DNA from: Nonomuraea angiospora
GTDB taxonomy: Bacteria > Actinomycetota > Actinomycetes > Streptosporangiales > Streptosporangiaceae
Reading direction: 5' to 3'
NCBI RefSeq assembly: GCF_014873145.1
Contig: NZ_JADBEK010000001.1
Span: 5,456,001-5,520,000, forward strand
DNA length: 64,000 bases
The notes beneath the pieces were generated by a model. It searched no databases, was not told the origin of the DNA, and saw only the letters and a program-made list of their open reading frames with translations. The translations under genes and the position numbers were made by a program. Below, piece by piece: positions 1 through 64,000 of the stretch (position 1 is the first letter of the stretch; every line of letters starts with the position of its first letter).

Positions 1-1726
1 GGCGCTCTTCGCAGCGAACGCGCCGATCGCCAAAACACTGCGCCCCGTTCGCGAGGAGTCCGTCGAGTTCGACAGCACACAGAACCTCTTCATCGAAGGA
101 GACAACCTCGACGCGCTCAAGCTCATTCAGGAGTCCTACCTCGGTAAGATTAAGCTCATCTACATCGACCCGCCCTACAACACGGGTAACGATTTTGTGT
201 ACTGCGATGACTTCGCAGCGACCACTGCCGAGTACCTGGCCCGGTCAGGCCAGGTTGATGACGAGGGAAACCGTCTAGTCGCAAACACGGAGTCCAACGG
301 TCGGTTCCACTCGGACTGGCTCAGCATGATGTACCCCAGAGTCAAACTCGCCCGGACCCTCTTGCGGACTGATGGCGTTTTCGTTGCAAGTATCGACAGC
401 CACGAGACCCACAACCTCAGGAAGATCTGTGATGAAGTTTTCGGTGAACGGAACTTCGTTGCCGAAGCGATCGTCATCGCGAGTCCCAGGGGGCGTCAAT
501 CCGACTCATTTCTCGCAGGTGTACACGACTCGCTTCTGATCTACGCACGCGACCGGCAGTTCGCCAAGGTCGGAGGGCTTCCTCTCGACGAGGAGCAGAG
601 GGGCGACTTCAAGTTTCACGATCCAGAACTTGGCCCCTATCGTCTGCTCGGGCTCAGGCAACGGGGGACAGCATCTAAGCGAAGCGACCGGCCCGAGATG
701 TACTTTCCTATCTATGTTTCCTCAGATGGCGACCGCGTATCAGTGGATTCAGAACCAGGATGGCACGAGGTGCTGCCTCGCAAGTCAGATGGTTCAGATG
801 GTCGATGGGCGTGGGGACGGGACCGTTGTCGGGCACTGAATCACCTGCTTGTGGCTCGGTGGATCGAGCGCCGCGGGGAGTACGACATATTTACAAAAGA
901 TGCACTCTTCCGCGAAGGTGTGGAGCGGCAGCGAAAGTTCAAGACGCTCTGGGCCTCAAGTTCATTCGATAACCAGAATGGAACGCAGGAGACTAAAGCC
1001 CTAATGGGCGGCGACTTCATGAGCTACCCAAAACCGGTTGCCCTTATGCGAGACATCTGTTTGCTGGGAGCCCCGGACGGTGGAATTGTGGTTGATCTGT
1101 TCGCTGGCTCGGGCACAACTGCACAGGCAGTGCTGGAGACTTCTGCCATCGACGGCAAGCCACGACAGTTCCTGCTGACACAACTCGATGAGGCGCTGCC
1201 GGAGAAGTCTCCAGCACGCAGGGCCGGCTATGAGACCATCGCCCAACTGAGCCGTGAGCGAATCCGCCGCGCCGCAGCGAAGGTAGCCACCGATGCTGGT
1301 GTCACTGTCGGTGGCCTTGATCTTGGCTTCCGTACCCTACGAGTCGACTCCACGAACCTTGCCGATGTTCTTCGCACACCGGACGGCCTTGGCCAGGATG
1401 AGCTCGACCTGTACACCGACAGCATCAAGCCGGGCAGGACGGAGGAGGATCTGCTGTTCCAGGTTCTGCTTGGCTGGGGACTTGATCTGACGATGCCGAT
1501 CGCGATCGAGGTCTTCGACGGTCGGGAGATCTTTGTCGTCGATGATGGGGCCCTAATCGCATGTTTCGCCGACGAAGTCAGTCCTGCTGTCGTGCGCGAA
1601 ATCGCGAAACGGGAGCCGCTGCGTGTGGTCTTCCGTGATTCGGGTTTCACTACGGATGCTGACCGCATCAACGCCGAGCAGGTGTTCGCTGAGGTTTCGC
1701 CCGCGACCGATGTGAAGGCGATCTGA
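1..1726 (+). CDS. mod: Type III restriction-modification methyltransferase subunit (Mod), 5' partial
   Basis: The reading frame is open from the first bases of the window, so the true start lies upstream and roughly the first 50-100 residues are missing. It reads through a GDNLDALK stretch and the motif DPPYNTG (about bases 168-188), the catalytic motif IV of beta-class N6-adenine methyltransferases. Near the C-terminal part is VVDLFAGSGTT, the SAM-binding motif I; this IV-before-I order is typical of type III Mod proteins. The variable middle is presumably the target-recognition region. In this family Mod methylates one strand of a short asymmetric site and guides Res. The stop is 5 bp before the res start, so the two are one operon. 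An internal ATG at 197 is not the start, because the catalytic motif lies before it. Confidence 0.93.
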   Translation, partial: ALFAANAPIAKTLRPVREESVEFDSTQNLFIEGDNLDALKLIQESYLGKIKLIYIDPPYNTGNDFVYCDDFAATTAEYLARSGQVDDEGNRLVANTESNGRFHSDWLSMMYPRVKLARTLLRTDGVFVASIDSHETHNLRKICDEVFGERNFVAEAIVIASPRGRQSDSFLAGVHDSLLIYARDRQFAKVGGLPLDEEQRGDFKFHDPELGPYRLLGLRQRGTASKRSDRPEMYFPIYVSSDGDRVSVDSEPGWHEVLPRKSDGSDGRWAWGRDRCRALNHLLVARWIERRGEYDIFTKDALFREGVERQRKFKTLWASSSFDNQNGTQETKALMGGDFMSYPKPVALMRDICLLGAPDGGIVVDLFAGSGTTAQAVLETSAIDGKPRQFLLTQLDEALPEKSPARRAGYETIAQLSRERIRRAAAKVATDAGVTVGGLDLGFRTLRVDSTNLADVLRTPDGLGQDELDLYTDSIKPGRTEEDLLFQVLLGWGLDLTMPIAIEVFDGREIFVVDDGALIACFADEVSPAVVREIAKREPLRVVFRDSGFTTDADRINAEQVFAEVSPATDVKAI

Positions 1727-1731
1727 GCCCA

Positions 1732-4700
1732 ATGAAGCTTCAGTTCAAGGTTCAGCAATACCAGACCGAGGCCGTGGACTCGGTGGTCGACTGCTTCGCT
1801 GGTCAGCCGCGGGACGACGGGGTATCCTATCGGATCGATCCTGGCCGTCGTGCGAAATCTGTTCAGCCGATGCTTGATTTTCCTGAGACGCCGGACTCAG
1901 GTCTGCGGAACGCAGAGATTACGCTGAGCCCTGCCCGGTTGCTGGAGAACATGCAGTCCGTGCAACGGAGACGGAACCTTCCGCTGTCGAAAACGCTCGT
2001 TCCGAGCAAGGCTTCGTCGATTCCAAACACACCGAATCTCGACATCGAGATGGAGACGGGTACTGGCAAGACCTACGTCTACATCAAGACCATCATGGAG
2101 CTGAACAAGCGCTACGGCTGGTCGAAATTCATCGTCGTGGTGCCGAGCGTGGCGATTCGTGAAGGCGTGAAGAAGTCATTCGATATCACCGCGGAGCACT
2201 TCCAGCAGATATACGGCACCAAGGCGCGTTCCTTCATCTATAGCTCGTCACAACTGCACGAGCTGGAACGGTTCAGCTCCGACGCCGGGGTGCAGGTGAT
2301 GATCATCAACATCCAGGCATTCAATGCCACAGGCAAGGACAACCGGCGCATCTATGACGTATTGGATGACTTCCAGTCGCGTCGTCCAATCGACGTGATC
2401 AGCGCCAACCGCCCGATCGTCATAATCGATGAGCCACAGAAGATTGGTGCAGCGAAATCGCTAGAGGCGCTGTCGCGGTTCAACGCGCTGATGGTGTTGC
2501 GGTACTCGGCCACACACAAGGCGGAGCACAACAAGGTCTACCGGCTCGACGCCCTCGACGCGTACAACCAGAAGCTCGTGAAGAAGATCTCTGTGCGCGG
2601 CATCACCGTTAAGGGTCTGGCCGGCAGCACCGCCTACCTATACCTAGATACCATCGAGATCGCCAAGGGTGCCAAGCCGCGTGCCCGAGTCGAACTGGAG
2701 GTGCAGACGAAGTCGGGTATCAAACGCCAGGTCAAGCGACTCGACCAGGGAGCGAACCTCCACGACGTCTCAGGCGGCATCGAAGCGTACAAGGGCCTGT
2801 TCATCACCGATATCGACGCCAGCCGCGACGTGATCGAGCTGAGCAACGGTGACATCGTGATCGCCGGGCAGGTTACCGAGGACGTGACCGACGAGGCCAA
2901 GCGGCGTATCCAGATCCGCGAAGTCATCCGTGCCCACCTGGACAAAGAGCGCGAACTCTTCTCCCAGGGCATCAAGGTGCTGTCGCTGTTCTTCATCGAC
3001 GAGGTCGCCAAGTACCGCGACTACGACAGCCAGGACACTCTGGGCGACTACGCGCGCGTGTTCGTCGAGGAATATCAGCAGCTGGTAGCCGACGAGCTCA
3101 ACCAGCTGTCCCTCGACGAGGAAACCGAGGCGTACCGACGCCACCTCGAGGCAATCCCGGTCGAGGCGACCCATCAGGGGTACTTCTCGATCGATAAGAA
3201 AACCAAGCGCCAGGTCGATGGCGAGGTGAAGAAGACGGGCGACGAGAAGGGACAGTCCCTCGATGTCGATGCCTACGACCTGATCCTGCGCGACAAAGAG
3301 CGCTTGCTGTCGTTCGCCGAGCCGGTGCGCTTCATCTTCTCCCACTCCGCTCTGCGAGAGGGATGGGACAACCCCAACGTTTTCGTTATGGGGATGCTCA
3401 AGAAGAGCGACAACACAATTTCCCGCCGACAGGAGATCGGCCGCGGCCTGCGCCTTGCCGTCGACCAACGCGGCGAGCGGATGGACAACTCGGTGACCGT
3501 GCATGACATCAACGAGCTCACCGTCGTGACCGACGAGTCCTACACCGCCTTCGTCGCCGGGCTCCAGAAGGAGATCAGCGAGTCCCTTGCCGCGCGCCCC
3601 CGCAAGGCGAGCGTCAAGTACTTCATCGGCAAGACGTTCACCACTGAGTGCGGAGAGAGCGTCGTCGAGGAAGCGCTAGCGAACGCCCTGTACAAGTACC
3701 TTGTCAAGAACGATTACATAAATGACGACGACACCATCTCCGATGCTTACAAGTTGGCACGTGACGCGGGCACCCTTGCCGAGCCGACGTCGGACGTGCT
3801 CAAGTCCGTCGTCGACTTCATCTGGCCGCTCGTCGATGCGCTCTACCTGAACGTCGACCTCATCACCGACGGACGCAAGCCGAAGCGGATCCCGCTGAAC
3901 GAAGAGAACTTCACCAAGAAGGAGTTCAAGGAACTCTGGGCCCGCATCAACCACAAGGCCGTCTACCAGGTCGAGTTCGATTCGACGGAGCTGATCGGCA
4001 AATGCGTGACTGCTCTCGACGCCCACCTGAACGTCGCTGCGATGCAGTACGTCGTTCAGTCAGGCCAGCAGCGAGCAGCGCTCGATGCCGACGAGCTGGC
4101 GGCCGGGGAAGGGTTTGTGGTGAGTTCCACGAGCACGCACACGGAGACCGTTTCGGCCTCATCACAAGTCAAGTACGACCTGCTCGGTGAGATCACGGAG
4201 AAGACTCAACTCACGCGGCGAACGTCCGGCGCGATCCTCAGCCGCATCAAGCCGACGACCTTCGCGAAGTACCGGCAGAACCCTGAGCAGTTCATCACCG
4301 AGGCCGCGCGTCTGATCAACGAGCAGAAGGCCACCGTCGTCATCGAACATCTGACCTACGACACCCTCGCCGAACGCCACGACACGGCGATCTTTACTGA
4401 GAACCAGACTAAGCAGGACTTCACCAAGGCCGGGGAGAAGCTGAAGAAGCACATCTACGACTACGTGGTGACCGAATCCAAGGTCGAGCGCGCGTTCGTG
4501 ACCGGACTGGACACCAGCAACGAGGTTGTCGTGTACGCCAAGCTGCCACGCGGCTTCTCCATCCCGACCCCCGTAGGCGAGTACAACCCGGACTGGGCCA
4601 TCGCGTTCAAAGAAGGGGCCGTGAAGCACATCTACTTCGTCGCGGAGACCAAGGGTTCACTGTCCTCGATGCAACTCCGCGGCATCGAGGATGCCAAGAT

Positions 4701-4809
4701 CGAGTGCGCTCGAAAGTTCTTCGCCGAACTGAACCACAAGAACGACGAGAACGTCACGTACGACGTTGTCAGCGACTACAGCCAACTCATGCAGCTCGTC
4801 GGCGCGTAG
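1732..4809 (+). CDS. res: Type III restriction enzyme, Res subunit (helicase-endonuclease)
   Basis: This 1025-residue protein has the expected layout of a type III Res. An SF2 ATPase core carries Walker A METGTGKTY (about 108-115), a DEAD-like motif II IIDEPQKIG (about 229-237), HSALREGWDNPNV (motif V region, about 538-550) and a motif VI RRQEIGRGLR (about 566-575). A C-terminal PD-(D/E)XK nuclease follows, with PDWAIAF (about 951-957) and VAETKG (about 968-973) giving D...ExK. Known family behaviour: Res translocates or slides on DNA after Mod binds two unmethylated sites, then cuts about 25-27 bp away. The length is within the usual 900-1100. No frameshift or lost catalytic residue is seen, so the system looks functional. 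It follows mod by 5 bp and ends just before a strong hairpin. Confidence 0.95.
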   Translation: MKLQFKVQQYQTEAVDSVVDCFAGQPRDDGVSYRIDPGRRAKSVQPMLDFPETPDSGLRNAEITLSPARLLENMQSVQRRRNLPLSKTLVPSKASSIPNTPNLDIEMETGTGKTYVYIKTIMELNKRYGWSKFIVVVPSVAIREGVKKSFDITAEHFQQIYGTKARSFIYSSSQLHELERFSSDAGVQVMIINIQAFNATGKDNRRIYDVLDDFQSRRPIDVISANRPIVIIDEPQKIGAAKSLEALSRFNALMVLRYSATHKAEHNKVYRLDALDAYNQKLVKKISVRGITVKGLAGSTAYLYLDTIEIAKGAKPRARVELEVQTKSGIKRQVKRLDQGANLHDVSGGIEAYKGLFITDIDASRDVIELSNGDIVIAGQVTEDVTDEAKRRIQIREVIRAHLDKERELFSQGIKVLSLFFIDEVAKYRDYDSQDTLGDYARVFVEEYQQLVADELNQLSLDEETEAYRRHLEAIPVEATHQGYFSIDKKTKRQVDGEVKKTGDEKGQSLDVDAYDLILRDKERLLSFAEPVRFIFSHSALREGWDNPNVFVMGMLKKSDNTISRRQEIGRGLRLAVDQRGERMDNSVTVHDINELTVVTDESYTAFVAGLQKEISESLAARPRKASVKYFIGKTFTTECGESVVEEALANALYKYLVKNDYINDDDTISDAYKLARDAGTLAEPTSDVLKSVVDFIWPLVDALYLNVDLITDGRKPKRIPLNEENFTKKEFKELWARINHKAVYQVEFDSTELIGKCVTALDAHLNVAAMQYVVQSGQQRAALDADELAAGEGFVVSSTSTHTETVSASSQVKYDLLGEITEKTQLTRRTSGAILSRIKPTTFAKYRQNPEQFITEAARLINEQKATVVIEHLTYDTLAERHDTAIFTENQTKQDFTKAGEKLKKHIYDYVVTESKVERAFVTGLDTSNEVVVYAKLPRGFSIPTPVGEYNPDWAIAFKEGAVKHIYFVAETKGSLSSMQLRGIEDAKIECARKFFAELNHKNDENVTYDVVSDYSQLMQLVGA

Positions 4810-4815
4810 TCCTTG

Positions 4816-4858
4816 GGCGTAGAGCGGCCTCTGAATCACCCACAGGCCGCTCTACGCC
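4816..4858 (+). terminator. Hairpin terminator after the type III R-M operon
   Basis: Perfect 15-bp inverted repeat (4816-4830 with 4844-4858) around a 13-nt loop, 7 bp after the res stop. No long T-run follows, which is common for actinobacterial terminators. Confidence 0.75.
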
Positions 4859-5067
4859 ACGAGAGACCACGCTTCTGCACCTTGGCAATGATCGTTTGTC
4901 GGGATCAGCCAAGCTCGCCGCCCAAGCTGGCGAGCTCGATCCCTCGGCATGTCGTTAAACGGTATAGGGATCGCGATCAGCATCATGCGATCGATCTGAC
5001 CCGGCCAAAGCAGCGCTGCTCGCCACCATCGAACAGCTTGCCGGATTAATTCGATACGCTGACGATC

Positions 5068-5592
5068 GTGAGTTCGTACCTGCTGATTCTCGGTGAACGC
5101 GAGGCCGTGGCGTGGGTGTTGCGAGAGTCCCGGATGGCCTTCCCTCCGAGGAGCCGGAGGGAAGTAGCCAAGCTCAAAGTAGGGGACGACATGCTCATCG
5201 TCACTACACGAGGCTGCTGGCACGACCCGAAGCGGGACCGCACGCGTGTCATCGGCCTTGCGGAGGCCACCACGAGCGTCGTCGCCTACGACGAGCCGGT
5301 TAAGATCGCAGGCCGTGACTTCACGCGGGGCTGCGAGCTCAACATCGAGATGCTCGCACCGTACCTCACGGGTATCGAGTTGGTGCCACTCATCCCACAG
5401 CTCGACGCCTTCCCCGACAAGCGGGAAGGTGTATGGCCTATCCGGCTTCGCCGCCCTCTCCTAGAGATCTCCAATGCCGACGCGCAGTTGCTCAGGCAAG
5501 AGTTGACCACGATCAGCAGAGATGCCGCCACCGTGATCCCCGAGTACCTTGCCTCCATCCGGCCCATACAGCCCCGCACTCGCAGAAAGTAG
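5068..5592 (+). CDS. EVE-like (PUA-superfamily) domain protein
   Basis: A 174-residue protein opening SSYLLILGEREAVAWVL and continuing with a KVGDDMLIVTTRGCW strand and a GLAEAT strand. This is the pattern of EVE/PUA-like beta-barrel domains: an N-terminal residue-rich strand, a GD turn, then a strand reporting on small-molecule or modified-base exchange. EVE domains are known readers of modified bases in DNA or tRNA and are often attached to or beside modification-dependent restriction enzymes. It stands alone between the type III R-M operon and a ScoMcrA-like enzyme, which fits a defence role, but no nuclease domain is fused to it. The start is GTG at 5068; no strong ribosome site is seen. 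Family call is by pattern only. Confidence 0.6.
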   Translation: MSSYLLILGEREAVAWVLRESRMAFPPRSRREVAKLKVGDDMLIVTTRGCWHDPKRDRTRVIGLAEATTSVVAYDEPVKIAGRDFTRGCELNIEMLAPYLTGIELVPLIPQLDAFPDKREGVWPIRLRRPLLEISNADAQLLRQELTTISRDAATVIPEYLASIRPIQPRTRRK

Positions 5593-5944
5593 CTGCTGGC
5601 CGCCTTCCGTCGGCTGCTACTGGGCACCCTTGCCAGCCTGAGGGATATACATGGGATGATCTTGGACGGTCCATGCGCGTTGTGAGATGTATACGCAGGT
5701 CAAAGCACCGAAGCAGGCGGCGCAGCCTCCGCTCTCCTAAGCTGGTGTTATAGCTGCTTCGCGGCTTCCGCTCCTCACCGGCTCTGGGGACGGGTCCACA
5801 TGCGTCGAGGTATGCGGTTCTCATCTCTGCTGACAGCCAAGGAGTACAGCAACGCACGCTCGCGCCAGCACACAACGCCGCTCACCATCGCCTGGTGGAC
5901 CAAGGAGATAGGCCTCCTGGCAGGGCGGTGCCGTTGACTGCAGA
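5593..5944. other. Gene-free stretch between convergent genes
   Basis: About 350 bp between the EVE-like gene and the convergent HNH enzyme gene. I see no credible gene. Around 5646 a short motif occurs that recurs near 9283 and 25740; its in-frame reading is RDIHGMIL (see findings). Confidence 0.5.
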
Positions 5945-7372
5945 TCAGAGGACGTTCTCCCACGCTTCCGCTTCTCGGTGGAGACGCTCGGCCAGCGTCT
6001 TCAGCTTGCGTTTGAGGTCGCGCCTAGTACTGCCTCGGGTTTTGATCGCGTGGCAGTTCGGACACAATGCAATCATGTTCGCCGGGTGGTCACGGCCCTG
6101 GGCGGCCCGTTCGTCGACATGGTCGACTTCGAGGATGGCATCGCCCCTGTCGGTGACATCAGCCGGTTGGCCACCGCAGTCTGGTTTCTCGCACATGCCC
6201 TGGGCACGCAGCATCACGGCAATGCGAGCATCCGCAGAGCGGAAGTAACGGTCAGAAGCAGTGCGGGTCGTTCTGCCGTGGTTGAGCGATTCCTTACGCT
6301 CTACTGACGCACACAGCTTGCGATACTGCCGGCCTGCATCTTGTTTGGTGACCGCAGTAGGCGCTTCTGTCTCGAAGGTTTCGTCGTGCGTCTGCTGGTC
6401 ATCTTGAGCAAGCCGTTCTAGTACTGACTGTGGCCATTGATCGCGGAAGGGAGACGGCACCGGGGCCAGTACCCACGCGAACTCGCGCCGCCACTGCTTG
6501 TCCTCGCCCTTGCCCCACACCAGGCGCCGGTCCACGATGACGGTCCACGTGTCAAACCCCCAATCGCCGCCGGCGGGCTGGTGCCAGTACCTGATGGGCT
6601 TCTGTTCCTGCTGGCAGACGAGCAGTTGTGCGTTGCCTCCGCCTTTCAGAGTTTGATCGCCGTTCAATCCTTGACCGCGGTACTCAATCAAATCCGTGCC
6701 AGGAATGCTTTGGTCGTCGTAGGGGCCCTTAGCGTCGGAGAAGACGCACATCAGCCCGTCGTCGAGGGTACCGATTCCGCTGGTCCACTGGCCGCCTAAC
6801 TCTGCGTGAATTGCAGTGCGCTTAGGGAACGCCACGAATCCGGGGATCGGAAGCATCAGGTCAGCCTCTCGGCCGGCTGGCACTACACCGTCCAGGCCAA
6901 CGGCCGCAACCAGCCCCACCGGAACGGGGTTGAAGAAGCGGGCCAGCAGGGTCGCAGCCGCGTTCGCCACCAGACCAAGGTCCCCAGTCAGCATCGCATA
7001 CACCGCCGGTGTGAAGCCGGCTTCGGGATTGACTTGGTCAAGCACGCTGATGGTGGGCCGGCGTCGCCCGGGCAGCGGTGCGATCCGATGCGCGTCCTTG
7101 ATCTCCCAGAGGGCATCCGTGGCGTGCAAGGTCCAGAACGGGTACTGGGCACTATCGGCCGTGGCACCGTTGCCGTAGGTCGCCTCGAGTTTCTCAAACG
7201 CGGCGCGCGTCTCCCGCCAGGTCGTTAGCCGCGGCGCGCCCACGGCAACGCGGCCGAGTAGCCACAGCAACAGAAGAGGACGATGCGTAGGGGCGCTGCC
7301 TCGCACAGCGCGAGGGGACAGCTGGCCGATCATCTTGATGAAGTCACGTCGAGGGGTGGGGGAAGTAACCAC
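5945..7372 (-). CDS. ScoMcrA-like modification-dependent restriction enzyme (sulfur-binding domain, SRA-like, HNH)
   Basis: 475 residues with three recognisable parts. Residues 25-90 carry HRPLLLLWLLGR and YPFW, the signatures of the sulfur-binding domain (SBD) that reads phosphorothioate DNA in ScoMcrA; the His-Arg pair (30-31) and Tyr-Pro (77-78) match family pocket positions as I recall them. Residues about 190-300 contain IEYRGQGLNGDQTLKGG, resembling an SRA/YDG-type base-flipping domain. The C-terminus (about 394-445) is an HNH nuclease: CEKPDC, LEVDHVD and NMIALCPNCHAIK, with two CxxC-like zinc pairs. In the family this cuts phosphorothioated or cytosine-methylated DNA. The N-terminal head domain of ScoMcrA is absent here. 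The gene is monocistronic and convergent with the EVE-like gene. Confidence 0.82.
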   Translation of the reverse strand: MVTSPTPRRDFIKMIGQLSPRAVRGSAPTHRPLLLLWLLGRVAVGAPRLTTWRETRAAFEKLEATYGNGATADSAQYPFWTLHATDALWEIKDAHRIAPLPGRRRPTISVLDQVNPEAGFTPAVYAMLTGDLGLVANAAATLLARFFNPVPVGLVAAVGLDGVVPAGREADLMLPIPGFVAFPKRTAIHAELGGQWTSGIGTLDDGLMCVFSDAKGPYDDQSIPGTDLIEYRGQGLNGDQTLKGGGNAQLLVCQQEQKPIRYWHQPAGGDWGFDTWTVIVDRRLVWGKGEDKQWRREFAWVLAPVPSPFRDQWPQSVLERLAQDDQQTHDETFETEAPTAVTKQDAGRQYRKLCASVERKESLNHGRTTRTASDRYFRSADARIAVMLRAQGMCEKPDCGGQPADVTDRGDAILEVDHVDERAAQGRDHPANMIALCPNCHAIKTRGSTRRDLKRKLKTLAERLHREAEAWENVL

Positions 7373-7633
7373 GTATAAACGCTAGCGGTCTACCCCGACA
7401 AAATAGGACATGTCGGTGGACCATGTGCGGGGCAATCCACCATTATCGACATGAGCCGCGTCTCTCTTCAGGCTTCGCCTTGGCGAGAGGTGCGCAGCAC
7501 CAGCGTGCCGTTCTGTGGTCCGTCCTGGCGGCTCTCCCCTGGTACCGACATAGGGGTCACGGTATGGCCGGCGAGCGCGAAGGGAAAGGCGCCACATCAG
7601 GACCCACGGAGTGTCATCGCCAGGCGGGCCCAT

Positions 7634-8041
7634 TCAGAGATGAGGACTGAGGCGCTTGGCGATCCCGTCGGTCTCATCGAGGTCGAGACGAGGGACCTCC
7701 CCCGACCGCGTGCAACCGTCGGGCAGAGTGCCGGCGACATGGAAGTGCGCATGGGGGACGGCCTGCTGCGCGGGCACCCGGTTGTTCTGCCAAACGGCGA
7801 TGCCCCCGGGGTCGTAGGCGGCCGTGATGGCCCGGGCCGCCCGCCGCACGGCGTCCATAAATTGTTGCTCCTCCGCCGGGGCCACGTCCATGCCCGTCGG
7901 GCGATGAGCGACCGGGATCACCAGCACGTGGCCCTGCCCACGCTGCCAACGCGTGACCAGGATGGCGACCTGCTCCAGAATGGAGGCGGGCCTCAGCCCG
8001 GCAAGGTAGTCGCAGAAGGGGCACCGGTCCGCGGATGGCAT
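7634..8041 (-). CDS. HIT-family nucleotide hydrolase/transferase
   Basis: Starting at ATG 8041 the protein (about 135 residues) begins MPSADRCPFCDYLAG, the usual zinc-binding opening of HIT proteins. It contains GHVLVIPVAHR and the catalytic histidine triad HAHFHVAG. HIT proteins hydrolyse or transfer nucleotidyl groups from dinucleotides and AMP-conjugates in the cytoplasm. A longer frame begins at 8098, but the extra 19 residues lack family resemblance, so the inner start is preferred. It is alone, between an HNH restriction gene and a GIY-YIG gene; nothing ties it to defence beyond position. Confidence 0.85.
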   Translation of the reverse strand: MPSADRCPFCDYLAGLRPASILEQVAILVTRWQRGQGHVLVIPVAHRPTGMDVAPAEEQQFMDAVRRAARAITAAYDPGGIAVWQNNRVPAQQAVPHAHFHVAGTLPDGCTRSGEVPRLDLDETDGIAKRLSPHL

Positions 8042-8308
8042 GGATATCGGTATGTCCCCAACCTTCCCGCATCTCGTCAGGTTTTCGTGACCGTGCACGG
8101 ATCGCCCGCGAGGTGGTCAAGCACCTGGTGATCCACCTTGCCTGTCGCTGTGAGGGAAAGTTCCACCTCTGTCTCCTGACCCGGTCGACGCGTCCTGGTA
8201 GGTCACAGCGTCACGCTACGCCGCCCCTCTGACCGCCGGCAGCCCAAACGCGGTACAGCGCCGCTTCGCACGACCGGTCGCCCGTAGCATGGTTGTAGGT
8301 TCAGTCGG

Positions 8309-8800
8309 GTGATCGAGTTGCAGGACGGGCCGCTCTACAAGTTCTCCGAGTGGCCGAACCACCAGGTACCCCGGCTGGCGGCCGGGGTTTACACCGTGTG
8401 GCGCGAGGACGAACTACTGTACGCCGGCATGAGCGGGCGCGCGATGAAGCAGGAACAACTGGTGGCCACGCCCGGCCAGGCGCGGGCAGCGGTGGGGCTG
8501 TGGACCCGGCTGAAGGCGCACGCATCGGGAAGACGGTCGGGCGACCAGTTCAGCGTCTACGTCTGCGATCGGTTCGTGGTCCCGGTGCTGACACCGCACC
8601 AACAGGCCGAAATCGGCCACGGTCATCTCAGCCTGGATCAGCTGACCAGGGACTACATCCACGAGCACCTCGGCTATCGCTTCCTCATCTGCCGCGATGG
8701 AGCAGAAGCCAGTGAGATCGAGCGCGCCGTCCGCGCCGGAAGCCTGGAAGCGGGCCTGCCGTACCTGAACCCCCTCAAAGCCAAAGGCAGATCAGACTAG
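8309..8800 (+). CDS. GIY-YIG nuclease family protein
   Basis: A 163-residue protein, GTG start, with AGVYTVWREDELLYAGMSGR near residues 25-45. This is the GIY-YIG motif in the variant G-V-Y ... Y-A-G, followed by an Arg-rich stretch (LWTRLKAHASGRRSGDQF) that supplies the usual catalytic Arg/His region. A Glu in ASEIERAVR (about residue 138) fits the metal-binding Glu. A single small GIY-YIG domain is found in repair, homing and anti-phage nucleases; this standalone form cannot be assigned a substrate. Its last codons abut a PIN-domain remnant in another frame, which suggests a deletion joined the two. Confidence 0.75.
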   Translation: MIELQDGPLYKFSEWPNHQVPRLAAGVYTVWREDELLYAGMSGRAMKQEQLVATPGQARAAVGLWTRLKAHASGRRSGDQFSVYVCDRFVVPVLTPHQQAEIGHGHLSLDQLTRDYIHEHLGYRFLICRDGAEASEIERAVRAGSLEAGLPYLNPLKAKGRSD

Positions 8801-8811
8801 TCCTGCCGCTC

Positions 8812-9183
8812 GTGTTTCTGGACGAGCTCGACCGAAAACGCTATGAAGGCAGCGATGCGCTCAAGCGTCGAGCCCCGTACCGCGGTGAAGCCTCTGACCG
8901 TCTCGCGTCTGAGATCGAAACGCTCGGGTACGGACAACTGCCGAAGGCCCCCACGCGCTGGACTGTTGAGTGCCTAACAGACGAGCGCGGCCATCGCCGC
9001 CAGTACGACACCGATGCCGAGATTCTGGATCGAGCGCTCCTGCTGCATCAGGTCACCGGCCGAGTCGTCAACGTGGTGACGGCTGATCTCGGCATGCAGG
9101 TACGAGCCACGGCGTGGGGACCAGGAGTACGAGACATCGCCATGCCGGACAAGTATCGGCGCGATCAGGACGACGAGAATTAG
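8812..9183 (+). pseudogene. PIN-domain ribonuclease/nuclease, 5'-truncated remnant
   Basis: The frame reads VLPLVFLDELDRKRYEG at its beginning (with upstream in-frame codons overlapping the end of the GIY-YIG gene) and VVNVVTADLGMQVRATAWG towards the end. These are the second and fourth acidic motifs of PIN domains (LDELD, and TADxGM). The first motif, the DxNV aspartate that opens every PIN domain, is missing because the upstream sequence is the GIY-YIG gene. A complete domain needs about 30 more residues. With 123 residues left it is probably not an active nuclease. It may still be translated from GTG 8812. Confidence 0.6.
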
Positions 9184-9664
9184 CTGAGAGCGCATAACTG
9201 TGCTCGCCAAGGACAATCAGCTTTGCGTCCGTTTCACGAGGCGCAGAGCTGGGTGCGAACTCGCGCCTCGACAGAGATCAGGGACATGCGAGGGATCATC
9301 TTGCGAATTGCCTCACATGCAGAGCGCGCGGCGGTACATGTCCGGCGGTACGTCGATCGTCGGGTGCAGATTATGGCAAGTGACGTCGTCACGCCTGACT
9401 CCTTGGCCGAGATGATGGGGTCGATGTTGCCATTCGCGATGTCCAGCAGCTTTCGCACGCTGGTCTCGATGGCCGGGCCAGCCCGATCTTCGTCGGCGTA
9501 CGTCACGGTAGGGACGATCACGATGAGCTACGGGCCAGCTAAGTCAGAGAGCCAAAATCCCTGTGTCAGAGACAACCAAGCCACACCGCCTGAACCAAGC
9601 AGTCTCTCCCCTCATTGCGACGAATCCAACTCAATGAAGACCTGATAATCAGCCGCCAAGGCGC
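9184..9664. other. Gene-free stretch with a recurring short motif
   Basis: About 480 bp with no credible gene on either strand. Around 9283-9305 lies a 21-bp segment matching the one at 25740 at 18 positions; it reads RDMRGIIL in one frame. Base composition falls towards the following AT-richer gene. Confidence 0.45.
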
Positions 9665-9675
9665 ATGCGCTCCTC

Positions 9676-9681
9676 TACACT
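9676..9681 (+). promoter_or_regulatory. Putative -10 box for a leaderless transcript
   Basis: TACACT, 7 nt before GTG 9689. A -10 hexamer at this distance predicts that transcription begins at or next to the start codon, giving a leaderless mRNA, which is common in actinobacteria. No clear -35 is visible. Confidence 0.45.
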
Positions 9682-9688
9682 GGTCGCC

Positions 9689-11119
9689 GTGGTAGAGGAT
9701 CAGAGATCAGAGGCCGGCCGGAGACTGACGGTTGAGTTTTCCGCCTGGTTCGACGAGGAACGCATACCCGCGGAGCGCTTTTACCAGGAAGGCCTCCTGG
9801 TGCTGGACGCTAATGTCCTGCTTGACCTATACCGCATGACTCCTGAAGCGAGGACCCAGGTATTAGGGGCATTTAGGAGCGTAGCGGATCGCCTTTGGGT
9901 CCCACATCAGGCCGCTCTCGAGTTCAGCCGAAACCGCAAACGCGCGGTAGAGGATCGAATGTCCTCCTTCAGACAAACAAAGCATGCGCTGAAGACAGCT
10001 TCAGACAATGCCAGCAACGTCATCGAAAGAGCGATCGGCCAGCTACAGAAACTCCGTGAACGTACAGGAACATCAAGAAAGTGGGGGGAAGAAGGCGCCA
10101 CCGCTGATCAGAAGGCCCTCCGGACAGCACTAGATCAGGCAATAGCGCCCGCCCTTACTGAGATTTCCGCGCTAGAAGCAGAGCAAGACCTCTTCCCGAA
10201 GGACGTACAATCTTCTGACCCTCTGCTCGCAGAAATAGATGACATCCTCGATGGGAAAATAGGGCGGCCCTTTTCACATCAACAACTTCGCGTTCTAGTC
10301 GAAGAAGCGCATCTATTTCGGTATCCCAACAAAATGCCACCTGGGTATCTAGATGCCGACAAAGATACGGATCTGCGTTCCAGTGGCGACTATCTCGTTT
10401 GGCGACAGACCCTGGATAAAGCGACTGAGGGCGATCTCCGAGAGCGCTTAATTCTATTGATCACCAGCGACTTCAAGGCTGACTGGTGGGAACTAGACCG
10501 CAATCATAAGCCGCTTGGCCCTCGCCGTGAACTCATTCAAGAGATGCGAGATATAGCGCAAGCTGACCTAATGCTCACTTCACTAAAGGAATTCCTCGGC
10601 GGAGCCCAATCCTACCTCGCCTCAGGCATCTCAAGTCGGACGATCGAAGAACTTGAGGTGCTTGAACAATCCGAGATTTCTGCGGATGAGGACGAAGAAC
10701 CGTTTTCGGAAGACCTCACACCCTTCGCCGGCCGCATCAATGTTTACGACCTAAGTCCGCGAGACTTCGAGCGACTCATACGCTATCTACTCACTCGCAT
10801 GGGCTATAGAATCAGATCGGAGGATACTCACACATATCGAGGTTTCGATTTCATCGTGACGAGACCAGAAGCGCCCGACAATCTCATAATCGTCGAAGCT
10901 CGACAATCAAACACTCCCATTATTGCGAGGCGAATGTTTGAGCTCGCTGGAGCACTTCGGAGCGGCAATTACACTTCCGCCCTATTTATCACCAATGCCC
11001 GCATTGGCCAAGCGGCGAAAGTTCAGGCTTCGAAGCATCCGATCCGACTAATTGATGGCACCGAGTTTGTCGATTTACTAGACAAATTCGGCATTGAAGT
11101 TGACCTCTACTATGATTAG
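9689..11119 (+). CDS. PIN-like domain / Mrr-type restriction endonuclease fusion
   Basis: Two nuclease-like domains in one chain. The N-terminal half has LLVLDANVLLDLYR (about residues 36-49), the first PIN motif of the PIN_8/DUF4935 type, then a long helical insert rich in Lys/Glu and a late ITSDFKADWW motif (about 266-275) as the last acidic PIN site. The C-terminal part (about 350-470) starts YDLSPRDFERLI, then RGFDFIV and IIVEARQS, the Mrr_cat fold. There the usual (E/Q)xK reads E-A-R, so Lys is replaced by Arg. Such fusions are typical of stand-alone defence or abortive-infection genes. ATG 9665 is possible, but a -10 box points to GTG 9689. Codon use is distinctly AT-richer than its neighbours, suggesting recent transfer. 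It converges on the herA-nurA-dam operon. Confidence 0.78.
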   Translation: MVEDQRSEAGRRLTVEFSAWFDEERIPAERFYQEGLLVLDANVLLDLYRMTPEARTQVLGAFRSVADRLWVPHQAALEFSRNRKRAVEDRMSSFRQTKHALKTASDNASNVIERAIGQLQKLRERTGTSRKWGEEGATADQKALRTALDQAIAPALTEISALEAEQDLFPKDVQSSDPLLAEIDDILDGKIGRPFSHQQLRVLVEEAHLFRYPNKMPPGYLDADKDTDLRSSGDYLVWRQTLDKATEGDLRERLILLITSDFKADWWELDRNHKPLGPRRELIQEMRDIAQADLMLTSLKEFLGGAQSYLASGISSRTIEELEVLEQSEISADEDEEPFSEDLTPFAGRINVYDLSPRDFERLIRYLLTRMGYRIRSEDTHTYRGFDFIVTRPEAPDNLIIVEARQSNTPIIARRMFELAGALRSGNYTSALFITNARIGQAAKVQASKHPIRLIDGTEFVDLLDKFGIEVDLYYD

Positions 11120-11230
11120 TAGGCCGCCCGCCACGCAGAAACGGATCCAAGATCAGAGGTCGCGGTCTATGATCCTTTTCGCGGACGTTATCACTCTGCC
11201 GAATAGGAAGGCTGCAGGCAGTACCATACA

Positions 11231-12478
11231 TCAGGCCAGGCGCAGCTGCTCATCAAGCGGAACAGTCATCGGGGGAAGGGTCGTGATCAAAAGTTCATTG
11301 GCGGACCGCTTCCCAACACGACCGGCAGCCGAATAGCGCGTACTTACCAGACGCTTACTAATCCGCCAGCAGCGCACGCCAAGCATCTCACGATCCGACT
11401 TTGACGGATTCATTCGATCATGCCCATATAGCCACGTGTTCTGCGTGAGCATCGGATGATTGTCATAGCTGAGGAGCCACCTGAATTGTGCTTTTGTACG
11501 CAGGTAGTCAGCGAGACTGAGGTGCAGCGTGTCATCAGCAATCCCGGACGCGCCAATCCTTTCACCACCGTAGCCGCCTCGTGGATCAAACGAGGTTCGA
11601 TAGAGAACTGATGACTTCTCGACATAAGGTGGATCGAGGTACGCAACCACCCGAGACGGCAGAAGCTGCGGGTAGTGCTCGGGGACATCGTCGAGAGTCT
11701 GGCGCCAGTCCTTGCACCAAACATCTATAAGCCGTCCAACGTCGTATAGGTGGCCGATGTATCGAAGCCGCTCAGCTATTGCATCAGGATTCCAACGGCA
11801 CCCGATCGGATAGTCACTGCTTTGCGCGCGTCCTCCGATAGGACCTGCCTTGCCATGCAGGATCCCCGAAAAGGTGGTCCGGTTGAGAAATAGGCACTTC
11901 ATTGCGGCAGTCAAGCGGCGGTTGCGCCGCTTCATGGTCGGTCGGGGGTTCCATCCGCGCCAATAATCCCAACGTTCGACAGCTGTCGCACCACCACAAC
12001 GGACGTACCGTTTCCATTCGTCGTGCATGCGATCGACGAGCCGTTCGGTGTCATCAGCCGCCGCCTGCCAGAAGGCGACGACAAGCGGATCAGCATCCGC
12101 AAGAAGGATACGGTCCACTACGCCTTCACCGATCATGCGCAGTGATGCTGAAGCACCACCGGCGAAGGGCTCGACCAGAAGGTTGATCTCAGGCACTTCC
12201 CGGGATCGTTTCGCCGACGTGATCACCCGTGCGATGACGGGAGCGAGTGACGACTTGGCCCCAGGGTAACGTAGTGGCGACTGGTAGCGGCCACGGGCCA
12301 GGTTGTGCGAGATCGGCGCAAGTTCTGCGGCCCACGGGCGAGCCTGGGCGCTGATCGCCTCGCCAGTGCCGAAGAGATCGGCGGACCGGGCAAGCTCGCT
12401 AGCGGCGATGCTTGTCGGTGGCGAGAGTACAGTGGTCATGATCACATCATGCCGGACGGACCGATCATTGGGATACAC
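11231..12478 (-). CDS. D12-class N6-adenine DNA methyltransferase (Dam-like)
   Basis: 415 residues with LRYPGAKSSLAP (about 69-80), the N-terminal motif of D12/Dam methylases. The SAM-binding motif is EPFAGGASASL (about 103-113) and the catalytic motif is LDPPY (281-285). It therefore methylates adenine N6 in duplex DNA. The spacer between motifs (about 170 residues, with several Arg/Trp-rich blocks) presumably holds the target-recognition region. It is the last gene of a minus-strand operon behind herA and nurA (8-bp gap after nurA). In that setting it would mark self DNA for the HerA-NurA nuclease machine, an inference not tested here. GTG 12478 gives the longest form; an in-frame ATG at 12439 is an alternative because residues 1-13 look non-conserved. 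Confidence 0.88.
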   Translation of the reverse strand: MYPNDRSVRHDVIMTTVLSPPTSIAASELARSADLFGTGEAISAQARPWAAELAPISHNLARGRYQSPLRYPGAKSSLAPVIARVITSAKRSREVPEINLLVEPFAGGASASLRMIGEGVVDRILLADADPLVVAFWQAAADDTERLVDRMHDEWKRYVRCGGATAVERWDYWRGWNPRPTMKRRNRRLTAAMKCLFLNRTTFSGILHGKAGPIGGRAQSSDYPIGCRWNPDAIAERLRYIGHLYDVGRLIDVWCKDWRQTLDDVPEHYPQLLPSRVVAYLDPPYVEKSSVLYRTSFDPRGGYGGERIGASGIADDTLHLSLADYLRTKAQFRWLLSYDNHPMLTQNTWLYGHDRMNPSKSDREMLGVRCWRISKRLVSTRYSAAGRVGKRSANELLITTLPPMTVPLDEQLRLA

Positions 12479-12482
12479 AGTT

Positions 12483-12506
12483 CGGCCTATCTCTTGAGAT
12501 AGGCCG
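12483..12506 (-). promoter_or_regulatory. Hairpin spanning the nurA stop codon, before the methylase
   Basis: Perfect 10-bp stem (12483-12492 with 12497-12506) with a 4-nt loop, covering the last codons and stop of nurA and ending 4 nt before the methylase start region. It could attenuate transcription, stabilise a processed end, or mask the methylase ribosome site. No T-run follows on the minus strand. Confidence 0.5.
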
Positions 12507-13896
12507 GTGGTTGTACCGCTTGAATGTTGAGCTTCAGCCCCGGGATGTTCTCCTGTGCCATCATTGTTAGGACAGACCTCCCAACCCCGAGTGGTAGCGC
12601 CGCGGCCGAGTGCGCGAGAGCGACCGGCACAACAGCATGTTGGTACATACGGGTCCGGAGCGAATCGAGGACCTCACAGATCAACCGAAGAGTTGGGTAG
12701 GCTTCCCAACCCTCAGCTTGGGCGCCGCCATCGTATGGCGATAGACCGGGCGCTGGTAGGACTGTGATGACCAAGGGATCCCCAGCGCTGGTGCGGTAAA
12801 TGAAGCGACGACCATAGAACTCGTCCACGCCATAGCGGTTGTTCGCCGGCCGTCCTGATATCCGGTTGATGTAGTCGTTGGTGAGTCGCATGACGTGGCC
12901 GATCGGGATCAGATCCTTGATCTGCTCTGCGTGCTCAACGAATGCGCCAGACTTCTCGATGCCCACGACCAGCGGGGCTGCCAAGCCTCGCTTCACACAC
13001 CACGTGCTCAAGTCACCGAGATAATCCTGGAACCGGCGCTTAAGTGGAGCCAGCGGGCCGAAAAGCGCGAGCGGACCATCTGTGATGAAGATGGTGTGGC
13101 GCAGAACATCAGGCGCTGTGTTGGCGAAGAAGTTTAGGTAGCACAGAGACATCAGCCGCTCGGCGGCCGTCATGACACGTCCCATGGGCGTGAAGTTCGA
13201 GCCCTCGACGTTGTACTCCTCGTGGGTCCGGAGTACATCCGCTAGATACAGCCGCACCTTACACGATGGGCAAGTGCCACCCGTGGCAGCGACCCGAAGC
13301 GGGCTAACCTGTGTTGCCTTGAGCCCACATCCGGGGCATACCCGAAGATCGATGGCCGTCGCAGGCGCTCCACGAGAGCCATGTAGTGCAAGTAGGCCGT
13401 CGGCGAGTGTCATGATAGTGCTCGAGTCGAATCGCGAGTTCTGGAGAAACGCGTCGAGCTCCACGCGCCAGGTGTCTACGCCGCTCATACCCGGGCGTGC
13501 CAGTTGTGAGCCGGGAAGAGCAACATCGAAGGCGTACTCGGTATGAGAGCGACGAACCTCTCGCGGGTCGATGTACTTCGCCCGCTCGAGACGTCGGAAT
13601 ACATCGAGGCGGATCATCGAGCCGGCGACTCGGAGGTACCCGACTTTTACGGTGGGATGCTCACGAGTGGTCTCGACCTCGGTGTCCGACCCATCCACCG
13701 TGATCGAGAAGTCGACGTCGCCCAGATTGCCGATCACGGGCAGGTTTTCGAGCGGCAAGCATAGTACATCGATTTCGTCCCTGCTGTTAGGACGGGCACT
13801 CGTGATCGTCCAGCGCTGGAGCGCAGCCTTGACCGCCTCATTACGGACCGTGCCTACATGACCCAGGCGAGAAGCCTTCTCTCCCTCGTATGACAT
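12487..13896 (-). CDS. nurA: NurA-domain nuclease (HerA partner)
   Basis: 469 residues. FSITVDGSDTEVE (63-75) is the NurA motif I (D-G-S), the first Mn-binding Asp. A conserved Glu-containing block WRVELDAFL (about 143-151), TLADG (163-167) and FITDGPLALFG (270-280) supply the other acidic sites, and GIEKSG (about 313-318) the Lys. A zinc-ribbon-like insertion carries CPGC (187-190) and CPSC (209-212), which is not in all NurA proteins. NurA dimers are 5'-3' exo/endonucleases that sit on the HerA hexamer and degrade DNA as HerA pumps it. The start is 3 bp after the herA stop, so the two are translated together. The bacterial setting with a methylase points to defence rather than the archaeal repair role. 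Confidence 0.83.
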   Translation of the reverse strand: MSYEGEKASRLGHVGTVRNEAVKAALQRWTITSARPNSRDEIDVLCLPLENLPVIGNLGDVDFSITVDGSDTEVETTREHPTVKVGYLRVAGSMIRLDVFRRLERAKYIDPREVRRSHTEYAFDVALPGSQLARPGMSGVDTWRVELDAFLQNSRFDSSTIMTLADGLLALHGSRGAPATAIDLRVCPGCGLKATQVSPLRVAATGGTCPSCKVRLYLADVLRTHEEYNVEGSNFTPMGRVMTAAERLMSLCYLNFFANTAPDVLRHTIFITDGPLALFGPLAPLKRRFQDYLGDLSTWCVKRGLAAPLVVGIEKSGAFVEHAEQIKDLIPIGHVMRLTNDYINRISGRPANNRYGVDEFYGRRFIYRTSAGDPLVITVLPAPGLSPYDGGAQAEGWEAYPTLRLICEVLDSLRTRMYQHAVVPVALAHSAAALPLGVGRSVLTMMAQENIPGLKLNIQAVQPPAYLKR

Positions 13897-13899
13897 CAG

Positions 13900-15906
13900 C
13901 TACTCGCCTGCAATCTGAAAGTCGACGCATGCGAGGCCTGCTGCCCTTCGTGCATCGTTGACCATGGAATGGTCAAACTTCGCAATCTGCAGCGGAACGA
14001 TAAACTTGCCGGAGTAGGTTTTCATACGTACAAAGCCGACGTCCTCAGCCCGCATAATTAGGGGAGCCCATACCTTGAAGTCGTAGTAGTGGGCCAACTC
14101 GCGCGCTTCATGGTCGGAATTGAGGTGTGCTACCAGCCAATTCGAGGTGTTGGACAGGATTCGCTTGTCGACCGAGGTTACTTCCTGCGTCGCGTAGATA
14201 AGCCCCATATGATACTTCGCAGCCTCCTTCGACAGACGCACCCATGGATCATCGGCCACATCGCGTCCGCCGCGTTCGAATAGATTGTGGGCTTCCTCAA
14301 CGATGATCTGCATGTCAACGGGGTCGATGTCGTCGCGAAACCGCTCGCCCGCTCGGTTCAGCAAGTGCGTAACAATGCGCTCCGACATCACCTTGGCGAC
14401 CTGATCGTTGCCGCTCGAGAGATCGACGATCGCGAGGCGGCCAGCAAGCATGTCCTCCCACAAATGCTCGCCGACATCACCGGCCGACTGCGGCCCGTGA
14501 AAGGCGCGGATGGAACGAATGGCGGAAGTCACTCCTGTGTACTTATAGACGTTCCATATGTCGGCGAAGTGGCAGTTCTGCCTCTCGTGCCACTTGGGAA
14601 AGTCGTCAGGCCGCTCACCGACCCACTCCGCGAGTGCAAGCGCGCCAGCTGGAGAAACTACCTGGTAGCTGCCCGACCGGCCGGCTTGGGCAACTGCTCC
14701 AGAGTGGGCTGCCATAAATGCGTCCATTGGGCCGGATGGCGCTACGATAACGAGGTTCTGCGGCAGGGACGTACCCTGGAAGCCGCACTTTGCCAGAAGA
14801 CCGAAATATGCGACCATTGCCCAGCCCCAACGGCTGTGAGCACTGCGATCGTTCCTGTCAGGCTCGGAGAGAACAGCCGACCGGAAGTCCTTGCCATAGT
14901 TGGTGTTGACTGCTGCGGTGGCTTGGCTGACAAGGCTCCATGCCGCATCCAGAACCTCTCGATCATAGAAGTTGATGCGCAGGGGCTTTTCTCGACTGTC
15001 GGTTGAGTCGGGCTCCACCTTGTAGATTCGCACCGTACTGTCGTCATCGCCAAGCAGTCGAAGGCCGGTGCCGTCCTGCCTGTTTACGTTGGCGTACTCG
15101 CCTTGTGGGTCGAAGATGAGCTGGCCGATGGCACGCTGATGCTCCGAGCCGTAGCGATGAACAGCCGTGACCAATGTCTTGATGGTATTCGACTTGCCAG
15201 TCCGAGTCATACCAAAAACGGCTGTCTTCCGGCCAATAAAGTCGGAGACATCGATGCGAACCTCGGCTCTGTCAGTGCCAGCGATCGCAGCCTTGCGACG
15301 TGAGGCGGCAAACCGAATTGTCCCGATCGCGAGAGCATCTCTCTTGTCAGCGGGCTCGGGAAAGGATGCAAGCCACGACAACACGTCCGTCGACGGGAGA
15401 AAGACCTGGTAACGGGCTGAGGCCACTACGTTGTCGATGTCGGCACCATATTCGATCTGTGCGTCACGGGCATCGGTCAACGTGTAGAAGGTCCCCAGAA
15501 CCTCACAGTCAAACGCGGACTGCTGCAGTTCGTTGCGGGTGAGTACGTCGGTAACGTCGTCGAATCCGGCCCCCGATGCGCCAGCATCGCGAACAACTGC
15601 CAGTCGCGTCTGGACTAGCTCAGCCTCATTGGGCAGCGGAGAAGTCCCGCGCACGCGAAGCAGGATGACTTCCTGGTCCTCAAGTACGAATCCCCAGTCA
15701 GTGTTGTCGGCTGCCGCGGCGAGAAGGAAGCCACCTCGGGGGACACCTCCGGCTTCGCGCTTTTTGAAGTCGTCGGTCAGAACGACTGCCGAGTCGTAGT
15801 CAAGCCGGAAGATGGCACCGACTGGCATGCAGCCTTTGTTGACTAGAGCTGTCAGCGGCTTCCTGAGTTCGATAGTTGCCTGAACCTCCGCCGCGATCCC
15901 TGACAC
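13900..15906 (-). CDS. herA: HerA-like DNA translocase ATPase
   Basis: 668 residues. The N-terminal about 130 residues form a HAS-barrel-like region (VGAIFRLDYDSAVVLTDDF). The DUF87/HerA-FtsK motor follows with Walker A VFGMTRTGKSNT (about 233-244), Walker B MQIIVEEAHNLFERGG (about 530-545), and a sensor/arginine-finger area around YATQEVTSVDKRILSNT, ending with a typical HerA NTD-CTD closure. HerA forms a hexameric ring that drives DNA into the NurA nuclease. It is the first gene of the herA-nurA-methylase operon; the promoter must lie in 15907-16320. Nothing in the sequence indicates damage. Alternatives such as a conjugative coupling ATPase are unlikely given the adjoining nurA. Confidence 0.88.
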   Translation of the reverse strand: MSGIAAEVQATIELRKPLTALVNKGCMPVGAIFRLDYDSAVVLTDDFKKREAGGVPRGGFLLAAAADNTDWGFVLEDQEVILLRVRGTSPLPNEAELVQTRLAVVRDAGASGAGFDDVTDVLTRNELQQSAFDCEVLGTFYTLTDARDAQIEYGADIDNVVASARYQVFLPSTDVLSWLASFPEPADKRDALAIGTIRFAASRRKAAIAGTDRAEVRIDVSDFIGRKTAVFGMTRTGKSNTIKTLVTAVHRYGSEHQRAIGQLIFDPQGEYANVNRQDGTGLRLLGDDDSTVRIYKVEPDSTDSREKPLRINFYDREVLDAAWSLVSQATAAVNTNYGKDFRSAVLSEPDRNDRSAHSRWGWAMVAYFGLLAKCGFQGTSLPQNLVIVAPSGPMDAFMAAHSGAVAQAGRSGSYQVVSPAGALALAEWVGERPDDFPKWHERQNCHFADIWNVYKYTGVTSAIRSIRAFHGPQSAGDVGEHLWEDMLAGRLAIVDLSSGNDQVAKVMSERIVTHLLNRAGERFRDDIDPVDMQIIVEEAHNLFERGGRDVADDPWVRLSKEAAKYHMGLIYATQEVTSVDKRILSNTSNWLVAHLNSDHEARELAHYYDFKVWAPLIMRAEDVGFVRMKTYSGKFIVPLQIAKFDHSMVNDARRAAGLACVDFQIAGE

Positions 15907-16326
15907 TCGTCGCCTCCTCTGTCAGCCACGCAACAGCGCGGCGCCTTAACCCAGCGGCCTTATCTCAGGTAGTTGTGACGCTACTGCGAGGACACCGACG
16001 TGAAATTATCCTCCATGCCGTCGGATGGCGTGGCGACTATCTGGAGATGTCCTTGAATCGTTGCCTTGGGCCTGCATGCTTTGGGCCTGCAGCCTCACCC
16101 CGCGAGGACGCACTCTAGGGCGTAAGGCGCAGTATCGGTTTCCTTCCGGACAGGACGGGATAAGTGGGAGTAACAGGGCGTTCAGGGCACGTGCCTACCA
16201 TGAGTGTTTTCCAACCTGAAACCGCAGGTCGAGGGCATGCCGTGCAGGAGGACTTGATCGACAAGCAGAGGAGCCCCTGGTAGAAGGGTTATCGACCAAG
16301 ATCAACCTTTATCCAGAGGCTCCGAG
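15907..16326. other. Promoter region of herA operon and left flank of IS5-like element
   Basis: About 420 bp with no credible gene. It must contain the herA promoter (minus strand) and the left end of the IS5-like element. I could not find an inverted repeat matching the right end after 18960, so the left boundary is not fixed. Confidence 0.4.
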
Positions 16327-16902
16327 TTGCTGTTCTACCGCGCCGCGCTGCCGCTGTCACCTCAGACCCTGTCCTTCCTGTCCGGCATCCTGCGCCGGCA
16401 CCGTAAGATGATCGGCTCGCCATGGCGCCGCCTCAACCCCGGCCAGCATGCCCTGCTCGTCCTCGTCCACCTACGCAAAGGCGAGACGCTGGCGGAGGCC
16501 GCGGCCGGCTTCGGTGTCGGCATCGCGACTGCCTGGCGCTACGTCCGCGAGGCCATCTCCCTGCTCGCCCGCAGCTCGCCCCGCCTGGATGCGGTCTTAC
16601 GTGCAGCCAAGCGCGCCGGCTACCCCCAACTGGTACTGGACGGCACCCTCATCGCGATCGACCGCGTGGCCGCCGACCGGCCCTACTACTCCGGCAAGCA
16701 CAAGAAGCACGGCATGAACATCCAGATCCTGGCCACACCCGACGGCACACCCTTGTGGACCTCCGGTTCCCTGCCCGGCTCCGTCCACGACCTCAAAGCC
16801 GCCCGGATCTGGGGCATCCTGCGCCGTCTCAAGGCGGCCGATCTGTTTACTCTGGCCGATAAGGGTTGCGTCGGCGCTGGTGAGCACGTGCGCATGCCGT
16901 AT

Positions 16903-18777
16903 AAAGGCGACCCTGCTGGCTAACTCGCGGCGTGTGTGGTGTGGTTCGTGATCTGCTGGGTCAGGTGGATCATGAAGGGCGGCCGTCGTTCCCTTATCCC
17001 GGCTGTGTTTGGGGTGTTTCGGTGTCTGTGCAGCCGTGTCCGTGGCCGGAGCCGTCGCCGTTGGTGGCGGAGGCGATCCAGGTGATGTATCGGGGGCGGC
17101 GGGAGATGCCGTTACCGGTTCGGGTGCGGGATGAGCTGGGTGAGTTGTTCGCCGATGAGCAGTTCGTGGCCGCGTTCGGGACGGAGGGGCGGCCGGGATG
17201 GTCTCCGGGCCGCCTGGCGTTGATCACGGTGCTGCAGCGGGTGGAGAACCTGACCGATCGACGAGCCGCTGAAGCGGTCCGGACGGATCTGTCGTGGAAG
17301 TACGCGCTGGGACTGGAGCTGGACGATCCGGGGTTCGACGCGAGTGTGCTGAGTGAGTTCCGGTCGAGGGTGATCGCCCATGGGCTGGAGGAGCGGGTCC
17401 TGGACCTGCTGCTGGAGACGCTGCAGGCCAGAGGATTGGTGAAAGCGGGCGGGAAACAGCGCACCGATGCCACACATGTGATCTCGGCGGTGCGGGACCT
17501 GAACCGGGTCGAGCTGGCCGGCGAATGCGTGCGGGCCGCCTTGGAAGCCCTCGCCGCAGCCGCGCCCGGCTGGGGGGAACAGGTGCTGGAGGTGCCGGAC
17601 TGGGCGGATCGGTATCGGGCGCGAGTCGACTCCTGGCGGCTGCCGGCCTCCAAGGCCAAGCAGGAGCAGCTCGCGCGGGCCTACGGCGCTGACGGGTACG
17701 CGCTCTGCGCGGCCCTCTACGCGCCGTTCTCCCCCGCCTGGCTACGAGAACTGCCCGCGGTGCAGGCGTTGCGCGTGATGTTGATCCAGAACTTCGTCCG
17801 GACCGTCGATGCTCGCGGGCGGGAGGTGGTCGAACGGCGGCGGTCCCTGCGCGAGGGTGGAGCGGGACTGCCGCCCGGCAGACACCGGCTGGCCTCGCCC
17901 TACGATCCAGACACCCGCTGGTCGGCCAAAGCCGACGTGTTCTGGAACGGCTACAAGGTCCACATCAGCGAAACCTGCGCCACCAGCAGAAGCGGCGAGG
18001 ACCGCGACGCGAGCTCGCCACCGAACCTGATCACGAACGTGGCCACGACCGACGCGACCGTCGCGGACATGGCCATGACGGCCTCGATCCATCAAGGACT
18101 CCAGCGGCGGGATTTGCTTCCGGCCGAGCACTATGTCGATTCCGGATACGCTACGGCCGAGCTGATCGTCTCAGCCCGTGATCTTTACGGGCTGGCCTTG
18201 GTCGCACCGGTGCGGTTCGACTCCTCGCCCCAGGCCCGCGCCGCCACCGGATACGGCCGGGCCGCGTTCACCATCGATTGGACCGCCAAACAGGCCACCT
18301 GCCCCCAAGGACAGACCAGCATCTCCTGGACTCCGACCATCCAGCGCGGCCTGGACACCATCGTGGTCAGATTCTCCGCGAAGACCTGCACGCCCCGCCC
18401 TGCCAGGACCGCATGCACCCGCAGCACCAGCGGCCGACGCCAGATCACCCTGCGCCACACCCAAGCCCAGCAACAAGCCCTCGACGCCGCCCGCACCCAG
18501 CAGAGCAGCCAAGACTGGCAGCACAAGTACAAGATCCGCGCCGGAGTAGAAGGCACTATCCGGCAAGCCGTCGCCATCACTGGCATCCGCCGAGCCCGCT
18601 ATCGCGGACTCCGCAAGGTCCACCTCGAACACGTCATCTCAGCTACTGCCCTCAATCTCACCCGACTCGATGCCTGGTGGAACGGCCACCCACTCGACCG
18701 CACTCGTACTAGCCACCTCGCCCGCCTCGACCAGACCCTCGCGGTCTGAACCCGAGTTACCCAGCAGGGTCAAAGGC
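16903..18777 (+). mobile_element. IS1182-family insertion sequence with 6-bp target duplication
   Basis: The element proper is 16909-18771 (1863 bp). Its terminal inverted repeats are 19 bp with one mismatch: left 16909-16927 and right 18753-18771, starting GACCCTGCTGG. It is flanked by direct repeats AAAGGC (16903-16908 and 18772-18777). It sits inside the IS5-like transposase gene, so it arrived after that element. The near-perfect ends and intact transposase suggest a recent insertion. Confidence 0.92.
16932..18749 (+). CDS. IS1182-family transposase
   Basis: 605 residues as the longest frame. The conserved part begins near PLPVRVRDELGELFADE (DUF772-type N-terminal domain), then SWKYALGLELDDPGFDASVLSEFRSR split over the family's typical LG-x-D-x-S-LS-FR block. 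RTDATHVI carries the first catalytic Asp, EHYVDSGYA the second, and the C-terminal KYKIRAGVEGTIRQAV holds the catalytic Glu (Y-x-x-R-x-x-x-E). This is the DDE order of IS1182 transposases. The real start may be GTG 17022, since the first 30 residues look non-conserved. The gene fills the element between its inverted repeats. Several residues near 480 read as Arg/Thr-rich, probably a cysteine-rich zinc patch (CTPRPARTACTRS). Confidence 0.88.
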   Translation: MCGVVRDLLGQVDHEGRPSFPYPGCVWGVSVSVQPCPWPEPSPLVAEAIQVMYRGRREMPLPVRVRDELGELFADEQFVAAFGTEGRPGWSPGRLALITVLQRVENLTDRRAAEAVRTDLSWKYALGLELDDPGFDASVLSEFRSRVIAHGLEERVLDLLLETLQARGLVKAGGKQRTDATHVISAVRDLNRVELAGECVRAALEALAAAAPGWGEQVLEVPDWADRYRARVDSWRLPASKAKQEQLARAYGADGYALCAALYAPFSPAWLRELPAVQALRVMLIQNFVRTVDARGREVVERRRSLREGGAGLPPGRHRLASPYDPDTRWSAKADVFWNGYKVHISETCATSRSGEDRDASSPPNLITNVATTDATVADMAMTASIHQGLQRRDLLPAEHYVDSGYATAELIVSARDLYGLALVAPVRFDSSPQARAATGYGRAAFTIDWTAKQATCPQGQTSISWTPTIQRGLDTIVVRFSAKTCTPRPARTACTRSTSGRRQITLRHTQAQQQALDAARTQQSSQDWQHKYKIRAGVEGTIRQAVAITGIRRARYRGLRKVHLEHVISATALNLTRLDAWWNGHPLDRTRTSHLARLDQTLAV

Positions 18778-18970
18778 CGTAACAAGCCCGCCTCGCAGAA
18801 GGCCGCCAACGCCGCCCACGCCAAGCTACGCGGACCAGGCGAACGGCCCAATGCGCAGTTGAAGACCTGGCGTATTCTGCGCAAACTCCGCTGCTGCCCT
18901 CTTCTGGCCGGTCAGCTCGTCAAAGCGATCCTTGTGCTTCAGCTCCGCGAAGTGGGATGAAAGCACCAGG

Positions 18971-19348
18971 ATGAAAGACATGACCACTAACAAGGTACTG
19001 GATGACGCGGTGCTCGCCGTACAGCGCGACATGGACGCGACCGGTATCGCCGGACGGCTCGGCTTCGACACCCCGGAGTGGGACGACCACGGATACCTGC
19101 GCGTCGAGTATAAAGGGCGATACTCCAGCCACGGACTGCATGCCGACGAAGAGCATGAACCGTCTGTCACCCTTGCGCTGATCGCCGATCTCGCCCAGGC
19201 AGTGATCGCCGAGCAGGATTGGAAGGCCTGGCCAACCTGCCCGGCACACTCCCTTGGGTTGTATCCGGCGTCCGAGCAGATGCGCCGCGGCTTGAACCGC
19301 GGGCTCGGCACGAGACTCCCAACGTCACGCTGTCGTTCTCCGAGCTGA
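18971..19348 (+). pseudogene. Actinobacterial hypothetical protein, 3' end lost by deletion
   Basis: From ATG 18971 (or 18980) the frame encodes MTTNKVLDDAVLAVQRD, a GYLRVEYKGRYSSHG middle and EQDWKAWPTCPAHSLGLYP. The last segment matches a widespread small actinobacterial family in which a W-x-x-C-x-x-H motif is followed by a short Cys/Trp-containing tail. Here the tail is replaced by frame noise (MRRGLNRGLGTRL) that overlaps the start of the nuclease fragment in another frame. I infer that one deletion fused the front of this gene to the back of the next. It begins only 10 bp after the IS5-like transposase, so its own promoter may be lost too. No function is known. Confidence 0.5.
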
Positions 19349-20082
19349 AGTACCTTTTCGAGTGCCCTTACCAGTTCAAGCTTCGATTTCTCTATGGGTT
19401 CAACCCGCCCCTCCACGAGGCACTCGGATATGGGAAGGGCCTCCACGACGCACTCGCCGAGATCCACAAGCGGGCGATCAACGGCGACCTGGCATCCCAG
19501 GCCGAGGCTGAGGATCTCGTCACCCGGCATCTCCACACTCCCTATGCGTACCCCGAGCTCAAGGCAACCCTCCACCGCGCGGCCGTCGTGGCAGTCCAGC
19601 GCTACCTCAGAGAGCATGAGACTGACCTCGAGCGGACGCTGCACAGCGAGAAGCAGATCCAGGTGCACGTGGCGCCGGGAATCATCGTCGACGGTCGAAT
19701 CGATCTCGTCCGCAGACTCGACACCCACGAGCTTGCGATCGTCGACTTCAAGTCCACGGCTCGAGCCCAGGACGAAGACGTGACCCGAGATCAGCTCCAC
19801 GTCTACGCAGTGGGCTATGAAGAGCTGACAGGTGAGCGCGCGGATCTCATCGAGGTGCTGAACCTCGATGTGGAGGGAAAGACGATCCGCGAAGAAGTCG
19901 AGGATCCGCTGCTCATCGGTGTGCGGGCACGGATCAAGGAGGCCGGAGACTCACTACGCGACAACAATCTCCCTCGGTTGTCCGTCTGGAGCGGGCAGTG
20001 CGACACGTGCGACGTGGCCGAACTCTGCCGAGACGTGCCAATGACGGCAAGGCGGGCTCGACGCGCGGCGACGGGATGTTGA
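19219..20082 (+). pseudogene. PD-(D/E)XK nuclease domain, C-terminal fragment of a probable UvrD-like helicase-nuclease
   Basis: From about 19312 the sequence reads VTLSFSELKYLFECPYQFKL, the opening of a Cas4/AddB-like PDDEXK_1 domain. GKGLHDALAEIHK (His of the active site), ELAIVDFKST (D-x-K core) and a Cys-rich end CDTCDVAELC, which resembles an Fe-S-cluster clasp, follow. Such domains normally end long UvrD/Rep-type helicases. No helicase motifs exist upstream; the preceding bases belong to an unrelated small gene, and the first about 30 residues of this frame look random. So the helicase was deleted, perhaps with the IS events at 16.3-19 kb. The nuclease residues remain, so a translated fragment could still act. 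It converges tail to tail (3 bp) with the GHKL-DUF3883 gene. Confidence 0.72.
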
Positions 20083-20084
20083 GG

Positions 20085-23000
20085 TTAGCCGGTACCCGGT
20101 GAGTGTCCCGGCGATAGATCGAGCAGGCCCCTCGTCGAGCGGGCGGTCGAGGTTCCTGACTCGTCGCGCTCGATATCCGGTTCCGCTACGTCTTTCCAGC
20201 CGCCGTCGAATCCGAAGTAATCTATCCGGCCAGCCGGGTTCTGGATACGATAGATCTTGAAATTATCATTTTGCGCGTTCTCTACGACGTAGAGCCAGAA
20301 CAAGTCTCCATCTTCGACTGCCTGGCCATGCTGACGGCGCGACAGCATGACGCCGGCGACGGACCACTCACCGCCTGTCGACTTGATCTCGATCCGCCTC
20401 ACGAGTTCACCGCGCCTGTCGTACGACTCGACATCGAACCCCGCGTTGCTGTGCGCCATCTCGCGGGGATTGCGGCCGCATTTGCGTTCGTACTCCAACA
20501 CGCGCGCAACGCCAGCTATGTCGATCGGCGACAGGTCTGGAGCCTCGTCTCCAACGGTCCCGCGATCGCCCTCGTCCTCGTCGGTCTCCACGACGTAGGT
20601 ACGCAGGCGGTTCTGTCGCCCGGTTCGGGTATCCGGTCCCCCATCCGTGCGCCTTCGCTCTCCCGTTCCCTTAACACCGCCGCCACCCGTGCCCGTACCA
20701 CGGCGGTGTTCCTTCTCGCCGTCAGAAGCATTGTCTCTGGCTAGCTCCACGGCTTCACCGTTGCTGCTTCCATCGACGTAGCCCTGGGCACCGGCAACCG
20801 CTGGCGGGGTGTACACGTAGTCTTCGGCCCCGATGGCGTCATCATCTACGTCTGCCGTGGGGCTCCATGCGATCTCGTGCTCGGCCGTGTCAAGTTTCGC
20901 AATACCAAAGTCATCGAGCGCGCGGTGTGCATCCTCGGGCGAGGTCGCGCTCAAGATCGGTTCAAGCCGCATGGCGAATGGACCGGGATCGTCGTCGGGC
21001 GCGATGGCGCGGGCAAGTTCCCGCGCGAGGGCTCGATCCGACGCCCCGTCTGCATACACGAGATGGCCCTCGTCAGGCAGGTAGATCGCATCGGCAGGTT
21101 CGGGACCGATCTCATATGGGTGGCCGAAGAGCTCGGCACGGTAGGAAACCTGGAGTCGGGGTGCGCGCAGGATTGTGAGTTCTTGTAGCTCATCGAGGAG
21201 CTGGTCCTCATCGAACACCCGACGGAGAGCACTCATGCGGTCGGCGATCCTGGCCGGGAGCTGGGTGTCGACCCGGGTATCGACGTCGACCACCTTGGCC
21301 TTGATGAGTTCCTCGACTCGCCGCACTCCGGCTTCGGCAAGGGCCAACCAGGTGCCATGGACCCGAGGGATTACGTTGTGCGCCAGCTGAGGGAAACGTT
21401 TGTGAAGCGCTCGGCTGTCTTCGAAGAAGAGTTCGTCCGGCCGCGCCAGGATTCCGCGGGCATCAAGGGCGGAGCGCATGCGCCCCAGCGCCGGAAGAAC
21501 GGTGCCAGCCTCGGCGTGCCCAAGAAGTTCAGACAGCCGGCTCCAGCAGCCGTGGATGGCATCCTTGCCCTCCTGGTCCACCCAGTCCGTTCCGTACTCG
21601 TGAAGGATCGATCGCAGGACGGCCTTAATCTCGGTCGGTCCGGGTTCGTGCTTCACGCCGACGACATCGAAGAATGGCTTGTACCGGAGCCAGTCTTCGG
21701 AGAGCGCTGTGCCCCACCTGCCGAAGGGCGGCTGCTGCCAGAACACCATGGAGGGCACAACAAAGCGTCCTCCACCTAGGTGGACACACAGTGTCCCGCG
21801 CAATTGCCTCACGGCAAGTTGATCCGCGTTGTCGCTCAGCACCCGGTAGACGTCTGCGCTCATCTCGCTTCCGGTGGTTGCGCAATGTTGGAGATGAGCC
21901 ACAACTGTCCTGACCGGCGGAGCCGATGGCATGCCGAGCCAGGTCAGTTGCGTGAAGTAGTGGTTCTGGACATCCGAGGCCAATCCGAGTTCGTTGCCCT
22001 GAGTGCCGTACAAGTGGCGGGCGTTGGCGGGTAGCACCTCGCTGGGCTTCGCGCGTCCGCCGCGCTTGAGTGGAAGCCATCGTTGCGTGGTCAGGAGCTC
22101 CGGCGGGCTCTCCGGCAGGTCATCACGCGCCTGGAGTGTCCGCAACACCGCTCCGACGATGGAAGCGTCAGGGTCTTCCTCTGCGCCAACAAGCCCTTGG
22201 ACCGCCAAGGTAAGGGCGTGGTCGGAGGGTAGTTTCTGTACACCGAGCCACTCCAAGACAGAGGGAGCTACGCCGGCGGTGAGTGCCACGGGCAGAGCTG
22301 GTGCCAACGTCGATATGTCCCGAGACGGCAGGTGTACCCCGGACGCGGGATGTAGCTGCTCGTCGGTGCAGGGCACAAGTGCGACTGATGCAAGGCTCTT
22401 CTGGAGTCTGGCGAGTTCCTCCTGGTGAACGGCAATGAGCTTTAGAAGTTCGGTTGCCTGCTCAATGGAGATTCGCCCCGCCTCTGCCGCCGGGAGAGCA
22501 TGAAGGCGAATGTAGTCGATGATGTTGAGCGGTCGCGCACCGAGCTCGCTCAGAAGTTTGCGATAGTCCCGCGCTGCGGTGTCGACTACCAGGGTCGCAA
22601 CCCCAATTGGATCGCGGAAGTCGTTCGGAAGCGACAACTTCGTTAAGGGCGCAAACCCGGAGGCCGTCGGGAAGATCGGAAGCTCGGCAATCTTCTGACG
22701 AGTTGTGGAGTCGATGATTCCCACCAGGTTGCGGTTGAGCCATTCGAGCAGACTGTCAGCAAGTACGCCGAGTGCTTCGGCGGCTACATCGTGCAGAATG
22801 CGCGCGGCACAGGCGACGTCCAGGGGTGGGCATGCATCTCGGAGCCCTGGGCAGTGCGTCTCAATCGTCTCCACATCTGCGATCATCAAATCATCGACCA
22901 GGACCTCGAACAGCGTGCCGTCATCCTCCGATGCTGGCCACACGACCTTAGACGGCAGCGCCACCGTGCCGTTGCGGCAAGGAACGATCGCCACGTCCTC

Positions 23001-24494
23001 GATGCCATCGAGGTTGGCGACCTTCCCCTGTAGGCGTTCGAGCGTGTTGAGAACCTGGATCAGTTCATCGCGGTCGAGCGGACCATCTGACAAGTCGAAC
23101 GCTTCGGTGATGCCTTTGGACTTGAGCTGCTCAACGACATCCCGACCGGTCAGCGGGCGGATTCCATAATTCGTGTACAGGGTGTTCGTGTGCAGGCGGC
23201 GGTGCAGGTGCTCGGCGACCATCGGCAGGCCGATCTTGGCTAGCACCTGGCCAGACTCGTAGAGCTCTGTCCCTGCCGGAAGCAGCACGTCTTTCGGGAG
23301 CGCACGTGTTCCGCCGATAGTGTCGACGACGGGAAGGCGCGGTACCGCCTGGCGCAAGGCACTTAGGTACGCCGCAGCGTGATTCTGCTGGTCGGTGCTG
23401 GATCCACGGCTCAGGTCAGTGATGCCGCCGAGGAACTCCCAGAACGCTGGCACGCCAAGCCGGTCGGCGATTCTGCCTGCTTCCTTCGCTATGCCTCGTG
23501 CGACTGCGGAGATGGCTGCGCGATTCCACTCCGAGTAATACCCGGAGGACTCGAAGCGGACCGATTTCCGGTCAGTGCTGGGGAAAAACGTAGCATTGAC
23601 GTTGGCGGGCAGTCCGCTGGGGGTTTGGGTCGGCAGTGTCGCGTAGAGCACACCGGATTTGATGCTCTCATCGACCGGCACTGCGATGGTGACCGTCGTG
23701 GATCGTTCCTGAGGGATTAGGCCTTCCGCGCGTTCCACCAACAGGCGAGCATCTGTCTGGAAGTCTGACTGGATGGTGAGCCATCGTGTGCTGGAGGCCC
23801 CGTCGTGGACGACCACCCCGTCCTCGACATCTTCGCGCTCGATGCGGAACCTGCCCCGCGTGGTATCGAGCTCAATGCTGGTCACGTGCTGGAGGAACAG
23901 CACCGTGGCGCGAGCGTCCTCGATGAGCGCCATCTCGAGTTCCGCGATCGTCTCGTCACTTACCGGCGGGACTTCGAGTTTCGCCCGAAGTAGACTGGCG
24001 GCCCGTGCCCACGGCAAAACAAATGTTGTTCCTGGTCCCACGTGCGCTCTGGCACATTGCCCGTCACATGATCGGAGGCGTTGGTCCTCCGGGGCAGTTT
24101 CGTCAAGAATCCAGTGCTCATCGCCGTACAGAAGCTCAGGAGCATCCGTGATCTGATACACCGAGGTGAAGCCGACGCCGAAAGCTCCAGTTGTAGATGC
24201 GTCGCCGGCTTTTGTCCGTCCGGCGAACCGGCGGAACGCGTGCAGGTCACATCGCTTCGGCCAAGGGCAGTTGTCGCCGCCCTCTCCACAGTCGGTGAAG
24301 GTGCCATCGTTCCAGACCGTGAGCGCGTCCTCGGTCACTGTGAATCTAATGGTGGTGGCGTTGCCAGCGTCATCGGCGTTCTGGGTGAGCTCATGAGGAA
24401 TGGTCGTCGCCCCGCCAAGATCCCGCAGCGTCGTCGCAAGTGTGTCGAGATAGTCGGACGACTTGGAAAGTGTCCGGCGCTTCTGCTCGCTCAC
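20085..24494 (-). CDS. Sacsin-like GHKL ATPase with C-terminal DUF3883 domain
   Basis: A 1469-residue protein. The N-terminus holds a GHKL (Hsp90/sacsin-type) ATP-binding fold: HELTQNADDAGNA (about 34-46, N-box with Asn/Asp), TVWNDGT (about 58-64) and GAFGVGFTSVYQITD (about 103-117, glycine lid). A long alpha-helical, poorly conserved middle follows (about 300-1200). An acidic, Gly-rich linker (about 1255-1330) leads to DUF3883 at about 1375-1450, with NAGFDVESYDRRGEL and RRIEIKSTGG, a PD-(D/E)XK-like D...ExK. Proteins with this architecture are enriched in defence islands, where the ATPase is thought to sense and the terminal domain to cut, though the mechanism is mostly unproven. GTG 24494 overlaps the stop of a 49-codon ORF by GTGA, implying coupling. 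Confidence 0.82.
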   Translation of the reverse strand: MSEQKRRTLSKSSDYLDTLATTLRDLGGATTIPHELTQNADDAGNATTIRFTVTEDALTVWNDGTFTDCGEGGDNCPWPKRCDLHAFRRFAGRTKAGDASTTGAFGVGFTSVYQITDAPELLYGDEHWILDETAPEDQRLRSCDGQCARAHVGPGTTFVLPWARAASLLRAKLEVPPVSDETIAELEMALIEDARATVLFLQHVTSIELDTTRGRFRIEREDVEDGVVVHDGASSTRWLTIQSDFQTDARLLVERAEGLIPQERSTTVTIAVPVDESIKSGVLYATLPTQTPSGLPANVNATFFPSTDRKSVRFESSGYYSEWNRAAISAVARGIAKEAGRIADRLGVPAFWEFLGGITDLSRGSSTDQQNHAAAYLSALRQAVPRLPVVDTIGGTRALPKDVLLPAGTELYESGQVLAKIGLPMVAEHLHRRLHTNTLYTNYGIRPLTGRDVVEQLKSKGITEAFDLSDGPLDRDELIQVLNTLERLQGKVANLDGIEDVAIVPCRNGTVALPSKVVWPASEDDGTLFEVLVDDLMIADVETIETHCPGLRDACPPLDVACAARILHDVAAEALGVLADSLLEWLNRNLVGIIDSTTRQKIAELPIFPTASGFAPLTKLSLPNDFRDPIGVATLVVDTAARDYRKLLSELGARPLNIIDYIRLHALPAAEAGRISIEQATELLKLIAVHQEELARLQKSLASVALVPCTDEQLHPASGVHLPSRDISTLAPALPVALTAGVAPSVLEWLGVQKLPSDHALTLAVQGLVGAEEDPDASIVGAVLRTLQARDDLPESPPELLTTQRWLPLKRGGRAKPSEVLPANARHLYGTQGNELGLASDVQNHYFTQLTWLGMPSAPPVRTVVAHLQHCATTGSEMSADVYRVLSDNADQLAVRQLRGTLCVHLGGGRFVVPSMVFWQQPPFGRWGTALSEDWLRYKPFFDVVGVKHEPGPTEIKAVLRSILHEYGTDWVDQEGKDAIHGCWSRLSELLGHAEAGTVLPALGRMRSALDARGILARPDELFFEDSRALHKRFPQLAHNVIPRVHGTWLALAEAGVRRVEELIKAKVVDVDTRVDTQLPARIADRMSALRRVFDEDQLLDELQELTILRAPRLQVSYRAELFGHPYEIGPEPADAIYLPDEGHLVYADGASDRALARELARAIAPDDDPGPFAMRLEPILSATSPEDAHRALDDFGIAKLDTAEHEIAWSPTADVDDDAIGAEDYVYTPPAVAGAQGYVDGSSNGEAVELARDNASDGEKEHRRGTGTGGGGVKGTGERRRTDGGPDTRTGRQNRLRTYVVETDEDEGDRGTVGDEAPDLSPIDIAGVARVLEYERKCGRNPREMAHSNAGFDVESYDRRGELVRRIEIKSTGGEWSVAGVMLSRRQHGQAVEDGDLFWLYVVENAQNDNFKIYRIQNPAGRIDYFGFDGGWKDVAEPDIERDESGTSTARSTRGLLDLSPGHSPGTG

Positions 24495-24640
24495 GGCAGG
24501 CGTACCTGCTCGTCGAGCACGCGCGTGGTGATCAACAGGTCGTCGGCATCCCAGCCCATCGTGTCGTACTCTGCAATGGCGTCAAGGATCATTTCACGAC
24601 GAAGATCGAAGTGTCCCACACGGCCAGCATATGGGCTCAC
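24491..24640 (-). CDS. Small 49-residue protein coupled to the GHKL-DUF3883 gene
   Basis: Starts at GTG 24640 directly after an in-frame stop and ends at a TGA that overlaps the next start (GTGA at 24491-24494). The peptide contains HFDLRREMILDAIAEYDTMG and ends DDLLITTRVLDEQVRLP. The helix ILDAIAEYDTMG weakly resembles the first helix of the N-terminal head domain of ScoMcrA-like proteins, but the resemblance stops there. The overlap is the best evidence that it is real. Function unknown; an adaptor or antitoxin-like role is only a guess. Confidence 0.5.
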   Translation of the reverse strand: MSPYAGRVGHFDLRREMILDAIAEYDTMGWDADDLLITTRVLDEQVRLP

Positions 24641-24909
24641 TTATCGCACCGCGTGCTTCCCCGCAATCTCAAACAGGATGGTGGTCAGGAAGTAATCGGT
24701 GTGTTCCATTATTCACAGTGCGACGGAGAGCCGGAGGGCGCAGGCGCTACCGATCCTGCCTCGATGACTGTGCGCCAGCTCACCAGTTCCTACAGACCAT
24801 CGCGGTCACGCTTGCAGCGCAGCACCTCGGCGACGTAGGCCGCCGCTTCCGACGTCGAGGCCGTCGCAGGTCTGTCGAACCGCCGTCCTGCTGGGGCAGC
24901 CGCTCACGG

Positions 24910-25473
24910 TCAGCGAGGGGTCCGCTGGGCTGCCGTTCCTGAAAAGTTCAGCTGCCCATCCGTATAGGGCGGCAGCCTGATGCGCATGCCGATTCTGGTG
25001 AACACATCGGCGTGATCGCGCATCTGTAGCCAGTTCCGGCGGGTGAACTGCAAGGTCTTGCCTTGCCGGGGGTGCCGTTTGCCCAGCGCGGAGCAGATCG
25101 GCGCCAGATCTGGCGGAAACGTGAGGACACCGGTGGGGTGCATGTCCTCAAAGAGGACGAGGGCGTACCGATCCACGCCGGGGATGGTCTGTACGAGGTG
25201 TTCATTCACCCATCTGTCTGCTGGGTTGGCCAGGTAACGGACCTGGAGGAGGTTGCCATTGGGCTGAAGAATGTCCCATTTGGCCTGGACGCGACTGGTC
25301 GCGAGCGCGCCGCCGGTAAGCGCGGCGACGAAGCGTTCCGCGAACTCAGCCAGAGGATCACGGCAAGAATCTGGGAGTCCAAGGACGTCCAGAAGCTGCT
25401 TGCGTGCGGACCGGTACGCAGTCAGTCCTGCCAGAAGGCCCTGGGGAGTGCTCACCTGCGACACTTTACGCAC
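24910..25473 (-). CDS. Hypothetical protein of a defence-associated family
   Basis: 187 residues. Recognisable blocks are STPQGLLAGLTAYRSARKQL, DPLAEFAERFVAALTGG, VQAKWDILQPNGNLLQVRYL, NEHLVQTIPGVDRYALVLFE and GKRHPRQGKTLQFTRRNW. The D-x(9)-Q-V-R core followed by a YALVLFE strand could be a degenerate PD-(D/E)XK core with Gln and Arg in place of Glu and Lys, as in some restriction endonucleases; this is a suggestion only. I recall similar proteins from actinobacterial accessory regions but no function. The start might be a few codons inside (GTG before STPQG). It follows a possible 83-residue ORF by 21 bp. Confidence 0.62.
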   Translation of the reverse strand: MRKVSQVSTPQGLLAGLTAYRSARKQLLDVLGLPDSCRDPLAEFAERFVAALTGGALATSRVQAKWDILQPNGNLLQVRYLANPADRWVNEHLVQTIPGVDRYALVLFEDMHPTGVLTFPPDLAPICSALGKRHPRQGKTLQFTRRNWLQMRDHADVFTRIGMRIRLPPYTDGQLNFSGTAAQRTPR

Positions 25474-25494
25474 TGCAAGCTGTGCAGTTGGCGG

Positions 25495-25746
25495 CTACTG
25501 GCTTTTCTCCCCGCGCGCCTGCCGGGTCAAAGCCAGCGGCCTTGCGGATGTCTCCGCAGCTTCGCAACAGGTCCCACCGTTGCACTTCAGCACTAAGATC
25601 TCCATCTCGATCCGTACGGGGGCCGTTCCATCAGCTTCCAAGCGGCAGTCAGGTATGGCATCCTCACCGTTCCTCAAGAACTGTATGCCGAGCGGGCACC
25701 GCCGCGCGTTCGCCATAGGCGTCTGGCTCGCGACGAACAGGGACAT
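25495..25746 (-). CDS. Possible small hypothetical protein (83 aa)
   Basis: Same strand as, and 21 bp upstream of, the 187-residue gene. The frame reads MSLFVASQTPMANARR and later RIEMEILVLKCNGGTCC; the Cys cluster CNGGTCC is unusual for random frame. The segment around its ATG matches the repeated motif seen near 5646 and 9283. No family recognised. It could be a true upstream partner or an accident. Confidence 0.35.
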   Translation of the reverse strand: MSLFVASQTPMANARRCPLGIQFLRNGEDAIPDCRLEADGTAPVRIEMEILVLKCNGGTCCEAAETSARPLALTRQARGEKSQ

Positions 25747-26625
25747 GCACGGGATGATCTTTTAGGACTCACACGCAGCGTAGGTTATTTGCCCAGCTCA
25801 AGACAGTTAAGGACAAGGATTAGCCCTCGCTCTCCTAAAGCGAGCCCTCTTGTTAGAGTCAAGGACGCCTGCGAGTCGAACGCTCAACCCGCCCCGATCT
25901 ATGAGGTGATCGTTGGTTGTGAGCCACCACCAGGCTCCGGCGAATCAGAGACCGTAGTCTCGGGCTCTGGCGGAGTGCGCGGACAGCAGCGGCCTACCGG
26001 AAAGATATACCGGGTTACGGAGCACGACCTTGTCTGTTCTTTACCTGCACTCGTGTCCGGATTCGCGCCCGGAGGCAGGTATTTAAAGAGTGACAGGGAC
26101 CAGGTGGCTCGGATGATCGGGCCACATCACCATGACACGACCCAGCCACATCACTCTTCGAAGTCCGTCATTCACCACGCCCCTCAGGCCCAACGCCCTC
26201 AGCCAGAACAGGCCCTGGCATGCGCCGCCGAGCGGCTCACCTGGGCTGCCTCAACGCGATCAAGAGTCTGCTGAGCACCTCAGGTCAGGGTCGGCCACCA
26301 GATGGGGCTTGTATTCGCCTATCCGCCGTGCGCAACCATCCCCGAGCACACAATCTCCCGATCCACGCTGGCACCCCCGACGGGCTGCTCATCATCGTCA
26401 CGGCGCCTCACAGCGCCGTGCGATCCGTGGCTCTCGTAGCGACGATCGAATCGGGCTTGAGTGCCGCCGCCGAGGTGGGCGTCGATACGTCGTGCCCGGC
26501 ACCGCCCTCGGGGCGGTGGGCGATGGTGAGCATAACGCTCACCCGATCACCTGCGCCGCCCCGTCCGTGCTCGTGCCGGGCGGGCTCACGGCAGTCGCGC
26601 GTCCTTCTCGGCCTGGAGGCCGGCG
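25747..26625. other. Gene-free stretch before the excisionase gene
   Basis: About 880 bp with only weak open frames of random composition. An 8-bp hairpin (26399-26406 with 26413-26420) stands upstream of the excisionase. In actinobacterial integrative elements the replication or transfer genes usually sit here; none is present. Confidence 0.45.
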
Positions 26626-26862
26626 ATGAGGCGTGCGCTGACGTTGGCCGAGATCCAGCAACTGCCGGCTGTGGTCGACGTGGTCACCGCGGGACGGGCG
26701 CTCGGATTGGGACGCACCACGGCCTACCAGCTCGCCAGGGACGGCCAGTTCCCCTGCCGGATCATCCACGTCGGCAAGAGATACCTGGTGCCCACCGCCG
26801 CCCTGCTCGCGCTGCTCGGCGATCACACCCTCATCGAGGAGGACAGGACAACCGATGGCTGA
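26626..26862 (+). CDS. xis: Excisionase-like helix-turn-helix protein (Xis)
   Basis: 78 residues with DVVTAGRALGLGRTTAYQLARDG (split about residues 18-40) as a MerR/excisionase-type winged helix, followed by CRIIHVGKRYLVPTAALLALLG, the typical second half. Start is ATG 26626. It overlaps the integrase start at 26855 by 8 bp, the usual xis-int arrangement of actinobacterial integrative elements. It would bend DNA at the attachment site and bias the recombinase to excision. Confidence 0.85.
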   Translation: MRRALTLAEIQQLPAVVDVVTAGRALGLGRTTAYQLARDGQFPCRIIHVGKRYLVPTAALLALLGDHTLIEEDRTTDG

Positions 26863-28423
26863 AGGCAGCACGTTCAAACGCTGCTCCTGGCGCGACGATA
26901 ACGGCAAGGAACTCGGGCAGAAATGCCCCAAGCTGCGCCGCCCCAGCGGCGGCTGGAACCACCGGCACGGCATCTGGCACTACCAGATCGAACTGCCACC
27001 CACCCCCGACGGCAAGCGCCGCGGCCCGCTCCGCCGCGGCGGCTTCACCAGCCAAGACGACGCCGAAGCCGAACTCGCCCAGGTACGCGCCCTCTTGTCG
27101 TTGGCCGGTCCGCGCGAGCCCGCCACCCGCACTCAGATCGCCGACCTGATCAAGCGCACGCTGGCCGAGACCAAGACGCTGCCCAACCTGGAGACGGTCC
27201 GCCGCAAGATCAAAACCGGGCTGGACCTGACCCAGGAGATCACCATCGAGCAGTGGCTGGAGGAGTTTCTCCAACGCAAGCGGAAGATCGAGGAGAGTAC
27301 ACGGCGTTCGTACGAAGGCCACATCCGCCTCTACCTGGCCCCCTACCTCGGCCAGCTGGCGTTGGATCGGCTCAAGGTCAGCGACATCGCGGTGATGTTC
27401 GAGCAGATCGAAGAGTTCAACGACACCATCGCCGAACGCCGCGCCAGCCCGGACCCGAGCGTGCGGGCCGGCGTCAAGTATCGGCGGCCGGTCAGCATTG
27501 CCACCATGCACAGCATCCGCGCCACCCTGCGACACGCCCTGAACATGGCCATCCGGCAAGACCGGCTACTCGACTTCAATCCCGCCGCCGTGCTGGAGTT
27601 GCCGGCCAAGGCCCGGCCCAAAGCGTTGGTGTGGACCGACGACCGGGTCCACGACTGGCAGACCGCCTTCCATGAGCGCCTGCGTGCACAGAAGCAGTGC
27701 CGGGGCGGGCGGCGGGGGGATCCGATCGACGCCTACACCAGCACGCCCCGGCCTTCCCGGGTGATGGTCTGGACGCCGGCTCAGACCCGGCTGTTCCTGG
27801 AAGAGGCCCAGCGGCACCGCCTCTTCGCCCTGTACCGGCTGATCGCCCTGCGCGGGCTGCGCCGGGGAGAGGCGTGCGGGCTGCGCTGGAAGGAGGTCAA
27901 CCTCGACGCCCACACCATCACGATCAACTGGCAACTGGTCCAGCTGGCCGGGTAGGTCCACGAAGGCACGCCCAAGACCGACGCCTCGGTACGCACCATC
28001 GCCCTGGACGCCGAAACCGCCACAACGCTGCGTGCCCACCGGCAGCGGCAGCTCCAGGAACGGCTGGCCACTGGCGAGGCGTGGAAGGACACCGGGTTCG
28101 TCTTCACCCAATCGGATGGGGATCGGCTGCATCCGCAGCATGTCACCGACCAGTTCCTGTGGCTGGCCTACCTCGCCGGCCTGCCACCCGTCCGCCTCCA
28201 TGATCTCCGCCACGGCGCCGCCTCGCTGATGCTGGCCGCCGGGGTAGAGATGAAGGTCGTGCAGGAGACGCTGGGGCACACCTCCAGTTCCTTCACGGCC
28301 GACACCTACACCTCGGTCTTCCCCGAGGTGGCGATGGCGGCCGCGGAGAAGACCGCAGCACTGCTGCTCGCCGAGGAGGAGGACCGGGAGGAGCCGGGAG
28401 AGGTGATCCCGCTGCGGGCCTGA
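26855..28423 (+). pseudogene. int: Tyrosine site-specific integrase with an in-frame amber codon
   Basis: Two halves in one frame, 26855-27955 and 27956-28423. The first half includes the SAM-like N-terminal domain (TIEQWLEEFLQRKRKIEESTRRSYEGHI split near 130-155) and GLRRGEACGLRWKEV, the first catalytic Arg (about 350). It stops at TAG 27953-27955 after QLVQLAG. The frame continues without shift: VHEGTPKTDASVRTI, LHDLRHGAASLML (H-x-x-R), LGHTSSSFTADTY with the nucleophilic Tyr. Family members have Trp at the stop position, so TGG to TAG is likely. About 522 residues if read through. The lesion should block excision unless the stop is suppressed or is a sequencing error. Confidence 0.85.
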
Positions 28424-28440
28424 CCGGCTACATCAGGAAC

Positions 28441-28490
28441 CGGCCCCGTGATCGCCGCGCTTGCACGGCGATCACGGGGCCGTTTCCTTT
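28441..28490 (+). terminator. Strong terminator after the integrase
   Basis: Perfect 17-bp stem (28441-28457 with 28466-28482), 8-nt loop, followed by TTTCCTTT. It lies 17 bp after the integrase stop. Confidence 0.88.
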
Positions 28491-28633
28491 GCCGAGGTAG
28501 CGCCGGAACGCTGATGTTGATCATGGTGTGTGCGGGGTTGGTGCGCGCGAGCACGTACGGAGCACGCAACCGCTAGACGAAAATTCTAGAACGCATCCGA
28601 TCCCGCATAACCGCAGGTCAGACCATGATCAAA

Positions 28634-28677
28634 GCGCGCCCTGCAGGATTCGAACCTGCGACCGTCGGATTAGAAGT
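28634..28677. repeat. Attachment-site copy: 44-bp duplicate of the tRNA-Arg 3' half
   Basis: Identical over 44 bp to 31258-31301, which is the part of the tRNA-Arg gene from the 3' end to the anticodon loop. It lies just downstream of the integrase. This is the classical att duplication left by integration into a tRNA gene, marking the border between two stacked elements. Confidence 0.9.
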
Positions 28678-28806
28678 GGAACACCTCTTTGGTGCCTCAC
28701 ATGGTGGCTGATCTGCTTCTTGGCCGGTTGGCTGGGGTGCTCTCGATGCTGACCATTCCGCGCATATTCCGGATCTTGTTCTCGTTGGTATGCCACGCTG
28801 GCGGGC

Positions 28807-29247
28807 ATGAGGAGGGCTTCACTGCGTAGGGTCCTGGCCGTCAAACCGAACGGTCTCTGGCTGGTCATTGTTGACGGGGCTTGGACCGTCGAGTCAGCTG
28901 AGGCCGGAACGGATACTCCCTTTGAGAGATCGAGGTTGTGGCTCTTGCCGCTGGTGGAGAGGTCGCGAGACGAAGTGGAAAGTGAGGCCAGGCGGCAGCT
29001 TGGCCCTGATGATCCGGACCTCGCCGAGGCGCTGCGGGCAGTCGTTCACTGTGGCCTGATGGAGCAGTCGGAGTACTGGCTCTCTAGGACTCTGGCATGG
29101 ATGGCGGCTGATGAGGTAGTGCTTTTCGCCAGCCTGCTTCGAGAGATCGCCCTTGGCCAGCGAGGATCCCAAGCTAGTCAGCACGCGGCGAAGCGACTTC
29201 TGAAAGAAAGTGGACTCTGGTCAACCGGCCATCGACGACCGTCGTAG
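28807..29247 (+). CDS. Hypothetical protein
   Basis: 146 residues from ATG 28807. A beta-rich beginning (RRVLAVKPNGLWLVIVDGAW) is followed by a helical half with RSRDEVESEARRQLG and EYWLSRTLAWMAADEVVLF. I do not recognise the family. Spacing and codon use look genuine. It is the first gene inside the small element after the att copy. Function unknown. Confidence 0.55.
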   Translation: MRRASLRRVLAVKPNGLWLVIVDGAWTVESAEAGTDTPFERSRLWLLPLVERSRDEVESEARRQLGPDDPDLAEALRAVVHCGLMEQSEYWLSRTLAWMAADEVVLFASLLREIALGQRGSQASQHAAKRLLKESGLWSTGHRRPS

Positions 29248-29554
29248 CTACACTAGTTTGGAAGATTTCGGCACATGATCTCTGGACCTGCTGCGGTGCA
29301 GGTCAGCGTGACAGTCATCCTGTCCAAGCTTCCCCGCGACTCCCCCTCGTTGACCGCCCTGACGGGCACGCAACGGGCACGCCTCCGAAGCGCCGACGGT
29401 TTTACAGCGGGCCAACGTTGCTAGATGCATCAGGCCACTGACCTCTGGATACGGCTCTCAGACATCCCCGCTGGGGGAAGACCATCCCGCGTATATCCCG
29501 CGAGTCGGAGCCAACCGATCTAAGGTGATCTGCCTTCGTTCGTGGCCGTTGCTG
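29248..29554. other. Gene-free stretch
   Basis: About 300 bp inside the small element. No credible gene, repeat or hairpin noticed. Confidence 0.4.
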
Positions 29555-29872
29555 TCACAGCTCCAGCGGCGGCAGTCCCCGCATCTCTCGGTAGCGCCGT
29601 CGCTCTGCGGTCAAGCTATCCGACCCGTTGGGGCCACCCATGACGACATCGGCGTTGTGATCATCCTGTCCATCGTCCTCCCAACAGCATTCATCACACA
29701 TCTGGAAGCCGCCGCGGTATTGAAGGGTGGGGTGGAAGCAGCATGGGCACGTGTACGGCTGATCGCGCGGCGGTAGTCGAAGAAAGTTTCCACCCTGTTC
29801 CGCCATCACAGACAAGACCCATCGCTTCCGCTCGCGGATCTCCTCGATGCTGAGATGGGTCATATCCGTCAT
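29555..29872 (-). CDS. CPCC-type cysteine-rich protein
   Basis: From ATG 29872 the protein is 105 residues: a helical lead (HLSIEEIRERKRWVLSVMAE), then YTCPCCFHPTL, FQMCDECCWEDD and GGPNGSDSLTAERRRY. This is the Cys_rich_CPCC family layout, where CPCC and C-x-x-C-W-E-D-D make a zinc site. Family members occur near polymorphic-toxin and accessory loci, but the role is not settled. The longer upstream frame (to 30130) has random composition and was dropped. Confidence 0.72.
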   Translation of the reverse strand: MTDMTHLSIEEIRERKRWVLSVMAEQGGNFLRLPPRDQPYTCPCCFHPTLQYRGGFQMCDECCWEDDGQDDHNADVVMGGPNGSDSLTAERRRYREMRGLPPLEL

Positions 29873-30341
29873 GATGCCGTACGGCTCCGAACATCTGCAT
29901 CTCAATCGGCAGCTCTGAATCTGCTCCTGCCCCGTGCCCGGATAGCTGGTAGAGATCCGCGACTCGAGCCCGCGGTTCCGCCCGCGTCTGAAGATCACTA
30001 GCCGCACACGGGAATACGGTGGGCCAGGGCTGAGGAACGAAGCCCTGGACCTTCGATCGCCCCCAAACACATACGGTGGCCGACCATGCAGTGGCGATCG
30101 TAGGGCTGCATCTGTGCGGCGGCGTGGCAACCCCGGTCGGAGCGTTCCGTCGGTACGGCGGGGCCGGCGTGCGATGTCCGGCCCGGTGTCCCGCCGCCGT
30201 CCGGGACCGGCCCCCAGGCCGCACGCCCGGACGGCGGCGGGCGGAGGGCCGGGGGTACGGCGGCGCGCCGCGCCGCCGCTTGATACCTATGAGATCAATT
30301 CGGCAAGTTCTGTGAGCGCCCGCCTCCAAGGGTAGGCGTCG
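29873..30341. other. Gene-free, very GC-rich stretch
   Basis: About 470 bp. Around 30160-30285 it is extremely C/G-rich with imperfect inverted repeats of CCGCCG/CGGCGG type that could fold. This is probably the scar where the integrase N-terminus was lost. Confidence 0.4.
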
Positions 30342-31037
30342 ATGCGGTCGCCTCCCGAACTCGGCGGATGGGGCTCGAACTGGTCTGGGCCGAACAGGAC
30401 GCGCACGCTACTTCCTGCGCTGCGGGCGGGATTGGTCGAGATCTGGGCGCCGATGCTGGCCGCGATGTTCGCCTGTATGTACTTCGGCGGCCTACGCCCA
30501 GCAGAAGCTGCGGGACTGCGGCAGAAGGACTGCCACCTCCCGGCGACGGGCTGGGGCCTGCTGACGCTGGAGAAGACCAGGCCCCAGAGCAACAAGCGGT
30601 TCACCGACTCCGGGCAGGCCCATGATGAACGCGGTCTGAAGCACCGGGGCGTGAAGCAGACACGCACCGTTCCCATCCCGCCCGAACTGGTGGCCATCCT
30701 CCTACAGCACATCGCATCGTTCGGGGTCGGCGAGGACGGCCGGCTCTTCCGCACTCGCACAGGCGGCGTGATCTCCGGATCGGCCTACGCCAAGGTCTGG
30801 CAAGAGGCCCGGACGTACGCCTTCACGCCCGACCAGGCTGCCTCTCCCCTGGCGGGCAGGCCGTACGACCTTCGGCACGCGGCCGTCTCGCTCTGGCTCA
30901 ACGCGGGCGTGCATGCCCCAGAAGCCGCCGAACGGGCAGGCCACGGCGTGGACGTGATGCTCCGCGTCTACGCCAAGTGCATCGACGACCAACGGGAAGT
31001 CGCCAACCAGCGCATCTTGGGCGCGCTAGCTGCATGA
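30342..31037 (+). pseudogene. Tyrosine integrase, N-terminally truncated
   Basis: Homology starts near 30430: FACMYFGGLRPAEAAGL (first catalytic Arg), then PYDLRHAAVSLWL (H-x-x-R), ERAGHGVDVMLRVYAKC (His/Gly and Tyr nucleophile). The whole catalytic domain is there, but the arm- and core-binding N-terminal domains (about 150-200 residues) are missing, and the first 30 codons of the frame look unrelated. It sits between the small element's cargo and the intact tRNA-Arg, as expected for an integrase next to its attachment site. Inactive by inference. Confidence 0.75.
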
Positions 31038-31052
31038 TCCACAACCACTGGC

Positions 31053-31078
31053 AGGACCCCGGAACACCTCGGGGTCCT
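31053..31078 (+). terminator. Terminator after the truncated integrase
   Basis: 9-bp perfect stem (31053-31061 with 31070-31078) with an 8-nt loop, 15 bp after the stop codon. Confidence 0.7.
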
Positions 31079-31258
31079 TACGCCGTTCCAGGGCTCGAAA
31101 CCGCCGTTCCCACCTGGGAAAACGGCCTGCGAGCATTCCGCGTATGTTCCGCGACCAGTGGCACAGGGCTGCTTTCGGCCGCCTCGCCCTGCCTACGAGG
31201 CAAGACCACCGATCATGCAAAAGACCAGGTCAACCCGCAGATTGCCTGGTCTCGGTTG

Positions 31259-31332
31259 CGCGCCCTGCAGGATTCGAACCTGCGACCGTCGGATTAGAAG
31301 TCCGGTGCTCTATCCAGCTGAGCTAAGGGCGC
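31259..31332 (-). tRNA. tRNA-Arg (anticodon TCT)
   Basis: Folds as a full cloverleaf on the minus strand. The 7-bp acceptor stem is GCGCCCT/AGGGCGC, D-arm GCTC...GAGC, anticodon stem CCGGA with loop CTTCTAA, and T-arm with GGTTCGAATCC. No CCA is encoded. The 3' half is duplicated at 28634-28677, so this gene is the integration target for the island. Confidence 0.95.
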
Positions 31333-31959
31333 TCCCGCCTTATTGTGCATGATCCGGCGACATGTCACGCACACGTTTTCCTCGTGTCAGTCTGTCAGGC
31401 CGATCACACCCCACACGAACAGCGTCCCCAAAGCCGTGGGCGTCAAGGTCGAACTAGTTGCCCGGCAGGGTGTGTGGGCCTCTGGGAGGATATCGGAGGT
31501 GGCCAGATAGGGGATGAAACTGGCGAAAAGACGCAGGTAGACGCTCTCGGAGCTGTCCGTGATGGCGATGAGGGGTTAGGAGGCTCCGCGTCCAAGAGCA
31601 AGGAGGTTTGGACGCGGCGGCGGGCGTGTCGTAGAGGGGTGTGACCATCGTGAAGTCGTGAGCGGTTGATCCTGTCGCCGCGGCCGTCGTCGGGGAGGCG
31701 GGCTGTCGGGGAGGCCGGGGACGATTGGAGCGTCGATGGGGGGCGATGTAGGCGTGAGAGTGGCTGTGGGTGGGTGGAGTGGGGGGTCTCGGCAGCGTCG
31801 GGCGTGACCATCTAGCGCTCGGGCGATGTGGATGGGCGGGAACGTCGGGGCGAAGATCAGCGTCGGCAGGGGTACGCCGAACGCTCCTGCCAGGGGTTGG
31901 GGAGGAGGTCGAAGGATACCTCGCGGAGCATCGACCCAGCGGTGGAGCTGAGGATCCAG

Positions 31960-32260
31960 CCCCATAGGCCCGGCGGTGCTACAGCCCCGCGCCTCAACGC
32001 CCGGTCGTGCAGGACCGGCGGCGCAGCTGCCCGGTCCCATAGGACCCCGCAGCGTGCACCCCGCGCCGAGGACACGGCTCCATAGGACCTCGCGGTGCTG
32101 CACCCCCGTGACGCTGCGCCCGGTCGCGCAGGACGCGCGGCGCAGCTGCCGGGCCTCATAGGAGCCCGCAGTGCTGCACACCCGTGCCACAGGGGCCGGT
32201 CGCGTAAGGCCCCGCAGTGCGGCGCCCCGCGCCACAGCATCTGGCCGCGCAGGAGCCCGA
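31960..32260. repeat. Degenerate 50-70 bp direct repeats
   Basis: Blocks beginning CCATAGG or CATAGGA and continuing through CGCAGTGCTGCAC-like and CCCGGTCGCGCAGGAC-like segments recur at about 31961, 32038, 32082 and 32155. Copies vary in length and sequence. Probably a decaying tandem duplication. Confidence 0.6.
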
Positions 32261-32290
32261 GGCAGAGGACCCTGCGATACGGCGCCCGCC

Positions 32291-32375
32291 GCGCAGAAGC
32301 CCACCGCGCAGAAGCCCACCGCGCAGAAGCCCACCGCGCAGAAGCCCACCGCGCAGAAGCCCACCGCGCAGAAGC
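32291..32375. repeat. 15-bp tandem repeat, 5 full copies plus a partial
   Basis: Unit GCGCAGAAGCCCACC, five identical copies 32291-32365 and a 10-bp sixth. Translates as AQKPT repeats on plus or GFCAV repeats on minus. Perfect identity suggests recent slippage. Confidence 0.95.
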
Positions 32376-32526
32376 AGGTGGATGTGGGGATTGGGCAGTT
32401 GGTGAGTGGGGTGGGTGGAGGGGCATGAGGCAGAGGTCAGGGCGGGGAGGTTGGTGGGGGCGTGTGGGTGGGAGGTGGGGAAAAGGCTGGGCGGAGGTGG
32501 GGCGAAAGGGTCTAAGCTCTCGTGGC

Positions 32527-33309
32527 ATGGTCGCGACGCTCCTGCATGAGATTCCGTTGCAGGGCGGGGACGTGACTGACGGGGTGGTGCGGGTCGGTGA
32601 CACCGTGCGTAGACCGGCCAGTACGTCGACACCCGCCGTGCACGCCCTGCTCCGGCACCTCGAGGCCCGTGGGTTCGGAGGTGCGCCGCGGGTGGTGGGG
32701 ATGGACGGGCTCGGGCGGGAGATCCTGACGTATCTGCCGGGGACGACCGGGTTGCGGCTGGAGAGCGTGAGCGCGGAGGCGCTGGCCGGGTTGGCGGTGC
32801 TGCTTCGGGAGTTTCATGACGCGACTGTCGGGTTCCCGCTGTCCCTGGAGGGGTGGGAAGGCGGGTCAAATGATGACAAAGCGCCAGAAATCATCGGACA
32901 TTGTGATTTAACGCCAGAAAACGTGATATTTCGCGAGGGCAAGCCCCACGCGCTGATCGACTTCGATCTTGCCCGGCCCACCACGCGGCTCTTCGACATC
33001 GTCACCACGCTCCGCCACTGGGCCCCCATCGCCGACCCCGTGGACCGCTCCCCGCTCCTCCGGAACCTCGACGTGGGCGAGCGGCTGAGGCTGTTCTGCG
33101 ACGCGTACGGCGTGCCGCCCCGCGACCGCCGCCGCCTCCTCGAACTGGCCCGGCTCCGCTTCCACCGCTCCTACGACGTCATGCGCACCCGCGCCTCGGC
33201 GGGCGGCAACTGGGCGAAGATGTGGGCGGGCGGCGCCGGCGAGCGCATCCGCCGCGCGGCGGCCTGGCTGGACGTACACGAAGACGAGCTCCATGCCCAC
33301 CTGGTGTGA
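32527..33309 (+). CDS. Aminoglycoside phosphotransferase-fold kinase
   Basis: From ATG 32527 the product is 260 residues. The active-site loop IGHCDLTPENVIF (about 121-133, H-x-D-x-x-x-x-N) and the metal-binding LIDFDLA (about 142-148) define the APH/choline-kinase fold. An N-terminal nucleotide-binding lobe (VVRVGDTVRRP, ILTYLPGTTGL) precedes it. Substrate unknown; many actinobacterial members phosphorylate small molecules other than antibiotics. It overlaps the cobD start by 17 bp, so the two are co-transcribed, though no link to cobalamin is evident. The longer upstream frame through the repeat region was rejected. Confidence 0.82.
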   Translation: MVATLLHEIPLQGGDVTDGVVRVGDTVRRPASTSTPAVHALLRHLEARGFGGAPRVVGMDGLGREILTYLPGTTGLRLESVSAEALAGLAVLLREFHDATVGFPLSLEGWEGGSNDDKAPEIIGHCDLTPENVIFREGKPHALIDFDLARPTTRLFDIVTTLRHWAPIADPVDRSPLLRNLDVGERLRLFCDAYGVPPRDRRRLLELARLRFHRSYDVMRTRASAGGNWAKMWAGGAGERIRRAAAWLDVHEDELHAHLV

Positions 33310-34219
33310 CCCGCTGGGGCTCGCCCTCGGCGTGGCCCTCGACCGGCTGATCGCCGACCCTCAGAGCGCCGCCCACCCGGTCGCCGTGTTCGGGCGTGTC
33401 GCCGCGAGGGTGGAGAAGTCCCTGTACGCGGACAAGAAGGCGCACGGGGTGGCACATGTCGCCATCTGTGTCGGCGGCGCGGCCGCGCTCGGAGTGGTCG
33501 CCCAGCGGATCCCCCACGTCCGTACGGCCGTCACAGCCGTCGCCACCTGGGCCGTGCTCGGCGGCACCACGCTCGCCCGTGAGGGCGAGTACATGGCGGA
33601 CGCCCTCGAAGGCGACGACCTGGAACGGGCCAGGGCCCGGCTCCCCCACCTCTGCGGCCGCGACCCCTCCCACCTCGAGGCCAAGGAACTCGCCAGGGCC
33701 ACGGTCGAGTCGCTGGCCGAGAACACCTCCGACGCCGTCGTGGCCCCGCTCCTCTGGGGCGCGGTGGCGGGCGTGCCGGGGCTGCTGGCGTACCGGGCGA
33801 TCAACACGCTGGACGCCATGGTCGGCCACCGCTCCCCCCGATACGAACGGTTCGGCTGGGCGGCGGCCAGGCTCGACGACGTGGCGAACTACGTACCGGC
33901 CAGGCTGACGGGGCTGCTCACGGTCCTGGCCGGGCCGGACCCCGGACGCGCGCTGGCGGTGCTCAGGCGGGACGGCCACCGGCACCCCAGCCCGAACGCC
34001 GGCAGGTGCGAGGCCGCCTTCGCCGGGGCGCTCGGCGTCACCCTGGGCGGCACGAACGTCTACCAGGGCAGGACCGAGCACCGTCCGACCATGGGCGACG
34101 GGCCCGAGCCCGACGTCAAGGACATCCGCCGCGCGGTACGTCTTACGCGCGCCGTCAGCCTGGCCGCCGCCGGAGCGGCCGTGCTGACGGCCTGGGCGCT
34201 GCGAAATCGCCACAAATAG
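33293..34219 (+). CDS. cobD: Adenosylcobinamide-phosphate synthase (CobD/CbiB)
   Basis: 308 residues, multi-spanning membrane protein. Diagnostic stretches are LALDRLIADP-like opening (VALDRLIADPQSAAHPVAVFG), LCGRDPSHL, ATVESLAENTSDAVVAPLLW, YRAINTLDAMVGH and RLDDVANYVPARL, all conserved in CbiB. The enzyme joins aminopropanol phosphate to adenosylcobyric acid in cobalamin biosynthesis at the membrane. No other cobalamin gene is in the window, so the gene is away from the main cob cluster. It overlaps the upstream phosphotransferase gene. Confidence 0.93.
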   Translation: MPTWCDPLGLALGVALDRLIADPQSAAHPVAVFGRVAARVEKSLYADKKAHGVAHVAICVGGAAALGVVAQRIPHVRTAVTAVATWAVLGGTTLAREGEYMADALEGDDLERARARLPHLCGRDPSHLEAKELARATVESLAENTSDAVVAPLLWGAVAGVPGLLAYRAINTLDAMVGHRSPRYERFGWAAARLDDVANYVPARLTGLLTVLAGPDPGRALAVLRRDGHRHPSPNAGRCEAAFAGALGVTLGGTNVYQGRTEHRPTMGDGPEPDVKDIRRAVRLTRAVSLAAAGAAVLTAWALRNRHK

Positions 34220-34279
34220 GCCACCGGGAGGATTGCGGACGGTCGCGCAATTGCACGGCAATCAGCTATTGATTGCTTT

Positions 34280-34513
34280 TCACATCACGCGATTGAGGTT
34301 GAGCACCAGCCAGACCACGAATACCGCGAGCAAAGTGATGCCGATCATCGACTTCGCGGCGTTGTTCGCGACCGCCTTCCTGGCTGTGACCTGCTTGGCG
34401 CTCTGCTTCCACACCTGACGCATGATGATCATCGTCTGGAAGCGGCGGCCGAGGGCGAACACGGCGAGGGCGATGATGATGAAGAGAATGACGCGACCGT
34501 CTGCAGGTTCCAC
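34280..34513 (-). CDS. Small two-segment membrane protein (77 aa)
   Basis: GTG start at 34513 behind a strong GGGGGGA ribosome site. Two hydrophobic helices, VILFIIIALAVFALG (about 8-22) and IGITLLAVFVVWLVLNL (about 57-73), flank a basic loop (RQVWKQSAKQVTARKAV). I know no named family. The clear ribosome site and hydrophobic pattern make it a convincing gene. Confidence 0.7.
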   Translation of the reverse strand: MEPADGRVILFIIIALAVFALGRRFQTMIIMRQVWKQSAKQVTARKAVANNAAKSMIGITLLAVFVVWLVLNLNRVM

Positions 34514-34602
34514 GGAGATCCCCCCTGTGGGCCGTGAAGCTATTGATCCCCCGAGACATTTGAGAAAACACGATACTCGGACGGGCGCGGTTTGTATTTG
34601 AA

Positions 34603-35382
34603 TTATGGTCCGAGATCCACAACGATTGGGGCATGGTCGGAAGGGCCCTTGCCCTTGCGGGCCTCGCGGTCGACGTACGCCGAGCGCACCCGCCCGGCGA
34701 CGTCCGCGCTCGCGTAGACCAGGTCGATGCGCATCCCCTTGTTCTGGTGGAACATCCCGGCCCGGTAATCCCAGTACGTGAACGGGTGCGGGCCCTTCAT
34801 CGGCGTCGGCACCACGTCGTGCAGCCCGAGCGCCCGCAGGTCGGCGAGGGCCCGGCGTTCGGCGGGGGTGACGTGGGTGGCGCCGACGAACAGCGCGGGA
34901 TCCCATACGTCGGCGTCCGTGGGGGCGACGTTGTAGTCGCCGCACACCACCAGCGGCATGGCCGGCTCGGCCGCCAGCGCGTCCCGGAAGGCCGCGAACC
35001 AGGCGAGCTTGTACGCGTAGTGCGGGGAGTCCACGGTGCGGCCGTTCGGCGCGTACAGGGACCAGACCCGCAGTCCCGCGCAGGTGGCGGCCATGGCGCG
35101 GGCCTCCGGGACCAGGGCCTCCACGCCGTTCAGCTCGCCGGGGAAGCCGAGGGTCACGTCGTCGAGGCCGACCCTGGACAGGAGTGCCACGCCGTTCCAC
35201 CGGCCGTCGCCGTGGGCCGCGGCGGCGTACCCCAGCTCCCCCACCTCCGCGGTGGGGAAGGCCTGCGCGGAGCATTTGGTCTCCTGGAGGCAGAGGACGT
35301 CGGGTTTCGCCTCGGCGAGCCATTCGAGCAGGCGGGGCAGCCGGGCCCTGACGGAGTTCACGTTCCACGTGGCTAGGCGCAT
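34603..35382 (-). CDS. xthA: Exodeoxyribonuclease III (AP endonuclease)
   Basis: 259 residues with the exonuclease III/AP-endonuclease pattern: [12 protein letters not shown] (4-15), LQETKC (31-36, catalytic Glu), SLYAPNG (about 107-113), CGDYNVAP (about 147-154, Asp/Asn), and the C-terminal RIDLVYAS and [12 protein letters not shown] (catalytic Asp-His). Acts in base-excision repair. Its length is normal and its start at 35382 matches the family [10 protein letters not shown] opening. It is convergent with cobD through the small membrane-protein gene. Confidence 0.95.
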
Positions 35383-35651
35383 CTCTCCAGCCTGCCACCC
35401 GGTTCAAAATCCATCTTTACGCTTACGGCGGGCCACCCACCCGCCGCACGTGGCCGGGCTCTGTCCAGGGAGACGGTCACGAGGTGTGCGGGGCCGGGCG
35501 CCGTTACGGCGCCTTCTGGGCCGTCGGACGGGAAACCCGTGACCATGGGCGCCCCCAAGAGAGCGGCGTGTGCGTGGATCCGAGCCGGAAGCTATGCACT
35601 CCTTTGGGCTTTCGACCGGGCGGTTCGCGGTACGAGTGCATCAGCGTCCGA

Positions 35652-35693
35652 CCGGCCGGATCGCGGTCTGCCCTTCTTCTGCGATCCGGCCGG
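35652..35693 (+). promoter_or_regulatory. 13-bp hairpin in the metalloprotease leader
   Basis: Perfect 13-bp stem (35652-35664 with 35681-35693), 16-nt loop, ending 33 bp before the start. Could attenuate or protect the mRNA. Confidence 0.5.
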
Positions 35694-35726
35694 GCGGCCT
35701 CTCTCGCTTCATTTCTGGGGGAAATC

Positions 35727-36830
35727 ATGATGGACGAGTCAGAGTTTTCCGAACCGCTCACGCGAGACCTGTGCGGCACCATGCCCGTGCACCGCCGGCT
35801 GCTCAACGAGAGCATGTCCTACCGCGGGCGGCGGGCGTCCATCGAGAACCAGGCCACGCAGTACAGACTCGGCATCCGCATGGTCAGCCGCGTCGGCGTG
35901 GTCAGCATCCCCGTCGTCGTACACGTCGTCCACAACCCTGCCCGCCCGGAGCAGAACATCGGCGCCGACCAGATCCACAGCCAGATCGAGATCCTCAACC
36001 AGGACTTCCGGGCCGCCAACCCCGACGTGACGAAGGTGCCGCCCGTCTGGAGGTCGCTGGTGGCGGACACGATGGTCGAGTTCCACCTCGCGACCCGCGG
36101 CCCGAACGGGGAGCCGACGGACGGGATCGTCCGCGTGGAGACCCAGCGGATGGGCTTCACTTTCGACGACCTGGTGAAGTCGAGCGCCACCGGCGGGGCC
36201 GCCCCGTGGCCCAGCGACCAGTACCTCAACATCTGGGTGTGCCAGCTGACGGGCGGGCTGCTCGGCTACGCGCAGTTCCCCGGCGGGCCGCCGGAGACGG
36301 ACGGCGTCGTCATCCGCCACTCCGCCTTCGGCAGCACGGGCACCGCGGCGCCGCCGTTCCACCTGGGCCGGACCACGACGCACGAGATCGGCCACTGGCT
36401 GAACCTCTTCCACATCTGGGGGGACGACGGCGAGGGGTGCAGCGGTGACGACAAGGTGGCCGACACTCCGAACCAAGCCGGCAACAACACCGGGATGCCG
36501 ATATTTCCCCATATTTCCTGTAACAACGGTCCAAATGGCGACATGTTCGTGAACTACATGGACTACACCGACGACGCCGGCATGATGATGTTCACCAGCG
36601 GCCAGTCGACGCGGATGAACGCCTGCCTGGAGGGCCCCCGGGCGTCCTTCCTGGTCCCGCAGCTCGCCGCGCGCGCGGAGGAGCGGATCCCGGCGGGCAT
36701 CGCCTCCCCCGGCGAGACGCGGCTGTCCGGCAACGGTTCGCAGCGCGACCTGGAGCAGCTGCTCCAGGAGGTGCTGAAGGACACCCGCGCGGCACTCAAC
36801 GTGGTGGCCGGGAACCGCCAGGTCCGATGA
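35727..36830 (+). CDS. M43-type zinc metalloprotease
   Basis: From ATG 35727, behind a GGGGG site, the protein is 367 residues. The zinc motif [13 protein letters not shown] (about 219-231, H-E-x-x-H-x-x-x-x-x-H) and the later Met-turn area [11 protein letters not shown] mark an M43B (cytophagalysin/PAPP-A-like) peptidase. [17 protein letters not shown] near residue 55 is the usual lead-in. Family members are mostly secreted, yet no signal peptide is visible (start [15 protein letters not shown]). The C-terminal about 50 residues ([15 protein letters not shown]) are helical. It overlaps the next start by ATGA. Confidence 0.88.
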
Positions 36831-37159
36831 GCATCGTCGTGATGAACGAGGAAGCGCCGGACGTCGTCGGAGCCTGGGCGCACTCCTACGAGGAGGACAC
36901 CGACGCGGTGGCGGTGTACCGGCCGGACGACTTCGCGTTCCGGCCTTCGCGGCGGCCCAGGCGCGGGATGGAGTTCCACTCCGACGGCACCTTCGTCGAG
37001 TGGCTTCCCGGGCCGGACGACCGGCCCAGGAAGATCGTCGGTCACTGGGAGCGCCAGGGGGCCGACCGGATCCGGATCACCTTTCCCGGCGGTCCGGGGC
37101 AGCCGTTCGTCCTGACCGTCGTGTCCCGCGAGAACGACCAGCTGGCCTTCGCGAAATGA
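36827..37159 (+). CDS. Hypothetical protein, probable small beta-barrel
   Basis: 110 residues, beginning with ATGA overlap on the metalloprotease stop. Blocks [45 protein letters not shown] and ITFPG alternate like a lipocalin or DUF-type beta-barrel (G-x-W near both ends). Coupled to the protease, so a regulator, inhibitor or accessory protein is plausible. Not a recognised family. Confidence 0.7.
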
Positions 37160-37223
37160 GCGACCCGCTCGCGAGCGCATCGACTTCGGCCTCGCGCTGG
37201 AGACCGCACTGGAGATTGTGCGA

Positions 37224-37592
37224 ATGAACGCGGCCACCACGGTGGAGGTCCAGGAACCCGTGCCACGCCGCGTCAAGGTCGAGGGCGACCGGTTCCACGG
37301 CCGCGTGCCCGAGGGCGCCGAGTACGTCGGGCGCGAGTTCCCCGGTCACCGGCGCAGCCCGTTCGCCAACCCGCACAGCCTGTCGGAGAAGGGCTGCCGG
37401 GTCTGCGGCGGCCGGGTCCACCAGCGGTCCCAGGTGATCGAGCTCTACCTGGGACACCTGCGCGAGCACCCCGAGCTCGTCGAGCGGGCCCGCCGCGAGC
37501 TGCGCGGCAAGGACCTGGCCTGCTGGTGCGACCCCGACCAGGAGTGCCACGCGGACGCGCTGCTGGCCGTCGTCGCCGGCGCGGAGCCGTAG
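37224..37592 (+). CDS. DUF4326 domain protein
   Basis: ATG 37224 sits 9 bp after a GGAG site; GTG 37218 is an alternative. 122 residues with GREFPGHRRSPFANPHSL, CRVCGG and LRGKDLACWCDPDQECHAD, the DUF4326 signature in which Cys and His residues probably bind metal. The family occurs in phages and actinobacteria; function is not established. Its last codons lie in the tandem repeat that continues to 37759. Confidence 0.82.
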   Translation: MNAATTVEVQEPVPRRVKVEGDRFHGRVPEGAEYVGREFPGHRRSPFANPHSLSEKGCRVCGGRVHQRSQVIELYLGHLREHPELVERARRELRGKDLACWCDPDQECHADALLAVVAGAEP

Positions 37593-37759
37593 CTCACGAC
37601 GTCCGCGCCTACCGTGATCCCGGTGCGGAGGGGAAGCTCACGGCCATTCGACGCCCACCGTGATCCCGGTGCGGAGCCGTAGCCCACGACGTCCGCGCCT
37701 ACCATGATCCCGGTGCGGAGGGGAAGCTCACGACCGTTCGACGCCCACCGTGATCTCGT
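37582..37759. repeat. 89-bp tandem duplication built from about 45-bp half units
   Basis: Copy 1 is 37582-37670 and copy 2 is 37671-37759, with few differences. Each has two similar halves beginning GCGGAG and ending near GTGATC. The copies overlap the end of the DUF4326 gene and the last codons of the convergent papain-like gene, so gene ends were duplicated. Confidence 0.85.
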
Positions 37760-38351
37760 TGCCGAGCCGGTGCCCCATCAGCAGCTCCAGGTCGTCACCG
37801 CTCCAGAACTTCCCCGGGTCATACCAGTTGGGCCGGCGCCCCCCGGGCAGCAGGCCCATCTCCTCGTACGTGACCGCCACCACCTCGGCGCAGTACGCGC
37901 TCTCCAGCGTCTCCTCCCGGCGCCGGCGCCGTCGCGGCAGCCGGCCCCTCGCCCAGCGGGCGGCCAGGCGGGCCGTGGAGGGAAACGGGGTGCCGTCGAG
38001 CCGGGCCACCGTGCGCAGGGCCGCGTCCTCCATCTCGGGCGTCGCCTCCGGTTCGAGCTGGCGCAGCCAGGGTCTCTGGCCGTAGCGGCCGACCCACGTG
38101 GTGACCGCGTCGCGCAGGTCGTGCAGCTGCACGCCGCGCTGGTACGTGCCCGACCACAGGTCGAGCAGCGACTTGCCCAGTTCGGCGTGCCACATCATCG
38201 GCGGCAGGTCCTCGGTCACGATCGCCATGCCCACGTGGTTGACCGGGCTGTTGGTCATCGTCTGGATGGCGCGGTCGGGCACCGAGCGCCCGCGGAAAAT
38301 CCACAGATCGCCGGTCCTCGTCACCCTTACGGCCTCGTCGAGAGTCAGCAC
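37728..38351 (-). CDS. Permuted papain-like (YiiX/NlpC-P60-type) hydrolase
   Basis: 207 residues. GDLWIFRG (14-21), TNSPVNHVGMAIV (33-45, catalytic His) and a late SAYCAEVVAVTYEEMG (about 151-166, catalytic Cys) are in the circularly permuted order of the YiiX/LRAT-like NlpC/P60 group. Such enzymes cleave amide or ester bonds in peptides, lipids or cell wall. No signal peptide is seen, so a cytoplasmic role is possible. The C-terminal residues fall in the 89-bp repeat. Confidence 0.75.
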   Translation of the reverse strand: MLTLDEAVRVTRTGDLWIFRGRSVPDRAIQTMTNSPVNHVGMAIVTEDLPPMMWHAELGKSLLDLWSGTYQRGVQLHDLRDAVTTWVGRYGQRPWLRQLEPEATPEMEDAALRTVARLDGTPFPSTARLAARWARGRLPRRRRRREETLESAYCAEVVAVTYEEMGLLPGGRRPNWYDPGKFWSGDDLELLMGHRLGNEITVGVERS

Positions 38352-38368
38352 ACCGTTAGCCTAGGCAC

Positions 38369-38536
38369 ATGCGCTGGTGGAAGATGCTCGGTCTGGCGGG
38401 AATCATGGGCGTGGCGGCCACGGGAGTGGTGATCGCGCGTGCCGAGCGCCGCCGCCGGGCCTACACGCCCGAGGAGATCAGGGTCCGGTTGCGCGAGCGC
38501 GTGCAGGACTCTCAGCCCGAGGGGCGCAGGTCGTAG
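38369..38536 (+). CDS. Small membrane protein (55 aa)
   Basis: Starts ATG 38369, 18 bp from the divergent hydrolase start. MRWWKMLGLAGIMGVAATGV is a membrane or signal-anchor segment, followed by AERRRRAYTPEEIRVRLRER, a basic cytoplasmic tail. Its stop overlaps the convergent binding-protein gene. No named family. Confidence 0.62.
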   Translation: MRWWKMLGLAGIMGVAATGVVIARAERRRRAYTPEEIRVRLRERVQDSQPEGRRS

Positions 38537-40071
38537 ACGAAGACCACGTCCGGGTAGGCCGGGTTGTCGTTGTAGCCCTGCACGGCGCCCTGGTAGGCCC
38601 GCTGGTAGTTGACCACCCACGGGATCGCCGCGGCCGCCCGCTGGTCGAGCACCCGCTTCGTGGCCTGCTCGTACACCCGCTGCGCCGCCGGCCGGTCGGT
38701 CACGGTCAGCTCCGGCACGGTGTCCAGCTGCGCGTCCAGGCCCTGGTCGCGCAGGTAGGCCAGGTTGAAGACGGGCGGGTTCCCACTGTGGAAGACGTTG
38801 CCGAAGTAGGAGTAGCCGTCGGCGTAGTCGGGCCACCAGTACATGACGAAGATGTCCTGGCCGCGCTTCTTGCCCTGCTCCCACTGGGCGGTCCAGGGCA
38901 TCGCCCGGGCGTCGATCGTCACGTTCAGCGGCTTGAGCGCGGCGGTGAGCTTCGTGGCGAGCAGGTGCCAGTCGGTGTCGCCCTCCCCGTACGTCAGCCG
39001 CAGCCGCAGCGGCCGCCCGCCGGGGCCGTACCCCGCCCTGGTCAGCAGCTCCGCCGCGCCCGCCAGGTCCTGCCGGGGGACGCGGCCCGGCACGTACCCC
39101 ATGAGCCCTTCGGGGATGATGCCGCTGGCCGGTGAGACCGCGCCCTTCAGGTCCTTGATCAGGCCCTGGTAGTCGACGGCCTTCTGCACCGCGCGGCGCA
39201 CGCGGATGTCCTTCATGGGGCCGTTCGCGGTGTTGAACAGCAGCATCGCCGTCTGGAACGACGCCCGCTCGGAGGTGCGCACGCCCGGCGCGGTCGAGGC
39301 GGCGGCGAACAGGCGCGGGTTCAGCCGCGCCACGAAGCTCACCTCGCCGCGCTGCAGCAGCCGCCACGCCCTGTCGGGGTCGGGCACGACGCGGAACTTG
39401 ACCGTGTTGTAGTGCGGCCGGCCCCACCCTCCCCAGTACTTGTCGTACGCGCTGAGGGTGAGCTCCTCCTCCTTGCCCTTCTGCCACTTCGTCACCGTGT
39501 ACGGCCCCGAGCCCGCGTCCCTGCCCGCCGCGAAGAACTTCCCGAGGTCGGGCGCCGCCTGCGTGTCGTAGATGTAGGCCGCGTACGTGGAGGAGGCCAC
39601 CAGGTCCAGCGGGACGGGGTACTTCAGCGCGAACGTCACCGTCGTGGGGCCGTCGACCCTGATGGAGGAGACGGAGTCCCAGATGTAGGAGGCGCCCGTC
39701 TTGGCGCTCATCGTGCGCTCGATCGACGACTTGACCGCCGCGGCGTCCAGGGGCCTGCCGGTGTGGAAGGTCACCCCGGAGCGGAGGTTGAACGTCCACG
39801 TCCGGCCGTCGGGCGACGAGCGCCACGACGTGGCCAGCCTGGGGCTGGACTTCTTGGTGACCGGGTTCCAGAAGGTGAGCGTCTCGTAGATGTTCTGGAG
39901 GGCGACGATCTCGTTGGAGTAGGACTTGGAGGGGTCCCATTCGGTGACGATGTCCAGGTTCTCGACGTAGACGAACGGGGACTGCCCGGACGGCGCCTGC
40001 GGGGACTCCGGAGGCGGTGAGCAGGCCGCGAGGAGTATGAGCGCGGCGGCCGCTGCGACACGACGGCGCAA
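38512..40071 (-). CDS. ABC substrate-binding lipoprotein, SBP_bac_5 (orphan)
   Basis: 519 residues from TTG 40071, 6 nt after a GGGAG site. The lipoprotein signal RRRVAAAAALILLAAC ends in a LAAC lipobox. The mature part has SBP family 5 blocks such as WTFNLRSGVTFHTGRPLDA, GSGPYTVTKW and DIFVMYWWPDYADGYSYF. It matches the binding protein at 47949-49574 closely (for example DNPAYPDVVFVYDL against DNPAYPNVVFFYDL), so the two are paralogs. No permease or ATPase is adjacent; it may feed the transporter at 44395-47946. Confidence 0.85.
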   Translation of the reverse strand: MRRRVAAAAALILLAACSPPPESPQAPSGQSPFVYVENLDIVTEWDPSKSYSNEIVALQNIYETLTFWNPVTKKSSPRLATSWRSSPDGRTWTFNLRSGVTFHTGRPLDAAAVKSSIERTMSAKTGASYIWDSVSSIRVDGPTTVTFALKYPVPLDLVASSTYAAYIYDTQAAPDLGKFFAAGRDAGSGPYTVTKWQKGKEEELTLSAYDKYWGGWGRPHYNTVKFRVVPDPDRAWRLLQRGEVSFVARLNPRLFAAASTAPGVRTSERASFQTAMLLFNTANGPMKDIRVRRAVQKAVDYQGLIKDLKGAVSPASGIIPEGLMGYVPGRVPRQDLAGAAELLTRAGYGPGGRPLRLRLTYGEGDTDWHLLATKLTAALKPLNVTIDARAMPWTAQWEQGKKRGQDIFVMYWWPDYADGYSYFGNVFHSGNPPVFNLAYLRDQGLDAQLDTVPELTVTDRPAAQRVYEQATKRVLDQRAAAAIPWVVNYQRAYQGAVQGYNDNPAYPDVVFVYDLRPSG

Positions 40072-40243
40072 CGCATCTCCCTCTGTCGGCGATGTACTCG
40101 GGAAACCTACTCCAAGATCGATGGGATCAACGCCCAGGTGTCCAAAAGTCCCGAAAAATTGGGCATTTTGATGATCCAATTGCTATCCTCTGAGCTTGTC
40201 CCGTCCGGGGTTGCCAGCAGGGGACCGACCGGAGTGAGGTGTC

Positions 40244-42130
40244 ATGGGTCGTAGCCGAACGATCCGCATGAAGATCATCGGACTGCTACTCGTGCCACTG
40301 GCCTCCATGGTGGTCTTGTGGGGGGTCATCACCGCCGTCACCGCCACCGAGAGCTTGGAGCTGCGTCAATACAAGACACTCTGGACGAACCTCCGTCTTC
40401 CCGCGTACAAACTGATCAGCGAGATCCAGCGTGAACGCCTAGTCTCGGCCAGGCTCCTGCGTAGCTCGGGGGACAAATCCGCCGTCGCCACGCAGCGCAC
40501 CCGCACCGACGCCGCCAGTGACGCGTTCAGGCAGTTCTCCAGCAAATCCAAGGACCGATCGGAAGAGATCCGCACACAGGTGGACGCGGTGTACACGCAA
40601 CTCGACAGGCTCGATGCGATCCGAGGCGAGATCGACACGGGTCTGTCCGACCGTCTGCACACTGTGGAGGCCTACAGCGCGATCAACGACACGCTCTTCG
40701 GCCTGCACAAGCGGGTCGCGCTGATCGACGACATCCCGATCTACGAGCAGTCGCGCATCGTCATCGACCTCGGGTACGCCAAGGAGCTGCTCACCAGGGA
40801 ACAGGCCGTCGCGTTCGGGCCGACCCAGCCCGCCGAGCGCCGGCTGTTCACGGAGCTCGTCGGCAACCGGCGCTTCCTGCTCGACCAGTCGCTCAACGAG
40901 CTCGACCCGAGCCTGCGCGACCAGCAGGTGGCGCTGATCACCTCCCCCGCCTACCAGCGGATGCGGATCATGGAGGACCAGATCATCGCCGGGCAGGCGC
41001 CGCGGAGCTGGCTCACCCTCACGGAGGGGCTGTCCAAGTCGTTCCAGGAGTCGCTGATGCGGGCCAGCGCGGCGCTGAACACGCGGACCGAGCCGATCGC
41101 CGACCAGGTGCTGTCCAGGGCGCTCCTGCTGGCGGGCACGGCGCTGGGGCTGGTGGTCGTGTCGATCGCGTTCTCGCTGCGCATGGGCAACCGGCTGTCG
41201 AAGGAGCTGGGCGCGCTCCGGCTGGCCGCGCTGGAGGTGGCCCAGGAACGGCTCCCCCAGGTGGTCGCCAAGCTCCGCAAGGGCGAGAAGGTCGAGATGC
41301 CGGAGCTGTCCGTGGCGAGCACCACGGTCGAGATCGACGACGTGGGCCAGGCGTTCTCCACCGTCCAGCAGACGGCCGTCGAGGCCGCGGTCGGCCAGGC
41401 GCAGCTCAGCGAGGGCGTCGGGCACGTGTTCCGCAACCTGGCCAGGCGCAGCCAGACCCTGCTGCACCGCCAGCGCATCCAGCTGCAGGACATGCAGCAC
41501 CGGGCCACCGACCCGGACGCGCTGGACGACCTGTTCAAGCTCGACCACCTGACCACCCGCATGCGCCGCCACGCCGAGGGCCTGATCATCCTGTCGGGCG
41601 CCACCCCCGGCCGCGGCTGGAGCCGGCCGGTGCCGCTGCTCGACGTGGCCCGTGGCGCGTCCGCCGAGGTGGAGGACTACCAGCGGGTCACCGTCGAGCC
41701 GATGTCCGGCCAGCGCCTGGCCGGACCCGTGGTCGGCGACGTGATCCACCTGATCGCCGAGCTCATCGAGAACGCCACCGTCTACTCGCCGAAGCACACT
41801 CCGGTCATCGTGCGCGGCGAGGTGGCGGCCCGCGGCTTCGTCTTCGAGGTCGAGGACCGCGGGCTCGGGATGAGCGCAGAGGAGCTGGCCGAACTCAACG
41901 AGCGGCTGGCCAGCCCACCGGAGTTCGACCTGGCCGACAGCGACCGGCTCGGCCTTTTCGTCGTCTCCCGCCTGGCCGCCAGGCACGACATCCGCGTGAC
42001 GTTACGCGGTTCACCATATGGAGGGACCACCGCGATCGTGTTGATCCCGGAAGAGCACGTGGCCGAGCCCGAACCGGAGGCCCACGTGAAGGAACCCGCT
42101 CGACCCATGCGGGTGGTGCGAAGTGAGTGA
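40244..42130 (+). CDS. NIT-domain histidine kinase-like sensor (CvnA-type)
   Basis: 628 residues. A first membrane helix (IIGLLLVPLASMVVLWGVI, about 11-29) is followed by an extracytoplasmic helical nitrate/nitrite-sensing-like (NIT) domain with QRERLVSARLL. A second helix (about 287-305) leads to a HAMP-like region. The kinase core has FRNLARRSQTLLHRQ (about 398-412), LIAELIENATVYSP (N-box, about 504-517) and DRGLGMSAEEL (G1-box), closing with GTTAIVLIP. The phospho-acceptor helix lacks a classical H-E-x-x motif (LDHLTTRMRRHAEGL instead), as in actinobacterial conservon sensors. It is followed, with an 8-nt overlap, by DUF742. Confidence 0.85.
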   Translation: MGRSRTIRMKIIGLLLVPLASMVVLWGVITAVTATESLELRQYKTLWTNLRLPAYKLISEIQRERLVSARLLRSSGDKSAVATQRTRTDAASDAFRQFSSKSKDRSEEIRTQVDAVYTQLDRLDAIRGEIDTGLSDRLHTVEAYSAINDTLFGLHKRVALIDDIPIYEQSRIVIDLGYAKELLTREQAVAFGPTQPAERRLFTELVGNRRFLLDQSLNELDPSLRDQQVALITSPAYQRMRIMEDQIIAGQAPRSWLTLTEGLSKSFQESLMRASAALNTRTEPIADQVLSRALLLAGTALGLVVVSIAFSLRMGNRLSKELGALRLAALEVAQERLPQVVAKLRKGEKVEMPELSVASTTVEIDDVGQAFSTVQQTAVEAAVGQAQLSEGVGHVFRNLARRSQTLLHRQRIQLQDMQHRATDPDALDDLFKLDHLTTRMRRHAEGLIILSGATPGRGWSRPVPLLDVARGASAEVEDYQRVTVEPMSGQRLAGPVVGDVIHLIAELIENATVYSPKHTPVIVRGEVAARGFVFEVEDRGLGMSAEELAELNERLASPPEFDLADSDRLGLFVVSRLAARHDIRVTLRGSPYGGTTAIVLIPEEHVAEPEPEAHVKEPARPMRVVRSE

Positions 42131-42479
42131 CGAGCGCTGGCTGGACGAGGACGCCGGTCCTATCGTCCCGGCCTACCTGCTGACGAGGGGCCGTACGGTC
42201 CCCGCGAGCGAGGCCATCGACCTCATCGCGGTGATCATCACGGCCGGCGGCCTGGCGCCGCCGATGGGCCTGGGCCCCGAGCATCTGATCATCATGCAGA
42301 AGTGCACCAAGCCGACCCGCCTCGTGGACGTCGCGGCCGAGCTGAACCTGCCCATCGGCGTGGTACGGGTGCTGGTCGGTGACCTGCACGCGCAGCAGCT
42401 CGTGCAGGTCGAGCACCCGCCCCCCGCACCCGACGCGAAGGTGCTGCTCGAGGTGATCAGCGGCCTGAAGGCGCTGTGA
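42123..42479 (+). CDS. DUF742 domain protein (CvnC-type)
   Basis: 118 residues: PIVPAYLLTRGRTVPAS, a winged-helix-like centre (LIIMQKCTKPTRLVDVAAEL) and NLPIGVVRVLVGDLHAQQLV. This is the DUF742 layout of conservon C proteins. In complete conservons this protein works with a roadblock protein (B) and a small GTPase (D) below a sensor kinase (A). B and D are not found here, so the set is partial. Its 3' end overlaps the convergent MFS gene by 23 bp. Confidence 0.88.
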   Translation: MSDERWLDEDAGPIVPAYLLTRGRTVPASEAIDLIAVIITAGGLAPPMGLGPEHLIIMQKCTKPTRLVDVAAELNLPIGVVRVLVGDLHAQQLVQVEHPPPAPDAKVLLEVISGLKAL

Positions 42480-43866
42480 CCGTCGCGCGGTTGAGGCGAC
42501 CGTACACGGCCGCGAAGAGCGCGGCCGTGCCTCCGGCCAGGGCTGCCGTCCCGAAGACCCACTGGTAGCCGCCCACGCCCGGCTGGGCGGCCAGGATGGC
42601 GGCGATGGCCGCGCCGGCCGTGCTGCCGCCCACGATGCGTACGAGCGCGTTCACGCCCGCCGCGAGGGCCGTCTTGCCGGGGTCCACGTGCTCCACGGCC
42701 ATGGTGCCCAGCGCCGCGTAGCCGACGCCGAGGCCGATGCCCATCAGCGAGGTCGCCACGTACAGGTGGGCCGGGCTGGTGTGCGCGACCACCAGCCACA
42801 GCCCCGCCAGCGCCGTGATCGCCGACCCCGCCGCCACCATGGACGAGGCCCGGAAGCGGCGCATGATCCGGCCCGCGAACAGCGAGATGACCAGCATGAA
42901 GATCGTGCTCGGCAGCAGGAAGAAGCCCACCTGGAGGGTGGAGGCGCCGAAGCCGTAGCCGGTCCCCACCGGCACCTGGGCGAAGCTGGACATACCCGTC
43001 ATGAGGGTGAAGAACGAGAACCCGAGCAGCATCGAGGCCACCGTCGCGCCGACCGTGCCCCGGTGGACCAGCATCGCCATCTCCACCAGCGGCTCGGCCA
43101 CCCGGCGCTCGACCACGACCCAGACCGCCGCCAGCACCGCCGCGGCGGCGAACAGGCCGAGCACGCCCGGCGAGGTCCAGCCCCACGAGCCGCCCTCGCT
43201 GATGCCCAGCAGGAGCGCGACCAGCCAGGCGGTCATCAGCGCCGCGCCGGCCAGGTCGGGACGGCCCTTGGGGCCCGCCGGGGCGCTGTCCTTGACGAGC
43301 ACGGCCACGATCGCGACGGCCACCAGCGAGATGCCGGCCGTGATCCAGAAGACCAGGTGGAAGTCGCCGGACGCGAGCCCGGCCAGGATCATCCCGCCGC
43401 CGCTCCCGAACCCCATCGTCGCGCTGATCACCCCGATGCCGGTCGCCAGCTGCTCTCTGGGCAGCACGTCGCGCGCCACCCCGATCGACAACGGCACCAG
43501 CGCGGCCACGGCCCCCTGGAGCACCCTCGCCACCATCAACCATTCCAGCGAGGGCGCCAGCGCCGCCATGACCGAGCCGGCCACCAGGAGGCCCAGGGCG
43601 CCGAGGATCATGGGGCGCCTGCCGTACATGTCGCCGAAGCGCGACAGCAACGGCGTGGCCACCGCCGCGACCAGGAGGCTCAGCGTGAGCGTCCAGGTCA
43701 CGGAGGAGAGCGGGGCGTGCAGCTCCCGCTGCAGCACGGGAAGCAGCGGGACCACGGCGGTGTTCTGGAGCGCGGCGATGGAGGCCGCGAAAGCCAGCGC
43801 GACCACCCCGGGCCAAGGGTTTCTGGTGGACGTCGTACGTGCCGCGGACGCCACGATTGTCGCCAT
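42457..43866 (-). CDS. MFS multidrug exporter (DHA2-like)
   Basis: 469 residues with many hydrophobic segments (about 12-14) in proton-antiport MFS order. Motif A-like RFGDMYGRRPMILGALG lies at about 75-91. The N-terminal half (ALQNTAVVPLLPVLQREL) and the middle GFGSGGGMILAG are typical of DHA2-type drug exporters. It is divergently transcribed from a MarR regulator with repeated half-sites between them, so drug-inducible efflux is the likely job. Substrate unknown. Confidence 0.9.
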   Translation of the reverse strand: MATIVASAARTTSTRNPWPGVVALAFAASIAALQNTAVVPLLPVLQRELHAPLSSVTWTLTLSLLVAAVATPLLSRFGDMYGRRPMILGALGLLVAGSVMAALAPSLEWLMVARVLQGAVAALVPLSIGVARDVLPREQLATGIGVISATMGFGSGGGMILAGLASGDFHLVFWITAGISLVAVAIVAVLVKDSAPAGPKGRPDLAGAALMTAWLVALLLGISEGGSWGWTSPGVLGLFAAAAVLAAVWVVVERRVAEPLVEMAMLVHRGTVGATVASMLLGFSFFTLMTGMSSFAQVPVGTGYGFGASTLQVGFFLLPSTIFMLVISLFAGRIMRRFRASSMVAAGSAITALAGLWLVVAHTSPAHLYVATSLMGIGLGVGYAALGTMAVEHVDPGKTALAAGVNALVRIVGGSTAGAAIAAILAAQPGVGGYQWVFGTAALAGGTAALFAAVYGRLNRATVTAPSGR

Positions 43867-43880
43867 GTCGGCTCCTTTAG

Positions 43881-43931
43881 CTAACTTAGGTAAGTAACAG
43901 GGAACGATAATACATACGTAAGTTAGGTAAG
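43881..43931. promoter_or_regulatory. Putative MarR operator, two repeated half-sites
   Basis: CTAACTTAGGTAAG (43881-43894) and GTAAGTTAGGTAAG (43918-43931) repeat at a 37-bp period within the short intergenic space between the MFS and marR starts. AT-rich and partly palindromic, they are good MarR-dimer sites controlling both genes. Confidence 0.65.
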
Positions 43932-43940
43932 CAAATCGGT

Positions 43941-44402
43941 ATGGACGAAGATCTCAACAGGACGGTGTCGGCGTTCCGCTCAGTCGTGGACGCGCTGAAC
44001 CGCGCCAAGACGCATGAGCGCCTGACCGAGGCCGCCGGCGTCCGGCTCGACCGGCCCGACGTGAAGATCCTCGTCCACCTGCTGGACGCGCCCGAGCCGC
44101 GCAGGATCGGCGCGATCGCCGAGGCGCTGCAGGTGGAGAGCCCTCACGTGACGAGGCACGTCGCCGCACTGGAGCAGCGCGGGCTGGTCGAGCGGGTACG
44201 CGACCCCGACGACGGCCGGGCCTGGCGCATCGCGCTGACCGAGGAGGGGATCGAGGTGGCGGGCAGGTGCCGCCGAGTGACCACCGACCTGTTCGAGGGC
44301 GCGCTCGCGGGCTGGCCGGCGGAGGACCGGGCGGAGCTGGCCAGGCTGATGGGCAAACTCTCGGGCGACCTCTGCGCCCACCTCAAGAACCTCGTCAGCT
44401 GA
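43941..44402 (+). CDS. MarR-family transcriptional regulator
   Basis: 153 residues. Winged helix with PEPRRIGAIAEALQVESPHVTR split about residues 50-72, recognition area ALEQRGLVERVRDPDDGRAW (wing) and a C-terminal dimer helix. Start ATG 43941. It probably represses itself and the divergent MFS exporter until a ligand binds. Ends overlapping the convergent ABC ATPase gene by 8 bp. Confidence 0.9.
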   Translation: MDEDLNRTVSAFRSVVDALNRAKTHERLTEAAGVRLDRPDVKILVHLLDAPEPRRIGAIAEALQVESPHVTRHVAALEQRGLVERVRDPDDGRAWRIALTEEGIEVAGRCRRVTTDLFEGALAGWPAEDRAELARLMGKLSGDLCAHLKNLVS

Positions 44403-45261
44403 GCAGCACGTCCTCGGCGCGGTGGCAGGCGACCTGGCGGCCGCCCAGGTCCCTGAGCGCGGGCGGCTGCTCGCACTCCGGCGCGGCCAGCGGGCAGCGC
44501 AGCCGGAACGGGCATCCGGTCCGGGCCGGCACTGCCTCCGTCCTGCCCTTGGCCTCGGGCGGGGCGCCGCCCAGCTTCGGCACGGCGTCGCGCAGGGCGC
44601 GGGTGTAGGGGTGGGCAGGCTTGGCGAGCAGCTCGCTGGTCGGCCCCGACTCCACGACGCGGCCCGCGAAGAGCACGTGCGCGGTGCGGCACAGCCGGTC
44701 CACGACGGCGAGGTTGTGGGTGATGAGCAGGCGCTCGGTGTCGAGGGAGGCCAGCAGGTCGAGGATCCTGGCCTGGACGGTGACGTCGAGGGCGCTGGTG
44801 GGCTCGTCCAGGATGAGCAGGCGGGGGTCCACCGCCAGGGCCCTGGCGATCACCACGCGCTGGCGCTGGCCGCCGGAGAGCTGGTGGGGGCGGCGGGTGG
44901 CCACGTCGGGGTCCAGGCCGACCTGTTCGAGCAGGTCCTTGACCCGGTCCCGCGCACCGCGCGGCAGGGCCTCGGCGACCGAGGCGCCGATGCGCATCCT
45001 GGGGTCGAGGGCCTCGGCCTGGAACACCGGCTGGACGTCCTTCCGGAACTTCCGCATGTCCACTTTTTTCAGTGTTTGGTCGCCGTACCAGATATTTCCG
45101 GACATGGGGGTGAGGAGGCCCAGGAACGCGCGCGCCAGGGTCGTCTTGCCCGAGCCGCTCTCCCCGATCAGTCCGACGCCGCCCTCGATGATGTCGAGGG
45201 TCACGTCGTGCACGACCGGGGTGCGGCCGTAGCCGAGCGTCACCCGCTCGGCCCTGAGCAT
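44395..45261 (-). CDS. Oligopeptide-type ABC transporter ATPase (DppF/OppF)
   Basis: 288 residues from ATG 45261, 2 nt after the upstream stop. Walker A GESGSGKTTL (about 36-45), signature LSGGQRQRV, Walker B LLILDEPTSALD, and the C-terminal CPFRLRCPLAAPEC, a Cys cluster typical of OppF-type ATPases. Works as the second ATPase of the five-part importer encoded upstream. The extra Cys-rich tail is normal for the family. Confidence 0.92.
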   Translation of the reverse strand: MLRAERVTLGYGRTPVVHDVTLDIIEGGVGLIGESGSGKTTLARAFLGLLTPMSGNIWYGDQTLKKVDMRKFRKDVQPVFQAEALDPRMRIGASVAEALPRGARDRVKDLLEQVGLDPDVATRRPHQLSGGQRQRVVIARALAVDPRLLILDEPTSALDVTVQARILDLLASLDTERLLITHNLAVVDRLCRTAHVLFAGRVVESGPTSELLAKPAHPYTRALRDAVPKLGGAPPEAKGRTEAVPARTGCPFRLRCPLAAPECEQPPALRDLGGRQVACHRAEDVLLS

Positions 45262-45263
45262 GG

Positions 45264-46016
45264 TCACGGCAGCGCCTCCAGCAGCTCGCGCGTGTACGGA
45301 TGGGACGGCTCGGCCAGCACCCGCGCGGCCGGCCCCGACTCCACCACCGCGCCGTCCTTCATGACCAGCACCCGGTCGGCGATCGTCGAGACCAGGGCCA
45401 GGTCGTGCGAGACGAGCAGGAGCGCCAGCCCCCGCTCCTCGCGCAGCCTGCGCAGGACGCCGACCACCTCGGCCTGCACGGTCACGTCCAGCGCGCTCGT
45501 GGGCTCGTCGGCGAGGATCACCTCGGCGCCCAGGGCGATGGCCAGCGCGATCGCGAAGCGCTGGGCCTGACCGCCGGAGATCTCGTGGGGGTAGCGGCGC
45601 AGGATCTCGCGGTCGAGCAGGACCGCCTCCACGGCCTCCCCCATGATCTCCTCCGGGGGCGTGCCCGCGGAGTTGCCGACGCCGTGGAGCTTGAGGGCGC
45701 GGCGCATCAGCACGCCGAGGCGGGTGGCCGGGCTGAGGGCCGCCTGCGGCGACTGCATCACGAGCGCCACCCTGGCGCCCCGGATCTCGCGGAGCCTGCG
45801 GGGCGACGCTGTGAGCACGTCGACGCCGCACACCCGTACATGACCTGAAATTTCGGCATCTGGGGTGAGGCCCAGCAGCGACATCAGCGTGGTCGACTTG
45901 CCCGAGCCGCTCTCCCCCACGATCGCGACGCACTCGCCCTCGCGCACGTCCAGCTCCGGCACGTCGGCCACGACGCGCCCGCCGTAGCGCACCCGCAGGT
46001 CGCGCACCTCGATCAT
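45264..46016 (-). CDS. Oligopeptide-type ABC transporter ATPase (DppD/OppD)
   Basis: 250 residues from ATG 46016, overlapping the permease stop by ATGA. Walker A GESGSGKSTT (about 34-43), signature ISGGQAQRF (a slight variant of LSGGQ), Walker B VILADEPTSALD and H-loop LLVSHDLALV. The protein ends soon after PYTRELLEALP, so it lacks the Cys-rich tail its partner has and is shorter than typical OppD (about 320). Confidence 0.92.
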   Translation of the reverse strand: MIEVRDLRVRYGGRVVADVPELDVREGECVAIVGESGSGKSTTLMSLLGLTPDAEISGHVRVCGVDVLTASPRRLREIRGARVALVMQSPQAALSPATRLGVLMRRALKLHGVGNSAGTPPEEIMGEAVEAVLLDREILRRYPHEISGGQAQRFAIALAIALGAEVILADEPTSALDVTVQAEVVGVLRRLREERGLALLLVSHDLALVSTIADRVLVMKDGAVVESGPAARVLAEPSHPYTRELLEALP

Positions 46017-46933
46017 CTGACCGCCCTCGTGTTCATGGTCGCGGCCGCTTCGGCACTCGTTGGCTTCGCGCTCTCCTGCCGAGCTCCTCCGCTCCGGGGG
46101 TCCAGCGCGTTGCGCAGCCCCTCGCCCAGGACGTTGAACGCGAACGCCGTCACCAGGATCGCCAGGCCGGGGAACGTGACCACCCACCAGTTCGTGGTGA
46201 AGAGCGTCTGCCCCTGCTGCACCATCAGCCCCCACTCCGCCGTCGGCTCCTGCGCGCCCAGCCCCAGGTACGACAGCGCCGCCGAGGTCAGGATCACGCC
46301 GCCCGCGTCGAGCGAGAGCTGGACCAGGACGGGCGTGAGCGAGTTCGGGAGGACGTGCCTGAGGATGATCAGCGGGGCGGGCACGCCGAGGCACCGGGCG
46401 GCGTCCACGTAGCTGCGGGTGGCGATCGAGGCCGCCACGGAGGCCGCCAGCCGGGTGTACCAGGGCCACCACGTCACGGCGATGGACAGGATGACCGTGT
46501 TCACGCTGGGCTGGAGCACCACGGCGAGGGCCAGGGAGAGCAGCAGCGCGGGGAAGGCCAGGAAGACGTCCGTGATCCGCATGATCACGTCGCGGATCCA
46601 GCCGCCCGCGTACCCGGCGACCACGCCGAGCGTGACCCCGATCCCCGCCGACACGGCCAGCACGGCCACGGCGATGAACAGGGAGGTGCGCCCGCCGTAC
46701 AGCACCCTGGTGAGCACGTCCCGGCCGACCTGGTCGGTCCCGAACCAGTGCGCGGCGCTCGGCGGTTGCAGGTTCTCCAGCGGCTTGACCTGGTCCACCG
46801 GGTACGGCGCGAGCCACGGCGCCAGGATCGCGGCCAGGACGACCAGCACGATGAGCACCGCCCCGAACGCGGCGAACCGGTCGGGGATCCGGGGCAGGAA
46901 GCCGCGCCGCAGCGGCGCCTCGACGCTCGTCAT
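46013..46933 (-). CDS. Oligopeptide-type ABC transporter permease (DppC)
   Basis: 306 residues with an N-terminal helix (FAAFGAVLIVLVVLAAILAP), the Dpp/Opp C-permease opening HWFGTDQVGRDVLTRVLYGG (about 63-82), and the EAA loop region DAARCLGVPAPLIILRHVLP that contacts the ATPases. About six membrane spans. Overlaps DppB by 4 bp and DppD by ATGA. Confidence 0.93.
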   Translation of the reverse strand: MTSVEAPLRRGFLPRIPDRFAAFGAVLIVLVVLAAILAPWLAPYPVDQVKPLENLQPPSAAHWFGTDQVGRDVLTRVLYGGRTSLFIAVAVLAVSAGIGVTLGVVAGYAGGWIRDVIMRITDVFLAFPALLLSLALAVVLQPSVNTVILSIAVTWWPWYTRLAASVAASIATRSYVDAARCLGVPAPLIILRHVLPNSLTPVLVQLSLDAGGVILTSAALSYLGLGAQEPTAEWGLMVQQGQTLFTTNWWVVTFPGLAILVTAFAFNVLGEGLRNALDPRSGGARQESAKPTSAEAAATMNTRAVR

Positions 46934-47946
46934 CGCTGCCTCGCTCGCGGGTCGACGAAGCCCTGGAGGATGTCCACGACCAGGTTGGCCAGCACGTACA
47001 CCAGGGCCACCAGGAGCGTGACGCCCGCGATGGCCGGGGTGTCCAGCGACTTGATCGACTCGGCGGCGTAGCGGCCCAGGCCGGGCCAGTTGAAGACCGC
47101 CTCGACGAGGAAGCCGTTGACGATCGCGTACGCGAAGACGAGGGCGATCAGCGACAGGACCGGGTTCAGGGCCGGCCGGAGGGCGAACCTGGTCAGGATG
47201 GACGTCTCGCCGAACCCGAGCGCGCGCTCCAGCTTGGAGTGGTCCTGGCCGGACTCCTCGATGAGCGCCGCCCTGGTCATCTGGGCGATCACGCCCGTGG
47301 GGTAGGCGGCCACGACCAGCGCGGGCAGCACCAGGTGCTGGAGCGTGCTGGTGAAGATGGGCCAGTTGCCGGTGATGAGGGCGTCGACGATCGTGATGTT
47401 CGTCCAGAGGGTGAGGGGGCTGGTGGTGTCGAGCGAGGAGTCGTACTCGCCGGCGATCGGGAACCAGCCGAGGTTGCTGGCGAAGACCGTCTGGAGGGCC
47501 AGGGCCAGCCAGAAGACGGGTACGGAGACGGCCAGCATGCTGCCGAACCGCACCCCCAGATCCGGAAATTTCGCCTTATAGCGGGCGGCGAGCACTCCGA
47601 CCGGAATGCCCACGACGACCGCGATGACCAGGGCCGTGCCGACCAGCTCCAGCGAGGCGGGGAAGGCCACGTACAGGTCGTCGAGCACGGGCTGCCGGGT
47701 GCGCAGGCTGACGCCCCAGTCGCCGGTGAGCAGGTCGCGCACGTAGTTGAGGAGCTGCACGGGGATCGGGTCGTCGAGCCCGAACTGCCTGCGCGCCGCG
47801 GCGAGCTCCTCGGGCGTGGCCTTCGGCCCGGCGAACGCGACCGCCGGATCCCCCGGCACCAGCCGCATCACGACGAACGTGAGCACGACCACGCCGGACA
47901 CGACCAGGAGGGCCTGGCCGAGCCGGCGGGTCAGGTAACGCGACAT
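46930..47946 (-). CDS. Oligopeptide-type ABC transporter permease (DppB)
   Basis: 338 residues. Starts MSRYLTRRLGQALLVVSGVV, the family opening, followed by VVMRLVPGDPAVAFAGP and FGLDDPIPVQLLNYVRDLL. The EAA loop ERALGFGETSILTRFALRP precedes the last spans. 2 bp after the binding-protein stop. Confidence 0.93.
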   Translation of the reverse strand: MSRYLTRRLGQALLVVSGVVVLTFVVMRLVPGDPAVAFAGPKATPEELAAARRQFGLDDPIPVQLLNYVRDLLTGDWGVSLRTRQPVLDDLYVAFPASLELVGTALVIAVVVGIPVGVLAARYKAKFPDLGVRFGSMLAVSVPVFWLALALQTVFASNLGWFPIAGEYDSSLDTTSPLTLWTNITIVDALITGNWPIFTSTLQHLVLPALVVAAYPTGVIAQMTRAALIEESGQDHSKLERALGFGETSILTRFALRPALNPVLSLIALVFAYAIVNGFLVEAVFNWPGLGRYAAESIKSLDTPAIAGVTLLVALVYVLANLVVDILQGFVDPRARQR

Positions 47947-47948
47947 GG

Positions 47949-49574
47949 TCAGCTTGCGCGCTTCTTGAGGTCGTAGAAGAAGACCACGTTGGGATAGGCG
48001 GGGTTGTCCACGTACCCTTCGACGTCGGACGTCAGCGCGCGCTGGTAGGTCTGCACGTACGGCACGGCCACCGCCGCCTGGTCCTGGATGATCTTCTTCT
48101 GCAGGTCCTTGTACGCCTGGTCGGCCTTGAGCTGGTCAGTGGCCGTGAGCTGCGGCAGCGCGTCGATCGCCGTGTCGATGGCGGAGTCCTTCAGGTACGA
48201 CAGGTTGAACTGCGGCTTGTCGGCGCTCTTGAACACGTTGACGAACCAGGAGTAGGCGTCCGGATAGTCCGGGTACCAGTACATGACGAAGATGTCCTGG
48301 CCCTGCTTCTTGCCCAGGTCCCACTGCGCGCTCCAGGTCATCGGCTTGGCCTGCAGCGTCACGTTCATGCCCTTGAGCGCCGAGCTGAGCAGCGTGACCA
48401 GCAGCTTCTGGTCGTCGTCGCCCTGCGCGTAGGTCATGGTGAGCTTGAGCTCGGGGTTGTCCGGGCCGTAGCCGGCCTCGGCGAGCAGCGCCTGCGCCTT
48501 GGCGAGGTCCTGCTTGGGCTCCATGTCGTTGGTGCGGCCGAGCAGGCCCTGCGGCACCAGGCCGTTGCCCTTCTGGCCGGAGCCCTTCAGCGCCGCCACC
48601 AGGCCGTCGTAGTCGATCGCGTACTGCAGGGCCTGCCGGACCTTGACGTCCTTCGCCGGCCCGCTCGCGGTGTTGAACAGCACCAGCAGGTTCTGGAACG
48701 ACGGCGAGGAGGCGGTCTGCACGTTCGGGGTCGTCCCGGCCTGCTGGAAGAGCTGCGGGTTCAGCCGCTGGACGAAGTTGACCTCGCCCTTCTGCAGGAG
48801 CTGCCAGGCCGTGGTGATCTCGGGGGTGACGCGGTAGGCGACCTTCTTGTACTGCTCCGGCTTCCAGCCGCCCCAGTAGCCCTCGTACGCCTTCAGCGTG
48901 AGCTCGGTCTCCTTGCCCTTCTGCCAGGAGTCGATCGTGTACGGGCCCGTGCCGGCGTCCGACTTTCCGTCCTTGTCCACGGCGTTCACGTCGTAGATGT
49001 AGGCCGCGTAGCCGGAGGAGGCCACGAGGTCGAGCGGGGTGGCGTACTTGAGCGTGAACTTCAGCGTGGACGCGTCCACCGCGTCGATCGTCTTGACCGC
49101 GTCCCAGATGTAGGCGGCGCCGCCCTTCTTCTCGATCGTCCGCTCGATGGCCTTCTTGGCGGCCTCGGCGTCGAGCGTGGCGCCGGAGTGGAACTTGACG
49201 CCCTGCCGCAGCTTGAACGTCCACTCCTTGCCGTCGTCCGCCGAGGTCCACTCGGTGGCCAGGCGCGGCTCGGCCTTCTTCTCCTGGGAGTTGTACCTGG
49301 TCAGGCCCTCATAGATGTTCTGCATGGCGACGATCTCATTGGAGTACGAGGTCGCGGGGTCCCAGTCGGTGACCACGTCGAGGTTCGGCACGTACACGAA
49401 CGTGCTGTCGTTGGCCTGCGCGGCCGAGGAGGCCGCCGGTTGGCTGCTGCCGCCGCTCTCCGCCGGCTTGGGGGTTCCGCCGGCCCCGCGCACCTGACCG
49501 CCCGCGCACGCGGACGCGGTCAAGGCCAGGACTCCGGTGACCCCGGCGACGAGCAGACGCTTGTGCCAGCGCAT
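47949..49574 (-). CDS. ABC substrate-binding lipoprotein, SBP_bac_5
   Basis: From ATG 49574 (AAAGGA site upstream) the protein is 541 residues with a lipoprotein signal WHKRLLVAGVTGVLALTASAC (lipobox SAC). SBP family 5 blocks include WTFKLRQGVKFHSGATLDA, GTGPYTIDSW, QGDDDQKLLVTLLSSALKG and DIFVMYWYPDYPDAYSWF. It delivers ligand to DppBC. Family ligands are peptides, but also nickel, opines or amide compounds; the hydantoinase-like neighbours suggest a cyclic-amide or modified peptide ligand. It is paralogous to the orphan protein at 38512. Confidence 0.9.
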   Translation of the reverse strand: MRWHKRLLVAGVTGVLALTASACAGGQVRGAGGTPKPAESGGSSQPAASSAAQANDSTFVYVPNLDVVTDWDPATSYSNEIVAMQNIYEGLTRYNSQEKKAEPRLATEWTSADDGKEWTFKLRQGVKFHSGATLDAEAAKKAIERTIEKKGGAAYIWDAVKTIDAVDASTLKFTLKYATPLDLVASSGYAAYIYDVNAVDKDGKSDAGTGPYTIDSWQKGKETELTLKAYEGYWGGWKPEQYKKVAYRVTPEITTAWQLLQKGEVNFVQRLNPQLFQQAGTTPNVQTASSPSFQNLLVLFNTASGPAKDVKVRQALQYAIDYDGLVAALKGSGQKGNGLVPQGLLGRTNDMEPKQDLAKAQALLAEAGYGPDNPELKLTMTYAQGDDDQKLLVTLLSSALKGMNVTLQAKPMTWSAQWDLGKKQGQDIFVMYWYPDYPDAYSWFVNVFKSADKPQFNLSYLKDSAIDTAIDALPQLTATDQLKADQAYKDLQKKIIQDQAAVAVPYVQTYQRALTSDVEGYVDNPAYPNVVFFYDLKKRAS

Positions 49575-49597
49575 GAAGGGGGGATCCTTTCGGTATG

Positions 49598-51172
49598 TCA
49601 CCGGGCGAGTGGTCCGGCGGCTTTGACGTGTACCCGCACGGCGGGCTCGGAGAGGTAGCTCAGCGGCACCTCGAGGAGGTCCACGATCTCTACGCCGGAG
49701 GGATCCGCCCCCGCCGCGACGGCTCGCGCCGCCGCCTCCTCTTTAGCCCTTTCGATCGCTTTTGACCGGCTATCTCCCGCAGGCAAGATCGTATCCACTC
49801 TGCCACTCGCCAGTGCGATGGCGGCGCCCACGGCGTTGGCCACTTCGGCGTGCTCGGGACGGACGACCCGGCTCGCGCCGGGGACGGCGTCGGGCAGCAG
49901 GAAGGCCCCGCCACCCACCGCGACCAGGGGTCTGTCCGTTTTGCCGAGAGCCATCCTGTCCACGGCGTCGATGACCATCCCGTCCGCGATGGCCACCGCT
50001 CTTTGCAGGGTGTCTGCCATTCTTTCCGACATGTCACCCGAGCCGTGCGCCCGGACGGCGGCCTCGATGCGCTCGCGCCACCCGGCCGCCCCGTCCGGGG
50101 TCCGGCCCGCCGCCACGGCCGCGTCGGTCATCGTCACCGTGGAGCCGCCGAACACGAGCGCCTCCTCGACGATCCGGTAACCCACCGAATCGGGGCCGAT
50201 GCCCGGGTTGCGAACGACCGTGCCGCCGCCGAGCGCGATGGCCAGGATGTCGGGCATGCGGAAGTTGGTCAGCACCCCGCCGATCTCGACCGCCGCCGCC
50301 GACTCCCTCGGGAAGCCGCCGGCCAGCACGCCGAGATCGGTGGAGGTGCCGCCGACGTCCACCACGATCGCGTCCGCCACGCCCGACAGGTACGCGGCGC
50401 CGCGCAGGGAGTTCGCCGGGCCGGAGCCGATCGTCGAGACCGGCAGCCGGGCGGCGTGCTCCAACGTCATCAGCGTGCCGTCGTTCTGCGCCAGGTACGG
50501 CTTCGCGCCCAGGCCGCGTTCGGCCAGCGCGGTGACCAGGGCCTCGGTCACGTGGGCGGCGACGCCGTACAGGGCGGCGTTGAGCACGGTGGCGTTCTCG
50601 CGCTCCAGCAGCCCGAGCGAGCCGATCTCGTGGCTCACCGAGACCGGCAGGCCGTACTCGGCCTTGATCAGCTCCTCGACGACGCGCTCGTGATCGCCGC
50701 TGGCCGGGCTGAACACGCTCGTGACCGCCACCGCGTCGGCCTCCAGGCCGTCCAGGAAGCGGCGTACGGCGTCGAGCCCCGGCGGGCCGATCTCGCGGCC
50801 GTCCACGTAGTGGCCGCCGGGCACGACGGCCTCCCCCGCCGAGACGGCCGCGCGCAGGTCGCCGGGCCAGCCGGAGAGCGGCGGGACGGAGGTGGTGGCG
50901 GGCGCGCCGAGCCGCAGCACGGCGACGCGGCCGAGGTTGCGGCGTTCGAGGATGGCGTTGGTCGCGTGCGTGGTGCCGAGCATGACCCGGCCGATCCGCG
51001 CGTGCCCCTCTCCCAGCTCGGTGAGGACCGCGTCCAGGGCTGCCCGCAGCCCCTCCGTCACGTCGGGCGTGGTCGGCCGCTTGGCCTTGGCGATCACCCG
51101 GCCGTCGGCGTCGAGCACCACCGCGTCCGTGTTCGTGCCGCCGACGTCGATCCCGATCCGCAGGTCAGCCAT
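49598..51172 (-). CDS. Hydantoinase/oxoprolinase-family ATP-dependent enzyme (HyuA-like)
   Basis: 524 residues. Actin/hexokinase-fold nucleotide motifs: RIGIDVGGTNTDAVVLD (5-21) and DAIVVDVGGTSTDLGVL (about 267-283), plus LGTTHATNAIL. This is the HyuA/oxoprolinase-A pattern, in which ATP drives opening of a 5-membered lactam or hydantoin ring. Canonical N-methylhydantoinases have a separate HyuB subunit. None is here; instead a DUF917 protein precedes it with an 8-bp overlap, an arrangement common in actinobacteria. The full ring-opening reaction is inferred. Confidence 0.88.
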   Translation of the reverse strand: MADLRIGIDVGGTNTDAVVLDADGRVIAKAKRPTTPDVTEGLRAALDAVLTELGEGHARIGRVMLGTTHATNAILERRNLGRVAVLRLGAPATTSVPPLSGWPGDLRAAVSAGEAVVPGGHYVDGREIGPPGLDAVRRFLDGLEADAVAVTSVFSPASGDHERVVEELIKAEYGLPVSVSHEIGSLGLLERENATVLNAALYGVAAHVTEALVTALAERGLGAKPYLAQNDGTLMTLEHAARLPVSTIGSGPANSLRGAAYLSGVADAIVVDVGGTSTDLGVLAGGFPRESAAAVEIGGVLTNFRMPDILAIALGGGTVVRNPGIGPDSVGYRIVEEALVFGGSTVTMTDAAVAAGRTPDGAAGWRERIEAAVRAHGSGDMSERMADTLQRAVAIADGMVIDAVDRMALGKTDRPLVAVGGGAFLLPDAVPGASRVVRPEHAEVANAVGAAIALASGRVDTILPAGDSRSKAIERAKEEAAARAVAAGADPSGVEIVDLLEVPLSYLSEPAVRVHVKAAGPLAR

Positions 51173-52235
51173 GCGCCGTCAGCTCCTCGACGGGAACGTA
51201 GTCCAGGTCGTAGCCGAAGGCCCGCGGCCCGGCCGTCTCCAGGCCCTTGGGGGTGCGCCAGAGCGGGTCGCACGGCCAGGCGAGCACCGTGACGCGCTGG
51301 CCGTACCTGAGCCCCTCGGTCTGCACGGCGGCGGCCGTCTCGGTGTCCACGACGGTGATGAGGTCGGGCACCATGGCCCGCACCCGGCCGTCCTCCAGGG
51401 CGACCAGGTTCTCGTTCTGCAGCTCCAGGGTGAGGCGGCGGCCCCGGTCGTCGCCGGTGCCCTCGATCGTGGCCGTCCCCCTGACGAACCCGCCCGTGGT
51501 GCGCCGCTCCACGTCCGTCAGCTTGCCGGTGATCAGCCGGACGGCGCCCAGGCTGCCCTGGAGCGCGCCGAGCGGGTCCGCCGCGCCCTCCGTGGCCCTG
51601 CCGATCTCGATGGCGCGGGTCACCGTGCCCTCGATGACCGCGCCTCTGGCCCGTACGGTGGTGAGAACGTAGTCGGCCATCAGCGCGGACGAGCCCGCGG
51701 CCACGCAGACCGCCCTGGCCAGCCGTTCCGACCAGAGGCCGTCGACGGGGCGGATGGTCACCACGTTGCCGACGATGTCAGACATGATCACCAGGTCGGC
51801 CGGGAGCCCCGCCACGTACATCGACACCATCTGGACCTCGGGGAAGGCCCGCCCCATGCCGTCGGCGTCGAGCAGCGGCAGGCCGAGCCGGGCGGCCCAG
51901 GCGACGGGCGCGACCCCGTTGGAGCCGCCGATCTCGGAGGACATGATCGCGCTCGGGGGACGGCCGAAGAGGCGTTCGATCTCCTCGGCGATGCGCTTGG
52001 GCTCGTCCGCGCTGTGGATCATCTCGTGGCTCACGGTCGGGGCCCCGATGCCGGACAGCGGCACGATCAGCGCGTCGTCGTCCAGCTCGTCCAGGCCGAT
52101 CAGCGGGACCTCACCGTGCTCGCGGACGGCCCCGACCGCCGCCAGCGATCCGGTGCGCACGTCACCGCCGCCCCCGGTGCCCAGGACGGCGCACCCGCGG
52201 GCGAGCGCCGGAATATCGCTCTCGTCAATACTCAT
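51165..52235 (-). CDS. DUF917 (S-methyl-thiohydantoin-desulfurase-like) protein
   Basis: From ATG 52235 the product is 356 residues. It opens SIDESDIPALARGCAVLGTG with a GGGGDV turn and contains SSEIGGSNGVAP, LLDADGMGRAFPE and IMSDIVGNVV, all conserved in DUF917. Proteins of this family travel with HyuA-type hydantoinases and are thought to form part of the hydrolytic complex. First gene of the seven-gene operon; its promoter lies in the 106-bp gap to the divergent RpiB-like gene. The longer frame upstream was rejected as antisense to that gene. Confidence 0.87.
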   Translation of the reverse strand: MSIDESDIPALARGCAVLGTGGGGDVRTGSLAAVGAVREHGEVPLIGLDELDDDALIVPLSGIGAPTVSHEMIHSADEPKRIAEEIERLFGRPPSAIMSSEIGGSNGVAPVAWAARLGLPLLDADGMGRAFPEVQMVSMYVAGLPADLVIMSDIVGNVVTIRPVDGLWSERLARAVCVAAGSSALMADYVLTTVRARGAVIEGTVTRAIEIGRATEGAADPLGALQGSLGAVRLITGKLTDVERRTTGGFVRGTATIEGTGDDRGRRLTLELQNENLVALEDGRVRAMVPDLITVVDTETAAAVQTEGLRYGQRVTVLAWPCDPLWRTPKGLETAGPRAFGYDLDYVPVEELTAHG

Positions 52236-52341
52236 ATGGCGACACAACCAAGCACACTTCATCTCATTTAGCCAGTCCAGGGCATGTGCTGGCGTCCGCA
52301 CCGCGGCCCTTGATACACCTGAGGTCGGAACGGGAGGGCAC

Positions 52342-52776
52342 ATGCGGATTTCGGTGGCCGCCGACAGCACGGACGGGGTGGCCGAGCGGGTCGTGTCGGA
52401 GCTGCGCAGGCGGGGGCACGAGGTGGTCACCCACGGCGCGCTCAGCGAGGAGGAGCGCGACGACTGGGCGTGGGCCTCCGAGCTGGCCGCCCGCGACGTA
52501 CGCGAGGGGCGGGCCGACCAGGCCGTGGTCTGCTGCTGGACCGGCACGGGCGCCTCGATCGCGGCCAACAAGGTGCCCGGGATCCGCGCCGCGCTGTGCG
52601 TCGACGCCTACACGGCCGACGGGGCCAGGAAGTGGAACGACGCCAACGTGCTGGCGCTCAGCCTGCGGCTCACGTCCGAGGTGGTGCTCGACGAGATCCT
52701 CGACGCCTGGCTGGCGGGACGGCCGAGCGCCGACTCCGCCGACGTGGCGAACATCTCCCACCTCGACGAGATCTGA
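52342..52776 (+). CDS. RpiB/LacAB-family sugar-phosphate isomerase-like protein
   Basis: 144 residues, ATG 52342 after GGGAGGG. Opening MRISVAADSTDGVAERVV, then VVCCWTGTGASIAANKVPGIRAAL, the Cys-x-Gly-Thr-Gly loop of RpiB-type isomerases, and ARKWNDANVLALSLRLT. In RpiB that Cys and loop hold the substrate. The usual DHAG opening is DSTDG here and the motif is CCWTGTG rather than CGTGIG, so it may act on another sugar or nucleoside-related substrate. Divergent from the hydantoinase operon. Confidence 0.82.
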   Translation: MRISVAADSTDGVAERVVSELRRRGHEVVTHGALSEEERDDWAWASELAARDVREGRADQAVVCCWTGTGASIAANKVPGIRAALCVDAYTADGARKWNDANVLALSLRLTSEVVLDEILDAWLAGRPSADSADVANISHLDEI

Positions 52777-52785
52777 CTAACCTGT

Positions 52786-53016
52786 ATGGGCATGCCGAAC
52801 TTACACTGTACGCACTGCGGTGAGGAGGGGCTCGAGGCCGGGTTCATCCGAGACTCGGGCGAGAATTCTCCGGGCTTCGCCAGATGGGTCGAGGGCGCGC
52901 TGGAGCGCGGGATCTTCGGCGGCGCCAAGCTGATGGGCCGGCCGAAGTGGGAGATCGACGCGTACCGCTGCCGATACTGCTACCACCTGGAGCTTTTCGC
53001 GCCCCGCCGCGCCTGA
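52786..53016 (+). CDS. Small zinc-ribbon protein
   Basis: 76 residues from ATG 52786, 9 bp after the RpiB-like stop. CTHCGEEG near the start and YRCRYCYHLELFA at the end make two CxxC knuckles around a linker with GFARWVEGALERGIFGGAK. Probably binds one zinc. Function unknown. Confidence 0.75.
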   Translation: MGMPNLHCTHCGEEGLEAGFIRDSGENSPGFARWVEGALERGIFGGAKLMGRPKWEIDAYRCRYCYHLELFAPRRA

Positions 53017-53134
53017 ACGCGACCTCGGTAGCGGTGAGGTCTTTCGGGCGGCGCCGCCCCGTGAACGTGACCGGTCGCGACCGATCCCGGCCGGGAGGCG
53101 GAAATCGTCGGCACCGCCGTTTAGGGTGCTTGCC

Positions 53135-54298
53135 ATGACCGACGTGCTGCTCCGCGGCGGGCACCCCTGGGGGCGCGACGCCCCCGCCGACGTCCTCGTC
53201 CGCGACGGCCGGATCCACCTCGTCGCCCCCGGCGTCGAGGCGCCGGGCGCCCGGATCGTCGACATCTCCGGGCAGCTCGTGCTGCCCGGCCTCGTCGAGG
53301 CGCACTGTCACCTCGACAAGACCCTCTACGGCGGCCCGTGGGTGCCCCACTCGGCCGACGACACGCTGGCCGGGCGCATCGCAACCGACCTCGGCCGCCG
53401 CGCGGAGCTGGGCGTGCCGAGCGCCGAGCGGATCGGCGCGCTGCTGGCGCGCATGAGCGCGGCGGGCACGACCCACGTCCGCACCCACACCGACATCGAC
53501 CCCCAGGTGGGGCTGCGGGGCGTGGAGGCCGTGCTCGAAGCGGCCGCCTCCGCCCCGGTCGACGTCCGGCAGGTGGCCTTCCCCCAGCACGGCGTGCTGA
53601 TCAACCCCGGCACGGCCGAGCTGCTCGAAGAGGCGCTGAAGAGCGGCGTGGAGGCGGTCGGCGGCCTCGACCCCGCGGGCATCGACCGCGATCCCGTACG
53701 CCACCTCGACCTGATCTTCGGCCTGGCCGAGCGCTACGGCGCCCACCTCGACCTCCATCTGCACGACGGCGGGTCGCTGGGCGGCTGGGAGCTCGAGCTC
53801 ATCACCGAGCGCACCAGGGCGCTGGGGCTGGGCGGCCGGGTGACGGTCAGCCACGCGTACGCGCTCGGCCAGCTCGACGACGCCTACCAGGACCGCCTGA
53901 TCCAGGGGTTCGCCGAGGCGGGCGTCGCCATCGCGACCGCGGCCGTCTACAGCTTTCCCGTGCCGCCGATCAAGAAGCTGCGGGCCGCGGGCGTCACCGT
54001 CGCCTGCGGCCACGACGGCATCCGCGACCTGTGGGGTCCCTACGGCAGCGGCGACATGCTGGAGCGGGCGATGCACGTCGCCTACCGCAGCACGTTCCGC
54101 AGGGACGAGGACATCGAGCTGGCGCTGGAGGCCGCCACCTACGGCGGCGCCCGCGCGCTCGGGCTGGAGTCCTACGGCCTGTCCCCGGGTGACCGGGCGG
54201 ACCTGGTCGTCGTGCCGTGCGGGGGCGCGGCGGAGGCGGTGGTCGTTCACCCTGCGCGCACTCTGGTCATGAAAGACGGCGTCGTCCTGCACAATTGA
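53135..54298 (+). CDS. Cytosine-deaminase-like amidohydrolase
   Basis: 387 residues from ATG 53135 (a GTG at 53126 is possible). Metal-binding EAHCHLDKTLYGG (about 51-63), HLDLHLHDGG, VSHAYALGQL and GHDGIRDLWGPYGSGDML correspond in order to the H-x-H, H, H and D sites of the CodA/AtzC branch of amidohydrolases. These deaminate or hydrolyse cytosine, isocytosine or triazine rings. Located 100 bp after the zinc-ribbon gene and near a cyclic-amide uptake operon, so a role in the same catabolic route is plausible but inferred. Confidence 0.87.
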   Translation: MTDVLLRGGHPWGRDAPADVLVRDGRIHLVAPGVEAPGARIVDISGQLVLPGLVEAHCHLDKTLYGGPWVPHSADDTLAGRIATDLGRRAELGVPSAERIGALLARMSAAGTTHVRTHTDIDPQVGLRGVEAVLEAAASAPVDVRQVAFPQHGVLINPGTAELLEEALKSGVEAVGGLDPAGIDRDPVRHLDLIFGLAERYGAHLDLHLHDGGSLGGWELELITERTRALGLGGRVTVSHAYALGQLDDAYQDRLIQGFAEAGVAIATAAVYSFPVPPIKKLRAAGVTVACGHDGIRDLWGPYGSGDMLERAMHVAYRSTFRRDEDIELALEAATYGGARALGLESYGLSPGDRADLVVVPCGGAAEAVVVHPARTLVMKDGVVLHN

Positions 54299-54325
54299 CC
54301 GGCGGGACCATCGAAAGGCAGGCAA

Positions 54326-56824
54326 GTGCTCTCTATTCACCAGCGGATCGCGGCAGAGCTGGGCGTACGCGACGGCCAGGTGCAGGCGGCCGTCGAGTTG
54401 CTCGACGGCGGCGCCACCGTGCCGTTCATCGCGCGATACCGAAAAGAGGTCACCGGCACCCTCGACGACGCGCAGCTGCGCACGCTCGAAGAGCGCCTGC
54501 GCTACCTGCGCGAGCTGGAGGAGCGCCGGGCGGCGATCCTTGAGTCGATCGAGTCTCAGGGCAAGCTCGACGACGAGCTGCGCGAGCAGATCATGGCGGC
54601 CGAGACCAAGGCCCGGCTCGAGGACATCTATCTGCCGTACAAACCCAAGCGGCGCACCAAGGCGCAGATCGCCCGCGAGCTCGGCCTGGAGCCGCTGGCC
54701 GACCAGCTGCTCGCCGACCCGACGCTCGACCCCGCCGCCACGGCCGAGGGCTTCGTCACCGAGGGCGTGGCCGACGCGGGCGCGGCGCTGGAGGGGGCCA
54801 GGGCGATCCTGATCGAGCGGTTCGCCGAGGACGCCGACCTGATCGGCGGCCTGCGCGAGCAGCTCTGGAGCCGCGGGCGGCTCGTGTCGAAGGTCCGCGA
54901 GGGCAAGGAGGAGGCGGGGGCCAAGTTCTCCGACTACTTCGAGTTCGGCGAGCCGTTCACGAAGCTGCCCTCGCACCGGATCCTGGCGATGTTCAGGGGC
55001 GAGAAGGAGGAGGTGCTGTCGGTCACGCTGGAGCCGGACGACAGCCCCGACTACGAGCTGCGCATCGCCTCCCGCTTCGGCGTCTCCGACCAGGGGCGGC
55101 CGGCCGACAAGTGGCTGGGCGAGACCGTGCGCTGGGCCTGGCGCACCCGCATTCTCGTGCACCTCGGCATCGACCTGCGGATGCGGCTGTGGCAGGCGGC
55201 CGAGGACGAGGCGGTGCGGGTCTTCGCGGCCAACCTGCGCGACCTGCTGCTCGCCGCCCCCGCCGGGAGCCGGCCGACCATGGGGCTCGACCCCGGCCTG
55301 CGTACGGGGGTCAAGGTCGCCGTGGTCGACGCCACGGGCAAGGTCGTCGAGACCGCGACCATCTACCCCCACGAGCCCAAGCGGCAGTGGGACCAGTCGC
55401 TGGCCGTCCTGGGCGCGCTCGCGCAGCGCCACGGGGTCGAGCTGATCGCCATCGGCAACGGCACCGCCTCCCGCGAGACCGACAAGCTGGCCGGTGAGCT
55501 GGTCAAGCACATGCCGTCGATCACCAAGATCGTCGTCTCCGAGGCCGGGGCCTCGGTCTACTCGGCCTCGCCGTACGCGTCGCAGGAGCTCCCCGAGCTC
55601 GATGTGTCCCTGCGCGGCGCGGTCTCGATCGCCCGCCGGCTCCAGGACCCGCTGGCCGAGCTGGTCAAGATCGACCCCAAGTCGATCGGCGTCGGCCAAT
55701 ACCAGCACGACCTGGCCGAGTCCAAGCTCTCCCGCTCGCTCGACGCGGTGGTCGAAGACTGCGTCAACGCCGTCGGGGTCGACGTCAACACCGCCTCGGC
55801 GCCCCTGCTCACGCGCGTGTCCGGCATCGGCTCCACGCTGGCCGAGAGCATCGTCCGCCACCGCGACTCCAACGGCCCCTTCCGCACGCGCGCCGCGCTC
55901 AAGAACGTGCCCCGGCTCGGGCCCAAGGCGTTCGAGCAGTGCGCGGGCTTCCTGCGCATCCGCGAGGGCGACGACCCGCTCGACGTGTCGAGCGTCCACC
56001 CGGAGGCCTACCCGGTGGTCCGCCGGATCCTCACCTCGGCCAAGACCGACCTCAAGTCGCTGATCGGCAACACCGCGGCCCTGCGCTCGATGAAGCCCGA
56101 GACCTTCACCGACGAGACGTTCGGCCTGCCGACGGTCACCGACATCCTGCGCGAGCTGGAGAAGCCCGGCCGCGACCCGCGTCCCGCCTTCAAGACCGCC
56201 GTCTTCAAGGAGGGCGTGGAGAAGCTCTCCGACCTGTCCTCGGGCATGATCCTGGAGGGCGTGGTCACCAACGTCGCGGCCTTCGGCGCCTTCGTGGACA
56301 TCGGCGTCCACCAGGACGGCCTGGTCCACGTCTCGGCCATGTCGCGAAACTTCGTCAAGGACCCGCGTGACGTGGTCAAGCCCGGCGACATCGTCCGCGT
56401 CAAGGTCCTCGACGTCGACATCCCCCGCAAGCGCATCTCCCTGACCCTGCGCCTGGACGACGAGACCCCCGCCCAGTCCCCGGGCGACGGCTCCCGCAGG
56501 GGCGGCGGCCGCAGCGAGGGTGCTCGCGGCGACGGCGGCCGTGGGAACGGGGGTCGCGGCGACGGCGGCCGAGGAGACGGTGCCCGCGGTGACGGCGGGC
56601 GCGGCGACGGGAAGGGCAACGGCGGCCAGCGCGACCGCACCCAGGGCCGCGGAGACGACCAGCGCGGCCGAGGAGACGGCGGCCGTGGGGACGGCGGCCG
56701 TCGCGGCGGGGGCGACCAGCGCGGTCGCGGAGACGGCCAGCGCGGCGGCCAACGCCGCCAGGACCGCCCGGCCCCCACCGGCGCCATGGCGGAAGCCCTC
56801 CGCAAGGCGGGCCTCACCGACTAA
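54326..56824 (+). CDS. tex: Tex family RNA-binding transcription accessory protein
   Basis: 832 residues, GTG start. Tex order: N-terminal helical domain ([18 protein letters not shown] at 32-49), [21 protein letters not shown] (YqgF/RNaseH-like, about 314-334), a helix-hairpin-helix segment ([19 protein letters not shown]), and a C-terminal S1 domain ([21 protein letters not shown], about 642-662). After S1 a tail of about 90 residues repeats GRGDGG/GARGDGG-like units, ending in [12 protein letters not shown]. Tex binds RNA and RNA polymerase in transcription. The Gly/Arg/Asp tail is much longer than in most homologues. A terminator-like hairpin follows. Confidence 0.94.
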
Positions 56825-56843
56825 CCCACCAAGGAAACCCACC

Positions 56844-56877
56844 GGCCCCTCCGCGGAACCGCTCCGCGCGAGGGGCC
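56844..56877 (+). terminator. Terminator after tex
   Basis: Imperfect GGCCCCTC-CGCGG / CCGCG-C-GAGGGGCC stem starting 19 bp after the stop. Confidence 0.6.
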
Positions 56878-57346
56878 ACGGCATTCCACCCGACGCCCCT
56901 CCCTCCGGCACAGCCGACACACCACCCCACGCACGCCGCCCCCGACACCGCCCGCGCGAGAGACCACGGGCGTGCCGCAACGCCCCGCGAGAGACCACGG
57001 GCGTGCCACCCAGCACCCTCCCCTCAGCACAGCCCGCCCTCCCGGACGCACACCCACCACCCAACAACGCCCCGCGACAGGCCACGCGGGCACCACCCCA
57101 CGCCCTCCCTCCAGCAGCCGACCCGCCCCCGCACGCGGATCACAGCTACGAGGACCCGGGCCGCCCATGTCTGGAGCAGCGCCGAGGCCCCTGGCCAGCT
57201 CGGACCGGCCGGGTGGAGGTAGCCGACGCCTCCGGATCGCGTCGCGACGGCGGGCAGCACCGCCGCCGCCGTCGGTGGCGTGGCATGGGCCGGGTGCCGG
57301 GCAGTGTGCCGACGCGCGCTGAGGGCGGGGGCGATACGGTCGAGGG
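56878..57346. other. Gene-free stretch with short repeats
   Basis: About 470 bp. GCGAGAGACCACGGGCGTGC recurs at about 56955 and 56985, with weaker forms near 56863 and 57070. No credible gene; antisense open frames are a GC-bias effect. Confidence 0.5.
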
Positions 57347-58402
57347 GTGAGCACGACAGCCTTCACCACAGCGATCGCCCAGGCCCGCGACCTCCTCCGA
57401 TGGTGCTCGCCGCTGAGGACCGAGCTGTGGGCGGCGCGGCTCGCCGCTGATCTCGAGCCGGACCAGGTGGAGCCCTTCCTGCGGCAACTGTCCGAGGACG
57501 GCAGGACGGAGGCGCGGCTCACGCTCGCGGCACTGGCGGCGGTCGACCCGGCCGCCGACGCACGCCCGGTGTCCGACGCACGTCCCGCATCGGATGTGGG
57601 GTCCGGCGGAGGCGATCGGAACGAGGCGGGCTCTCACGCCCCGGTGGCGGCGAGCGTGTACGTGAGGGCCGCTGACGGCGTCGTGGAGACGTTGCCCGGG
57701 TGGGTGCGGCGGATGGGACGGGTGGTGTGTGAGGGCGGCTGGTACGGCAAGGCGGATCCGTACGGTGAGCAAGCCCTCGCGGCCCTGTCGTTCCGGTACG
57801 AGAACGGCAAGGAGCCGCACCTCCTCGTCGTCGCCATCGACCAGGTGAACGGCGGTCTGGCGGTGGACGCGGTCGTCGAGGAGGTGAAGTTCCTCGACGA
57901 TCTGGGCCTGCGGGCCGAGGAGCCGGGGGCGGTCGCGGGGCGGGTGCTGGACGCGTTCGAGCTGGGTGACCGGATCATGGGGGCGCTGGTCGCCGACACG
58001 CTGCCCGCCGTGCGGCCGGTCGCGCTCTCCAGGGCCCGCGCGGTGCCCGATCTCGTACGTCCGGCGCCCGACGACACCGTGAGCCGGTTCCGGGAGCTGC
58101 CGGAGCTGCCGGGGGCGCGGGAGGCGTTCGAGAAGCTTGTGGAGTTCGTAGGTGATCGTCCTTTGTGGTGGAGCCCGGCGCGGGTCACCCAGTTCCTGAC
58201 GTCCTGGTTGCCCAGGGAGGCCATCCTGTCGGAGGCGGGGATCGCGGCGATGCCGGAGGTGGTGCGGGCCTGGAGCCGGTTCTGCGGAGCGCATCCGGCG
58301 GTGCTCGCCCAGGTCGAGGCGGACCTGCCACGGCTGCCCGCCCTCATGGCCGACGAGTCCCTGGCGAGCCTCGGCAAGCGCATCGCCAAGAACCGCCTCT
58401 GA
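57347..58402 (+). CDS. Hypothetical actinobacterial protein (351 aa)
   Basis: GTG start. Residues 1-65 form a helical beginning (FTTAIAQARDLLRWCSPLR); residues about 70-100 are low-complexity (ADARPVSDARPASDVG). The remaining part has ALSFRYENGKEPHLLVVAID, FLDDLGLRAEEPGAVAGRVL and PLWWSPARVTQFLTSWLPRE, ending with a helical C-terminus (LASLGKRIAKNRL). It looks like a conserved cytoplasmic protein, but I do not recognise a named family. Its end abuts a beheaded NmrA-like fragment. Confidence 0.72.
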   Translation: MSTTAFTTAIAQARDLLRWCSPLRTELWAARLAADLEPDQVEPFLRQLSEDGRTEARLTLAALAAVDPAADARPVSDARPASDVGSGGGDRNEAGSHAPVAASVYVRAADGVVETLPGWVRRMGRVVCEGGWYGKADPYGEQALAALSFRYENGKEPHLLVVAIDQVNGGLAVDAVVEEVKFLDDLGLRAEEPGAVAGRVLDAFELGDRIMGALVADTLPAVRPVALSRARAVPDLVRPAPDDTVSRFRELPELPGAREAFEKLVEFVGDRPLWWSPARVTQFLTSWLPREAILSEAGIAAMPEVVRAWSRFCGAHPAVLAQVEADLPRLPALMADESLASLGKRIAKNRL

Positions 58403-58814
58403 CGCAGCAGGACTACCTCGGGCGGGCGATCGAGATCGCCGGGGACGAGCTGACCCCCAGGCGGACGGTGGAGCTCATCAGCCGGAGCCTCGGACGCGAG
58501 ATCACCTACCGGCAGGTGCCCGTCGCCGCTTTCGGGCTCGGCCCCGACGCCGAACGCGCCCTCGCGGACGAGCGCGCCCTCCCGGACGAACGCGCCCTCC
58601 CGGACGAACGCGCCCTCCCGGACGAGCGCGCCTTCGCGGACGAGCGCGCCCTTCCGGACGAACGCGCCTCGCGGACGAACACGCCTTCGCGGACGAGCGC
58701 GGACCGTGGCACGCCTACCTCGCGGCGTTGCGCGAACGCCACACCGGCCTCCTCGACTCCCGCACCTGGCTTCGGGACGGCGGCGCCGAGCGGACCGGGG
58801 CCCTGCTCACCTGA
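58399..58814 (+). pseudogene. NmrA-like NAD(P)-binding protein, C-terminal fragment with frameshift
   Basis: Directly after the upstream stop the sequence reads TQQDYLGRAIEIAGDELTPR and LGREITYRQVP, the end of an NmrA/NAD(P)-dependent short-chain fold protein. There is no start and no Rossmann half. The frame then enters eight 18-bp repeats (58556-58698). The seventh lacks one base, shifting frame; the shifted frame restores the family's tail WHAYLAALRERHTGLLDSR...WLRDGG before TGA 58812-58814. So it is a decayed relic whose repeat expansion and slip can be seen. Confidence 0.7.
58556..58698. repeat. 18-bp tandem repeat, eight copies, one with a 1-bp deletion
   Basis: Unit like GCGCCCTCCCGGACGAAC encoding A-L-P-D-E-R. 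Copies 1-6 and 8 are 18 bp; copy 7 (58664-58680) is 17 bp. Slippage array inside the NmrA-like relic. Confidence 0.92.
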
Positions 58815-59229
58815 GCTGCGCCGACGCGCCGGACAGCAACATGTCGAGCCCTGCTACCTGAGCTGCCCCGACGCGCCGGACAGCAGCATGTCGGGCCCTG
58901 CTCACCTGAGCTGCGCCGACGCGCTGGACAGCAGCATGTCGAGCCCTGCTACCTGAGCTGCCCCGACGCGCCGGACAGCAGCATGTCGGGCCCTGCTCAT
59001 TTGAGCTGCGCCGACGCGCTGGACAGCAGCATGTCGAGCCCTGCTACCTGAGCTGCCCCGACGCGCCGGACAGCAGCATGTCGGGCCCTGCTCACCTGAG
59101 CTGCGCCGACGCGCTGGACAGCAGCATGTCGAGCCCTGCTACCTGAGCTGCCCCGACGCGCCGGACAGCAGCATGTCGGGCCCTGCTCATTTGAGCTGCG
59201 CCGACGCGCTGGACAGCAGCATGTCGAGG
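58803..59229. repeat. 95-bp tandem array (48+47-bp alternating units) copying the end of the TetR gene
   Basis: Four complete 95-bp copies start at 58803, 58898, 58993 and 59088, and the fifth, from 59183, runs into the real 3' end of the tetR gene. Each unit contains GAGCTG-C-C-GACGCG and ACAGCAGCATGTCG, and on the minus strand encodes L-D-M-L-L-S-S/G-A-S-A/G-Q-L then stop. No unique spacers, so not CRISPR. Confidence 0.93.
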
Positions 59230-59882
59230 GCCGTGTGATAGGCGCTGTCGTTCATCTCGGCCACCAGCAGCGGCGCCGTCGCGGCGATGTTCGGGTGCGT
59301 ACGGGCGGGCAGCCGGGCGTACGTGGCCTGCCACACCTCCTCGTCCGCCTCCCGCGCCGCCTTGGGCAGCGCCAGCGTGGCGGCGTCGAGGATGGCGAAG
59401 GCCAGGCTCTGGTCGATGAACGCGTGATAGATCCGCACCGCGTCCCCGTCCGCGAACCCGGCGCCGCGCAGGACGCCGAGGATGGCCTCGTCGCCGGCCA
59501 CCTCGTTCGGCCGGCCGGTGACCCGGCTGGCGGTCAGCACCGCGGCCTGCGGGTGCGCGAGGTACGCGTGGTAGATGCGCAGGCCCAGCTCGCGCAGGTC
59601 GGCGCGCCAGTCGCCGGCGGGCCACCAGTCGGCCATCGCGGTGCCGATCAGCTCGTCCGCGATCGCCCGCACCAGGTCGTCCATGCCGCGGAAATAGCGG
59701 TAGACGGTGCTGGCGTCCGCGCCCAGGGCCAGGCCCAGGCGGCGGGCGGACAGCCCCGCCGCCCCGTGCTCGCGGAGCATGCGGAGCGCGGTCTCCACGA
59801 TGAGCTGGTGGGTGAGGACCTGCCCTTGTTTGGTGGGGCGGCGCCGCCTGCGCGCCGCCTCCGGCACCACTCGCTTGGCCAC
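59187..59882 (-). CDS. TetR-family transcriptional regulator
   Basis: 231 residues. Basic N-terminal arm (ARRRRRPTKQG), HTH with GLSARRLGLALGADASTVYR (about 43-62) and YRYFRGMDDLVRAI, then a ligand-binding helical domain ending ALDMLLSSASAQLK. It is divergent from the saccharopine-dehydrogenase-like gene with an imperfect palindrome between them, so it likely controls that gene and the following dehydratase. Its last codons are the parent of the downstream tandem array. Confidence 0.9.
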   Translation of the reverse strand: MAKRVVPEAARRRRRPTKQGQVLTHQLIVETALRMLREHGAAGLSARRLGLALGADASTVYRYFRGMDDLVRAIADELIGTAMADWWPAGDWRADLRELGLRIYHAYLAHPQAAVLTASRVTGRPNEVAGDEAILGVLRGAGFADGDAVRIYHAFIDQSLAFAILDAATLALPKAAREADEEVWQATYARLPARTHPNIAATAPLLVAEMNDSAYHTALDMLLSSASAQLK

Positions 59883-59902
59883 GAGATACGACCCCTTATG
59901 CC

Positions 59903-59917
59903 AACGCCATTGACGTT
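59903..59917. promoter_or_regulatory. Putative TetR operator
   Basis: AACGCCATTGACGTT, a 15-bp imperfect palindrome with one mismatched pair, in the 102-bp divergent space. Confidence 0.5.
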
Positions 59918-59984
59918 GACGACCCTACCCGAGTTGAATTCTCGACACACCCCCCAAAACAGCATTAAAAGGGGACTTATCGTC

Positions 59985-61205
59985 ATGCGTATCCTTCTCG
60001 TTGGAGCCGGCGGCGTGGGAACCGCCATTACCCGCATCGCCGCCCGCCGCCCTTTTCTCGACCACATGGTGGTCGCCGACTACGACCTCCCTCGCGCCAA
60101 GGCCGCCGTGGCCGCGCTGGGCGAGCAGGCGGACCGGTTCACCCCTGTCAAGATCGACGCGGCCGACCGGGCCGCGGTCACCGCGCTGCTGAAAGAGCAC
60201 CGGTGCGACGTCCTCCTGAACGCCACCGACCCCCGATTCGTGCTGCCGCTGTTCGACGCGGCCCTCGCCGCCGAGGCCGACTACCTCGACATGGCGATGT
60301 CGATGTCCAGGCCGCACCCCGACCGCCCGTACGAGGAGGTGGGGGTCAAGCTGGGCGACGACCAGTTCGCCCGCGCCGGCGAGTGGGCCGCGAACGGCCG
60401 GCTGGCGCTGGTCGGCATGGGCGTGGAGCCCGGCCTGGCCGACGTCTTCGCCCGCTACGCCGCCGACGAGCTGTTCGACGAGATCGAGGAGATCGGCATC
60501 AGGGACGGCGCCAACCTGACCGTCGACGGCTACGAGTTCGCCCCCTCGTTCAACATCTGGACCACCATCGAGGAGTGCCTCAACCCGCCGGTCATCTACG
60601 AAAAGGACCGCGGCTGGTACACCACCGAGCCGTTCAGCGAGCCCGAGATCTTCGACTTCCCCGACGGGATCGGCCCCGTGGAGTGCGTCAACGTCGAGCA
60701 CGAGGAGGTCATGCTGGTCCCCCGGTGGATCCCGGCGCAGCGGGTCACCTTCAAGTACGGGCTCGGCGAGGACTTCATCGGCAAGCTCAAGACCCTGCAC
60801 GCGCTCGGCGTGGACCGCACCGAGCCGGTCGCGGTCCGGACCGACGACGGCACCGCCAGGGTGTCGCCGCGCGACGTGGTGGCCGCCGTGCTGCCCGACC
60901 CGGCGGGCCTCGGCGACCGCATGCGGGGCAAGACCTGCGCCGGGACCTGGGTGAAGGGCGTCAAGGACGGGCGGCCCCGCGAGGTGTACCTCTACCACGT
61001 GGTGGACAACCAGTGGTCGATGCGCGAGTACGGCTCCCAGGCCGTGGTCTGGCAGACCGCCGTGAACCCCGTCGTCGCCCTGGAGCTGATGGCGAACGGG
61101 GTCTGGAAGGGCGCGGGCGTGCTGGGGCCCGAGGCGTTCGAGCCGGGCCCGTTCCTGGACCTTCTGGTGGAGTACGGGTCCCCCTGGCGCATGCGCGAAC
61201 AGTGA
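59985..61205 (+). CDS. Saccharopine dehydrogenase-like NAD(P)-binding oxidoreductase
   Basis: 406 residues from ATG 59985 behind AAAAGGGGA. Rossmann motif ILLVGAGGVGTAITR (3-17), VVADYDLPRAKAAVAAL and CDVLLNATDPRFVLPLFDAAL are the Lys9/saccharopine-dehydrogenase pattern. GMGVEPGLADVFARYA is the middle block. Members reduce or oxidise amino-acid adducts, or are homospermidine/carboxynorspermidine synthase-like. Followed by an IlvD/Edd dehydratase (48-bp gap), so the two may act on one amino-acid-derived acid under TetR control. Substrate unknown. The much longer upstream frame is antisense to tetR. Confidence 0.88.
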   Translation: MRILLVGAGGVGTAITRIAARRPFLDHMVVADYDLPRAKAAVAALGEQADRFTPVKIDAADRAAVTALLKEHRCDVLLNATDPRFVLPLFDAALAAEADYLDMAMSMSRPHPDRPYEEVGVKLGDDQFARAGEWAANGRLALVGMGVEPGLADVFARYAADELFDEIEEIGIRDGANLTVDGYEFAPSFNIWTTIEECLNPPVIYEKDRGWYTTEPFSEPEIFDFPDGIGPVECVNVEHEEVMLVPRWIPAQRVTFKYGLGEDFIGKLKTLHALGVDRTEPVAVRTDDGTARVSPRDVVAAVLPDPAGLGDRMRGKTCAGTWVKGVKDGRPREVYLYHVVDNQWSMREYGSQAVVWQTAVNPVVALELMANGVWKGAGVLGPEAFEPGPFLDLLVEYGSPWRMREQ

Positions 61206-61253
61206 GCGCGGGATCATGGAGGCGTAACGACCCGCACGACGAAGGACAGCGCC

Positions 61254-62903
61254 TTGAGCATCGCCGACGATCCCGACCGAGCACCGGCCCGTTCCCACCT
61301 GTACGCCATGGGCTGGTCGGAGGAGGACATGCGCCGCCCGGTGGTCGGCATCGCCTCCACCTGGACCGGCACGATGCCGTGCAACCTCACCCACCGCGAG
61401 CTGGCCGCCCACGTGGCCGAGGGAGTGCGCGCGGCGGGTGGCACGCCGATGGAGTTCAACACCATCGCGGTCTCCGACAACCTCACGATGCACACCCCCG
61501 GCATGCGCACGTCGCTGATCAGCCGCGAGGTCATCGCCGACTCGATCGAGCTCATGGGTCGCGCGCACGGCTTCGACGCGCTGGTGGTCATCGTGGGCTG
61601 CGACAAGACCGTGCCGGCCGGGATCATGGCGCTCGCCCGCCTGGACGTGCCGGCCGTCGTCCTCTACAGCGGCACGATGATGCCCGGCAGGTGGCGCGGG
61701 CGCGACGTCACGATCCAGGACATGTGGGAGGCCCTCGGCGAGCGCGCCGTCGGCCGCCTCGACCAGGCGGAGCTGGACGACCTGGCCAAGCACGCCTGCC
61801 CGGGCGCCGGCACCTGCGCCGCCCAGTACACCGCCAACACCATGGGCAGCGTCGCCGACTTCCTCGGCCTGGCGCCGTTCGGGGTGGGTGACATCCCGGC
61901 GGTGGCGGAGGACAAGAACGCCGCCGCCCGGCGCGTCGGCGAGATCGCCATGGAGGCGCTGGCCCGCGACGCCCGCCCCTCGCGGGTGCTGACCGAGGAC
62001 GCCCTGCACAACGCGATCGTCTCGGTCGCCGCCATGGGCGGCTCCACCAACGCCGTCCTGCACCTGCTGGCCATCGCCCGCGAGGCGGGGCTGCCGCTGC
62101 GCATCGACGAGATCGGCGAGGTCTGCCGCCGGGTCCCGATCATCACGGGGCTCAAGCCGAGCGGCGGCGACCACACGGCCCTGGACCTGTGGCGGGCCGG
62201 CGGCACCTCGCTGGTGGTGCGCCGCCTGCTGGAGGCCGGGCTGCTGCGCGAGAACGTCACGCTGGTGGACGGCCGCACGCTGGCGGAGGTGGCGGCCGAC
62301 GCCGAGGAGACGCCGGGGCAGGAGGTGGTGGCGAGCGTGGCCGAGCCGTTCAAGCCGCGTGGCGCGCTGGCCATCCTGCGGGGCTCGCTCGCGCCCGACG
62401 GCTGCGTGCTCAAGCTGGGCGGCAAGGACGACTTCCGCCACGAGGGCCCGGCCAAGGTGTTCGACTCGGAGCACGACTGCTACCTCGCCATCCAGGAGGG
62501 TCACATCGTGCCGGGCGACGTCATCGTCCTGCGTTACGAGGGCCCCGCGGGCGGCCCCGGCATGCAGGAGATGCTCTCGATCACGGGCCCGCTCGTCGGG
62601 CGCGGCCTCGGGGCCTCGGTGGCGCTGGTCACCGACGGGCGCTTCAGCGGGGTCTCGCACGGGCGCGTGATCGGGCACGTGGCGCCGGAGGCGTACCACG
62701 GCGGGCCGATCGCGCTGGTGCGCGACGGTGACACGGTGGTCATCGACAGCGCGGCGGGGACGATCGAGCTGGTGGTGCCGGAGGAGGAGCTGGCGCTGCG
62801 CCGCGCCTCGTGGAAGCGGCCCGAGAGAGAGGTCGAGCGAGGGGTGCTGACCAAGTACATGGCGACGGTGGGCTCCGCCTCGGACGGCGCCGTCACGGCC
62901 TGA
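61254..62903 (+). CDS. IlvD/Edd-family dehydratase (divergent paralog)
   Basis: 549 residues, TTG start. [17 protein letters not shown] (43-59) and [16 protein letters not shown] (about 122-137) carry cluster Cys residues; [16 protein letters not shown] (about 183-198), [15 protein letters not shown] and [14 protein letters not shown] complete the family. Dihydroxy-acid dehydratases remove water from dihydroxy acids with an Fe-S cluster. Three usual signatures are altered: SDGI-x-MG is SDNLTMH, CDKxxPGxLMA is [11 protein letters not shown], and the N-terminus is about 20 residues shorter. So an unusual substrate (sugar acid or other hydroxy acid) is likely instead of the valine pathway one. 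Confidence 0.87.
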
Positions 62904-62979
62904 CCGGGGACCGAGCAGGCGGCCCGGGCCGCTATGCTGCGCAGTGACGTACTCGAGCCGTTGTTAGGAGATTTGCGCG

Positions 62980-63066
62980 ATGTACAAGGAGTTCGCTGTC
63001 GAGGCCGTGATGTGGCTCGTTCCGGTCGCGGTGCTGATCGGGGTGGCACTCCTCGTCACCGCGTGA
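62980..63066 (+). CDS. Tiny membrane peptide (28 aa)
   Basis: ATG 62980 with TAGGAG 13 bp upstream. MYKEFAVEAVMWLVPVAVLI then GVALLVTA: a single transmembrane span covering most of the peptide. Too short for family recognition, but the ribosome site and uniform hydrophobicity support it. Confidence 0.5.
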   Translation: MYKEFAVEAVMWLVPVAVLIGVALLVTA

Positions 63067-63131
63067 GCCAGAGGCTCAGCCAGGGGTCGGCCCGGCCCCT
63101 GGCGGTCGCTCAGCGGTAGTACCTGTACGCC

Positions 63132-63521
63132 TTATCCCGCGGTGAACGGCGGGACGTCCCCGGGCTCGTTGAGCTCGGCGATGGCCAGCTCGGCCGTGCT
63201 GCGGATGTCGAAGAACTTGTCGAGCGCGGTGATCGCGAACAGGTGCTTGCACCGCCCGTTCAGCCCCGCCAGCAGCAGCCGGCCGCCCGAGGCGGTGACG
63301 GCCTTGTGCAGGTAGACCAGCACGGACAGGCCGGAGGAGTCGCAGACGCTGACCGCCTGCATGTCGATGACGAGCATCGGGGGCTGGGTGAGATCGAGCG
63401 CCTTGGTGACCCGGTCGCGGACCTCGGCGGCCGACCCGAAGTCGAAGTCCCCCGTCAGTCGCGCGATGACACAGGGTCCCTGGAGTCCGAGGCTTATCGA
63501 CAAGGCCTGCTCCGAAGTCAC
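63132..63521 (-). CDS. STAS-domain anti-sigma factor antagonist
   Basis: 129 residues. LTGDFDFGSAAEVRDRV, LVIDMQAVSVCDSSGLSVLV (the Ser-Ser-Gly site phosphorylated by an anti-sigma kinase) and GRLLLAGLNGRCKHLF are the SpoIIAA/STAS pattern. Unphosphorylated protein would bind and hold an anti-sigma factor so that sigma is freed. No partner kinase or sigma gene is next to it. It ends 14 bp before the gene-free edge to the phosphotriesterase gene on the same strand. Confidence 0.88.
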   Translation of the reverse strand: MTSEQALSISLGLQGPCVIARLTGDFDFGSAAEVRDRVTKALDLTQPPMLVIDMQAVSVCDSSGLSVLVYLHKAVTASGGRLLLAGLNGRCKHLFAITALDKFFDIRSTAELAIAELNEPGDVPPFTAG

Positions 63522-63562
63522 CCAGCTCCACCTACCTGCATTGCTTGACCGATCCGACTACT

Positions 63563-64000
63563 TTACGAGAAGTAGCGCTTCGGGTTGAACACCAGCATCT
63601 GCTCAATCTGCTCGTCGGTCACACCCGAGTCCCGCAGTGCGGCCAAGACATCATCGTGGATGTGATCGTAGCGCCAGTTCGGCGCGAGCGTTGAGCGGGC
63701 CTCCTCCCAGGCGCCGCCGAAGTAGTCCATGAAGCAGGCCGTGTCGTGGCTGAGGACCATACGATCGGCGTATCCGCGCCGGCAGAGCTGCGCGACCGTG
63801 GCCACCCGCTGCGCCGTCGGGTTGTACGGATCCAGCCCGAACCGGTCCATCCCCAGCGTCGCGCCCGTGTCGGCCAGGCGCATGAGGTAGTCGAGGTCGT
63901 TGCTGTCGCCCGCGTGCCCGACGACCACCTTCTCCAGGTCCACGCCCTCCTTGGCGAACAGGTCGAGCGCGATCAGGCCGCTCTGCGTGAAGGAGTTGGT
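63563..64000 (-). CDS. Phosphotriesterase-family hydrolase, N-terminus beyond window
   Basis: The frame continues to the window edge (SFTQSGLIALDLFAKEGVDL upstream of 63943), so 5' partial. KVVVGHAGDSNDLDYL supplies a metal-binding His, RFGLDPYNP a substrate-loop segment, RMVLSHDTACFMDYFGG the late His/Asp, and the end NPKRYFS is typical. Family members are lactonases, phosphotriesterases or amide hydrolases of the TIM-barrel PTE superfamily. Confidence 0.85.
   Translation of the reverse strand, partial: TNSFTQSGLIALDLFAKEGVDLEKVVVGHAGDSNDLDYLMRLADTGATLGMDRFGLDPYNPTAQRVATVAQLCRRGYADRMVLSHDTACFMDYFGGAWEEARSTLAPNWRYDHIHDDVLAALRDSGVTDEQIEQMLVFNPKRYFS

What the first reader, a model, noticed from the sequence alone, without database searches (positions are those of the whole stretch)
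11231..15906. herA-nurA-adenine methylase operon: a candidate undescribed defence system
Three genes in one minus-strand operon (gaps 3 and 8 bp) encode a HerA translocase, a NurA nuclease with an added zinc ribbon, and a D12 adenine methylase. HerA-NurA is a known end-processing machine in archaea, and HerA paired with other effectors forms known bacterial defences. A cognate DNA methylase fits self/non-self marking, giving a restriction-like translocating nuclease. The unit is inside a tRNA-anchored island with other restriction genes.
Basis: partly seen in the sequence, partly recalled or inferred. Interest (0 to 1): 0.9.

Follow-up and report, generated by a model that had tools for sequence, protein, structure and literature searches.

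The report
Methylase-paired HerA-NurA defence cassette
A mobile three-gene cassette, found in bacteria, an archaeon and phages, pairs a DNA-threading motor and nuclease with a DNA-marking enzyme; it probably destroys unmarked foreign DNA, but its function was not tested here.

Summary
An operon (window 11231-15906, minus strand, gaps 3 and 8 bp) encodes a HerA-type ATPase, a NurA-type nuclease with a zinc ribbon, and a D12 adenine methylase, in a tRNA-Arg-anchored defence island. The trio is a conserved, mobile unit. Among 52 distinct loci found through NurA alone (examined), 50 show HerA beside it and 46 a DNA methyltransferase; 2 of the other 6 are cut by contig ends. Hosts include actinobacteria, a Chloroflexi MAG, Deferribacter, a haloarchaeal plasmid and Vibrio phages. 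No other gene family recurs in more than 5 of 25 genome loci. The methylase changes side, strand and family (D12 in 43, PF01555 N6/N4 in 3) while HerA and NurA stay together. The closest solved relatives of both core proteins are TdpA and TdpB of the Thermus Tdp system. Best reading: a restriction-modification-like system in which HerA-NurA threads and degrades unmethylated DNA. Two precedents limit novelty: Tdp, and the Thermus ICETh1 NurA-TdtA-methylase operon, published as DNA-donation machinery. Function is inferred, not shown.

The parts
13900..15906 (-). HerA-type ATPase/DNA translocase (668 aa, GTG start preceded by GGAGG), first gene of the operon
   Evidence: DUF87 E=1.4e-13; profile vs PDB: TdpA E=2.7e-24, other HerA-type chains weaker; Walker A GMTRTGKS, Walker B VEEAH; next to NurA in 50 of 52 distinct loci
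12487..13896 (-). NurA/TdpB-type nuclease (469 aa) with a zinc ribbon; 3 bp after herA
11231..12478 (-). D12-class DNA adenine methylase; GTG start gives 415 aa, the more likely start ATG 12439 gives 402 aa
   Evidence: PF02086 E=1.7e-11; PADLOC PD-Lambda-5_B 6.4e-49; profile vs PDB: adenine methyltransferase 7m6b 3.8e-21, DpnII-type and Dam weaker; only D12 match in the 13.1-Mb genome
31258..31332 (-). tRNA-Arg(tct), anchor of the island (context, not part of the cassette)
   Evidence: ARAGORN
28634..28677 (.). 44-nt direct copy of the tRNA end, att-like scar (context)
   Evidence: 100% identical to 31258-31301; further 43-nt copies in the genome at 5388787 (100%) and 5403307 (95%) and, inverted, 5447857

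Best explanation
The trio is a mobile restriction-modification-like defence cassette. The D12 methylase marks host adenines at a short, unknown site. A HerA hexamer bound to a NurA dimer loads on double-stranded DNA, probably at ends such as those of injected phage DNA, threads it and degrades both strands. Methylated self DNA is spared, either because the motor or nuclease stalls at m6A in any context (as phosphorothioate is recalled to do in Tdp) or because the methylase supplies the specificity. Shown here: the genes, the homologies, the conserved putative active-site residues, the three-gene unit, exchange of the methylase, and presence on mobile elements. Inferred: complex formation, methylation of host DNA, protection of methylated DNA, and phage restriction.
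For: (1) Loci found with NurA alone carry HerA in 50 of 52 and a DNA methyltransferase in 46 of 52 distinct loci. Eight finds fetched last (seven new) all had both. (2) D12 is rare: 26 of 119 Actinomycetota genomes hold one over the cut-off; five NurA-positive genomes listed there (G000, G062, G107, G011, G041) have exactly one D12 match each, beside NurA. The list of genomes without D12 was cut, so other NurA-positive genomes without D12 could be among them. (3) Of 385 called genes in 25 loci only HerA (25), NurA (25) and D12 (24) recur in more than 5 loci. (4) The methylase is downstream in 20, upstream in 19 and on the opposite strand in 7 of 46 loci (my tally), and the orders need 7 changes on the NurA tree (33 loci), so linkage survives rearrangement. 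(5) Both core proteins are closest to TdpA/TdpB. (6) NurA Asp67 is kept in 43 of 44 rows; the exception, L042 (Asn), has no HerA or methylase in the 16 kb examined. (7) Two Vibrio phages carry the trio between integrase and excisionase genes. (8) 125 neighbour proteins of 25 loci match 184 PADLOC families against 18 for 109 control proteins. (9) Patchy: 9 of 396 Actinomycetota genomes; the two same-genus genomes searched lack it.
Against: No functional data. Three cyanobacterial plasmids carry XRE-HerA-NurA with no D12 or PF01555-type methylase in the 15 kb examined and no PF01555 match anywhere on the plasmid (D12 was not sought plasmid-wide). In Thermus ICETh1 a similar operon is needed for DNA donation, and loss of its methylase had only minor effects on transfer (PMC7767461), which a classical self-protecting methylase would not predict. 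D12 co-varies less with NurA (r=0.79; 0.56 in the close set) than HerA does (0.98; 0.92). No methylation reader was identified. HerA frames are broken in L024, L048 and L051, so not every copy is intact.
Confidence: 0.64

Rival explanations
1. DNA-donation (conjugation-like) machinery as in Thermus ICETh1: the HerA-type motor pumps DNA out of the cell, NurA trims it, and the methylase protects or marks it.
For: In T. thermophilus HB27 a NurA-like gene, TdtA (HerA/FtsK type) and a pfam01555 methylase share an operon in a tRNA-inserted element; TdtA and NurA are needed for transjugation (PMC5365140, PMC7767461). The window trio lies in a tRNA-anchored island.
Against: The trio is carried by Vibrio phages, which move by packaging. 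No other gene family recurs in more than 5 of 25 loci, so no common transfer partner is seen. Homology to TdtA itself was not tested; its sequence was not at hand.
Confidence: 0.13
2. A house-keeping double-strand-break end-processing pair with an incidental methylase neighbour.
For: HerA-NurA was described as end-resection machinery in archaea and Deinococcus, though a 2026 study of T. kodakarensis doubts it (PMC12977600).
Against: Accessory: 9 of 396 phylum, 8 of 296 class and 4 of 80 family genomes (overlapping samples, each including G000). Methylase in 46 of 52 loci. On plasmids and in phages. Structure nearer TdpB than repair NurAs.
Confidence: 0.05
3. Abortive or guard system: HerA-NurA is held inactive by the methylase or by host methylation and attacks host DNA when a phage disturbs methylation.
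For: The PADLOC profile PD-Lambda-5_B matches the methylase; Vassallo et al. [quoted passage not shown] HerA-Sir2 and HerA-DUF4297 defences exist (cited in PMC12977600).
Against: The PD-lambda-5 partner was not found among the 10 window proteins scanned. An exonuclease needing ends is an odd killer of a chromosome without free ends (inference).
Confidence: 0.13

Closest known systems
Tdp system (TdpA/TdpB with phosphorothioate-making TdpC), Thermus; An et al. 2025, doi 10.1038/s41589-024-01832-w (not held; contents recalled, title and citation seen in reference lists)
   Same: HerA-type and NurA-type subunits; best solved match of both; coupled to DNA modification (recalled)
   Different: The third conserved gene here is a DNA methylase (D12 or PF01555), not a phosphorothioate enzyme; NurA is 94 residues longer than the TdpB chain (469 vs 375) and has a zinc ribbon
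ICETh1 operon of T. thermophilus HB27: Tth111II/TthHB27I, NurA-like TTC1878, TdtA TTC1879, pfam01555 methylase TTC1880 (PMC5365140, PMC7767461)
   Same: NurA-like, HerA-type and DNA methylase genes in one operon on a tRNA-inserted element
   Different: Published role is DNA secretion; has an added type IIG enzyme; methylase is PF01555, not D12; sequence kinship not tested here
Archaeal and Deinococcus HerA-NurA
   Different: Weaker match than TdpB; repair setting; no methylase partner in the passages seen
HerA-Sir2 and HerA-DUF4297 anti-phage systems
   Same: HerA motor plus effector
   Different: Effector is NurA-type and a methylase is present
PD-lambda-5
   Same: The methylase matches the PD-Lambda-5_B model (6.4e-49)
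   Different: No PD-Lambda-5_A match among the 10 window proteins scanned
HerA/FtsK capture systems (DndFGH, BREX-related capture)
   Same: HerA motor feeding a nuclease in modification-linked defence (PMC10853773, PMC12839542, passages)
   Different: NurA is not mentioned in either main text (0 hits)

Membership tests
Tdp (TdpABC) | TdpA-like HerA-type ATPase | tested here: met
   HerA profile vs PDB: TdpA E=2.7e-24, best of 9 sequences listed
Tdp (TdpABC) | TdpB-like NurA-type nuclease | tested here: met
Tdp (TdpABC) | Conserved third gene is the phosphorothioate enzyme TdpC | tested here: not met
   The third conserved gene is a methylase (46 of 52 loci); no further family in more than 5 of 25 loci. 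The TdpC sequence itself was not available to search with.
Tdp (TdpABC) | Nuclease blocked by phosphorothioate in DNA | not testable with these tools
   Needs biochemistry; the feature is recalled
Repair HerA-NurA (archaea, Deinococcus) | Stable core gene pair of the lineage | tested here: not met
   9 of 396 Actinomycetota genomes; the two same-genus genomes searched lack it
Repair HerA-NurA (archaea, Deinococcus) | NurA family profile match | tested here: inconclusive
   No Pfam match at E<=0.1, but clear fold match
Restriction-modification system | Nuclease and methylase genes linked as a unit | tested here: met
   46 of 52 distinct loci; HerA/NurA/D12 in 25/25/24 of 25 loci in gene clustering
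Restriction-modification system | Methylation protects DNA from the nuclease | not testable with these tools
   Needs expression or purified proteins
PD-lambda-5 | PD-Lambda-5_B methylase | tested here: met
   E=6.4e-49
PD-lambda-5 | PD-Lambda-5_A partner | tested here: not met
   No match at E<=0.1 among the 10 window proteins scanned; other window ORFs were not scanned
MADS | mad8-like ATPase plus the other mads proteins | tested here: not met
   HerA hits mad8 at 1.3e-9 only; among the 10 window proteins scanned the one other mads match is a transposase at 0.036
ICETh1 TdtA operon | Homology of HerA/NurA to TdtA/TTC1878 | not tested
   Sequences not at hand; the published gene content is similar

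The most novel reading that the evidence does not exclude
HerA-NurA is a general restriction module of a wide, unnamed class of restriction-modification systems: a ring motor and exonuclease that reads modification generically (or through its methylase) and therefore can be combined with any DNA-marking enzyme, D12 m6A methylases, PF01555 N6/N4 methylases, or phosphorothioation (Tdp). The Thermus 'transjugation' operon would be a member whose role needs another look.
Probability: 0.42. Interest if true: 0.86.

Novelty: new variant of a known kind. Interest (0 to 1): 0.7.

Why it matters
If right, it adds a class of restriction system that needs no sequence-specific endonuclease. A processive dsDNA-eating machine is licensed by a swappable DNA mark, and the class spans actinobacteria, Chloroflexi, Deferribacter, a haloarchaeon and phages. 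It links two separate literatures (Tdp defence, Thermus DNA donation) and makes the question of what bacterial HerA-NurA is for directly testable. It could also matter for transformation barriers in antibiotic-producing actinobacteria.

Tried and rejected
Repair role: rejected as the main reading because of the patchy distribution and the methylase linkage. Chance neighbours: rejected. MADS, BREX, DISARM and Dnd membership: only the HerA-type or methylase domain gives hits among the proteins scanned. Pfam, PADLOC and NCBIfam gave no family for the NurA-type protein; PHROGs gave two weak hits of unknown function at its zinc-ribbon region. The NurA profile against PDB sequences gave nothing at E<=1 with A1 and mostly zinc-ribbon or zinc-finger proteins with A2 and A5; only the fold search settled it. 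Dropped rows: L054, because the NurA profile does not find NurA in it; L037, because its contig has the length of that of L007; L085, because it is the L004 contig. In the tree and correlation, loci without D12 or HerA, the fragmentary L027 and the near-duplicate L051 were left out, leaving 33. A sequence-specific NurA/HerA reader looks unlikely because methylases are exchanged while the core is kept, but this was not tested. A structure of HerA or of the complex could not be predicted. A search of plasmids with a TdpB piece found nothing, so the partners of TdpB-like nucleases on plasmids stay unknown; L055 NurA against phages found nothing; three more NurA queries against plasmids returned the same five records as before.

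Papers: passages only for PMC9519451, PMC12839542, PMC10853773, PMC10855626, PMC12977600, PMC11291478, PMC7767461 and PMC5797428; abstract, outline and passages for PMC5365140; reference-list passages for PMC12345140 and PMC13251355. An et al. 2025 (Tdp) and Iyer et al. 2004 are not held; the mechanism of Tdp is recalled. 'Not found in print as a methylase-linked defence system' rests on searches of an open-licence library only, seen as listings apart from the papers named here.
Full report
WHAT IS THERE. Three minus-strand genes form a tight operon: HerA 13900-15906, NurA-type nuclease 12487-13896 and D12 methylase 11231-12478, with gaps of 3 and 8 bp. The methylase may start at ATG 12439 (402 aa), the length of many listed homologues, which makes its gap 47 bp. 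HerA carries DUF87 (E=1.4e-13) and the methylase PF02086 (E=1.7e-11). The nuclease has no family hit in Pfam, PADLOC or NCBIfam at the limits used.

THE TRIO IS A UNIT. I searched with NurA only. The genome collection gave 26 loci: all have HerA and 25 have D12; in the other (L013) the contig starts inside HerA. Adding genome, plasmid, phage and viral-contig finds gives 45 distinct loci with NurA, the window included. HerA is not seen in two, L042 (a NurA with Asn for Asp67) and L053 (contig starts at NurA). A methylase is present in 39. The six without are L013 and L041 (contig ends inside HerA), L042, and three cyanobacterial plasmids, L047, L049 and L050. Seven further distinct loci all have both HerA and D12; an eighth, L085, is a copy of L004. 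Total: 52 loci, HerA in 50, methylase in 46 (D12 43, PF01555 3). L045/L051, L049/L050 and L043/L044 are close pairs left in these counts; L027 is fragmentary, and HerA is in pieces in L024, L048 and L051. In 20 control regions of 18 kb, picked at arbitrary places in six genomes, no HerA, NurA or methylase profile matched at E<=1e-5.

D12 IS RARE, SO LINKAGE IS NOT CHANCE. In 119 Actinomycetota genomes 26 hold a D12 over the cut-off. Five NurA-positive genomes listed there, G000, G062, G107, G011 and G041, have exactly one D12 match each, beside NurA. The list of genomes without a match was cut, so NurA-positive genomes without D12 (such as G135, whose trio has a PF01555 methylase) cannot be counted from it. 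Of 385 genes of 90 aa or more, called by a simple script of mine in 25 loci, only HerA (25 loci), NurA (25) and D12 (24) recur in more than 5 loci.

METHYLASE EXCHANGE. The methylase is downstream on the same strand in 20, upstream in 19 and on the opposite strand in 7 of 46 loci (my tally). On the NurA tree of 33 loci the three orders need 7 changes. Distances correlate 0.98 for NurA-HerA and 0.79 for NurA-D12 (0.92 and 0.56 in the 25 close loci; none of 1999 permutations as high). This control ignores shared ancestry of the hosts. In L040, the Halorarius plasmid and Deferribacter the methylase is a PF01555 N6/N4 type. L026 has a diverged D12 that matches PD-Lambda-5_B much better than the window's does (4.4e-94; 6.4e-49). 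A core that keeps its nuclease while changing its methylase is hard to square with a sequence-specific nuclease. Either m6A is sensed in any context or the methylase gives specificity. This is inference.

MOBILITY AND DEFENCE SETTING. The window's tRNA-Arg has a 44-nt end copy at 28634-28677 and more copies up to 98 kb away in the genome, so the island is probably a nested integration. Neighbours here include a type III restriction subunit (NF012027 3.6e-116, under the curated cut-off; the ORF beside it looks like its methylase by eye but had no NCBIfam hit), a type IV HNH enzyme, a PIN_8-Mrr protein, transposases and TmtA. Across 25 loci, 125 neighbour proteins (of 144 listed) match 184 PADLOC families at E<=1e-15, against 18 for 109 control proteins from five genomes. 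These are families, not proteins, and the controls are not matched locus by locus, so the ratio is only indicative. In two Vibrio phages the order is integrase, HerA, NurA, methylase (opposite strand), excisionase, a usual cargo position of temperate phages (recalled). NurA is accessory: 9 of 396 phylum, 8 of 296 class and 4 of 80 family genomes (overlapping samples).

WHAT IT MOST LIKELY DOES. A modification-coupled translocating nuclease: the methylase marks self, and HerA-NurA threads and destroys unmarked dsDNA. T. kodakarensis HerA-NurA was reported to cut both strands exonucleolytically, and its authors suggest an antiviral role (PMC12977600). Tdp, the closest relative in structure, is recalled to be blocked by phosphorothioate in self DNA. 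Steps not shown: methylation, complex formation, protection, restriction.

AGAINST. Thermus ICETh1 has a NurA-like, TdtA and pfam01555-methylase operon whose motor and nuclease are needed for DNA donation, and whose methylase is nearly dispensable for transfer (PMC5365140, PMC7767461). Three cyanobacterial plasmids carry the pair without a linked D12 or PF01555 methylase. These keep the DNA-transfer and methylase-independent readings open.

NOVELTY. Parts and logic are known (Tdp, ICETh1, HerA defences). A recurrent HerA-NurA-methylase cassette treated as a restriction system was not found in ten searches of an open-licence library. I rate it a new variant of a known kind.

Noticed in passing
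L042:8624-9871: Orphan NurA with Asn in place of the first putative catalytic Asp, no HerA and no methylase in the 16 kb examined: looks like a decayed copy.
   Followed up: partly
L048:3093-6903: HerA of the Deferribacter plasmid copy is interrupted by an IS200/IS605 element with TnpB.
   Followed up: no
L051:1288-3499: One of two closely similar Vibrio phages has HerA split into two frames, the other (L045) has it whole.
   Followed up: no
L047, L049, L050: Cyanobacterial plasmids carry a small XRE-type regulator gene followed by HerA-NurA, without a linked methylase; L047 has AbiTii next door.
   Followed up: partly
window 5945-7372: Type IV HNH enzyme resembling phosphorothioate-DNA-binding restriction enzymes (NF045808 2.8e-19, under its cut-off), which might conflict with phosphorothioate marking but not with m6A.
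   Followed up: no
window 9665-11119: Fusion of a PIN_8 domain and an Mrr-type nuclease domain, convergent with the cassette.
   Followed up: no
window 20085-24494: TmtA-like protein (sacsin-type domain with NO VEIN C-terminal domain), PADLOC E=0.
   Followed up: no
window 28634-28677 and 31258-31332: Repeated integrations at one tRNA-Arg gene: end copies also at genome 5388787 and 5403307 and, inverted, 5447857.
   Followed up: partly
L043:7614-8519 and L044:7610-8662: Their D12 methylases lack DPPY/DPPF; L043 reads DPAY.
   Followed up: partly
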